Below, piece after piece: positions 1 to 39,751 of a stretch of DNA of 39,751 nucleotides. How positions within the stretch are numbered: the stretch's first letter is position 1; each line of letters starts with the position of its first letter. A model generated the notes under the pieces. It worked only from the letters and a program-made list of their open reading frames with translations, did not search any database and was not told where the DNA came from. The DNA lies in assembly GCA_014803505.1 (NCBI GenBank), contig JAAVBM010000108.1:1-39751 (forward strand), given 5' to 3'. A program made the position numbers and the translations under genes. This stretch comes from a bacterium (lineage in GTDB: Bacteria; Cyanobacteriota; Vampirovibrionia; Gastranaerophilales; Gastranaerophilaceae).

Positions 1-159
1 CGGCAACTTAGAGTACTTTTTAGAACAACCAAAGTTCCTGCTACCTGAAACTAACTTTTCTTTTATCAAAAAAGAAGCTCTTTCAGCAGTCGGTGCATGT
101 ATAATTACCGACTGCGTCTTAGCCATAATTGGGGTTAATGTCAATTTACTGATATTCAT
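1..159 (-). CDS. Partial unknown protein, N-terminal 53 residues
   Basis: An open frame begins at the ATG read leftward from 159 and runs off the window edge without a stop. A good ribosome site (AAAGGA, 7 nt before the ATG) supports the start. The peptide begins MNISKLTLTPIMAKTQSV and has no domain I recognise. It contains an 8-bp inverted repeat (CAGTCGGT / ACCGACTG) and an imperfect palindrome in the AT-rich stretch near 53-75. The frame may therefore be a short gene that has been read into, or partly built from, a repeat. No function is assigned. Confidence 0.4.
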   Translation of the reverse strand, partial: MNISKLTLTPIMAKTQSVIIHAPTAERASFLIKEKLVSGSRNFGCSKKYSKLP

Positions 160-204
160 GTTTATATCCTTTTGTATTATCTAGTAGCCCAAAAACTCTC
201 TGAA

Positions 205-1227
205 TTAGTATAATTCCATTTCAATAACTTTTTGGCAAATTCTAACAGTATTCAAAGCTGCTCCAATACGTAAATTATCAGCAACACACCATAATGAAAT
301 ACCATTATCAAACGCTAGATTTTTTCTAATACGACCTACAAAAACCGGATTAACACCTGACGCATCTCGCGTAGTAGGATATTCAAAATTATCAGGATTA
401 TCAATAACTTCAATACCGAAAGATTCTTGCATAATTTTACGAACTTCATCAGGAGTAACTGATTTTTCAAACTCAATATCTACAGCTTCTGAGTGTCCGT
501 TATAAACAGGAACTCTTGCTGCAGTACAAGAAATCGGTAATTCTTGAGGCAAATGCAAAATCTTTTTAGTTTCTTTTACGACTTTCATTTCTTCTTTTGT
601 ATATCCGTTATCACAGAATACATCGATTTGTGGCAACACATTGAAAGAAATAGGTTTCTTAAACGCTTCAGAAGTAAATTCCTCACCAGCTAAAGTCGCT
701 TTAGTATTTTCTGTTAATTCATTAATAGCTTTTAAACCTGCACCGGAAACAGCTTGATATGTAGAAACTATCAATCTTTTTATTCCAAATTTTTCATGCA
801 ACGGTTTTAAAACTAACATCAATTGAGATGTTGAACAATTTGGATTTGCAATAATACCTTTATGTTTTCTTAAATCTTCATCATTAACATAAGCAATAAC
901 CAATGGAACATCTTCTTCCATTCTAAAAGCTGAAGAATTATCAATCAAAACTCCACCGCGTTTTACAATTTCAGGAGCAAATTTTTGAGAAGTTGAACCA
1001 CCTGCAGATGCTAAAACAATATTTATATCATCAAAACTTTCAGGAGTAGCTTCTTCTACAGTATATTCTTTTCCTTGAAATTCGATTTTAGAACCTGCAC
1101 TTTTAGCACTGGATAAAAACTTTATTGATTTAAAATCTACTTTTAACTCATCAATAATCTTTATAATCTCTCTACCAACAACACCTGTTGCACCTAAAAC
1201 TGCAATATTTGCTTTTTCTTTTGACAT
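205..1227 (-). CDS. asd: Aspartate-semialdehyde dehydrogenase
   Basis: This enzyme reduces L-aspartyl phosphate to aspartate semialdehyde with NADPH in the cytoplasm. That is the branch point to diaminopimelate/lysine and threonine/methionine. The 340-residue length is normal for the family. The N-terminal Rossmann motif GATGVVG is at residues 12-18, the catalytic cysteine is C131 in NPNCSTSQ, and the RVPVxxGH block places R238 and the catalytic histidine H245. A strong GGAGG site precedes the ATG. The gene lies 91 bp downstream of dapB on the same strand, so two steps around the same intermediate are probably co-transcribed. A hairpin separates the two genes. Confidence 0.96.
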   Translation of the reverse strand: MSKEKANIAVLGATGVVGREIIKIIDELKVDFKSIKFLSSAKSAGSKIEFQGKEYTVEEATPESFDDINIVLASAGGSTSQKFAPEIVKRGGVLIDNSSAFRMEEDVPLVIAYVNDEDLRKHKGIIANPNCSTSQLMLVLKPLHEKFGIKRLIVSTYQAVSGAGLKAINELTENTKATLAGEEFTSEAFKKPISFNVLPQIDVFCDNGYTKEEMKVVKETKKILHLPQELPISCTAARVPVYNGHSEAVDIEFEKSVTPDEVRKIMQESFGIEVIDNPDNFEYPTTRDASGVNPVFVGRIRKNLAFDNGISLWCVADNLRIGAALNTVRICQKVIEMELY

Positions 1228-1259
1228 AATTATACTTCCTCCATGGCTAATGCCTAAAA

Positions 1260-1299
1260 TTAATATTACTACAAGAATAATATCTTGCAGTAATATTAA
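1260..1299. other. Long hairpin between dapB and asd
   Basis: Arms 1260-1270 and 1289-1299 are perfect 11-nt complements. They continue through one A/C mismatch into CAAGA / TCTTG around a 6-nt loop. The U-rich tail is weak (ATTTT on the leftward RNA). It could be an attenuator, an RNA-processing site or a leaky terminator that sets the asd level relative to the upstream genes. Confidence 0.6.
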
Positions 1300-1318
1300 A
1301 GTTAAATTTAATAACTAT

Positions 1319-2065
1319 TTACATTATATTTTCTAAACCGTAAACGAAATCTTTCTTATCAGCAACATGTTTAACAGCAAGAAGAACTCCGCCCATATAG
1401 CATTTTCTATCCATTGAATCATGACGAATTTTAAAAATTTGACCTGAAGATCCAAAGATAACTTCCTGAGAAGCTATATAACCCGGCATTCTAACCGAAT
1501 GAATTTGAATATCAGAATATGAAGTTCCGCCTCTAGCACCCTGAATAGTTTCAGTTTCAGGACAATTACCAGCCTTAAAAGATTCCTTAGCTTCAGACAT
1601 CATTAACGCAGTTTTAATAGCAGTACCTGATGGAGCATCTTTCTTTTGATTATGATGAAGTTCAATAATTTCAGCATTATCAAAATATTTTGCAGCCATT
1701 TGCGAAAACATCATCATCAATACTGCACCTGTAGAAAAATTTGGAGCAATCAAACATCCTGTATGATGTTTTTCTGAAAGAGTTTTCAAAAAAGCTATCT
1801 CATCATCCTTCAAACCGGTTGTACCAATAACAATATTTATTCCGTTATGTAAACAATATTTAGCATTTTCATAAATAGATGAAGGCTGCGTAAAATCAAC
1901 TAAAACATCAATTTCATTGTAACGTTTAGCTTCTTCAATAGTTCTGAAAGCATCACCCTTCACATCAATTTTTGCGACAAGTTTCATAGAAGAATCAGCA
2001 TCAACCGCTGCACAAACCTCTTGTCCCATTTTCCCATAAGCGCCACAAACAGCTACTTTTATCAT
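1319..2065 (-). CDS. dapB: 4-hydroxy-tetrahydrodipicolinate reductase
   Basis: DapB reduces hydroxy-tetrahydrodipicolinate to tetrahydrodipicolinate with NAD(P)H on the route to meso-diaminopimelate and lysine. The 248 residues match the family. The N-terminus carries the nucleotide-binding GAYGKMG loop (residues 8-14). The family signature ELHHNQKKDAPSGTA, with the catalytic His pair and Lys, is near residues 139-153. The ribosome site AAGGAG is 6 nt before the ATG. It lies between the pentapeptide-repeat gene (21 bp upstream) and asd. No lysine riboswitch is visible upstream, and dapA is not in the window. Confidence 0.96.
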   Translation of the reverse strand: MIKVAVCGAYGKMGQEVCAAVDADSSMKLVAKIDVKGDAFRTIEEAKRYNEIDVLVDFTQPSSIYENAKYCLHNGINIVIGTTGLKDDEIAFLKTLSEKHHTGCLIAPNFSTGAVLMMMFSQMAAKYFDNAEIIELHHNQKKDAPSGTAIKTALMMSEAKESFKAGNCPETETIQGARGGTSYSDIQIHSVRMPGYIASQEVIFGSSGQIFKIRHDSMDRKCYMGGVLLAVKHVADKKDFVYGLENIM

Positions 2066-2086
2066 AAGTTACTCCTTAATTTCTTA

Positions 2087-2617
2087 CTAGTAATCTCCGA
2101 TTGAAGAATCTTCATCATCTTTTAAAGCTGACAAATCATCTCTGCATTCTGCATCAAAACCTTCCGGCATCATATCATCATCAGGCCATACCGTATCACT
2201 ATCATATCTTGCAGATGGTAAATTTTCTGATGCAGATAAATCGGAACTTGTTAATATAGTTTCAGATAACACACAGCCAGCCATATCACAACCTGTAAAA
2301 TTACAATAAGTCATTTCTGCATAACTACAATCCGCACCGGTTAAAATACTATCAGAAAAATCACACTCAATAACTCTTGAACGTGTAAAATCAACAGATG
2401 TTAAATCTGCATTATAAAAATTCACTAATGATAAACTACAATCTGCAAAAGAACTTGAATTCAAATCTACATCAGAAAAATCTATTTCTTTCAATATCAT
2501 ATTTGAGAAATCTACTTCACTTAAATCAACATCATCACGATCTCTCTTCCATTCATTAAATTTATCGGGGTTTCTTTCGATCAAAGATAATAATTCTTCT
2601 TTTGTATAGTCTAACAT
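2087..2617 (-). CDS. Pentapeptide-repeat protein
   Basis: This is a 176-residue acidic protein. Residues about 30-130 are tandem five-residue units of the A/S-D/N-L/F-x-x type (for example VDFSN, IDFSD, VDLNS, CNFTG), which are known to fold as a right-handed quadrilateral beta-helix. The first 30 residues (DYTKEELLSLIERNPDKF) look helical, and the last 45 are very Asp/Glu-rich. There is no signal peptide. Some relatives mimic DNA and protect gyrase, but nothing here shows that role. It sits between the response regulator at 2644 and dapB, with short gaps, and is probably in the same transcript. Confidence 0.85.
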   Translation of the reverse strand: MLDYTKEELLSLIERNPDKFNEWKRDRDDVDLSEVDFSNMILKEIDFSDVDLNSSSFADCSLSLVNFYNADLTSVDFTRSRVIECDFSDSILTGADCSYAEMTYCNFTGCDMAGCVLSETILTSSDLSASENLPSARYDSDTVWPDDDMMPEGFDAECRDDLSALKDDEDSSIGDY

Positions 2618-2643
2618 TCTTATCTCCTTAATTAAATATATAT

Positions 2644-3270
2644 TTATTTTTCTACTAAATTCATTTGCATTGCAACAAGCACAGCACGGGTTCTATTAGT
2701 AACATTTAATTTTTTAAAAATACTGTTTAAATGACTCTTTACTGTTACTTCACTCAAAACCAATTTTTCAGCAATTGATTTATTACTTTCTCCCTGCGTA
2801 ACTAATAATAAAACATCTTTTTCCCTCTTAGTCAAGGAATTAAAATTATCTGCTTGACCAATTGTAACATTAGCCGATGAATCATTTTTTTTACCTCTTT
2901 TAACGCGACGCAAAACAGCCTCAATTCGGGCTAATAGATTCGGAAGAATAAACGGTTTTACAATATAATCATCAGCACCTATTTTTAACCCTGAAATCAT
3001 TTTTTGATCTTCATTCACAGCAGTAATCATTATTACAGGTAAATCTTCAAAAGTAGGATTATTTCTAATAGCCTTCAAAGTTTCCCAACCGTTCATATTC
3101 GGCATCATTACATCTAATAAAACAAGATCAAATTGTTCGCCATTATTCAATAACGACAAGGCCTGAACGCCATCTGTAGCACAAGTTAAATCATAACCAT
3201 AATAAGGTAAAACATCCTCTAAATATTTTGGATTATCATCAACCAAAAGAATTCTCGTTAAATTAGACAT
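2644..3270 (-). CDS. Response regulator, REC plus LuxR-type HTH
   Basis: This is a cytoplasmic DNA-binding response regulator of 208 residues. The receiver domain (about 5-122) has the acidic pair D11-D12, the phosphoacceptor D53 in LLDVMMPNMNGW, the switch Thr in MITA and the conserved Lys in IVKPF. The C-terminal LuxR/NarL helix-turn-helix (about 145-205) contains LTKREKDVLLLVTQGESNKS. It lies 10 bp downstream of a second LuxR-type regulator. No histidine kinase is present in the window, so its input is unknown. Confidence 0.93.
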   Translation of the reverse strand: MSNLTRILLVDDNPKYLEDVLPYYGYDLTCATDGVQALSLLNNGEQFDLVLLDVMMPNMNGWETLKAIRNNPTFEDLPVIMITAVNEDQKMISGLKIGADDYIVKPFILPNLLARIEAVLRRVKRGKKNDSSANVTIGQADNFNSLTKREKDVLLLVTQGESNKSIAEKLVLSEVTVKSHLNSIFKKLNVTNRTRAVLVAMQMNLVEK

Positions 3271-3280
3271 ATATTAGACC

Positions 3281-3928
3281 TTATACAATTTTATATTTTA
3301 AAGCTTTTAAAGCAGCCTGCAGACGATCATCAACTTCTAACTTTTGCAAAATACTGGCAACATGAGCTTTGGTAGTATTAACACTAATAACAAGATGCTG
3401 TGCAATTTCCATATTACTATACCCTTCAGTCATAAGCTTTAAAATTTGAGCTTCTCTTGCAGTTAAATCATAATTTTTATAAGTTGTTTCAACTTCGTCA
3501 ATTTTAGAATTTGAAGTTGCCTGCAAAACAATATGCGCAATACTCGGATCAAACCACGCAGCGCCATCAGCAACAGACTGTACAACTTGAACAAGACGTT
3601 GAAGATTGATTTCTTTTGAACAATAAGCATTTGCTCCGGCTTTTAAACTGTTTAATACTTCTTTTTCATCATTATGAGATGTTAGAATAATAATTTTAAC
3701 ATCTTTATTCATTTCATGAATTACTTTTGTGGCTTCAATTCCATTCATATTCGGCAAGCCTAAATCCATAATAACAAGATCAATTTCGTTATTTTTGAAA
3801 ATTTCCAGAGCATCTTCTGCTGACGCAGCTTCATAAATTACTCCGATATAATCAACATCTTCAAAGGTTGTTTTTAACCCAAAACGAGTTAATTCGTGAT
3901 CTTCGACTATCAATAGATTTTTCTTCAT
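3281..3928 (-). CDS. Response regulator, REC plus LuxR-type HTH
   Basis: This is a second NarL/FixJ-family regulator, 215 residues long. The receiver has E9-D10, the phosphoacceptor D55 in VIMDLGLPNMNG, LTS at the switch position and Lys in YCSKE. The LuxR helix-turn-helix occupies about residues 150-212 (LTAREAQILKLMTEGYSNM). Its start overlaps the end of the upstream TPR gene by 4 bp, which implies translational coupling. It differs clearly from its neighbour at 2644, so this is a paralogous pair and not a recent duplication. Confidence 0.93.
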   Translation of the reverse strand: MKKNLLIVEDHELTRFGLKTTFEDVDYIGVIYEAASAEDALEIFKNNEIDLVIMDLGLPNMNGIEATKVIHEMNKDVKIIILTSHNDEKEVLNSLKAGANAYCSKEINLQRLVQVVQSVADGAAWFDPSIAHIVLQATSNSKIDEVETTYKNYDLTAREAQILKLMTEGYSNMEIAQHLVISVNTTKAHVASILQKLEVDDRLQAALKALKYKIV

Positions 3929-5466
3929 ATACTCAATTCCTCTTTTGCCAAACTATAGTCAGGATTCAAGTCCAAACTTTTTTCGAAGTTTTTATGAGCT
4001 TCCGCTGTCAAACCTCTATTTTTCAATATAAGTCCTAAATAATAATAGTATCTATAATCATTTTCATCAATATATTTTGCAATACTTAAAAAAGACAAAG
4101 CTTTATCATAATCTTCATTACTTATTTCGATACGAGCCAAGTCTATCCAACCATCTCTGAAATCAGGGTTAATTGCAATTGCTTTTTTCAAATACGCAAG
4201 CTCTCTATCTTTTTCTAATAAAGCCATAAGGTAATAAGCTTTATAGGAACTGGAACTGACACGTAGAATTTTAGAATAAATTTCTTTCGCTTTTTTAACA
4301 TTATCTACACGCTGATAAATTTGAGCCAATTTAATCTCAGCTTCATAATTTTGGGATTTTCCCAAAACTCTTTTATAATAACCTTCAGCAAGTTTATAAT
4401 CATTATTTCTAAAAGCAACATCACCAAGAACAATTAAAGCTGTAGGATTTGAAGGATCAATATCTATAGACTTCAATGCATAATCCTGAGCTTTTTCAAA
4501 CTCCTTCATTTCGAAATAAACTTTCGCAGTCAACGCATAAACTTCTTTATTTATATTTTTCTTGCCTGAAATTGATGCTTGCAAGACTCGCAAAGCTTTA
4601 TTTAATTCATTTTCATCATAATAATAGTATGCAAGATGGTATTTTTTCCAATAATCATTTTTTGCAGTTTTATATAAAATATACTGGCCGGATGAGTGTA
4701 ATTCTTTATCAAAAACAACAGTGTTAATATTCTTAGACATCAAGTCATCCATAGCTTTTAAACCATCTTTTGGTTTATTTGATTGAGCAAGAATCTCAGC
4801 CTTAAGCCTTCTGTAATTTATATTTTCAGGATTTTTAGAAATTGCGGCATCAATAGATTTTTCAGCTTGAGTTATATTACCGCATTTCATACTGCCAAAT
4901 GCAGCCAAATAATTAGCATAATCAGACTCACTTAATAAAGTTGTCTGTTTTAAAAGTTCATTTGTTGCTTCTTTACTCTGATCGTTATACATGATGTTAG
5001 AATAAATTTCAGCAAGATATATTTGATCCTTATAAGTCAATTTATAATTCGGAAAATAAAAGTTTTTAACATCTTCAGTCATAAGAGAAGATATTTCACG
5101 ATCTTGAATCTTTGACATAGCAAGTTCTGCAAGATTAAAAAATCCAATAGCTGCCATTTCTTTGGTTAATCTCATATAGATATAATCATTTGGCATAACA
5201 CTATCAATCAGAATTTTAAAATCCTGATATGATGCACGGACATTACTTTGCATAAATTTATCCATTGCGATTGTATATTGATTCTTGATAGCATTTTTTG
5301 TCAAAGAAACTCTTTTGAGCTCAAAAGTCGGTTGATTTATAACTTCTTGATAAGTTGCAGGATTATTTTCAAGCGGATTAACCGGACTAATACCTTTTAA
5401 CTCAATAGCTGAAACAGCCTGTGTACAAAAAGCGGATAACAGAAGAGATGTAATAAGTTTTTTCAT
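3925..5466 (-). CDS. Secreted TPR-repeat protein
   Basis: This is a 513-residue protein with a signal peptide (MKKLITSLLLSAFCTQAVSA, likely cut after SA). A long alpha-helical body carries tetratricopeptide-like units, clearest from about residue 270 to the C-terminus (for example FEKAQDYALKSIDIDPSNP and YKLAEGYYKRVLGKS). Such proteins are scaffolds in the periplasm or on the envelope, and no catalytic motif is seen. It starts 5 bp after the HD-GYP gene and overlaps the next regulator by 4 bp, so it belongs to that signalling operon. Confidence 0.85.
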   Translation of the reverse strand: MKKLITSLLLSAFCTQAVSAIELKGISPVNPLENNPATYQEVINQPTFELKRVSLTKNAIKNQYTIAMDKFMQSNVRASYQDFKILIDSVMPNDYIYMRLTKEMAAIGFFNLAELAMSKIQDREISSLMTEDVKNFYFPNYKLTYKDQIYLAEIYSNIMYNDQSKEATNELLKQTTLLSESDYANYLAAFGSMKCGNITQAEKSIDAAISKNPENINYRRLKAEILAQSNKPKDGLKAMDDLMSKNINTVVFDKELHSSGQYILYKTAKNDYWKKYHLAYYYYDENELNKALRVLQASISGKKNINKEVYALTAKVYFEMKEFEKAQDYALKSIDIDPSNPTALIVLGDVAFRNNDYKLAEGYYKRVLGKSQNYEAEIKLAQIYQRVDNVKKAKEIYSKILRVSSSSYKAYYLMALLEKDRELAYLKKAIAINPDFRDGWIDLARIEISNEDYDKALSFLSIAKYIDENDYRYYYYLGLILKNRGLTAEAHKNFEKSLDLNPDYSLAKEELSI

Positions 5467-5471
5467 AAATA

Positions 5472-7205
5472 TTACTCCTCTCCACCTTCTTCATTTGTAC
5501 ACAAATAATAAGTATTAAATAAATCCACAATGTGTTGATTTTCTTCCGATAAAGATTCCGAAGTCACATATCTGTGAATCGCAAACAAATCATAATGCTT
5601 AAGAATTTCTTCATCTTTTGGATCTATTTTGCCTTTAGATTCAGACTGAAAAACCTTAACTATTTTATTTGTAGGAATAGATAAGAATGTATCAACAAGA
5701 TTCTTATCAAAATGAGAGCCTGCACCTTTCATAAGAATATCCAAAACATTAGCAATAGGCATTTTATCACGATAGTGACGTTTTGAAGTTATTGCATCAA
5801 AAACATCTGCAACAGCGAGAATTCTACCGCCAAGTGTGATTTCTTCACCTTTAAGGTGTCTATAATATCCTGAACCATCCCATTTTTCGTGATGAGAACA
5901 AGCCATTTCCGTAATGATTCTAAAATCGGATGACATATAAATCTTGTTCAATATATTATGAGTAATTCTAACGTGCTCTTGAATATGTTTGTATTCTTCA
6001 TCTGTTAGTTTTCCATCTTTTTGTAAAACAGAATCTCTGATACCGATTTTACCGATATCATGAAGAATTGCAGCTTTTTCTAATAAACTTTTATCTTTCG
6101 CATCCATTCCTATCGCATCAGCCAATAGAGACGAATACATACGAACACGTGTAGAATGACCAGCTGTAATTTTATCTCGAGCATCAATAGAAGTTGCTAA
6201 CGTATTGATAAAACTTTCAAATAGCAATTTTTGTTCATGATAAAGCTGTAACTGTTGATCAAACAATTGAGCATTTTCTAAAGCAATACTGGCACTACCT
6301 CCAATTGCGATTAACAAATCCTCATCATTCTTAGTAAACACACCATCAACTTTATTAAGAACCTGAAAAGCACCGATTATTTCACGATTATTATTTGTAA
6401 TAGGCATACATAGAATTGTTTTAGTTCTATAACCTGTTTTGGTATCAACTTCAGGATTAAAACGCGGATCATTATAGGCATCAACAATATTTAAAGATTC
6501 ACCGGTTTGAACAACATATCCGGCAAGCCCTTTATCAGCAGGAAATCTAATCTCTTGACTTGCATCCATACCTAATGCGACCTTTGACCACAACTCATTG
6601 GAATCCTTATCCCATAAAAATACTGTACATCTATCAGCTTGAATAGCATTTTTTGTTTCTTCTGCTATTACTGTCAAAAGTTCATCAATATCAGTCAATG
6701 CGGTAATAGAACGACTGATTTTCACAAGTGAAACCAATGGATCACTTTTTGTCGGCAAAGAATAGTCCATACCGTTTTGTAATTGTCTTATTCTTGTATT
6801 TATAGTGTCAGAAAGCAAATATTTATCTTCTTCTACAGAAAGCTTTAAGGCATTGTTATAATGAATTATAGCCAAATCTTTATTATTTTCCGAAAAGTTT
6901 ATATTACCCAGAACTAATTCATTTATCAAATGAGCTGTAACACTACCGGCTCTATCAGCCATGTAAGTACCATCTTGCAACAATGCTATACAAATCTCAT
7001 AATCGGTTTTACTCTCAGAATAATTTAAAAATGAGATTAAACTTAAACATATAGAAATTCCTTCTGTAAAATTCTTCTCACTAAAAATGGAATATGCTTG
7101 TTCTACAACTTTACGAGCATCAACATAATTCTTTTCATCAACAAAATTTAACCCTTCTCGAATTAAATTTTCAGCCTCTTCTGTTTTTATTTTAATTTCT
7201 ATCAT
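5472..7205 (-). CDS. GAF and HD-GYP domain phosphodiesterase
   Basis: This is a 577-residue cytoplasmic signalling protein. Residues about 1-150 are helical and TPR-like, 165-312 form a GAF sensor domain, and 340-520 form an HD-GYP domain. Metal ligands are visible: H382-D383 in LHDIGKIGIRD, and HHE at 438-440 followed by KWDGSGY. The family hydrolyses cyclic di-GMP. The usual GYP triplet reads GYY here (446-448), a small departure at a position linked to partner binding. It is the first gene of the leftward block and has its own promoter at 7229-7257. Confidence 0.92.
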   Translation of the reverse strand: MIEIKIKTEEAENLIREGLNFVDEKNYVDARKVVEQAYSIFSEKNFTEGISICLSLISFLNYSESKTDYEICIALLQDGTYMADRAGSVTAHLINELVLGNINFSENNKDLAIIHYNNALKLSVEEDKYLLSDTINTRIRQLQNGMDYSLPTKSDPLVSLVKISRSITALTDIDELLTVIAEETKNAIQADRCTVFLWDKDSNELWSKVALGMDASQEIRFPADKGLAGYVVQTGESLNIVDAYNDPRFNPEVDTKTGYRTKTILCMPITNNNREIIGAFQVLNKVDGVFTKNDEDLLIAIGGSASIALENAQLFDQQLQLYHEQKLLFESFINTLATSIDARDKITAGHSTRVRMYSSLLADAIGMDAKDKSLLEKAAILHDIGKIGIRDSVLQKDGKLTDEEYKHIQEHVRITHNILNKIYMSSDFRIITEMACSHHEKWDGSGYYRHLKGEEITLGGRILAVADVFDAITSKRHYRDKMPIANVLDILMKGAGSHFDKNLVDTFLSIPTNKIVKVFQSESKGKIDPKDEEILKHYDLFAIHRYVTSESLSEENQHIVDLFNTYYLCTNEEGGEE

Positions 7206-7228
7206 AAATCATTCTAACCTTCTCATAT

Positions 7229-7257
7229 ATTGTACACTATTTTTACGAATATTACAA
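7229..7257 (-). promoter_or_regulatory. Promoter of the HD-GYP operon
   Basis: Reading leftward there is a -35 box TTGTAA (7252-7257), a 17-nt spacer and a -10 box TACAAT (7229-7234), followed by a GAGAAGG ribosome site before the ATG at 7205. One arm of the 12-bp inverted repeat at 7232-7243 overlaps the -10 box and spacer. Confidence 0.6.
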
Positions 7258-7292
7258 AGTTTTTTACATTTAAATCCCCGAAAATAGTGTAC
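7232..7292. promoter_or_regulatory. Inverted repeat in a divergent intergenic region
   Basis: GTACACTATTTT (7232-7243) and its exact complement AAAATAGTGTAC (7281-7292) are 37 nt apart between the divergent genes at 7205 and 7358. One arm lies across the leftward promoter. The spacing would suit a regulator binding two half-sites, or looping. Confidence 0.55.
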
Positions 7293-7357
7293 TTGTATGA
7301 TGAAAAAAGTTCCATTAACCTGTAAATTAGAATTGTAGAACTAGAGAGGTATTAATA

Positions 7358-7873
7358 ATGGCTGATACACTAAAAACATTAAAATGTCCTGCTTGTGGAA
7401 AAGATATGGAAAAAGTATTCATTCCTTCAGAAGGCATAAACCTTGACATCTGTACTGATGGCTGCGGTGGGATTTATTTTGATAATAGAGAATTTGAAAA
7501 TTTCGATGAAAAAAACGAAGATATCTCAAGAATACTGGAAAAAATTGAAGGTAAAGAGTTTATCAAAGTTGATGAAAAGCAAAATAGAGTTTGCCCAAAC
7601 TGCGGAGCAAATATGGTTAAAAATTGTTCTAGTGTAAAACAAACTATTCAAATAGATGAATGTTATTCCTGCGGTGGAAAATTCTTAGATAAAGACGAAT
7701 TAGTGAAAATCAGAGAAGAATATGACACTGCAGAAGAAAGAGATGAAGACATTCTAAGATTTGTATACAAACAAGTAGGCCACGATCTAGCAGAACTTGA
7801 AAAAAGACATTCTGAAATCGTTCCACACAGAACTATTGTTAGAAAACTATTCTACAAAATTACAGGTCTATAA
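7358..7873 (+). CDS. Zinc-ribbon protein with two TFIIB-like modules
   Basis: This 171-residue protein has two zf-TFIIB-type zinc ribbons. The first has C10-x2-C13 and C32-x3-C36, followed by GGIYFDNREFENF. The second has C79-x2-C82 and C102-x2-C105, followed by GGKFLDKDELVKI. The C-terminal third is charged and helical with no cysteines. The bacterial family is widespread and uncharacterised, and nucleic-acid or protein binding is only presumed. The ribosome site AGAGAGG precedes the ATG. Its last 6 bp overlap the convergent gene at 7868. Confidence 0.85.
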   Translation: MADTLKTLKCPACGKDMEKVFIPSEGINLDICTDGCGGIYFDNREFENFDEKNEDISRILEKIEGKEFIKVDEKQNRVCPNCGANMVKNCSSVKQTIQIDECYSCGGKFLDKDELVKIREEYDTAEERDEDILRFVYKQVGHDLAELEKRHSEIVPHRTIVRKLFYKITGL

Positions 7874-8665
7874 GATTTCAAAAACACTTGCTAATTCGTT
7901 ATAATAACCGAATTGCAAAAGTTCGTAAAACCGTTTACAAGTATGAGGGGCTATTATTTGAACCGTTTCAGGGTCAATATATAGCCCCTCTACTAGTCTT
8001 GCAAACAATTCCGCAGGTTTATTATAATATTTTTGCAATTTATTTATCTTAGCAGAAACCCTTGCCTGTTTCTTTTGATAAGATTTCAAACGAATATAAG
8101 CAGCAAACTCCGGTGGCATATCGGTAAAATCTTTTTCTATATTATCAATAGATAATATTTCCTCTCTTTTGAATAAAAAACCGGAAATCAATTTAACCCT
8201 GTCATACTTCAATAAATATTTTGCCTTTGATTTTTTTATATACTTATCAAATTCCTTAAATTTTTTTGATCTTAAAAATTTAGGATATTTCTTTTTGATA
8301 ATAGATTCACATTCAAGGATTTTACACTTAATAACTTGTTTATGCTGATTTAATTTTTCGCATTTTGAATTTGGATCAACAAAATTAGTCACAGCCCAAA
8401 GTTCTTTCATATAAGCTTTTGCATTTTCATCATCAAAAATAATTTCTAAAGATCCACCAGACTTTTCCATAAAAGGTTCTAGTTGCGAATGGATATAATG
8501 AGTAAATTCGTGAAGCAAAGTAGGAATAAGCCTTTCTGATGAAATATTTTTCGAAATATCAATCCGTTTTTTCATATAAAAACCTTGATGTCCACGCGCC
8601 TTAGTGGAGGTATGAACCTCTAGTCCAATACTTCGAAAATATTTAATCAGAGTTTTTGCATCCAT
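7868..8665 (-). CDS. Putative zinc metalloprotease (HExxH)
   Basis: This is a 265-residue protein without a signal peptide. LLHEFTHYIHS gives H52-E53-x2-H56, the zincin active site, and a distal PAELFARLVEGLY helix (around residue 228) offers a Glu as third ligand, as in gluzincins. The middle is very lysine-rich. The start of the protein (KYFRSIGLEVHTS) resembles small ImmA/SprT-like intracellular proteases in layout only. It follows the penicillin-binding protein gene by 13 bp and is probably co-transcribed with it. The substrate is unknown. Confidence 0.7.
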   Translation of the reverse strand: MDAKTLIKYFRSIGLEVHTSTKARGHQGFYMKKRIDISKNISSERLIPTLLHEFTHYIHSQLEPFMEKSGGSLEIIFDDENAKAYMKELWAVTNFVDPNSKCEKLNQHKQVIKCKILECESIIKKKYPKFLRSKKFKEFDKYIKKSKAKYLLKYDRVKLISGFLFKREEILSIDNIEKDFTDMPPEFAAYIRLKSYQKKQARVSAKINKLQKYYNKPAELFARLVEGLYIDPETVQIIAPHTCKRFYELLQFGYYNELASVFEIL

Positions 8666-8678
8666 AATTATTCAAAAA

Positions 8679-10802
8679 TTATCTTAAACTTTCAGGAACA
8701 GCCATAGGAATTGGAGCTGTACTTGGTTTTGAAGGAACCGGAGCGGCAGGAGTTTTTGGCTTTTCGGCATCCTTATTTTCAGCAGGAACAGGTTCAGAAA
8801 CAGATTCTGCAGGAACAGCACTATCTTCCTGAACTTGTTTTCCATCATTTTCAGGGTTTTCATCATCACCAATAATTTTTGCTTCATTTCCACTATAATT
8901 AGCCAACTCAACTGGAGGATAATCAAAATCCTTATCTCCCATATCTCTTGTTGCAACAATCATAACATCATGCCAAATTTTGGCAGGAACAGTACCACCT
9001 GTAAGTCCGCCCATCTTTCTATTATCGTCATTACCAACCCAAACACCAGTTACAATATCTGGAGTGTAACCTACAAAATAAGCATCTTTATAATCATCAG
9101 TTGTACCAGTTTTTCCTGCAGCAGGCTTACCAATATCAGCAGCACGACCTGTGCCTGATTTAATAACAGTTTTCATCATTGCAGTCATTTCAGCCGCAGT
9201 TTTCAAACTTAATTGATGTGAAGATTTAGTTTTAGGAGCTCTATACAAAACGCGTCCCAACGGATCTTCAATTCTTTCAATTGCATAAGGTTGAACAACA
9301 TAGCCACCATTGGCAAATGCGCCATATGCTCGAACAAACTCAAACAATTTTACACCATTTGAGCCCAATGAAATTGTATAATCATATTCTAAAGGAGTAG
9401 TTATACCCAAAACTCTGGCAATCTGTATAACTGAACGAATACCAACTTCTTGAATCATTCTAGCTGCACAAACATTCGAAGACACCATAAGAGCTTTATA
9501 TACAGGAATTCTGCCTCTATATTTATGTCCATAGTTATGAGGTGACCATTTTGCAATAGTTAACGGACTATCATCAACTATATCATTAGGAGAAATACCT
9601 TTCTCCATAGCAGCAGCATATACAAAAGGTTTAAATGAAGATCCAGGAGGTCTTATAGCTTGAGTAACCCTGTCATATTGGCTTTCTCCATAATTTTTAC
9701 CACCTGCATATACCAAGATTCTACCATCAATAGGACTAAATGAGAAAACAGCAGCTTGCTGAGATTTACCATTCAATCCCCAAGCTTTCATGTTTTTCAA
9801 AATTGCTTCATTTGCAGCTACTTGAGCTTTTGAATCCAAAGTTGTAACAACTTTATAACCACCATGAATGATATCAGTTTCAGTAAAGCCAAGTTTTTCA
9901 AGTTCTCTCAAAACATAGTCACTAAAATATGGAGCTTTATTTGTTGTATAAATTTGTGGAACAGAACTCAAACAAATTTCAGCCTCAACAGCTTTGTCAT
10001 ATTCTTCTCGGGTAATATATTTCATTGTCAGCATTCTTTTCAGAACCTGATTACGTCTTTGTTTTGCAAGCTCAATATTATTATAAGGACTATAAACAGA
10101 TGGCGCCTGAGGAAGTCCTGCAATCAATGCTAATTCAGGTAAAGTAAGTTGATTTAGCTTTTTATTAAAATATATTTGTGCAGCTGCAGAAACACCATAC
10201 GCACCGGAACCTAAATAAACATTATTTAAATACATTTCTAAAATCTGATCTTTAGAAATAGTTTTTTCTATACGTGCAGAAACTTCAAGTTCTTTAATCT
10301 TTCTTGTAATAGTTCTTTCATTAGACAAGAAGAGAATTCTTGCTAACTGTTGAGTAAGAGTACTTGCACCTTGGACTGCGCGACGAGCAATCACATTTTG
10401 AATAGACGATCTAAGAATACCAAAGATATCGTATCCTCTATGATGGTAGAAATTTTTATCTTCTGTTGCAATAAGAGCTTTTTTCAATTCATCTGGAACA
10501 TCTTTTAATTCAACTTTATTATAAGTATAAGCAGTGAAAGTTTTAATAACTTCACCATCTTCAGAATAGAATTTTGTAACAATATTAGGTTTAAAGTCTT
10601 CTAAATTTTCTATAGGAGGAAGTGAAGACAAATATAAATTAAGAGCAACAAAACCTGCAAGCATTAGAGCTACAGAAATAATAACAAACATTTTCAAATT
10701 ATAAAAGAATCCATTAGGTTTCTTTCTACTTCTGGCGATATTTTCTCTAGCAATATCTTTAGCAGCTCTTTGTTTTTTATATCTTTCATATGAACTTGAC
10801 AT
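8679..10802 (-). CDS. mrcA: Penicillin-binding protein 1A (bifunctional)
   Basis: This class A PBP polymerises glycan strands and cross-links peptides at the outer face of the inner membrane. Its 707 residues comprise a basic cytoplasmic tail, a membrane segment at about 36-58, and a GT51 glycosyltransferase with catalytic E114 in EDKNFYHHRG and QGASTLTQQ at 144-152. The transpeptidase has S388-x2-K391 in GSSFKPF, then a SSN motif and KTGTT. The final 65 residues are a Pro/Ala/Glu-rich low-complexity tail. The ribosome site GGGAG is about 7 nt before the ATG. The promoter lies immediately beside the repeat element at 10859. Confidence 0.96.
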   Translation of the reverse strand: MSSSYERYKKQRAAKDIARENIARSRKKPNGFFYNLKMFVIISVALMLAGFVALNLYLSSLPPIENLEDFKPNIVTKFYSEDGEVIKTFTAYTYNKVELKDVPDELKKALIATEDKNFYHHRGYDIFGILRSSIQNVIARRAVQGASTLTQQLARILFLSNERTITRKIKELEVSARIEKTISKDQILEMYLNNVYLGSGAYGVSAAAQIYFNKKLNQLTLPELALIAGLPQAPSVYSPYNNIELAKQRRNQVLKRMLTMKYITREEYDKAVEAEICLSSVPQIYTTNKAPYFSDYVLRELEKLGFTETDIIHGGYKVVTTLDSKAQVAANEAILKNMKAWGLNGKSQQAAVFSFSPIDGRILVYAGGKNYGESQYDRVTQAIRPPGSSFKPFVYAAAMEKGISPNDIVDDSPLTIAKWSPHNYGHKYRGRIPVYKALMVSSNVCAARMIQEVGIRSVIQIARVLGITTPLEYDYTISLGSNGVKLFEFVRAYGAFANGGYVVQPYAIERIEDPLGRVLYRAPKTKSSHQLSLKTAAEMTAMMKTVIKSGTGRAADIGKPAAGKTGTTDDYKDAYFVGYTPDIVTGVWVGNDDNRKMGGLTGGTVPAKIWHDVMIVATRDMGDKDFDYPPVELANYSGNEAKIIGDDENPENDGKQVQEDSAVPAESVSEPVPAENKDAEKPKTPAAPVPSKPSTAPIPMAVPESLR

Positions 10803-10827
10803 GACACTCTCCCTATATAGCGATTAT

Positions 10828-10854
10828 ATTATACCACTTAAATAAATATATCAA
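10828..10854 (-). promoter_or_regulatory. Promoter of the PBP1A gene
   Basis: Reading leftward there is a TTGATA -35 box (10849-10854), a 15-nt spacer, and TATAAT (10828-10833) preceded by TGG, an extended -10. The -35 box ends only 4 nt from the terminal repeat of the element at 10859-11123. Confidence 0.6.
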
Positions 10855-10858
10855 GTTA

Positions 10859-11123
10859 TTACATAAATAATATTATTTGCACCAGCAAATCCAAGGAAGG
10901 TTTGGAAACGTAGTTTCTGATAACTCGTATCATTTGGTCTGCATTTTTCTTTTTCTCTTTTACTCGCAATAAAATGTCATGCTGAACTTGATTCAGCATC
11001 TATTAGTTTTATTGACATTGATAGATTCCGGAGCAAGTCCGGAATGACTAATTATTTGGGTTCAGCCCCAGAATTCCCTTTTAAATATCGATTAGATATT
11101 TACCCCTAATATTATTTATGTAA
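10859..11123. mobile_element. MITE-like element with 17-bp terminal inverted repeats
   Basis: This 265-bp non-coding element has TTACATAAATAATATTA at 10859-10875 and its exact complement at 11107-11123. Inside is a chain of hairpins: 10875-10890 (ATTTGC/GCAAAT), 10890-10906 (TCCAA/TTGGA), 10905-10917 (GAAAC/GTTTC), 10918-10932 (TGATA/TATCA), 10979-10999 (ATGCTGAA/TTCAGCAT) and 11025-11045 (ATTCCGGA/TCCGGAAT). The end at 11081-11124 matches 39444-39487 in inverted orientation at 41 of 44 positions. There is no open frame and no clear target duplication. It fills the gene-free gap 10803-11197. Confidence 0.75.
10976..11048. repeat. Head-to-head pair of palindromic repeat units
   Basis: Two related units of about 28 nt face each other. 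One reads rightward from 10976 and the other leftward from 11048. Both start GTCAT, share ACTTG in the loop and end ATCTAT, but their stems differ (GCTGAA/TTCAGC versus TCCGG/CCGGA). This is the architecture of REP/BIME-type intergenic repeats, nested inside the larger element. Confidence 0.7.
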
Positions 11124-11197
11124 AAATCTTTACAAAGCCTTTTAATAAAAATATGTTCAAGTTATACTTATACGGTTGACAAGAATGGAGATGAAAA

Positions 11198-12571
11198 ATG
11201 TACAATGTAGCAATAATTGGTGCAGGCCCAGCTGGTATATTCGCAGCTCTGGAAATAATGAAATTAAAACCTGAATGGAAAGTAGTTTTAATTGAAAAAG
11301 GACAACGTATAGAAAGAAGAAAATGTCCAATTCGTGAAGGTTCACCTAAATGCGTAAACTGCAAAAGATGCGGTCTTCTATGCGGTTGGGGCGGAGCAGG
11401 AGCTTTCTCTGACGGGAAACTTACATTAACTCCTGATGTTGGAGGTCACCTGGTTGACTATATGACAAGAAAACAAGCTGAAGATCTGATCAAATACGCT
11501 GATGACTTATACCTTGACTATGGTGCAACTGAAGAAGTATTTGGTACTGATATGAAAGTGTTTGAAGAAATCGAACACCAAGCAGTATTGGCAGAACTTA
11601 AACTTGTACACTCTCCTGTCAGACACTTAGGTACAGAAAGAAGTTTAGACGTATTAAAGAATATGCAGGATTACCTTGATGAAAGAATTACAATCCTAAA
11701 CAACGTTTCAGCTAAATCTTTAATCGTAGAATGCGAACAAGTTAAAGGTATTGAACTTGATAACGGAGATATAATCTCTGCAGAATACACAATTATTGCT
11801 CCTGGTAGAGAAGGTGCAGATTGGTTAACTCAAGAATTCGCAAAACATAAAATCGGTATGGTAAACAACGCCGTTGACGTAGGTGTGCGTGTAGAACTTC
11901 CAGCTCCTGTTTTTGAACCATTAACTTCTAAATTATATGAATCAAAATTAATCTATCATTCTCCAACTTTTGGCGACGAAGTTAGAACATTCTGTATGAA
12001 TCCAAATGGAGAAGTAGTTCAAGAAAATTACAGCGGAATCGCAACTGTTAACGGACACAGCTATGCTAATTACAAAACTCCTAACACTAACTTTGCCTTG
12101 CTTGTAAGTGAAAAATTCACAGAACCGTTCAAAGAACCAATCCAATATGGTCAACATATTGCAAGACTTGCTAATATGCTTGGCGGCGGGATTTTGGTTC
12201 AAAGATTTGGAGATTTGTTGGAAGGAAGACGTTCTACTCCAGAAAGAATTAAGTCAAGCATCATAACTCCAACTCTATCTTGTGCAACCCCTGGAGACTT
12301 AAGCCTTGTTATTCCTTACAGACAAATGACAAGTATCATTGAAATGATTCAAGCTCTTGATAAAATTGCTCCTGGAACAGCGTCAAGATACACATTGTTA
12401 TATGGTATCGAAGTTAAATTCTACTCAGCAAGAGTTAAATTAACAAATGAACTAGAAACAGAAGGAGTTAAAAACTTATTCACTATCGGTGATGGTGCTG
12501 GTGTAACAAGAGGTTTACTACAAGCTTCAGCTTCCGGTGTTTACGTTGCCAGAACAATTTGTGAACGTTAA
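11198..12571 (+). CDS. FAD-dependent oxidoreductase, COG2509-like
   Basis: This is a 457-residue flavoprotein. Residues 3-35 carry the FAD-binding dinucleotide fold with IIGAGPAGIFAA and an acidic residue at the end of the second strand (LIEKG). A distinctive cysteine cluster follows (C43, C52, C55, C58, C62 in CVNCKRCGLLCGWGG), then AFSDGKLTLT. The C-terminal GDGAGVTRGLLQASASG closes the FAD site. This fits the family of uncharacterised FAD-dependent dehydrogenases, whose substrate is unknown. The cysteines could bind a metal or act in redox chemistry (inference). It is monocistronic and ends at a strong terminator. Confidence 0.85.
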   Translation: MYNVAIIGAGPAGIFAALEIMKLKPEWKVVLIEKGQRIERRKCPIREGSPKCVNCKRCGLLCGWGGAGAFSDGKLTLTPDVGGHLVDYMTRKQAEDLIKYADDLYLDYGATEEVFGTDMKVFEEIEHQAVLAELKLVHSPVRHLGTERSLDVLKNMQDYLDERITILNNVSAKSLIVECEQVKGIELDNGDIISAEYTIIAPGREGADWLTQEFAKHKIGMVNNAVDVGVRVELPAPVFEPLTSKLYESKLIYHSPTFGDEVRTFCMNPNGEVVQENYSGIATVNGHSYANYKTPNTNFALLVSEKFTEPFKEPIQYGQHIARLANMLGGGILVQRFGDLLEGRRSTPERIKSSIITPTLSCATPGDLSLVIPYRQMTSIIEMIQALDKIAPGTASRYTLLYGIEVKFYSARVKLTNELETEGVKNLFTIGDGAGVTRGLLQASASGVYVARTICER

Positions 12572-12586
12572 TAAACAAAATATAAC

Positions 12587-12625
12587 AATACTAAAAAAGA
12601 GGCTTAAAGCCTCTTTTTTAGTATT
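12587..12625. terminator. Bidirectional intrinsic terminator
   Basis: A perfect 39-bp palindrome centred at 12606 contains AAAAAAGAGGCTT and its complement. This gives a GC-containing stem with a T-run on both strands. It serves the FAD gene rightward and the ATP-grasp gene leftward. Confidence 0.9.
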
Positions 12626-12631
12626 TAAAAA

Positions 12632-13603
12632 TTATAAAGATAAAGGTTCACGTTCTCTAACCTTCGATAAAATAAAATCTGTTACATCATTTTCAATATG
12701 GCATCCAAAATGATTATTAATTTCTCGAATAAAATAACACGGACTGGTTACATTAACTTCGATAATTTTACCATCAATAACATCCAAACCTGCCATAAAA
12801 ATTCCCATAGAATTAAGCTTTTGAGCTACAGTCTTAAACATTTCTTTTTCAGAATCTGACAAGACAGCTTTTTTAATATTAGAATCCTTATGTTCGCAGA
12901 ATTTAAAGTCATCATTACTAGGAACTTTTTGAATACAGTATGGTAAAACATCTTCACCAAGTATAAGAACGCGCTTATCTCCGTAAACTGCTTTCGGAAT
13001 GTATTTTTGAACCATAATCAATTGTTTTCCGTTATTCGTCATAGAATTTATAATAACAGCAGTGTTTTTATCTCCGTGCTTAAGATACATAACTCCGCCG
13101 CCAAAACATAGATTCAATGGTTTTAAAATTATTTCTTCATTTTTTTCTAAGAATTCAATAATATCTTCTTTTGATGAAGTAACAATATTTTCAGGCATCA
13201 AATCATTAAACAATACGGCATGAAGTTTTTCATTAAAATTACGAACTTGTGCCGTATCGTTCATGATAAAAGTCTTATTCCTGTCAACAAAATCGAAAAT
13301 ATAAGTCGCATTTATATAATCAAGATCAACAGGAGGATCAGGTCTAAACATTACAAGGTCAAAATCTTCAATGGCATATTCAGTCAAACTGTCTTTGTCA
13401 TAGAATATATTTTCATCTTTAATATAAGACCTGTAACAAGATGCGAAAGCTTTTGCTGATTTGAGCTTCAACATATCGATTGTAGTAATGGCAACTTCAC
13501 AGTTTCTTTGCAATAAGCTTTTAATTAACCAAAAATTAGTTACCAGATCATTAAATTCGAAATACTTTAACTCAATACGATCAATAACAAATAAAACTTT
13601 CAT
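12632..13603 (-). CDS. Glutathione-synthetase-like ATP-grasp enzyme
   Basis: This 323-residue protein matches prokaryotic GshB along its length: FRPDPPVDLDYINATYIFD, then NEKLH, ILKPLNLCFGGGV (ATP-grasp lid and Lys), VQKYIPKAVYGDKRVLIL, and GLDVIDGKIIEVNVTSP with metal and phosphate ligands. GshB adds glycine to gamma-glutamylcysteine with ATP. The GshB stretch that normally contains a glycine pair before the last catalytic block is degenerate here (EHKDSNIKKAVLSD), and no gshA is nearby. A different carboxylate-amine ligase activity is therefore possible. The ribosome site AGAGG precedes the ATG. Confidence 0.75.
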   Translation of the reverse strand: MKVLFVIDRIELKYFEFNDLVTNFWLIKSLLQRNCEVAITTIDMLKLKSAKAFASCYRSYIKDENIFYDKDSLTEYAIEDFDLVMFRPDPPVDLDYINATYIFDFVDRNKTFIMNDTAQVRNFNEKLHAVLFNDLMPENIVTSSKEDIIEFLEKNEEIILKPLNLCFGGGVMYLKHGDKNTAVIINSMTNNGKQLIMVQKYIPKAVYGDKRVLILGEDVLPYCIQKVPSNDDFKFCEHKDSNIKKAVLSDSEKEMFKTVAQKLNSMGIFMAGLDVIDGKIIEVNVTSPCYFIREINNHFGCHIENDVTDFILSKVREREPLSL

Positions 13604-13625
13604 AACACCTCTTTACTTTAAACTA

Positions 13626-14294
13626 TTATTGTTTAATTTCAGCAGGATTTAGAATTTGACAAGCAGTATTGCCGTAAGCAATAAGTTTTGCAAATCTTTC
13701 CAAATCAGCTTGAATTTCAGGATAAGTTCCGTAATGCATAGGAATTACAGTTCTTACACCTAACCATTTAGCAGCCATAGCTGCATGTTCAACATCCATT
13801 GTATAATTACCACCAATAGGTAAAAGTGCAATTTGTGGAGCATACAATTCTTTAATAGTCTTCATTTCGCCTGTTAAACAAGTATCTCCGGCATGATAGA
13901 TTCTTACGCCGTCAACATCAAATAAAATACTTGCAGCATTGCCACCGTATCTTCCATCAGGTAATGAACTTGAATGGAAAGCAGGTAAAAATACAGCTCT
14001 ACCCCAAGAATAGTTAATCCAAGCGCCAAGACCAACAGGTTTAGTTTTTGCCCCTTGTTCTTTACAATATTCAGCAAGCTCAGGAATTGCAGTAATTTCA
14101 ACATCTTTTTCTTTCGCAATTTCAATTGCCTCACCTAAATGATCACCATGAGCATGTGTAACCAAAATATCAGTTATAGGTCTTTCATGCCAGTCATATT
14201 TTTCATTAACAGACACTAACGGATCAATTAAAACCGCTTTATCATCATGTGTAATTTCAAATGCACTGTGTCCAATATACTTTAAATCTACCAT
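13626..14294 (-). CDS. UPF0173 metallo-beta-lactamase-fold hydrolase
   Basis: This 222-residue cytoplasmic protein has the metallo-beta-lactamase metal site THAHGDHLGEA (H47, H49, D51, H52), then HAGDTCLT and the C-terminal MHYGTYPE. The block LLPIGGNYTMDVEHAA is typical of the UPF0173 family. The physiological substrate of the family is not established. A strong AGGAGAGAGG site precedes the ATG. It lies 22 bp upstream of the ATP-grasp gene on the same strand, so the two are likely one operon. Confidence 0.88.
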   Translation of the reverse strand: MVDLKYIGHSAFEITHDDKAVLIDPLVSVNEKYDWHERPITDILVTHAHGDHLGEAIEIAKEKDVEITAIPELAEYCKEQGAKTKPVGLGAWINYSWGRAVFLPAFHSSSLPDGRYGGNAASILFDVDGVRIYHAGDTCLTGEMKTIKELYAPQIALLPIGGNYTMDVEHAAMAAKWLGVRTVIPMHYGTYPEIQADLERFAKLIAYGNTACQILNPAEIKQ

Positions 14295-14355
14295 AATAAA
14301 CTTACCTCTCTCCTTTCACATACCTTTACAACTATTTTAATTTATCACGTTTCAG

Positions 14356-14369
14356 TATAAAATACAAAT
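14356..14369 (+). promoter_or_regulatory. -10 box directly before ribD (leaderless candidate)
   Basis: TATAAA (14356-14361) is separated from the ribD ATG at 14370 by 8 nt with no ribosome site. Transcription would begin at or next to the start codon. The -35 match is weak. Confidence 0.45.
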
Positions 14370-15416
14370 ATGAAACAATACATTACATATATGAACAAGT
14401 GCATAGAATTAGCCAAACAGGCTTATGGGCAAACATCCCCAAATCCATTAGTCGGTTGTGTAATATTAAATAATTCTGGAGAAATAATCTCTACAGGCTA
14501 TCACAAGAAATATGGTGAAAATCACGCAGAACGTGATGCTTTATTAAAACTGGATAATGCAAAAAATTGTACCCTAGTTGTAAATTTAGAACCTTGTTCA
14601 CATTTTGGAAAAACTCCACCTTGCACAGACTTAATAATAGAAAAAGGAATTAAAACAGTCGTATATGGAATGCAAGATCCAAACCCTATCGTTGGCGGAA
14701 ATGGGCTTAAAAAACTTAAAGATGCAGGAATAAACGTAATTGGTCCTGTATTGGAAAATGAATGCAAAAAACTAAACGAAACATTTATAAAAAATCATAC
14801 AAAAAAACAAACTTTTATAGCAATCAAAACCGCAACAACTATAGACGGAAAAATCGCAGCCTACACAGGAGATTCAAAATGGATAACTTCTGAGAAAGCA
14901 AGAAATGAAGTCCGAAATATTCGAAAAATATATGACGCTATCCTAACTTCATCCGCAACAGTTCTAGCAGACAATCCAACAATGGAACATAAAAGAAAAA
15001 TAATTTTGGATAGAACCTTAAAAACAGATACTAAAGCAACAATATATAATCAAGGAGAAATTTACATTTTTCACGATGAAAATATTAACGCTCCAGAAAC
15101 AACAAATAATAATATCAATTACATAAAAACGCCTGTAATAAATAACAAGTTAGATATAAAATTTATACTTAATAAACTTTTTGAACTAAAAATTATGAGC
15201 GTAATTGTAGAAGCAGGCGGAGAAATTAATGAAAGTATTCTTCCGTTTGCTGATAAAATTTACCATTTCATAGCACCAAAAATCCTTGGTGACAATTCTG
15301 GAAAATCCTGCTTTTATGGTGCAACAAAAGATAAAATATCCGATTGTACAAACTTAAAATTTGAAGATTTTCAAGTTTTTGAACCGGATATTCTAATTAC
15401 CTATTCTGCACTATAA
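14370..15416 (+). CDS. ribD: Riboflavin biosynthesis deaminase/reductase
   Basis: This bifunctional cytoplasmic enzyme deaminates the pyrimidine product of GTP cyclohydrolase II and then reduces its ribosyl side chain. It is 348 residues long. The deaminase zinc site is H52-A-E54 with C76 and C85 in PCSHFGKTPPC. The C-terminal reductase domain (about 148-348) includes TTIDGKIA and VEAGGEINESIL. It stands alone, with no ribE, ribBA or ribH beside it and no FMN riboswitch visible upstream. Its end overlaps the convergent gene by 6 bp. No Shine-Dalgarno sequence is present. Confidence 0.95.
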   Translation: MKQYITYMNKCIELAKQAYGQTSPNPLVGCVILNNSGEIISTGYHKKYGENHAERDALLKLDNAKNCTLVVNLEPCSHFGKTPPCTDLIIEKGIKTVVYGMQDPNPIVGGNGLKKLKDAGINVIGPVLENECKKLNETFIKNHTKKQTFIAIKTATTIDGKIAAYTGDSKWITSEKARNEVRNIRKIYDAILTSSATVLADNPTMEHKRKIILDRTLKTDTKATIYNQGEIYIFHDENINAPETTNNNINYIKTPVINNKLDIKFILNKLFELKIMSVIVEAGGEINESILPFADKIYHFIAPKILGDNSGKSCFYGATKDKISDCTNLKFEDFQVFEPDILITYSAL

Positions 15417-16403
15417 ATTTTCAATAATTTTTGCAGTAAAATCTGTTGTAGATAAGTTTCCACCTAAATCCTGAGTTTTGAAACCTTCAGCCAAAGTTTT
15501 AAATAAAGCTTTTTCTATTTTTTCAGCATAAGCAACTTCACCAATATATTTCAGCATCTCAATAGCAGACATTAAAAGGGCCGTCGGATTAGCTTTATTT
15601 TGTCCTTTTATATCAGGCGCTGAGCCATGAACCGGTTCAAAAACAGCACAATCAAGCCCGATATTTGCCCCTTGAGCCACTCCGAGCCCACCAATCAAAC
15701 CTGCCGTCAAATCTGAAACAATATCTCCGTATAAATTCGGCAATACAAGAACATCAAATCTGGTTGGATCTTGAACTAATTGCATACAAAGATTATCAAC
15801 AAGAATTTCACGAGCGTTAATCTGAGAATACTCTTTCGCAACTTCTCTAAATACTTCTAAAAATAACCCATCTGAAAGCTTCATTATATTAGCCTTTGTA
15901 ACAACACAAACTTCATGCCTGTTATTCTTAATTGCATAGTCAAAAGCAAAACGACAAATTCTCTCAGAAGCCTTACGAGTAATAATTTTTATACTATGAG
16001 CCGTATCATTATCAATTTGTTCTTCAACTCCGGCATAAAGATCCTCAGTGTTTTCTCGAACAACAACCAAATCTACATTTTTAAATCTTGTTTCCACACC
16101 GGGCAAATTTTTACAAGGTCGCAAATTTGCATATAAATCGAGGTCTTTTCTAAGTTGCACATTAACAGAACGAAAACCTTTACCAATAGGCGTAGTAACA
16201 GGAGCTTTTAACGCAATTTTATTTTTCTTTATTGATTCCAAAACTCTATCAGGAAGAGGTACGCCCTCATTATCAATAACATCAGCGCCTGCAGTTTGAA
16301 TATCCCAATCAATTTTCAAACCACTAGCTTCAATTATTTTCACGACACTATCAGAAATTTCAGGTCCAATACCATCACCGTTAATTAACGTTATTGTTCT
16401 CAT
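15411..16403 (-). CDS. Isocitrate/isopropylmalate dehydrogenase family enzyme, probably NAD-dependent isocitrate dehydrogenase
   Basis: This is a decarboxylating beta-hydroxyacid dehydrogenase. From the ATG at 16403 it is 330 residues (MRTITLINGDGIGPEI). An in-frame ATG 15 nt further upstream overlaps the GGAGG ribosome site, so it is not used here as the start. Substrate-loop residues read VVRENTEDLYAGVE, which fits isocitrate or homoisocitrate enzymes and not isopropylmalate dehydrogenase. Metal and catalytic blocks are TKANIMKLSDGLF and LPNLYGDIVSDLTAGL. EPVHGSAPDIKGQNKANP is the nucleotide region. No other TCA-cycle gene is adjacent. The leader can fold over the ribosome site. Confidence 0.88.
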   Translation of the reverse strand: MRTITLINGDGIGPEISDSVVKIIEASGLKIDWDIQTAGADVIDNEGVPLPDRVLESIKKNKIALKAPVTTPIGKGFRSVNVQLRKDLDLYANLRPCKNLPGVETRFKNVDLVVVRENTEDLYAGVEEQIDNDTAHSIKIITRKASERICRFAFDYAIKNNRHEVCVVTKANIMKLSDGLFLEVFREVAKEYSQINAREILVDNLCMQLVQDPTRFDVLVLPNLYGDIVSDLTAGLIGGLGVAQGANIGLDCAVFEPVHGSAPDIKGQNKANPTALLMSAIEMLKYIGEVAYAEKIEKALFKTLAEGFKTQDLGGNLSTTDFTAKIIENL

Positions 16404-16411
16404 AATAAAAA

Positions 16412-16449
16412 CCTCCATTTAATAGTTTAATTATACTATAAAGTGGAGG
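16412..16449 (-). promoter_or_regulatory. Hairpin that could cover a Shine-Dalgarno site
   Basis: On the leftward RNA, CCTCCA (complement of 16444-16449) can pair with TGGAGG (complement of 16412-16417), the ribosome site of the dehydrogenase gene. TTTA and TAGT blocks extend the stem with single bulges. Part of the hairpin also resembles a -10 box, so it may not be fully transcribed from a local promoter. Confidence 0.4.
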
Positions 16450-16487
16450 GAAAAATTGTAGGGGAAAAATATATTTATAAATAATAT

Positions 16488-17843
16488 CTATGAGAATGCT
16501 TTGAATGATCTTTCAATATTTTTATTCATCGCTGACTGCACTGATTCGTACTCAGTTTGCAATGCTGTATGTTCAGTATCGAGCATTTTAATTTTATTTT
16601 GATACTTTTCATCTTTTGCATTAATTTCTTCTGTTTTTCTTGTATATTCAGCTTCTGCTCTTGCAATAGCTTGATCATCATCTTTTCTTGTAATGTCATT
16701 GCAAGCAGAGAATATTTTCGGAGTCCAGCTGATACCTTTCAAATTTACAATTGTTGGAGTTGTAGGATCAGTAATAATATTTGGAACTTCTTTATTAGAG
16801 GCTACTTCAATAGTAATAGCACCTTGAGTTAAAGCATCTTGAATCCAAGTTGTACTGTTCATTAATTTAGAATCTAGAACATTATAATTAGCTCCATTTC
16901 TGCCATCCAAACTTTTAACACTGGATTCACCATTTAATCTGTACCACAAATTAGTATACCATTGAGCTTTAGAAGCATCATCATAAACATATAAATCCTC
17001 AATATGTGGTCCAAAATCTTCAGCTTCGGCATTAAATTCGGCTAGGATATTATCATATTTTGCTTTGTTTAGATATTCATCTGTATAACTACCATCTTCA
17101 TTATAAGAAGCTTTATCACTTAGCCAGTTATCATATGTTACACAAGAAACATATGATAATTTAGCAGCTGCCAAATTTCTACTTGCTTCATTTAACTGAT
17201 CTTTAACATCAAGTCCATTATCTTGTTTTGACTTCAATTCATCATACTTAGCAAGAGCATTCATAAATACATCATCAGCATATGAACGTTCGATTTCCCA
17301 AGCTCTATCTGATGTAATATCTTCATAAGATACATCATTACCTTCGTCATCCTTACCGGTAACTTTATATGTTGCTTTTTTCGCATCTTCAATAGCTGCA
17401 TCCCAGTCATTTTTATAACCGACATATTCTGGACTTTGAAGTAATTCGTAATTGTCTTTTAAAGTTGAAGATTTCCACTGTTTAGTCAATCCATAAGATT
17501 CTAAGAACTGATCTAAATTATCAGCTGCTTCAAATTTACTAATATCGTCATGAGGAAGTAAAACCTGACCTGTTACATTAACCAAACTATATTGATTTTT
17601 CAAATCAGTATATTGGTACAATGAACCTGCTGTCAATCTTGCAGAAGTAGCTTCACCTTTCGCATCATAAGTCGTATACATCAATTGAGTAGTATTTAAT
17701 GCCTTAATATATTCAGAACTTGCTTCTTGAGATTGTGTAGCAAGCCTCATTTTCGCATTAGAAATCTGTTGAGATTCATACTCATTAGATGTTAACCTAG
17801 CGGTTATTGATAATAATCGACCCTGTGATGAAGACATTCCCAT
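16488..17843 (-). CDS. Unrecognised 451-residue helical protein behind a sigma28-like promoter
   Basis: I do not recognise a characterised family. The protein starts MGMSSSQGRLLSITARLTS and is rich in Ser, Asn, Gln and Asp. The N-terminal 70 residues look amphipathic (LTSNEYESQQISNAKMRLAT), the middle is Tyr/Asp-rich, and the last 70 residues (IARAEAEYTRKTEEINAKDE onward) form a probable coiled coil. There is no signal peptide, membrane segment or cysteine motif; the Cys residues are scattered. The helical ends around a variable middle recall secreted filament or hook-associated proteins, which is only an analogy. AAAGGAA lies about 10 nt before the ATG. Its promoter resembles flagellar-class promoters. 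Confidence 0.8.
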   Translation of the reverse strand: MGMSSSQGRLLSITARLTSNEYESQQISNAKMRLATQSQEASSEYIKALNTTQLMYTTYDAKGEATSARLTAGSLYQYTDLKNQYSLVNVTGQVLLPHDDISKFEAADNLDQFLESYGLTKQWKSSTLKDNYELLQSPEYVGYKNDWDAAIEDAKKATYKVTGKDDEGNDVSYEDITSDRAWEIERSYADDVFMNALAKYDELKSKQDNGLDVKDQLNEASRNLAAAKLSYVSCVTYDNWLSDKASYNEDGSYTDEYLNKAKYDNILAEFNAEAEDFGPHIEDLYVYDDASKAQWYTNLWYRLNGESSVKSLDGRNGANYNVLDSKLMNSTTWIQDALTQGAITIEVASNKEVPNIITDPTTPTIVNLKGISWTPKIFSACNDITRKDDDQAIARAEAEYTRKTEEINAKDEKYQNKIKMLDTEHTALQTEYESVQSAMNKNIERSFKAFS

Positions 17844-17879
17844 TTTGAAAATATTCCTTTCATAACTTTATTACTCTAC

Positions 17880-17907
17880 TTATCGGCATAGATAAGCATT
17901 TACTTTA
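17880..17907 (-). promoter_or_regulatory. Sigma28 (FliA)-like promoter
   Basis: Reading leftward there is TAAAGTAA (17900-17907), 12 nt, then GCCGATAA (17880-17887). The established FliA consensus is TAAAGTTT, 11 nt, GCCGATAA. The -10 octamer is a perfect match. The predicted start lies roughly 30 nt before the ATG at 17843, leaving room for the ribosome site. GATAAG/CTTATC also forms a 6-bp hairpin here. Confidence 0.55.
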
Positions 17908-18071
17908 ATAATCCAAGGAATATATGAAGAAATGTAACAAAAAATATATAAACTGAATATAAAAAGTCAATATTTTTTTAATGGAAGTTTTTATATAGAT
18001 GTAAGAGATAAATAAAGAAAAAGAAATAACAAAGTTTAAATAAGATTTTTTAGAAACGAGAGGATTTAACT

Positions 18072-18248
18072 ATGGCTACAATGCTATTATTTTCTGATGC
18101 TGTAACATCTGCATATAAAGATACTTCAAAAGCAATAAAAGAAGTGGATTTGAGTGATAAAAAAGTAGTAAAGAAAACATTATCACAAATAATGAAACAA
18201 TCATTCTTCCACGGAGCAAACAGATTTGGAACAAACTTTATCGCATAG
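18072..18248 (+). CDS. Small protein of 58 residues, unknown
   Basis: This short frame has a good ribosome site (GAGAGGA, 7 nt before the ATG) and a strong terminator about 68 bp after its stop. It encodes a basic, helical peptide starting MATMLLFSDAVTSAYKDTSK and ending HGANRFGTNFIA. A Lys-rich centre (DKKVVKKTLSQIMKQ) is visible. There is no clear membrane segment or signal peptide. It is divergent from the 451-residue protein gene, with 228 bp between them. Confidence 0.65.
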   Translation: MATMLLFSDAVTSAYKDTSKAIKEVDLSDKKVVKKTLSQIMKQSFFHGANRFGTNFIA

Positions 18249-18315
18249 AAAAGATCTCGTTGGAAATTAGGAAACAAAAGGAAAGAAAACAAATTAAGGA
18301 ATTAGGATATAAAAA

Positions 18316-18340
18316 GACCCGTTAATCGGGTCATTTTTTT
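18316..18340 (+). terminator. Intrinsic terminator
   Basis: GACCCG (18316-18321), a 5-nt loop TTAAT, CGGGTC (18327-18332), then A and seven Ts. It closes the 58-residue gene. Confidence 0.9.
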
Positions 18341-18385
18341 GCTCACAAAAAGCAAATTTTCACTCCAAGAATACTTTATATAAAT

Positions 18386-18775
18386 ATGGTAAGTGTAAAT
18401 CAATTTAAATTTAATCCCAGAATGGGACTTCTCACTCTTGAGAACAATTCAAATAAAATTTTAGCAAAAGCAAACATTATTGAAACTCCTGACAGAGTTT
18501 GCCTTTGCCACTTGAAATCCTATGAGAAAAACAAAGGATATGGCAGTCAAATAATTGAATACTTAAAAGAAAAATTTGCCGGCAAAACAATTAGCCTCAA
18601 TGCAAGCTGGATTGAGGATAAACCTCCGCATAAATTTTATATCGACAAAGGATTTGTACCTAAAGATAAAAACGTTTTCGAAAAACTTCAAATCTGGATT
18701 AAAAATGGTGCAAAGCTTGAAGAATTCCCGTTTCCTCGTTGTGATTCCAGTTGCCCTATGACATTTAATACCTAA
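18386..18775 (+). CDS. GNAT-like acetyltransferase
   Basis: This 129-residue protein has the GNAT acetyl-CoA loop as NKGYGSQIIEYLKEKF (residues about 50-65) and the C-terminal HKFYIDKGFVPKD segment typical of the fold. The substrate is unknown. The tail carries CDSSCP. There is no Shine-Dalgarno sequence: a TATATAAAT stretch abuts the ATG, so the mRNA may be leaderless, or translation may start at M13. It forms a small rightward accessory group with the 58-residue gene upstream and the JAMM-like gene downstream. Confidence 0.7.
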   Translation: MVSVNQFKFNPRMGLLTLENNSNKILAKANIIETPDRVCLCHLKSYEKNKGYGSQIIEYLKEKFAGKTISLNASWIEDKPPHKFYIDKGFVPKDKNVFEKLQIWIKNGAKLEEFPFPRCDSSCPMTFNT

Positions 18776-18867
18776 GAAAATTAATGTTTATTATTCAATT
18801 GAAACAATTTAACAATTTCTTTTTCAAAAAAACGTTATATAAATATAGATAGGCAATATTCAAAATT

Positions 18868-19671
18868 ATGGGAAAAATTAACTCAGGAATAAATCTAACG
18901 AAAAAGGTATTTATAAGAACATGCGAAAATAATTCACTATGTTCAAAACAGCTTAAAAACATTAACGCTTCAGAACTCGGATATTGTTTACCAAACGGTA
19001 ATATTAACTTCCAAACAGAAGAAGCGGCTTTAAAATATATCAAAAATCGATTGCTTGCCTCTTTAAATGGGGAACAACAATTTGAACGTTGTATTGCCAA
19101 AAGAGATACAAGAATATTATCAGAAACAAACGGTAGTAAAAATCATTGTGATTTACCTTTTAATGGTGAAGAATTTTTAGAAAGGATTTCTGATAAAGCT
19201 GTTCGAGATGTGGAAATTTGGCATTCACATCCTGATGAATATGGGATAGCGAAGGCTCCCCCTTTATCACCTCCTGAAGGTGGCGACTTAGCAACTTTTA
19301 ATGAATTACATTTAAAGAAAATAGTTGCAATGAATAGCAAAGGTGAAATTAATAGTATGGAAGTATTGCCCAGTTATTCAAGTGAGATGTTTAATGAATT
19401 TAGAAACAAATTTGATGATTTTGTAGGGGCAAGAGTAATTAAACTATTACCTGAAAAGCTCCAACACCGAATTGAACAAATAACAAAAATTCTGATGGAA
19501 AATAAAGGTACTTCAATACCTCAAGAATTAAAGAATGAACTTAAATATATAGAACAATTACAAATAAAATCACAGAGCAAAGGTGAGTTTGCTCAAATAA
19601 TGCATGATTATTATAAAACTGCTGATCAATATGGAATGAGATATTATACAAATTTTTCCAATCTTGCATAA
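18868..19671 (+). CDS. Putative JAMM/MPN-like metalloprotease domain protein
   Basis: This is a 267-residue protein with no signal peptide. WHSHPDEYG (H119, H121) followed by an acidic D140 in GGDLATFNELH resembles the JAMM zinc site H-x-H-P...S...D. The canonical spacing from the second His to Asp is 10 residues, but here it is 18, with APPLSPPEGG in between. That extra segment is encoded by a palindromic DNA stretch that looks like an inserted repeat. The C-terminal half is helical and Lys/Glu-rich. The ribosome site is weak. The function is uncertain, and zinc binding is only suggested by the motif. Confidence 0.55.
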   Translation: MGKINSGINLTKKVFIRTCENNSLCSKQLKNINASELGYCLPNGNINFQTEEAALKYIKNRLLASLNGEQQFERCIAKRDTRILSETNGSKNHCDLPFNGEEFLERISDKAVRDVEIWHSHPDEYGIAKAPPLSPPEGGDLATFNELHLKKIVAMNSKGEINSMEVLPSYSSEMFNEFRNKFDDFVGARVIKLLPEKLQHRIEQITKILMENKGTSIPQELKNELKYIEQLQIKSQSKGEFAQIMHDYYKTADQYGMRYYTNFSNLA

Positions 19672-19695
19672 TTCATTACACGGAAAATTTTGCAT

Positions 19696-19723
19696 AAAAA
19701 AGAAACCCAACAAGCGGATTTCT
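19696..19723 (-). terminator. Second tRNA-type terminator
   Basis: On the leftward RNA, AGAAATCC, a 7-nt loop GCTTGTT, and GGGTTTCT pair (one U-G), followed by a T-run. It nearly duplicates the tRNA-Asp terminator at 19860-19890, including the identical loop. Confidence 0.75.
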
Positions 19724-19730
19724 TCTTAAA

Positions 19731-19855
19731 ATGGCGGGAACACCAAGTAGGTACTTCATTACATTGGCTCATTCTTCGCCTAGAACTGAAGCAACGAGGG
19801 TCTCACCTACAGGTCTTCGACCTGTGAGTTCTCGCCTCATTATCCCTCTACTTTT
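19731..19855. repeat. Duplicated tRNA 3' end followed by a structured non-coding segment
   Basis: GTTCCCGCCATTT on the minus strand (ending at 19741) repeats the last bases of tRNA-Asp plus flank, 164 bp from the true gene. The DNA between holds nested complementary blocks: ACAGGTC/GACCTGT with a 3-nt loop, then CTCAC/GTGAG, then CGAG/CTCG (about 19794-19834), plus AAGTA/TACTT at 19745-19756. No cloverleaf can be folded. It may be a remnant of integration at the tRNA or a palindromic repeat. Confidence 0.55.
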
Positions 19856-19859
19856 AAAC

Positions 19860-19890
19860 AAAAAAAGAAGTCCAACAAGCGGACTTCTTT
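19860..19890 (-). terminator. Terminator of tRNA-Asp
   Basis: On the leftward RNA, AAAGAAGTCC, a 7-nt loop GCTTGTT, and GGACTTCTTT give a 10-bp stem followed by a T-run. It starts 6 nt after the tRNA CCA end. Confidence 0.9.
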
Positions 19891-19895
19891 TTAAA

Positions 19896-19973
19896 TGGCG
19901 GGAACGACGAGGCTCGAACTCGCGACCTCATGCGTGACAGGCATGCGCTCTAACCAAACTGAGCTACGCTCCC
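19896..19973 (-). tRNA. tRNA-Asp (anticodon GTC)
   Basis: The acceptor stem GGGAGCG pairs with CGTTCCC (one G-T). The anticodon arm is CATGC-CTGTCAC-GCATG with anticodon GTC, and the T arm GCGAG-TTCGAGC-CTCGT is followed by discriminator G and an encoded CCA. The D arm is GCTC/GAGC. A -35/-10 promoter lies just upstream and a strong terminator just downstream, so it is a single-gene unit. Confidence 0.96.
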
Positions 19974-19993
19974 ATTTCCTTGGTTATGTTTTT

Positions 19994-20021
19994 ATTATAC
20001 TTGCTAATTTTTTTTTTGCAA
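19994..20021 (-). promoter_or_regulatory. Promoter of tRNA-Asp
   Basis: Reading leftward there is a TTGCAA -35 box (20016-20021), a 16-nt spacer, and a TATAAT -10 box (19994-19999), about 20 nt before the mature tRNA 5' end. Confidence 0.8.
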
Positions 20022-20105
20022 GAGCTTTTTTTATTTTTTTTATTAAATTTATAAAAATTTTCTTTTTTAATGAAATTTCTAGTATTTATTTTAACTAATT
20101 ACAGC

Positions 20106-20137
20106 AAATAAAAAGCCTTAGTATATAACTAAGGCTT
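20106..20137 (-). terminator. Terminator of the GH57 gene
   Basis: On the leftward RNA, AAGCCTTAGT, a 5-nt loop and ACTAAGGCTT give a perfect 10-bp stem, then TTTATTT. It lies 25 nt past the GH57 stop. Confidence 0.85.
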
Positions 20138-20162
20138 ATAAAATGAATTGTAAAAAATATTT

Positions 20163-21887
20163 TTAATCTTTATACAAAGGTGCTAACTTTTTAGACTGTT
20201 GAGGAATCACACCTTCTTCTATTGAAACATATACTCTGTAATCAATATCCGCAAAACAGTTATCAATATTTTCGATTTCAAATAATTCTGCTTCATTAAC
20301 ATTACCATTTTCAATCATATCTGCAATAAGTTCAAATCTTTCAACATGTTCTCTAAATCTATCAGTTGCATAATCTTTAGCCTGCCATGTTGTAATCAAG
20401 AACGGCCAATCTGAACTTTGTAATAACAAATTTTCTCTTGCCAATTGATTTAAAGCTCTATGCAATAATTTATCTTCAGGAATATCTTGATATTTGTCGG
20501 CAATTCTTGTAATGCGTTTTTCACAAGAATGAATAATTGGCCACATCCATTCTGTTAAATGGTTATTCCATACATAGAAATGACCACCTTGTCCCCAAGA
20601 AGATTCAGGAATTTGAATAGCTTCTGTTGGAGGATGAGCATGTAAATATTCACCAGCTGTCATTCTTTCAACTTGTGGAATATAATTGTGGAATTTTTTA
20701 ATTACTTGTTTAATAAATTCAACACCTTCAAACCACCAGTGCCCAAACAGCTCAGTATCAAAAGATACCATAATTAAACCTTCTTTACCGTTATGAGAAT
20801 TTTTATAATCATTCAATAAATGATAAAGCATATTAGTATAGTGATCAGAATTTTCATTAATTTTATTTAACGCAAGAACCGGATCATAAAGCATTTTATC
20901 ACCCAAATCAGTTTTTGAAGAAGTTATTCTCCAATAATTCATACCTGATTTATCGTCTTTTTTATGGAATTCTCTAAATACACCATCACCAGGATAGCCA
21001 TCAGCTGCTGACCAAACTTGATAACCAGCTCTGTCGTTTCTGCCCATAACAGCAACTTGAGCATCCGGCAACCAATATGCTGAATAAGTATCATATCCGG
21101 TTGGCTCTCTTTCTGGAAGCGGAATATATTCAATATTTCCATAAATACCAACAACTCTGCGAGTACCAATTGAATTTCCGCCTTCGATTACATGAGATTC
21201 CGTAAAGAAATATTCAATATCATTATTTTGAAGAGTTACTTCTACTGCAGGTCTCCAATGTTTTTGCCCATCTTTACCTACATATTCATAACCTTGTCGG
21301 TATGCACATTCTGGAAGCCAACATCCCATTGCTTTTTTACCAAAGAATTTTTTTGTTGTATCTGAACCTACTTTAAATTGAGCATTCAAATTATTATCGG
21401 TTGCAAGCAAAGGTGAAAAACCATGAGTCGCCCCAGAAGTAGTAATTTCAATACAACCTAAGTCCTGATACTTTCTAAAGGCAGCAATCAAATCCATTCC
21501 ATATTTATTTATGAAAGAATCTTTAATACTGTTAAACCAATCAAAGTAATATTTAGCAAGGTATTTTAAATGTTGCGAATGAGGAACCTCAGGATCAGGA
21601 TATCTGTCTAAATCTTTAGATACACTCTTGATACGAGAATCTAAATACTCAACAAAACCTTGTTTCAAGTGTTCATCACTCAATTGTTCAGCTAAAATCG
21701 GAGTAATGCCGACAGTTAACTTTGCTTTAATACCTTCATCATACAATTCAGAAATCGCATTGAGAAGCGGAACATATGTTTCTGCCATACATTCATAAAG
21801 GTTTTCTTCTCCAAACGGCCACATCCCTGCTTTTCTATAATATGGCAGGTGACTGTGTAACATAAAAACGAATTGACCTACTGACAT
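20163..21887 (-). CDS. GH57 alpha-glucan enzyme, branching-enzyme type
   Basis: This is a 574-residue cytoplasmic enzyme starting MSVGQFVFMLHSHLPYYRKA. GGAGG sits 5 nt before this ATG, whereas an upstream in-frame TTG overlaps that site. GH57 blocks are clear: HSHLPYY, GCWLPECAYRQGYE with the presumed nucleophile Glu, and FDTELFGHWWFEG with the presumed acid Asp. A conserved C-terminal helical domain (WGQGGHFYVWNN, then WPFLITTWQAKDYA) resembles TTHA1902-type 1,4-alpha-glucan branching enzymes. It probably shapes glycogen. No other glycogen gene is adjacent. Amylase or 4-alpha-glucanotransferase activity cannot be excluded. Confidence 0.9.
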   Translation of the reverse strand: MSVGQFVFMLHSHLPYYRKAGMWPFGEENLYECMAETYVPLLNAISELYDEGIKAKLTVGITPILAEQLSDEHLKQGFVEYLDSRIKSVSKDLDRYPDPEVPHSQHLKYLAKYYFDWFNSIKDSFINKYGMDLIAAFRKYQDLGCIEITTSGATHGFSPLLATDNNLNAQFKVGSDTTKKFFGKKAMGCWLPECAYRQGYEYVGKDGQKHWRPAVEVTLQNNDIEYFFTESHVIEGGNSIGTRRVVGIYGNIEYIPLPEREPTGYDTYSAYWLPDAQVAVMGRNDRAGYQVWSAADGYPGDGVFREFHKKDDKSGMNYWRITSSKTDLGDKMLYDPVLALNKINENSDHYTNMLYHLLNDYKNSHNGKEGLIMVSFDTELFGHWWFEGVEFIKQVIKKFHNYIPQVERMTAGEYLHAHPPTEAIQIPESSWGQGGHFYVWNNHLTEWMWPIIHSCEKRITRIADKYQDIPEDKLLHRALNQLARENLLLQSSDWPFLITTWQAKDYATDRFREHVERFELIADMIENGNVNEAELFEIENIDNCFADIDYRVYVSIEEGVIPQQSKKLAPLYKD

Positions 21888-22034
21888 TATTTCCTCCAAT
21901 CTACTGAACTATACTAAATATAATCCATTTATGTATAAATTATATATACCACAAATGGTTAAAAAATATAATCCTTTTTAACTAGTTCTTATGAATAATT
22001 TTACAAATATTAACAGGGGAATGTACTACTAAAA

Positions 22035-22355
22035 CTACATTATACTTTTAATATAGGCATCTATTGACGAAAGTTTAATTTTATCATTTTTTAAAAGTTC
22101 TAAATTCCCAAGAATCTCTCTTTGATAATCATCACAACTATAGTCATCCTTAAAGCGAAATAAATCCGACAAGTTGACATGTAATGCTTCTGATATCTTA
22201 ACAAGATTATCAGGTGATGGGAAAAATCGTCCTCGCTCTATAGAACTAATACTATTTATTTCAAGGTCAATAATTTCAGCCAATTTTTCTTGAGTAATAC
22301 CATTAAGCTTACGATATTTTTGAATATTTTTACCCAGATTCACTTTAAGATTCAT
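22035..22355 (-). CDS. XRE-family transcriptional regulator
   Basis: This is a 106-residue protein. Residues about 7-66 form a Cro/CI-type helix-turn-helix (LGKNIQKYRKLNGITQEKLA, then SSIERGRFFPSPDNLVKISE). The remaining 40 residues are helical and charged, perhaps for dimerisation. It is divergent from the glycosyltransferase gene at 22521, and a long dyad covering that gene's promoter lies between them, a natural operator candidate. It may also control itself. Confidence 0.88.
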   Translation of the reverse strand: MNLKVNLGKNIQKYRKLNGITQEKLAEIIDLEINSISSIERGRFFPSPDNLVKISEALHVNLSDLFRFKDDYSCDDYQREILGNLELLKNDKIKLSSIDAYIKSIM

Positions 22356-22426
22356 AATTTCCTCATAAAAATAATTTTATCTAGTTATTAGCATTTAAAT
22401 AACAAACTATTACATATATATTTCTA

Positions 22427-22473
22427 TTGAAATTACAAGTTACACATGTATAATATATATGTGCAACTTGTAA
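22427..22473 (+). promoter_or_regulatory. Promoter inside a large operator-like dyad
   Basis: Rightward promoter: TTGAAA (22427-22432), 16-nt spacer, TATAAT (22449-22454). The dyad arms are TTACAAGTTACACAT (22433-22447) and ATGTGCAACTTGTAA (22459-22473), complementary at 14 of 15 positions, with the -10 box in the 11-nt centre. A protein on this dyad would block RNA polymerase. The adjacent XRE regulator is the obvious candidate (inference). Confidence 0.7.
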
Positions 22474-22520
22474 AATCGGCACAAAACTAATTTTTACACA
22501 TAGATTTTAAGGAAAGAATT

Positions 22521-23375
22521 ATGAACGAAAAAATTGCAGTCTCAGTAATTGTACCAGTATACAATGTCGAAAAATATTTAAAAAGATGCCTAAATAGCCT
22601 TATCAATCAAACATTAAAGAATATTGAAATTATCTGCATTAATGATGGCTCAACAGATAAATCAGCGAAAATTCTAAATGAGTATTCTTCAGACAAAAGA
22701 ATCAAAATTATAAACCAACAAAATTCTGGACCATCAATATCAAGAAACAAAGGAATTAATATTGCAAAAGGTGAATACATAGGATTTATTGATTCTGATG
22801 ATTGGGTAGACTTAGATTTTTATGAAAAATTATACAAATCAGCAACAAAACATAATACAGACATAGCTACAGCAGGTATTATAAGATTACATAAACTACA
22901 CAAAAAATATCACTTAAAAATTACAAAAGAAGAAATTTCAAATAATACAAATGAAAAATTTCTACTTTGCGACTGCCCTGAAAAATCCTACGTTTGGAAC
23001 AAAATATATAAAACAGAGTGGCTCAAATCAAATAACCTAAAATTCGAAGAAGGAATAATATATGAAGATGTAATTTTTACTCCAGAAGTACTTTTCTACT
23101 CAGATAAGATAGTTACAGTTCCAAATACATATTACTACTATTGGCGCAGAAAAAATTCATTGATAACCCAAAGACATAAAAAAGCTCAAATAGATTCTGT
23201 TTACGCTCATAATAAAGCAAAAGAATTTATAAATAACCATAACATTGATATTTCCCAACAGGAGGTAAAAACTACCAGAACAAAAATATTTGGCATAACA
23301 TTATTCAAAATTAAAACTCGAAACAAAAAGAAAGAATATATTATATTTAATGTATTAAAATTCGGAAAATTCTAA
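22521..23375 (+). CDS. Family 2 glycosyltransferase
   Basis: This is a 284-residue GT-A fold enzyme that likely transfers a sugar from a nucleotide donor to an envelope polysaccharide or glycan. The N-terminus SVIVPVYNVEKYLKRCLNSL, INDGSTDKS and the metal-binding GFIDSDDW motif are all canonical. The last 40 residues are Lys-rich (KIFGITLFKIKTRNKKKEY), like the membrane-associating tails of capsule and LPS transferases. GGAAAG gives a ribosome site before the ATG. It stands alone between an operator-bearing promoter and a terminator, so its expression appears individually switched. Confidence 0.9.
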   Translation: MNEKIAVSVIVPVYNVEKYLKRCLNSLINQTLKNIEIICINDGSTDKSAKILNEYSSDKRIKIINQQNSGPSISRNKGINIAKGEYIGFIDSDDWVDLDFYEKLYKSATKHNTDIATAGIIRLHKLHKKYHLKITKEEISNNTNEKFLLCDCPEKSYVWNKIYKTEWLKSNNLKFEEGIIYEDVIFTPEVLFYSDKIVTVPNTYYYYWRRKNSLITQRHKKAQIDSVYAHNKAKEFINNHNIDISQQEVKTTRTKIFGITLFKIKTRNKKKEYIIFNVLKFGKF

Positions 23376-23381
23376 ACATAT

Positions 23382-23413
23382 AAAAAGAGTTCGAAACATT
23401 TCGAACTCTTTTT
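23382..23413. terminator. Bidirectional intrinsic terminator
   Basis: AAAAAGAGTTCGAAA and its complement (23399-23413) flank a 2-nt centre, giving T-runs on both strands. It serves the convergent glycosyltransferase and transglycosylase genes. Confidence 0.9.
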
Positions 23414-23429
23414 AATATCAATACCAATA

Positions 23430-24095
23430 TTAAATTGCGACTGATTGCGATTTTAACTCAACTTCAACCGGTAAATCTTTAACTGTATGAGCATTCAAAT
23501 TTCTAGCTTGCTCTATTTTTACAGCAGGTACAAGATTTTGTTTTGGAGTATTAGCCAAGACATTAGCATTCCCTTGAATCTGTTGAGATTGAGCAGATGC
23601 ATCTACTGCCGCCGTAGCCTTTGCTGCAACCATTGCAGGATCCGGATTAGCTTTAAAATGTCTATAATCAGCCATGATTCTAGCTACAAATCTTTTAGTT
23701 TCACCAAATGGAGGAACTGCCTGATATTTTTTAACATTACCAGGCCCTGCATTATAAGCAGCTAAAGCCAATTCCATAGAGCCAAACATTTTATACATAG
23801 ATTTGTAATACATAATTCCACCCTTGATGTTATCATCAAGCGAATAAGGGTTTAACCCCATTCTTCTCGCTGTGGAAGGCATAAGTTGAAAGACACCAAC
23901 TGCACCATGTGCACTTCTTAAGTCGTGTCTAAAACCTGATTCTGTTTTTGCAATACTTAGTGTTATTGCTGGATCTACACCCATTTCGATAGAATGTTTT
24001 ACTATCGCTGCCTTTACGGTATTTACATTGGCGGCTTGCACTTGTGAAAATAACATCATCACCAATGCAATAGTGAATAGTAATAATTTTTTCAA
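23430..24095 (-). CDS. Lytic transglycosylase (SLT domain)
   Basis: This exported murein-cleaving enzyme has 221 residues if translation starts at the TTG at 24095, which has AGAGGA about 7 nt upstream and gives a clean signal peptide (MKKLLLFTIALVMMLFSQVQ, then A). An in-frame ATG 36 nt further upstream would add a polar extension and has no ribosome site. The SLT domain has catalytic Glu52 in IAKTESGF, then GVFQLMPSTARRMGLNP and LALAAYNAGPGNV. The Ala/Gln-rich tail (about 150-221) is low complexity. Confidence 0.9.
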   Translation of the reverse strand: MKKLLLFTIALVMMLFSQVQAANVNTVKAAIVKHSIEMGVDPAITLSIAKTESGFRHDLRSAHGAVGVFQLMPSTARRMGLNPYSLDDNIKGGIMYYKSMYKMFGSMELALAAYNAGPGNVKKYQAVPPFGETKRFVARIMADYRHFKANPDPAMVAAKATAAVDASAQSQQIQGNANVLANTPKQNLVPAVKIEQARNLNAHTVKDLPVEVELKSQSVAI

Positions 24096-24344
24096 AATGA
24101 AATCCTCTAGTTGTAAATTGAAAATTCTCAAAGACTACTTTTTGCTCTTATTTTTTCGTAAGATTTTCATCTTTTTGAATATGTTTATACAACTATAATA
24201 TTACAAAAATTTAAAATTTCAACCCCCAACGGGCTATTGAACAAAATTCCAAAAAGAAAAACCCTTGCTATAAGCCATTTTCAGCCACATAGATTTAGTG
24301 TAAAAAATACGTTAATTTTGTCAAGATAACTATAAATTTTAATT

Positions 24345-26741
24345 CTATTTTGAATAAAAAATTGTCCGCAATTTATAAATTTTATCATGTGGTTGATAAG
24401 AAAAAATTTTAAACATATTTCCATCTGTCGAAATTTTTATTGAATTCAATCTATCAGTTCGTAAAATTTCTGTATCTCTCAAAATATCAAGCGTTCCTTT
24501 ATTTGGATGACCAAAATAATTCAAACCTGTTGATATCAAAGAAACTTTATTACCCAAATGATTCAACATCATTTCATCAACTACATGCGGGCCACCATGA
24601 TGCCCAACCTTCAACACTTCAACATCATGCGGAATAAAACTCTTAACACTTTCAAAGGACTTCACTCCTGCATCACCCATAAACAACATATCGAAATTTT
24701 TATATTTTACCAAAGTCATTGTAGAGGAATCATTACTGGCATTTTTACCACCAATTTTAGCTTTAAATGTTTTAATTTCTAAATCAGGTTCAGAATAAAC
24801 AACTTCATTATTGCCAACAATTTTCATTTTTTGATTATGCTCTTTTATAGTTTTAAAAATATTTTTCGCAGTTTGAGTTTCAATTTCGTAGGAATTAAGA
24901 TACAAAGTTTTAACCTTTGTATGTTCAATAAATTCAGCAGTTCCTCCGGAGTGGTCGTTATCGAAATGTGTAACAATAACACCTTCGATATTTTTAATAC
25001 CATGATCCTTTAAATACTTCAGCATAATGATTTTAGCCTGCGAATTACCGCTTTTATACGGAGCTTTACCTGTATCAATAAAGAAATACTTATTTTGCGG
25101 AGTTTTAACCATAAAAGAATCCGCATTTTGAACATCAAAAGCTATTATTTCCAAATCTTTTGACGGAATCTGTATTGAAGTAGCAAAAAGCAAAACCGCA
25201 AAACTTAAAACTGTTAATAACAAAGCCTTATATTTTTCATATTTAATAAGAAATGTCACAGCAAACAGCATCACATAATATAAAAGCAGTTGAAATATAC
25301 TTGGGTGGGTTGTCTGCAAAAGACAGTGCGGAAGATTAGCAAAAAAGTCAGAAATCAAAACAAGGATATTCAAAAGATAATTCATTACAAAATCAAATAT
25401 CTGACATACGAAATCAGCAATTGGCGGGAATATAGCAAGAACAGAGCTGACAAAACCACCAAAACTTATCACACTCAGCAGACTTACAGTGGAAATATTC
25501 GCAAAAATCGAATACAAACTAAAAGTATTAAAATAAAACATTTGAATCGGAGCAATCCAAATTTGAGCAACCAAAGGAATCAATACCGGAATTTTTATCC
25601 AATTTGGGACTTTCTCAAGCTTTTGAGCTGCAATATTTGCAGTAGTAAGAAGACCAAATGTAACAAGAAACGATAACTGAAAACTCACATCATTTATATA
25701 TGCAGGATTGTATATCAACATTAGCACTGCGACCAAAGATAGCAAAGAAACACTATGCGTATCTCTATCAATAATCTTTCCTGCAAGCACAAACAAAAGC
25801 ATAAGCGCCGCACGAATAACAGAAGGACCTAACCCCGTCATAAGAGTATACAAAATTATAACAAGCATCCCGGAAAAAACTCTTGGCTTAAACGGCACCC
25901 CAAAAAACTTTAAAATAAAAAACCAAAAAGTATAAATAAAAGCAACATTCATTCCCGAAGCAGCTAAAATATGAAGTAATCCTGAATTTATAAAAGAATT
26001 TTTAATATAATCAGGCGGAGCAACAGCATCATCACCAAACACAATTCCGCCAAGAATTTCCAGATTTGGACTTTTTAAATATGTGGAATGAGTTTTCAAA
26101 ATACGATTACGAGTATTATTTAAGCTTTTTAAAAACTCCCATTTAAAACTGGTTTTATCATCCAAGACTTTAAACTCACCATCGTCAGAATACAATACAG
26201 TGAAAACATTAAAATTTCTCAAATAAGAACTATAATTAAACTGGGAAGGATTTGTAGACTCAAAAGGTTTTCTTAAATTTCCTTTTATTGAAATCTTTTC
26301 TCCAATATTTAATCTTGCAAGATTTTTTTCTGAAGATGTTACAGTAACCAAGGTCTTCCCTTTCACTGAAAGATTATTTACCTTATCTACATCCATAAAA
26401 AACTTCGATTTTGATTTATCGGCAGAATTAGGAATACTAACAACACGCCCTTCAAAAATTCCTTCCATAGGCGTCATTGGCAATATATCATCATAGTTTT
26501 TTATCTTAAAAAATGTTAAGAAAAATCCACAATAAAATACAAAAATTAAAAACAATACACGCCTAATAGTAAAAAATCTAAAACATAAAAATATAATTAA
26601 TAATATAGTTAAAATTGTAGCAATTACGATACCTAACCCGTAAAAACAAGCCAAAACTCCCGCCATAAATATAACAGAAGTCATAAACATTACAAAATTT
26701 TTATTTTGCAAAATATCACTTATAAATTCTTTTTCAATCAT
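24345..26741 (-). CDS. comEC: ComEC-like DNA uptake channel
   Basis: This is a 798-residue inner-membrane protein. It has an N-terminal membrane and OB-like region (about 15-200), a competence domain of many hydrophobic helices (about 225-530) with GLLHILAASGMNVAF, and a C-terminal metallo-beta-lactamase domain with THFDNDHSGG and LKVGHHGG. ComEC moves single-stranded DNA into the cytoplasm during transformation, and the C-terminal domain may be a nuclease. It is divergent from pilT, which fits a type IV pilus-based competence system, but no comEA or pilus gene is here. The ribosome site is weak. Confidence 0.93.
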   Translation of the reverse strand: MIEKEFISDILQNKNFVMFMTSVIFMAGVLACFYGLGIVIATILTILLIIFLCFRFFTIRRVLFLIFVFYCGFFLTFFKIKNYDDILPMTPMEGIFEGRVVSIPNSADKSKSKFFMDVDKVNNLSVKGKTLVTVTSSEKNLARLNIGEKISIKGNLRKPFESTNPSQFNYSSYLRNFNVFTVLYSDDGEFKVLDDKTSFKWEFLKSLNNTRNRILKTHSTYLKSPNLEILGGIVFGDDAVAPPDYIKNSFINSGLLHILAASGMNVAFIYTFWFFILKFFGVPFKPRVFSGMLVIILYTLMTGLGPSVIRAALMLLFVLAGKIIDRDTHSVSLLSLVAVLMLIYNPAYINDVSFQLSFLVTFGLLTTANIAAQKLEKVPNWIKIPVLIPLVAQIWIAPIQMFYFNTFSLYSIFANISTVSLLSVISFGGFVSSVLAIFPPIADFVCQIFDFVMNYLLNILVLISDFFANLPHCLLQTTHPSIFQLLLYYVMLFAVTFLIKYEKYKALLLTVLSFAVLLFATSIQIPSKDLEIIAFDVQNADSFMVKTPQNKYFFIDTGKAPYKSGNSQAKIIMLKYLKDHGIKNIEGVIVTHFDNDHSGGTAEFIEHTKVKTLYLNSYEIETQTAKNIFKTIKEHNQKMKIVGNNEVVYSEPDLEIKTFKAKIGGKNASNDSSTMTLVKYKNFDMLFMGDAGVKSFESVKSFIPHDVEVLKVGHHGGPHVVDEMMLNHLGNKVSLISTGLNYFGHPNKGTLDILRDTEILRTDRLNSIKISTDGNMFKIFSYQPHDKIYKLRTIFYSK

Positions 26742-26828
26742 AATTCCAACAATTGAATGATATCATAACCGATAAAGTTGTGCAAAACTAAAAAATATGA
26801 TATGCTAAAGATGGAAGATGAGGGTAAT

Positions 26829-27926
26829 ATGAGCAATAACGATTTCTATATTGAAGACTTTTTAAGACAGGCAGTTTCTGTAGGTGCATCTGATGCGCAC
26901 ATTTGCGAAGGCGAAAGACCTGCAATAAGAGTATCAGGACAAATTATGAGAATTAATTTGCCGCCTCTAACAAGTGAAGACATGGAATTTGTTATTAGAA
27001 CAGTTGCTCCTCAACACTTGAAAGACAGAATTACAAGATTCTTTGATATTGACTTTTCATACGAAATTCCGGGCTGTTCTCGTTTCCGTGTAAACATGAG
27101 TCGTCAATTAGGGAAAACTGCAATGGTTATTCGTGCAATTCCTTATTATATTAAAACTTTCAAAGAATTAGACTTACCTGAAACTTTAGAAGAATTTGCA
27201 GCATTTAACAATGGATTAGTTCTTGTAACAGGTCCTACAGGTTCAGGTAAATCAACTACTATCGCATCTTTAATTGACTATATTAACGCTTCTGTAGCTA
27301 AGCACATCGTAACAATTGAAGATCCGGTTGAGTTCATTTTTTCAAATAAAAAATCAATCGTGTCACAACGTCAATTACTTATCGATACTCCATCATTCTC
27401 AGACGGGGTTAAATACGCATTAAGACAAGACCCTGACGTTATCTTCATCGGTGAAATTCGTGACAGAGAAACTGTTGAATCTGCATTAAAAGCCGCAGAA
27501 ACAGGTCACCTTGTTGTATCTACAATCCACACCAATGACGCGATTCAAACTATTGCCAGAATCATCAACTTATTTGATCCTAATGAAAGACCTTTCGTTA
27601 GAGATCAAATTGCAAATACCTTAAGAGGTACTATTTCTCAAAAACTTGTTCCTACAGTAGATGGTGGAACTCGTTGCCCTGCAACTGAAATTCTTGTAGT
27701 AACACCTACAGTCAAAGACTTTATTACTAAAGATGAATTCGAACAAATTTATGAATTAGTAAAAAATGGTTCATTCAACAACATGACAACAATGAATATG
27801 TCTTTACATAAACTGTATACTGAAGGCAAAATTTCTAAAGAAGTGGCTATTCAATACTCTGATAATAAATCTGAACTTGAACAGTTAATCAGAGGTATTT
27901 ACCACGGAACAGGGATGAACAAATAA
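26829..27926 (+). CDS. pilT: Type IV pilus retraction ATPase
   Basis: This cytoplasmic hexameric ATPase powers pilus retraction. From the ATG at 26829 (MSNNDFYIEDFL; GAGGG lies 5 nt before it) it is 365 residues. An in-frame ATG 51 nt upstream gives a poor extension and is not used. Walker A GPTGSGKST is at 125-133. The Asp box and Walker B GEIRDRETVESALKAAETGH are followed by the His box TIHTNDA. The C-terminus diverges from the AIRNLIRE motif common in PilT, so a PilT2/PilU-like paralogue is possible. It leads into recO 33 bp later. Confidence 0.93.
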   Translation: MSNNDFYIEDFLRQAVSVGASDAHICEGERPAIRVSGQIMRINLPPLTSEDMEFVIRTVAPQHLKDRITRFFDIDFSYEIPGCSRFRVNMSRQLGKTAMVIRAIPYYIKTFKELDLPETLEEFAAFNNGLVLVTGPTGSGKSTTIASLIDYINASVAKHIVTIEDPVEFIFSNKKSIVSQRQLLIDTPSFSDGVKYALRQDPDVIFIGEIRDRETVESALKAAETGHLVVSTIHTNDAIQTIARIINLFDPNERPFVRDQIANTLRGTISQKLVPTVDGGTRCPATEILVVTPTVKDFITKDEFEQIYELVKNGSFNNMTTMNMSLHKLYTEGKISKEVAIQYSDNKSELEQLIRGIYHGTGMNK

Positions 27927-27959
27927 TAAATACAATTAAATAATAAAGCTAAAAGGACA

Positions 27960-28733
27960 ATGCAAAATAATTTTGTAACAGACGCAATTAATCTAAAGTC
28001 CTACAACTTAAGTGAATCAGACAAAATTATTGTTATGTATTCAAAAGACAAAGGACTAATCAGAGGGGTAGCCAAAGGAGTAAAAAAACCTAAAAGTAAA
28101 TTAGGTGCCCGCATGGATTTGCTTGTCGCAAACACGCTTATGTTACACAAAGGTAAAAACCTTGATACAATCTGTCAGGCTGAAGTCCTCAATACTTTCA
28201 AAAAAACAAGACAGGATATTGATAAAATATTCTACTCTATGTATGTTACTGAAGTTGTTCATAATTTCGGATTAGAAGAAGATCCTGGTTCTGAAACTAT
28301 ATATAATCTTCTGTATAAAACATTGAATACAATTTCTGCAGCCGAATCAAAAACAGAAATCTTAATTGCAGTAATAAAATTTCAGTTAAAAATGATGATT
28401 GAATCAGGGTTCTCTATCGAATTTGACACCTGCTTGTGTTGTCATAAAAAAGTTGAAGATGAAACAATGTACTTTGTTCCAACATTAGGCGGAATTATAT
28501 GTAAAAACTGTGCAGAACGAGTTTATCATAATAAAAAACAAATGCCTTACAAACTTCGTGATTTTTTCAAACAAATGGCTATAAACGAATTCGAAGAAAA
28601 AGGTGAATACGAAACAAAAGCAAACGAAAAAGTTTGTACAGTTTCTTTTGAAGTTCTGAAAGAATACATAACATTAAAATCACCGAAAAAATTTAAAACT
28701 TCTAATGTATTACAAGAAGGAATAACACTATAA
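27960..28733 (+). CDS. recO: DNA repair protein RecO
   Basis: RecO binds single-stranded DNA and SSB and, with RecR, loads RecA at gaps. The 257 residues include an N-terminal OB fold (VTDAINLKSYNLSESDKIIV, GLIRGVAKGVKKPKSKLG) and a helical C-terminal half with a zinc site, CLCCHK and CKNC. AAAAGGA lies just before the ATG. It is probably co-transcribed with pilT. Confidence 0.93.
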   Translation: MQNNFVTDAINLKSYNLSESDKIIVMYSKDKGLIRGVAKGVKKPKSKLGARMDLLVANTLMLHKGKNLDTICQAEVLNTFKKTRQDIDKIFYSMYVTEVVHNFGLEEDPGSETIYNLLYKTLNTISAAESKTEILIAVIKFQLKMMIESGFSIEFDTCLCCHKKVEDETMYFVPTLGGIICKNCAERVYHNKKQMPYKLRDFFKQMAINEFEEKGEYETKANEKVCTVSFEVLKEYITLKSPKKFKTSNVLQEGITL

Positions 28734-28798
28734 TTAATCCAACGGGGTTATATTATTTACTATAATATTTTATATAATTATAAAAAAGGATGGTTTTC

Positions 28799-31384
28799 AT
28801 GAAGAAATTTATAATAGTTGCAGCAATTTTAGTATGCGGGAACATTGCCTTTGCGGATAGCGCGCAAATGTACAAATTAGAAAACGGACAAACAGTAGTT
28901 GTTCAAGAAGTTAAAAATAACCCCATCGTAACAATTGATACCTGGATAAAAACAGGCTCTATTGACGAGGATGAATCAAATAACGGTGTTGCACATTTTC
29001 TGGAACACTTATTTTTCAAGGGAACTCCTAACCGTGCTCCCGGAGAATTTGACAAAATATTAGAAACCAAAGGTGCTATTACAAATGCAGCAACAAGCAA
29101 AGATTTTACGCATTATTATGTAACCATACCATCTAAGGATTTCGACCTTGCTATGGAATTGCACGCAGATATGATGCTTCACCCGCTAATTCCGAGAAAA
29201 GAAATGGAAAAGGAAAGAAAAGTTGTGCTGGAAGAAATCAGCAAAGATTTGAATGCTCCTGCAAAAGTTATGCAAGACAATTTAAATGCTATGCTCTACA
29301 CAACACATCCTTATAAACGAAAAGTTATCGGAAGAAGTGATGTCATTGAAACAATTACACGTGACCAAATTCTATGTTTCTATAACAAACATTATTCACC
29401 ATCAAATATGGTAACTATAGTAATTGGAGATGTTGATTCAGAACATGCAATCAATAAAATTAAAGAAGTTTTCAATGCTGAAGCAAAAAAACAAACCAAA
29501 ACTGTTTATATAAAAGAAGCTCCTCTAACTAAACAGCAAAAAAAAGTTGAATATCTTGATACAGAATCTGGATACATGCTTATAGGCTTCCGAGGAACCC
29601 CGATTGATGATAAAGATTCTTATGCTTTAGATGTCCTTGCAACAATACTTGGTGACGGACGTTCTTCTGTTTTATATCAAGTTTTGAAAGAAAAGAAAAG
29701 ACTTGCGTTTTCTGTAGATGCAGGAAATTCAACTTACCGTGACGATGGAATATTTTATATCAGCACAACATTTGAACCTGAAAAATGTAAAATCATTCAA
29801 GAAAATATATTTAATGAAATCGAAAAAATTCAAAAAAACGGCGTCACCGAAGATCAGCTAAATTTAGCCAAAAATATAATCGAAAGAAGCACTTACTATT
29901 CTCGAGAATCAATAACTAATATTGCGACAGAAATAGGCTACACTATAGCTTTAACAAATGATATAAAATTTTATGACAATTATCTTACAAACATCAAAAA
30001 TGTATCAAAAGAAGATGTAAAAAAAGCTGCAGATAAATATTTAGGATTAAATAAAAGTGCCGTTTCAATTATACTTCCCCAAAATGCAAAAGAAATTCCG
30101 GTAGCAGATGTTAATAAAAATACAGGAACTGCAGAATTTATCAGCGAAAATTCACAAACACAAAAATATAAACTTTCAAATGGTGCAACATTGCTTTATA
30201 CACCAAACGATTTCAATGACATCATAGCTATGAGTATTTATATTAAAGGCGGACAACTAACTGAGAAGAAATCAGGGATTGCAAACTTAACCGCCGCAAC
30301 AATGATGAGAGGAACAAAAAAATATTCTTCACTTGAGCTTTCTCAAATTCTTGAAGATAACGGAATAAAAATCGCACCCGCATCCAGCGCAGATTCATTT
30401 GTAGTATCAGTTTTAACCACAAAAGATGAATATGACAAAACTTTAGAATTATTGAACGAAGTTGTAAACAATGCATCATTTGATAATTTTGAAATAGAAA
30501 AAGTTAAAACCGATAAACTAAGTGCTATAAAAAGAAATAAAGATATTCCTCTACAAAGAGCAATTGAAGAATACCGAGATTTAATTTATAAAAATACTCC
30601 TTATTCAATATCATCAAAAGTATTAGAAAAAAATATCCCTAATATTACTCGAGATGACATTATTGAATATTACAATAACGCATTCAACCCTAATAATATG
30701 GTTATTTCAATTAATGGAAACATCGATAAAGATAAAACAATTACAGAATTAAATAATATATTCACGAAGAAATCATCTTGCAATACATTTGATTATACGA
30801 AATATGACTCAAAAATATACCCAATTACAGCACCGAGAGCTGTAACACAAAATGTTCCAACTACAGAAACAGCTTGGATATTGCTTGGCTGGCAAACTAA
30901 CGGAGTATTAAATCAAAAAGATTATGCAGCATTACAAATTATAGATTCTCTATTAGGAACAGGAATGAGTTCTAGACTATTCAAAGATCTCAGAGAACAA
31001 GAAGGCTTGGCATACCAATTAGGTTCGGGATATTCTCCAAACGTCTTACGTGGAAGCTTTATGATGTACATTGGCACAAATCCTGCCACACTTGAAAAAG
31101 CAAAAAACGGGCTATTTGAAGAAATTCAACGACTCAAAAATGAATATGTAGGAGATAAAGAATTAAAAGATGCAAAAGAAAAACTTCTCGGCAACTACGT
31201 TATAGGATTGGAAACTAACCTTGATAAAGCTGCAAATACAGGTTGGTACGAAGCCAGCACTCGAGGCTACGAATTCCAAGACAATTATGAAAACCTCATA
31301 AACAGTATCACTGATTCGGATATCATAGAAACCGCAAACAAATACTTTACAGACAACTACATTATGTCAGTAGTTACAAAATAA
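28799..31384 (+). CDS. Secreted M16-family zinc protease, two-domain
   Basis: From the ATG at 28799 it has 861 residues and a signal peptide (MKKFIIVAAILVCGNIAFA). The ATG 9 nt upstream overlaps the AAAAAAGGA ribosome site and is rejected as the start. The inverted zinc motif H66-F-L-E69-H70 and the distal E145/E146 in KVVLEEI mark an active M16 unit. The second half (about 430-861) is a further M16 repeat without the HxxEH motif, as in fused alpha/beta processing-peptidase-like proteins. It probably degrades peptides in the periplasm. It ends at a strong terminator. Confidence 0.93.
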   Translation: MKKFIIVAAILVCGNIAFADSAQMYKLENGQTVVVQEVKNNPIVTIDTWIKTGSIDEDESNNGVAHFLEHLFFKGTPNRAPGEFDKILETKGAITNAATSKDFTHYYVTIPSKDFDLAMELHADMMLHPLIPRKEMEKERKVVLEEISKDLNAPAKVMQDNLNAMLYTTHPYKRKVIGRSDVIETITRDQILCFYNKHYSPSNMVTIVIGDVDSEHAINKIKEVFNAEAKKQTKTVYIKEAPLTKQQKKVEYLDTESGYMLIGFRGTPIDDKDSYALDVLATILGDGRSSVLYQVLKEKKRLAFSVDAGNSTYRDDGIFYISTTFEPEKCKIIQENIFNEIEKIQKNGVTEDQLNLAKNIIERSTYYSRESITNIATEIGYTIALTNDIKFYDNYLTNIKNVSKEDVKKAADKYLGLNKSAVSIILPQNAKEIPVADVNKNTGTAEFISENSQTQKYKLSNGATLLYTPNDFNDIIAMSIYIKGGQLTEKKSGIANLTAATMMRGTKKYSSLELSQILEDNGIKIAPASSADSFVVSVLTTKDEYDKTLELLNEVVNNASFDNFEIEKVKTDKLSAIKRNKDIPLQRAIEEYRDLIYKNTPYSISSKVLEKNIPNITRDDIIEYYNNAFNPNNMVISINGNIDKDKTITELNNIFTKKSSCNTFDYTKYDSKIYPITAPRAVTQNVPTTETAWILLGWQTNGVLNQKDYAALQIIDSLLGTGMSSRLFKDLREQEGLAYQLGSGYSPNVLRGSFMMYIGTNPATLEKAKNGLFEEIQRLKNEYVGDKELKDAKEKLLGNYVIGLETNLDKAANTGWYEASTRGYEFQDNYENLINSITDSDIIETANKYFTDNYIMSVVTK

Positions 31385-31389
31385 ATAAT

Positions 31390-31417
31390 AAAAAGGACTC
31401 AATTAAGAGTCCTTTTT
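31390..31417. terminator. Bidirectional intrinsic terminator
   Basis: AAAAAGGACTC (31390-31400), a 6-nt loop and GAGTCCTTTTT (31407-31417) give T-runs on both strands between convergent genes. Confidence 0.9.
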
Positions 31418-31420
31418 TAA

Positions 31421-31876
31421 TTAGTTATTATTTAAATTATCAATTTCTTCATTTAAATTTTTAATTTGAATTTCAAGCTTAGTTCGTTCATCAATAACGG
31501 TATTAAAAGCCTTTTCAAGGGTTTTAATTTTAGCCTCCAGAACTTCAACTTTAGAAGCATTAGATGAGCCTGAAATAGAGGTTCTTTCTAACTCTCTTTG
31601 ATAAGCCTTAACCTTGTCAGTTTGTGCTGCCAGAAACATATAAACAGTTCCTGCACCAACAAAAATTCCACCTAACAATATTAAAAATGAATAAAGAGAT
31701 AAATTTAATGACTTAGTAAAGAACTCTCCACTTTCAGTCAAACCAGCCTGAGATTGAGCATCCAAAAGATTACTGTAAATCAAATTTACACTAATAACAT
31801 TATTAAAATTCATAATTAATAAATAAATAGAAAATAATAATATTAATACACTTAAAACTAAAAATATTCTCTTCAT
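31421..31876 (-). CDS. LapA-domain-like membrane protein with coiled coil
   Basis: This 151-residue inner-membrane protein has hydrophobic segments at about 4-24 and 62-84, separated by a polar loop containing a VxNxxxVSVNL-like stretch (IMNFNNVISVNLIYS), as in LapA/DUF1049 proteins. Residues about 105-151 are a coiled coil (VEVLEAKIKTLEKAFN onward). E. coli LapA assists LPS regulation, but that role is not shown here. It follows rluD by a single base and is the last gene of the leftward run. Confidence 0.7.
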   Translation of the reverse strand: MKRIFLVLSVLILLFSIYLLIMNFNNVISVNLIYSNLLDAQSQAGLTESGEFFTKSLNLSLYSFLILLGGIFVGAGTVYMFLAAQTDKVKAYQRELERTSISGSSNASKVEVLEAKIKTLEKAFNTVIDERTKLEIQIKNLNEEIDNLNNN

Positions 31877-31877
31877 A

Positions 31878-32795
31878 TCAGGCTCTCCTGTTTTTAAAAT
31901 ACGTTAGAACTTTAGACAATTTTTCATCCGGTTCTATTTCTAATTCAATTATCTCTGATGAAAAAGGTTTTGCAAATTTTAAATAGAACGATTGCAAAAC
32001 TTGCTCTTGAGTTTTAACCTTACCCTGCGGAGCCCCATATAGAGAATCATTATATACAGGATGTTTTTTATGACTTGAATGAACTCTAATTTGATGAGTT
32101 CTACCTGTAACAAGAGTTATTTCAACATAAGTAGCCTCATTATCAAAACGTTCCAAAACTTCCAATTTCGTTATACTTGGACGGCCATCTGGTCTGACAG
32201 CCATTTTTTTACGGTTTAAATTATTTCTGCCGATTGGGTCAGTTATAACATCTTTATCTCTGGGATAATTTCCAACCAAAACAGCATGATATTTTTTAGT
32301 CAAATTATGATCCTTAATCAAGTTAGCCAAATATTCATGAGTTTTATTATTTTTTGGAACCATTAAAAGCCCTGAAGTATTTCTATCCAAACGATGCACA
32401 ATACCACGTCTGAATTCACCGTTAACATCCGATAAATTTTGACCGTATTTAAATAAAAGAGCATTTACTAAGGTTCCGGAAGTTTCGATAGTTGTAGGAT
32501 GAGTTAACATGCCTGACGGTTTATTAACAACAGCCATATTTTCATCTTCCCAGACAATTTCAAGAGGAATATCTTCAGGTTCAACCATCAACTCTTTTTC
32601 ATCCACAAGACTCTCAAATTCAATCTTATCACCCTCTCTTAAAAGATAAGAAGGCTTTTTACTCGAATCATTAACCGAAACTTTGCCTGATTTTATTGCA
32701 GCCTGAATTTTTGAACGGGATATCCCATCATACAACTCGGATAAATATACATCTAATCTTGTATCATCAGTATTTTCATCAATTACAAGAAGCAT
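31878..32795 (-). CDS. rluD: 23S rRNA pseudouridine synthase, RluD type
   Basis: This 305-residue RNA-modifying enzyme has an S4 RNA-binding domain (about 12-75) followed by the pseudouridine synthase fold. The catalytic Asp is D137 in GIVHRLDRNTSGLLMV. NKPSGMLTHP and RTHQIRVHSSHKKHPV are the other conserved blocks. The length and S4 domain point to the RluA/RluD family; the exact uridines modified cannot be told. The gene follows lspA by one base and uses an AAGGGG site inside the lspA end. Confidence 0.92.
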   Translation of the reverse strand: MLLVIDENTDDTRLDVYLSELYDGISRSKIQAAIKSGKVSVNDSSKKPSYLLREGDKIEFESLVDEKELMVEPEDIPLEIVWEDENMAVVNKPSGMLTHPTTIETSGTLVNALLFKYGQNLSDVNGEFRRGIVHRLDRNTSGLLMVPKNNKTHEYLANLIKDHNLTKKYHAVLVGNYPRDKDVITDPIGRNNLNRKKMAVRPDGRPSITKLEVLERFDNEATYVEITLVTGRTHQIRVHSSHKKHPVYNDSLYGAPQGKVKTQEQVLQSFYLKFAKPFSSEIIELEIEPDEKLSKVLTYFKNRRA

Positions 32796-32796
32796 A

Positions 32797-33261
32797 TTAA
32801 CGCCCCTTATAGAATAATAAAATTACTACAAGAGCTACAACTCCGATCGTGATGAAAATATCAGCAACATTAAATATTGGGAAATTTATAAAATTCAATT
32901 GAATATAATCTCTTACAAAACCCAAAACAATGCGTTCATGGCAGTTACTCATAATACCGGCAGTCAATAAACCAATAAAAGAAACTGAAATGTAATGAAT
33001 ATATTTTATGTGATTATGAACATACAAAAACAACAAAGTTGTTGCCACAATAGAAACGATGATTAAAAATTCTCTGCCGTTTTGCAATAAACTAAAAGCA
33101 GCACCTGAATTTTTCAAATAATGAAGTTGAAATACAGCATTTGAATAATGATGTCCTGAAGTTAAATTATCGACAATCAATTTTGACGAAAATAAAGCTA
33201 AAAATAGCCAAAATATAAAACTGCATATTAAAAATAAATATTTACCAATTGATGTATTCAT
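32797..33261 (-). CDS. lspA: Lipoprotein signal peptidase
   Basis: This inner-membrane aspartyl protease cuts prolipoprotein signal peptides. It is 154 residues with four hydrophobic helices. The catalytic pair is D118 in VLGFVRDYI and D134 in FPIFNVADIF. LKNSGAAFSLL is the conserved N-terminal motif. The usual GNxxDR block reads SNCHER (N106, R110), a mild divergence. Its start codon shares one base with the end of the upstream gene, so the two are translationally coupled. Confidence 0.93.
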   Translation of the reverse strand: MNTSIGKYLFLICSFIFWLFLALFSSKLIVDNLTSGHHYSNAVFQLHYLKNSGAAFSLLQNGREFLIIVSIVATTLLFLYVHNHIKYIHYISVSFIGLLTAGIMSNCHERIVLGFVRDYIQLNFINFPIFNVADIFITIGVVALVVILLFYKGR

Positions 33262-34157
33262 TATTTATCCTCTATTTTAATATATTCATTCTTCGGAATA
33301 ACATTAACTCTTTTCATAACACAAGCCAAACCTGCCATATAAACTCGGAAATTATTACCACCAACATCTTTAGCTTTAGAAATTGCAAGTGAAGCAACTG
33401 TGTATTCATTAAGATTATCCGTGTTAGCTTTCAATAAACGTTCTAATGTTTGAGATTGAGGCATTGCTCTAAGTTCACTATGCGGAGTAGTAACAGGATA
33501 CGTAACCGAATCCCTATCTATTGAACCGACAATAAATGTATCAGAATCTGCATCAATCTTAACTGTCGTAGTATAAACATCCCCTGAGTTTACTTGCGCA
33601 GGAGCCTGAATTTCTATATTCATAAATCTAGCATCACCATATAAAAGAGAAGATTCATCAGTTAGAGAAGTTTCACCGGAAATAAGCCATCTATCATTTA
33701 CTAAAACAAGATGATAAATACCGGTTGATTTTGAATGAATTTCACCAGTAACATCCATAAATCCAGAAGATTCTCTCAATGTACCATCAGCATATTCTTC
33801 AACATTAACCGACGCATAGTCCCCGTTAATATCAATCGAAGTTATTTTGGTAGTATAAGTAAGATCATTACAAGAATCCCAAGTTTCTTTTATACTTTTA
33901 AAATAAACTTCCTTATTAAAACCGTCATTATTGATATAAGAATCAGCATAAAGAGTTTCCAACCCATTCAAATCATGCTGATTTGCATAACGATTATGCT
34001 CATTAAACAGACTTTTTATCTGTTTAATCATCTTTTTATTTTCTTTTCTTTGCTCAGTCCTATAAATTTTATCGGAAACCAAAGATGCATCAGCTTCCAT
34101 TACTGGAACAGCTGCAAATAATAATGACATTATTAAAAATAATACAACCTTCTTCAT
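33261..34157 (-). CDS. Exported protein with NTF2/SnoaL-like domain
   Basis: This 298-residue protein has a signal peptide (MKKVVLFLIMSLLFAAVPVM, then EADA). Residues about 40-160 look like an NTF2/SnoaL cone fold (LFNEHNRYANQHDLNGLETL, then WDSCNDLTYTTKITSIDING, then VNDRWLISGE). The C-terminal part is beta-rich and of unknown role. There is no lipobox. Its mRNA may be leaderless, because a TATACT -10 box ends 7 nt before the ATG and no ribosome site is present. It heads the run with lspA, rluD and the LapA-like gene. Confidence 0.7.
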   Translation of the reverse strand: MKKVVLFLIMSLLFAAVPVMEADASLVSDKIYRTEQRKENKKMIKQIKSLFNEHNRYANQHDLNGLETLYADSYINNDGFNKEVYFKSIKETWDSCNDLTYTTKITSIDINGDYASVNVEEYADGTLRESSGFMDVTGEIHSKSTGIYHLVLVNDRWLISGETSLTDESSLLYGDARFMNIEIQAPAQVNSGDVYTTTVKIDADSDTFIVGSIDRDSVTYPVTTPHSELRAMPQSQTLERLLKANTDNLNEYTVASLAISKAKDVGGNNFRVYMAGLACVMKRVNVIPKNEYIKIEDK

Positions 34158-34170
34158 ATGTAACAGTATA
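34158..34170 (-). promoter_or_regulatory. -10 box directly before the NTF2-like gene
   Basis: TATACT on the minus strand (34165-34170) is 7 nt from the ATG at 34157, and TTAAAC lies 17 nt further upstream. The predicted transcript starts at or beside the start codon. Confidence 0.5.
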
Positions 34171-34310
34171 GTGGAAAAACGCCAAAAGTTTAATAGTATA
34201 AATAATGTAGATTAATCAAATTAACATTAATATTTCTTAAAAAAGTGTTATTTTCACATTAAAAACGGGATTATACATAATATACATTTATAGTGGAGGA
34301 TATGAAATTT

Positions 34311-34490
34311 ATGGATATAGCATTACGTCAAGATATAAGCCCAAATTTGGAAGAAAAAATAAAATCAACAATCGCTTTATTTAAACTATCCAGAGTTGAA
34401 CAAATGCTTTCAGATGCACTCGATAACATGCCGGACCAAAATATCATTAACTATGTCGGAGAACTGAATAAATCTGATGTTATGCACTAG
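34311..34490 (+). CDS. Small unknown protein, 59 residues
   Basis: This short helical acidic protein (MDIALRQDISPNLEEKIKST, ending NKSDVMH) is of no family I recognise. GGAGGA at 34295-34300 is 10-11 nt before the ATG at 34311. An in-frame ATG at 34302 is only 2 nt from that site and would add MKF. There is no signal peptide or membrane segment. It precedes the dehydratase activase by 84 bp and could share its promoter region. Confidence 0.65.
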   Translation: MDIALRQDISPNLEEKIKSTIALFKLSRVEQMLSDALDNMPDQNIINYVGELNKSDVMH

Positions 34491-34574
34491 ATTAGTGTAA
34501 ATTATTGTTTAAAAAGATTAAAAATACAGATTTTTCATGCTATCATTATACTGTTATAGGAAAAAGGAAAAGAC

Positions 34575-35579
34575 ATGAGTTTAACAGTATATTTAGGGAT
34601 AGATGTTGGTTCTGTTACAACAAAATTAGCGTTGGTTGATGAAACTGGAAAATACGTTGACAGCGTTATGTTAAAAACTGCCGGAAAACCGGTTCTTGCT
34701 GTTCAAACAGGACTAAATAATTTATATTCAAAAAGATTAACAGAATATGACGTAAAAGGTGTTGGTACAACTGGTTCAGGAAGAGCACTTGCAGGCTCAT
34801 TGGTTGGTGCCGATGTTGTTAAAAATGAAATTACAGCACACGCAGTTGCTGCAAGTACTAATATTCCGGGAGTTCAAACAATTCTTGAAATCGGCGGACA
34901 AGACAGTAAAATTATTATCCTTCGTGATGGTATCGTTACAGACTTTGCTATGAATACAGTTTGTGCAGCCGGTACAGGTTCGTTCTTAGACCATCAGGCT
35001 CAAAGGTTAAATGTTCCGATTGAAGAATTTGGACCAACAGCACTAAAATCAACAAACCCTGCTCGTATTGCAGGAAGATGCGGTGTTTTCGCAGAAAGTG
35101 ACTTAATTCACAAACAACAATTAGGTTATCCTGTTGAAGATTTATTATACGGTCTATGCCAAGCTCTTGTAAGAAACTACTTAAGTAACCTTGCTTTAGG
35201 TAAAGAACTTCTTCCTACAGTATCTTTCCAAGGTGGCGTAGCTACAAATACTGGTATGGTAAAAGCTTTTGAAGAAGCTTTAAACACCAAAATTGTTGTT
35301 CCTGAAAATCACCAAACAATGGGAGCTATAGGTGCAGCTTTATTAGCAATGGAAAATCATCAATATACTGAAGCACCTACAAAATTCAAAGGTTGGAACG
35401 TTGCAGATATGCATTTTTCATCAATAACTTGTGCTTGCACAGGATGTTCTAACAATTGTGAAGTTATTACTATTGTTGAAGGTGTAAACGAAGTTCAACA
35501 CGTTGAAAAAATAAAAGATGTTAAGGGTAATATCATAGCAAGATGGGGTGGAACCTGCGGTCGCTGGGATATAAGCTAG
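34575..35579 (+). CDS. Acyl-CoA dehydratase activase (BadF/HgdC family)
   Basis: This 334-residue ASKHA-fold ATPase activates 2-hydroxyacyl-CoA dehydratases or benzoyl-CoA reductases by ATP-driven electron transfer. YLGIDVGSVTTKLALVD, EIGGQDSKIIIL and TDFAMNTVC are the nucleotide blocks. C130 (VCAAGTG) and C169 (GRCGVFAESD) are 39 apart, as for the bridging [4Fe-4S] ligands in HgdC. The C-terminal tail adds CACTGCSNNCE. No dehydratase subunits follow; instead a small lineage-specific gene lies 11 bp downstream. Such enzymes are oxygen-sensitive, which suggests anaerobic life. Confidence 0.9.
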   Translation: MSLTVYLGIDVGSVTTKLALVDETGKYVDSVMLKTAGKPVLAVQTGLNNLYSKRLTEYDVKGVGTTGSGRALAGSLVGADVVKNEITAHAVAASTNIPGVQTILEIGGQDSKIIILRDGIVTDFAMNTVCAAGTGSFLDHQAQRLNVPIEEFGPTALKSTNPARIAGRCGVFAESDLIHKQQLGYPVEDLLYGLCQALVRNYLSNLALGKELLPTVSFQGGVATNTGMVKAFEEALNTKIVVPENHQTMGAIGAALLAMENHQYTEAPTKFKGWNVADMHFSSITCACTGCSNNCEVITIVEGVNEVQHVEKIKDVKGNIIARWGGTCGRWDIS

Positions 35580-35590
35580 GATAAAATTAT

Positions 35591-36265
35591 ATGCAAAATT
35601 TTGGGTCAAACCCGCAAAAAATATCCAGAACTTCTATATTAACAGAATTATCTAACGGTATTTCTGAACTAGGAGAAGCATTTGCTGTCATTTTAAATGA
35701 TATGGTAGTTCAAAGCGGAATTACAAATCCTAAAGCTGAAATCTTTGATGTAGTTCCCGAATCTTGGAGAAAACTTGCGGGTAAACCCGATAAAACACCT
35801 CTAGATATTGAAAAATTAGATGAAGAATTCAAAAGTTCTGTTCAAATTTTGGCTGAGTCTTATTTGTTATTTATTGCAAGAGAAACAGAAAATTCCACAG
35901 GAAAAATAGAATATTTGCAATATGAAAAATTTTTAATGAAATACAGATTCGGGCATTACGACGTCATGAACAGACCTGAATATATTCAAAAAGTTAAACT
36001 TCAAATAAAAAATGCCTTTAATAAATTAGCTTCACATGGAGAATCTTCCGGCGATAATTTAATAGACAAAAAAGATATGGCGGCTTTCATTTATGCTATT
36101 TCAACTAAATCTAAAAGAGATAGTAATAATAAATTCCTAGGCTTTGAAATAAATGGTCTGATAAAACCGGAAGACTATGCAGCTAATGAACACGATCTAT
36201 TTGAACCAGACGATAATCTATTTTCTGTAAAACTAAGAGTCGCTTATAAAATATTAAACAACTAA
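35591..36265 (+). CDS. Unknown protein with EF-hand-like loops
   Basis: This 224-residue helical cytoplasmic protein has no signal peptide. Two 12-residue stretches resemble EF-hand loops: TENSTGKIEYLQ (about residues 96-107), and ESSGDNLIDKKD (about 151-162), which has acidic or polar residues at loop positions 1, 3, 5, 9 and 12 and Ile at 8. The pairing and spacing are suggestive, but the first loop lacks the acidic ends. No ribosome site is obvious. It starts 11 bp after the activase stop, so it is probably co-transcribed. Confidence 0.7.
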   Translation: MQNFGSNPQKISRTSILTELSNGISELGEAFAVILNDMVVQSGITNPKAEIFDVVPESWRKLAGKPDKTPLDIEKLDEEFKSSVQILAESYLLFIARETENSTGKIEYLQYEKFLMKYRFGHYDVMNRPEYIQKVKLQIKNAFNKLASHGESSGDNLIDKKDMAAFIYAISTKSKRDSNNKFLGFEINGLIKPEDYAANEHDLFEPDDNLFSVKLRVAYKILNN

Positions 36266-36283
36266 AATTAAACAGAGGTCTAT

Positions 36284-36958
36284 ATGAAAAAGATTTTAAT
36301 TTCATTATTTCTAATCTTACTATTTAGCAGTAACCAGAGTGCTTTTGCACTTAAAGAAATTGTCAGCTTGGATGAAACAGAAAATCAACCTACAAAAATT
36401 GAAACAACCAAAACTGCACCTTTAGAAATTGCTATAAACTTCGATTGGCTTGATATATCTCAAGCTCAAAGAGATGAAAATATTGAACATTATAAAAACT
36501 TATTGTTCGAAAATAATGAAAGCAAAATTTATTTCACCAAAGAAGAATTCAAAAAAGAATTTGCAAAATTCAAAAAAGATAAATCTTACAAATACCATTA
36601 TATGCTAACAAATGAAGGTGTAACCGAAGATGAGGAAGCAAAATATTGCGCTTTTTATTCAAAAGGCAAAACTCTTTTGATATACGCAATACAATACAAA
36701 AATAATCCTACAAATGCGTTTTATTACTCAGCTTTTGGAAAACTTTATTACACAGATATAACATCAAAAGAATATCCAAATTTCCCATACACATCAATGC
36801 AGTATAACAGAAATGGAAAACTTAAAAGTGCAATTTATTTCTTATCCAACGATTTGCAATATATGTATGATGGAAATAAAGAATTCCAAGGAATTTGGTA
36901 CAAAGACACAATGTATGATCGTAACGGAAAAAATACGCTAACTCGTTCTAATTGGTAA
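36284..36958 (+). CDS. Exported protein of unknown function
   Basis: This 224-residue protein has a signal peptide (MKKILISLFLILLFSSNQSA, then FA). A Lys/Glu-rich helical part (about 70-110) leads to a beta-rich C-terminus with repeats of the YNRNGKLKSAIYF and MYDRNGKNTLTRS type, which loosely resemble MORN or antitoxin-like 'NGK' repeats. No catalytic residues stand out. It is 18 bp after the EF-hand-like gene and ends the rightward group. The stop is 4 bp from the convergent Nif3 gene. Confidence 0.7.
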   Translation: MKKILISLFLILLFSSNQSAFALKEIVSLDETENQPTKIETTKTAPLEIAINFDWLDISQAQRDENIEHYKNLLFENNESKIYFTKEEFKKEFAKFKKDKSYKYHYMLTNEGVTEDEEAKYCAFYSKGKTLLIYAIQYKNNPTNAFYYSAFGKLYYTDITSKEYPNFPYTSMQYNRNGKLKSAIYFLSNDLQYMYDGNKEFQGIWYKDTMYDRNGKNTLTRSNW

Positions 36959-36962
36959 ATTA

Positions 36963-37652
36963 TTAATAATTAAACGGACTTTTTTCGTCTGCAAAAACAA
37001 CTTCAACATTATTTCCAATCAAATCTTTTAATACAGGTAAAACAAGTATTTCAGATTCAAAATGTCCAACATCTACGACAACAATATTTGAATCTAACGC
37101 AGTATGGAATTTCAAATCACCTGTAACAAAACAATCTGCCCCAAATTGTTGTGCATCCTTGATAAATTCTGAACCACTTCCGGCACAAAAAGCTATTCTC
37201 TTAATTTCGGAAACAGACTTATTATTTACATATCTAAGATTTGGTGAAATCTCTTTGAGTTTTTGTATAAAATCATCTAATAAAATTGAATTATCAAAAG
37301 TCACAAAACGCAAATACTCATGTTCTAATTTATTATCTGATTCAAACCCAAGAACTTTTATCATTGTATCTGTAGTACCACCTTTGGCTTTATCAAGATT
37401 TGTATGCGCACTATAAATATCGATATCTGCCCATTCTAAAGGAACAAAAAACAACGGATGATGAGAAATTATCATATCACAATTTTGAGATTTAGCCTGT
37501 TGAATTATATTATCAGTTACAGTTAAACATAACATTATCTTTGAAACATCAATTTTAGAAGTTTCAACCTCAAATCCAACGCAATCCCAAGGTTCTGCAG
37601 ATTCTTTGGGTGCAAATTGTTCTATATTTTTTATAATTTCATATTTATTCAT
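36963..37652 (-). CDS. Nif3-family dinuclear-metal protein
   Basis: This 229-residue Nif3/YbgI family protein has metal ligands in ISHHPLFF and VVDVGHFESE, with SAHTNLDKAKGGTTD between them. WDCVGFEV near residue 22 matches the family's 'WDNVGLQVG' block. Relatives have been annotated as GTP cyclohydrolase I type 2, but a settled function is lacking. It lacks the long insert domain. Its ATG overlaps the end of coaBC by 8 bp. It is the last gene of the gmk run. Confidence 0.88.
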   Translation of the reverse strand: MNKYEIIKNIEQFAPKESAEPWDCVGFEVETSKIDVSKIMLCLTVTDNIIQQAKSQNCDMIISHHPLFFVPLEWADIDIYSAHTNLDKAKGGTTDTMIKVLGFESDNKLEHEYLRFVTFDNSILLDDFIQKLKEISPNLRYVNNKSVSEIKRIAFCAGSGSEFIKDAQQFGADCFVTGDLKFHTALDSNIVVVDVGHFESEILVLPVLKDLIGNNVEVVFADEKSPFNY

Positions 37653-38820
37653 TTATATACTCTAAAATTTGTCTTGCTATAGTTGCTTTCGAAGCTTTTG
37701 AAAATTTCTTACATTCACCGCTGCCGGAAAGTATTGTCACTTCATTATCATCAGAAGCGAACCCGATATCATTACGTGAAATATCATTTGCCACAAGAAA
37801 ATCACAACCTTTTTTACTAATTTTTTCTTTAGCATTTTCAAGTAAATTTTCAGACTCTGCACAAAAACCAACAATAATTTGATTAGATTTTTTCTCACAA
37901 AGCTCCTTTAAAATATCAGGATTTTTAATGAATTCCAAAGTCAAAGTATCATCAGAAGATTTCTTCATCTTATTTTCTGAATAATTTTTTATTCGATAAT
38001 CAGCAACGGCTGCAGCCATAATAACGATATCAGTTGATTCAAATTCATCATTCAAAGCATTTTGCATTTCAATAGCTGACTTAACTTTTATAATCTTGTA
38101 AGGAGCTTCAAAATCTTTAGTAGTAATTAAAACAACATCTGCGCCCATTGATTTTGCAGCATTAGCAATAGCAAACCCCATCTTACCTGATGAATAATTA
38201 GAAATATAGCGAACAGGATCGATATCTTCAATTGTTCCACCTGAAGTAATAATAACTTTTTTATCCTTTAAAATTTCACTGAAACTCAAAGCTTCAACAA
38301 CAGAATTATAAATTTTATCAAGCGAACAAAGTCTGCCTTTTCCTAAGTAACCACAAGCTAAAAACCCACTCTCAGGCTCAAGAATTTCTATACCACGAGA
38401 TTTAAGTTTGCTCAGATTTTCTTTAATGACTTGATTATTCCACATATTACAATTCATAGCAGGCGCAATAATCATTTTTTTATTATAAGCACAAGCTATT
38501 GATGTTAAAAGATTATCAGCATACCCGTTTGCGATTTTTGAAATAGTATTAGCAGTAGCAGGAGCAATGACCATCACATCTGCTTCATCAGCAAGAGAAA
38601 TATGTTCGGGCTTCCACTCTTTCACATCAAATTCTTGAATATAAACTTCATTTTGACTTAAATTTTGCAAAGTTAATTTCGTTACAAAATTCAAAGCATT
38701 AGGAGTACAAACGACTTTTACATTTGCTCCATTTTTCTTGAAATTTCTAATCAATTCACAAATTTTATAAGCTGCAATACCACCTGTAACACCAACTAAA
38801 ATAGTTTTACCACTAAGCAT
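37645..38820 (-). CDS. coaBC: CoaBC: phosphopantothenoylcysteine synthetase/decarboxylase
   Basis: This bifunctional cytoplasmic flavoenzyme of coenzyme A synthesis joins cysteine to 4'-phosphopantothenate and decarboxylates the product. It has 391 residues. The CoaC half (1-185) has GGIAAYK, the catalytic His in EHISLADEADVMVIAPATAN and the PAMNCNMW motif. The CoaB half has ITSGGTIEDIDPVRYISNYS and AAVADYRIKN. It overlaps gmk and the Nif3 gene by 8 bp each. The usual rpoZ between gmk and coaBC is absent here. Confidence 0.96.
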   Translation of the reverse strand: MLSGKTILVGVTGGIAAYKICELIRNFKKNGANVKVVCTPNALNFVTKLTLQNLSQNEVYIQEFDVKEWKPEHISLADEADVMVIAPATANTISKIANGYADNLLTSIACAYNKKMIIAPAMNCNMWNNQVIKENLSKLKSRGIEILEPESGFLACGYLGKGRLCSLDKIYNSVVEALSFSEILKDKKVIITSGGTIEDIDPVRYISNYSSGKMGFAIANAAKSMGADVVLITTKDFEAPYKIIKVKSAIEMQNALNDEFESTDIVIMAAAVADYRIKNYSENKMKKSSDDTLTLEFIKNPDILKELCEKKSNQIIVGFCAESENLLENAKEKISKKGCDFLVANDISRNDIGFASDDNEVTILSGSGECKKFSKASKATIARQILEYINE

Positions 38821-39388
38821 TTAGCCCAAGCTCCTTACGGGTAATTTCTTCAACTTCGGCAATTGCACGTTCCAAATCATCATTAACAACAACATAATCA
38901 TATTGTTTAGCGCGTTCCAATTCAACTTTTGCTTCAGCCAATCTACGTTGAATAGTTTCTTCATCTTCGGTATTGCGACCACGCAAGCGCCTTTCCAATT
39001 CGTCAACGCCTTGCCCTGGAGGAGCAATAAATATCAAAACAGCTTCCGGCATTTTTTGTTTAACCTGAATCGCGCCTTGAGTTTCTATTTCTAAGATTAT
39101 ATTCAATCCTTCTTCAAACTTTTGTTTTATAAATTTTTTCTTAGTTCCATAAAAATTCCCTGCGAATTGAGCATATTCGAGGAATTTATCATCCGCAATA
39201 CATTTTTCAAATTCTTCTTTAGACAAGAAGAAATAATTAACGCCATCAATTTCACCTGTACGAGGTTTTCTTGTTGTACAGGAAACTGAAAGCATAAATT
39301 CTTCGGAATTTCTTGCCATAAATTCTTTTAAAACAGTGCCTTTACCGACACCGGAACATCCGGATATTACAAACAATTTTTTATTCAT
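38813..39388 (-). CDS. gmk: Guanylate kinase
   Basis: This cytoplasmic enzyme phosphorylates GMP to GDP with ATP. It has 191 residues. The P-loop GCSGVGKGT is at 10-18, the GMP-binding block SCTTRKPRTGEIDGVNYFF follows, and the lid is RLRGRNTEDEETIQRRL. There is no Shine-Dalgarno sequence: a TATAAT box ends 6 nt before the ATG, so the mRNA may be leaderless. It is the first gene of a tightly overlapping run with coaBC and the Nif3 gene. Confidence 0.96.
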   Translation of the reverse strand: MNKKLFVISGCSGVGKGTVLKEFMARNSEEFMLSVSCTTRKPRTGEIDGVNYFFLSKEEFEKCIADDKFLEYAQFAGNFYGTKKKFIKQKFEEGLNIILEIETQGAIQVKQKMPEAVLIFIAPPGQGVDELERRLRGRNTEDEETIQRRLAEAKVELERAKQYDYVVVNDDLERAIAEVEEITRKELGLNA

Positions 39389-39400
39389 AGATTGATTATA
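39389..39400 (-). promoter_or_regulatory. -10 box directly before gmk
   Basis: TATAAT on the minus strand (39395-39400) is separated from the ATG at 39388 by 6 nt, with no ribosome site between. No convincing -35 box is seen at normal spacing. Confidence 0.5.
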
Positions 39401-39443
39401 CTATGAAGATGCAAAAAATAAATAACATATTTATTAATCTCTA

Positions 39444-39751
39444 TTTACATAAACTATATTAGAGGTAAATATCTAATCGATATTTAATAAAAGGGGTTTC
39501 AGGGGAATCCCCTGATGACTCGAGCCATTTAATCAAGCGTGTTTTTCTTTTTCGGTTCTACTTTTTCTTTTTGCGTCGCAATCAAAAAGAAAAAGTGAAC
39601 AAAGAATATTCTTTATTAAAAATAGTTTTAGCTCCTTCATTTCTTTCTCTACTTGGTTGTTCGCACTAAACGGGACTACAGTCAAAAGCTCAACGCTTTC
39701 GCCTTGCGCCCTCTGCTCACAATCCGCTTTATTGCGAGTAGAAGAGAAAGA
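39444..39751. mobile_element. Second copy of the repeat family, different interior, cut by the window end
   Basis: The end at 39444-39487 matches the element at 10859-11123 (its 11081-11124 end, inverted) at 41 of 44 positions. A GGGG-rich hairpin follows in both copies (TCAGGGG/CCCCTGA at 39499-39515 here). The far part TTTATTGCGAGTA at about 39731-39743 and the AGAGAAA tract match the complement of 10954-10978 in the first copy. The interior between these blocks is unrelated and longer. No open frame is seen. This accounts for the gene-free stretch 39389-39751. Confidence 0.65.
39560..39596. other. Perfect 14-bp hairpin inside the second element
   Basis: ACTTTTTCTTTTTG (39560-39573) and CAAAAAGAAAAAGT (39583-39596) flank a 9-nt loop CGTCGCAAT. 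The stem is A/T only with pyrimidine/purine strand bias, unlike the terminators in this window. Confidence 0.75.

Follow-up and report, generated by a model that had tools for sequence, protein, structure and literature searches.

The closest described counterparts of the element analysed here are the pdif/dif modules of Acinetobacter, which occur on plasmids and chromosomes and include reported gene-free forms (PMC13141974, PMC12907356, PMC11705084). Sites of the dif/Xer type share an ATAA-centre-TTAT architecture (PMC11705084; also PMC13141974, PMC12907356), and pdif recombination needs identical or nearly identical 6-bp spacers (PMC13141974). CGTC-type REP elements, in turn, are characterized by a CGTC or TGTC tag, a stem of 8-9 bp, a loop of 4-5 nt and an arrangement as head-to-head dimers (PMC3733652). 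Prediction of dif failed for Cyanobacteria (PMC3025954), and a literature search on repeats of Gastranaerophilales, on miniature or invertible dif-like elements and on Xer in Melainabacteria retrieved nothing relevant.

Here we describe a 265-bp unit located within a stretch of 39,751 nucleotides (hereafter, the window), which corresponds to contig C108 of a 2.26-Mb genome of the uncultured gut order Gastranaerophilales, assembled into 128 contigs (G000). We propose, with a probability of roughly 0.78, that the 265 bp constitute an Xer (dif-type) module of the chromosome, namely, a gene-free cassette of nested palindromes placed between two inverted 28-bp sites. Every defining feature of a dif-type module that can be tested at the sequence level appears to be present, in a chromosomal, gene-free and MITE-like form.

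The 265-bp unit and its genomic context

The unit is bounded by exact 17-bp inverted repeats (10859-10875 and 11107-11123), which, when extended to 10856-10875 and 11107-11126, match at 19 of 20 positions. No ORF of at least 80 aa lies wholly within the 265 bp, and the sole ORF touching them is a TTG-start frame on the minus strand (11116-11364), situated mostly in the oxidoreductase region. Both the coordinates and the ORF list thus agree with the preliminary description, in which the unit is non-coding, 265 bp long and perfectly repeated over 17 bp at its ends. The unit sits between two divergent genes, one for a PBP1A-family protein (8679-10802, minus strand; TIGR02074, 611.6 bits) and the other for an FAD-dependent oxidoreductase (11198-12571, plus strand). 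A TTGATA box that probably belongs to the PBP promoter (10854-10849, the reverse complement of 10849-10854) ends 4 nt from position 10859, outside the left site, and is conserved in species devoid of the unit. The PBP1A neighbour and the 4-nt distance had been noted before and are borne out by the TIGR02074 match and the position of the box; judged by position alone, the unit may influence the expression of PBP1A.

The single-stranded unit is predicted to fold with −73.3 kcal/mol, compared to −45.6 ± 4.35 kcal/mol for shuffled sequences (z = −6.4; minus strand, z = −4.3), the stem formed by the terminal inverted repeats closing over a chain of stem-loops. Comparison of the ends across elements indicates that the functional end is a 28-bp site (10856-10883 and 11099-11126) and therefore longer than 17 bp. 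The left dif-like site (minus strand), with arm and centre limits taken from the comparison of 55 elements described below, consists of a D arm TTATTACATAA (10856-10866), the centre ATAATA (10867-10872) and a C arm TTATTTGCACC (10873-10883). The right site (plus strand), delimited by sequence, end alignment and the same 55-element comparison, is inverted: its C arm (11099-11109) begins with TTAG instead of TTAT, its centre (11110-11115) reads ATAATA on the minus strand and is thus the same as the left one, and its D arm (11116-11126) is TTATGTAAAAA. Sequence and fold also place a subterminal hairpin, AAATATC-GATTA-GATATTT, at the right end (11083-11101, plus strand).

Matching between the two ends is confined to the 6-bp centre

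Written as 28-mers, the module ends have an 11-6-11 layout, nnnTTACATAA / ANNATR / TTAtnnGnAnn, in inverted orientation at the two ends, and contain the ATAA-N6-TTAT architecture of dif/Xer sites. The arms were provisionally named D and C by resemblance to known sites; the C arm is only weakly conserved, as TTA(t)..G.A. The detection pattern placed no constraint on the two centre bases that vary most or on any position past TTA, so that matching between centres was not built into the collection.

Left and right ends were compared position by position in 55 elements. The three variable centre positions match between the ends in 95%, 100% and 100% of cases, compared to the expected 35%, 43% and 78% (z = 9.6, 9.6 and 6.8, respectively), whereas positions of equal entropy in the C arm, further towards the interior and outside the sites are unmatched (z values mostly from −2.8 to 1.9, with a maximum of 2.9 at a C-arm position that is almost invariant). 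For a count of whole centres, modules from G000 and related genomes were reduced to one member per orthologous locus, resulting in 46 modules. Identical 6-bp centres were found at both ends in 41 of them, with 6.8 expected and not a single shuffle out of 20,000 reaching this number, while in the remaining modules the two centres differ by one base. Altogether, 11 different centres are represented. The two ends disagree at 1.8% of the compared centre positions, whereas the corresponding values are 7% for the D arm and 45% for the C arm. There is residual weak matching in some C-arm and inner triplets (8 vs 3.1 and 12 vs 6.2 expected), far below that of the centre; by eye, the strand bias of G-T mismatches in the ends is mixed. 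Since identity is limited to the six centre bases, it is not explained by base pairing, quasi-palindrome correction or common descent, whereas strand exchange needs it.

Such sites would be used as follows. The two arms would be the binding sites of host XerC and XerD, which would exchange strands in the centre. A recombination event joining both ends of one module would flip the cassette and leave the centres identical, while recombination between modules with an equal centre would lead to an exchange of cargo or to a chromosome rearrangement. Accordingly worded as a property of the cassette, it is probably invertible in place by host Xer enzymes and may be swappable.

Copies and empty loci

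In 13 other species of the genus the divergent PBP1A/oxidoreductase pair is kept and the unit is absent, the gap between the start codons being 122-242 bp, compared to 395 bp with the unit. No full 28-bp site was evident in these empty loci. The host genome G000 contains further complete copies with the same ends as well as many partial matches to interior parts. The nearest copy (G000:C16:26152-26545) is 96% identical on the left side and 90% on the right. The search for further copies and for an empty site, both suggested by the preliminary description, thus gave positive answers, and the similarity among copies stops at the ends. Exact ends were detected in 52 of 192 genomes at the family and order level, although single matches in some of these genomes may be due to chance; numbers per related genome rise to about 45 in G004 and 84 in G043. 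Many contigs of G004 and G064 start or stop within a few hundred bases of a module end, which suggests that modules probably break assemblies. Upstream of gmk, the window itself has a second module, which is truncated by the end of the contig (39442-39751; site 39442-39469, centre ACTATA), and another contig of the same genome, C123, starts with the groEL-side portion of a module that is probably this one.

At three loci of G002 (L226, L228 and L229), the module is flanked beyond its sites by inverted repeats that resemble one another and centre on TGTCAAG.AATTA/TTGACATG; these are perhaps divergent promoters or an older palindrome entered by the module.

Cargo of the modules

The cargo of the window copy (10884-11098) is a gene-free chain of palindromes and repeat fragments. 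At 10942-10974 (plus strand) a TTTCTTTCTC-type hairpin is represented by an orphan 5′ arm, for which the C16 copy retains both the 3′ arm and a nested insert; this half of the hairpin and the insert were lost from the window copy. The previously described hairpin chain is therefore correct as to a stable series of stem-loops, except that 10942-10974 forms no hairpin in the window copy. Next to the orphan arm there is a REP unit of the CGTC-2 type (10975-11002, plus strand), with a TGTC tag, an 8-bp stem ATGCTGAA, the loop CTTGA and the tail CTA (PMC3733652). A second REP unit (11022-11049, minus strand) has the tag AGTC, the stem ATTCCGGA and the loop CTTGC. The two form a head-to-head dimer and fit the definition of CGTC-type REPs, the second with the tag AGTC. 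The segment 117-193 of the unit is found alone and in tandem elsewhere in G000. The earlier suggestion of a scaffold carrying other repeats is thus supported by the REP dimer and the nested palindromes inside.

Interiors vary from copy to copy, with a CGTC-type REP dimer in G000, TTTCTTTCTC-type hairpins in G009 and different hairpin chains in G002, and some cargo palindromes have additional sequences inserted into their loops. Orthologous loci whose flanks are well conserved show retained ends around an interior that is exchanged, deleted or mosaic. No gene was found in any examined module. Rfam matches in the window are limited to a tRNA at 19899-19973, with none in the unit. Transport of the left cargo segment by viruses was rejected, as the segment has no match in IMG/VR.

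Related repeats also occur outside modules. In G000, L028 (327-569) and L026 (1400-1700) contain tandem CGTC-type REP dimers and repeated GTCCGGAATGACAA units. The same insert of about 42 nt (GACTAGAAAATAGCGAAAGCG...CTACTTGGT) is present in REP hairpin loops at L005 (C127) and L028 (C59), and another one (GCGGATTGTGAGC...AACCAAGT) is found repeatedly in TTTCTTTCTC-type hairpin loops. From their positions, we take these loop inserts to be loop-targeting repeats nested within repeats.

Inversion, exchange and recombinases

A pair of orthologous loci in G002 and G015 shares flanks at 93-95%, and the module is inverted between the sites: its alignment score is 378 as is and 725 with the interior inverted, the crossover falling in the sites. 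In G009, G043 and G052, sites of opposite polarity with matched centres bound the same kind of cargo. There are three such modules in G009 (centres CATATA, CATATA and AATATA), and 12 were examined in G043. Both polarities are represented within one genus. The two polarities would correspond to the C- and D-type modules of the Acinetobacter literature.

Possible traces of exchange between modules were observed at the PBP locus. G017 has the groEL-gmk and PBP-oxidoreductase adjacencies, both without modules, and in G009 a single contig has groEL-module-PBP and, at a distance of 60 kb, gmk-module-oxidoreductase (C1:151.2 kb and 212.1-212.5 kb). Such swapped adjacencies are what an exchange between two modules would leave, but homologous recombination between modules could equally be the source of the 60-kb rearrangement. 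In G009, the sites at gmk, PBP and oxidoreductase all have the centre ACAATA; in G000, modules are likewise present at both loci, one having ATAATA and the other ACTATA as its centre. Elsewhere in the window, synteny with G009 is broken at 17100-20000, and each of the parts at 11.2-17.1 kb and 20-39.4 kb is collinear with a block of G009; the two blocks stand in the other order there and are joined by a module, representing either a rearrangement or an assembly join.

The search for Xer proteins covered the sister species G009, which encodes two Xer-type recombinases. Their scores fall just short of the XerC and XerD equivalog cut-offs and exceed that of the tyrosine recombinase subfamily NF001399. 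No GC-skew switch that would place the chromosomal dif was seen inside the G009 contigs examined. An unpaired intergenic dif-like site of this genome (GGTGTAAATAA ATTAAA TTATGTAAAGA; C1:188306-188333), located away from a skew switch, is a weak candidate for chromosomal dif. Lone single-copy sites in other genera, also considered for this role, mostly look like chance occurrences, several of them apparently in coding sequence.

Alternative explanations

An ordinary MITE, which would descend from a DNA transposon by deletion and depend for its movement on a transposase acting in trans and recognizing the terminal inverted repeats, would share with the unit its inverted ends, the lack of genes, the small size, the dispersed intergenic copies and the empty sites. 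On the spread to new loci, too, it would do better than the Xer model, as an inverted site pair alone does not explain how modules arrive there. Nonetheless, this origin seems unlikely, because left-right matching is restricted to six internal bases and ends of opposite polarity enclose the same kind of cargo. Moreover, no target-site duplication is visible at the flanks of the modules inspected, and the sites listed for about 10 genomes include neither a longer element with the same ends nor a widely spaced site pair of the kind expected for a parent transposon. Of the earlier label "MITE-like", the discrete, dispersed and gene-free character holds, whereas the ends appear to act as inverted recombination sites rather than ordinary transposon ends. 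A Y1/RAYT transposase was rejected as the mover: none is encoded in G000, G009 or G002, whereas 21 of 46 genus members have one, and none of 10 examined loci is REP-flanked on both sides or has a module end. At one locus (L217, G029:C2), a Y1/RAYT-like gene has CGTC-type REPs some hundred bases off; the nine other examined Y1 loci are without such REPs.

The very stable fold (z = −6.4) and the presence of copies beside promoters and behind genes would be compatible with a structured non-coding or cis-regulatory RNA, in which hairpins and closing stem are conserved as an RNA fold. We consider this highly improbable, since interiors are unrelated between copies and replaced wholesale at orthologous loci, Rfam provides no match, and matching of the ends stops at the centre even though the C arm would share the same stem. 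The position-wise test likewise rules out compensatory pairing in a stem as the cause of matched ends, so that neither the folded RNA proposed at the outset nor the compensatory changes sought in the ends were upheld. Little credence can be given, too, to a passive palindrome whose ends are kept alike by replication template switching or gene conversion without a recombinase. The interiors are indeed nested palindromes with obvious deletions and loop inserts, but homogenization would cover the whole arm, and the C arm beside the matched centre differs at 45% of positions. The dif-type module thus remains our preferred interpretation.

Implications

If this interpretation is extended, a whole order might harbour gene-free, MITE-like cassettes that Xer can invert, dispersed between genes and, in some species, numbering tens per genome. 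The centre would serve as an address choosing which ends recombine, so that modules flip and trade cargo while chromosome-wide scrambling is limited, and promoter-side modules may be reversible switches. We offer this broader picture tentatively, as somewhat less probable than not. A class of MITE-like repeats would be recast as inverted Xer modules, dif-type modules would extend from Acinetobacter to an uncultured gut lineage, and candidate recombination sites would be gained for a group related to Cyanobacteria. The centre-only matching test is general and can tell recombination sites apart from transposon ends or RNA stems, whatever the repeat family. Tolerance of a chromosome to tens of Xer-like sites also becomes a testable question.

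Comparison with known systems

The modules share with Acinetobacter pdif the 28-bp 11-6-11 sites with ATAA-N6-TTAT, their inverse orientation at the two ends, the existence of C-internal and D-internal types, inversion between identical-spacer sites and, presumably, the use of host Xer. They differ from it in being mostly single and dispersed among chromosomal genes, tens per genome in some species, in carrying nested palindromes and, in the examined modules, no genes, and in having, as a rule, identical centres at both ends. The D arm is TTATGTAA here and TTATGTTAA in Acinetobacter, the phylum is different, and none of the modules was seen on plasmids. MITEs are similarly short and gene-free, with inverted ends, many intergenic copies and empty sites, but the ends described here resemble recombination sites with matched centres, and neither a target duplication at the flanks inspected nor a parent transposon among the listed sites was found. 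CGTC-type REP dimers (PMC3733652) correspond to a part of the cargo, with its TGTC/AGTC tag, 8-bp stem, 5-nt loop and head-to-head arrangement; here, however, the dimer is a passenger, also present outside modules and without an evident transposase. Finally, IMEX (PMC5357621) likewise combine dif-like sites with host Xer and lack a recombinase of their own, as the modules presumably do, but IMEX insert at the chromosomal dif, whereas the modules are gene-free and lie at many loci between inverted sites.
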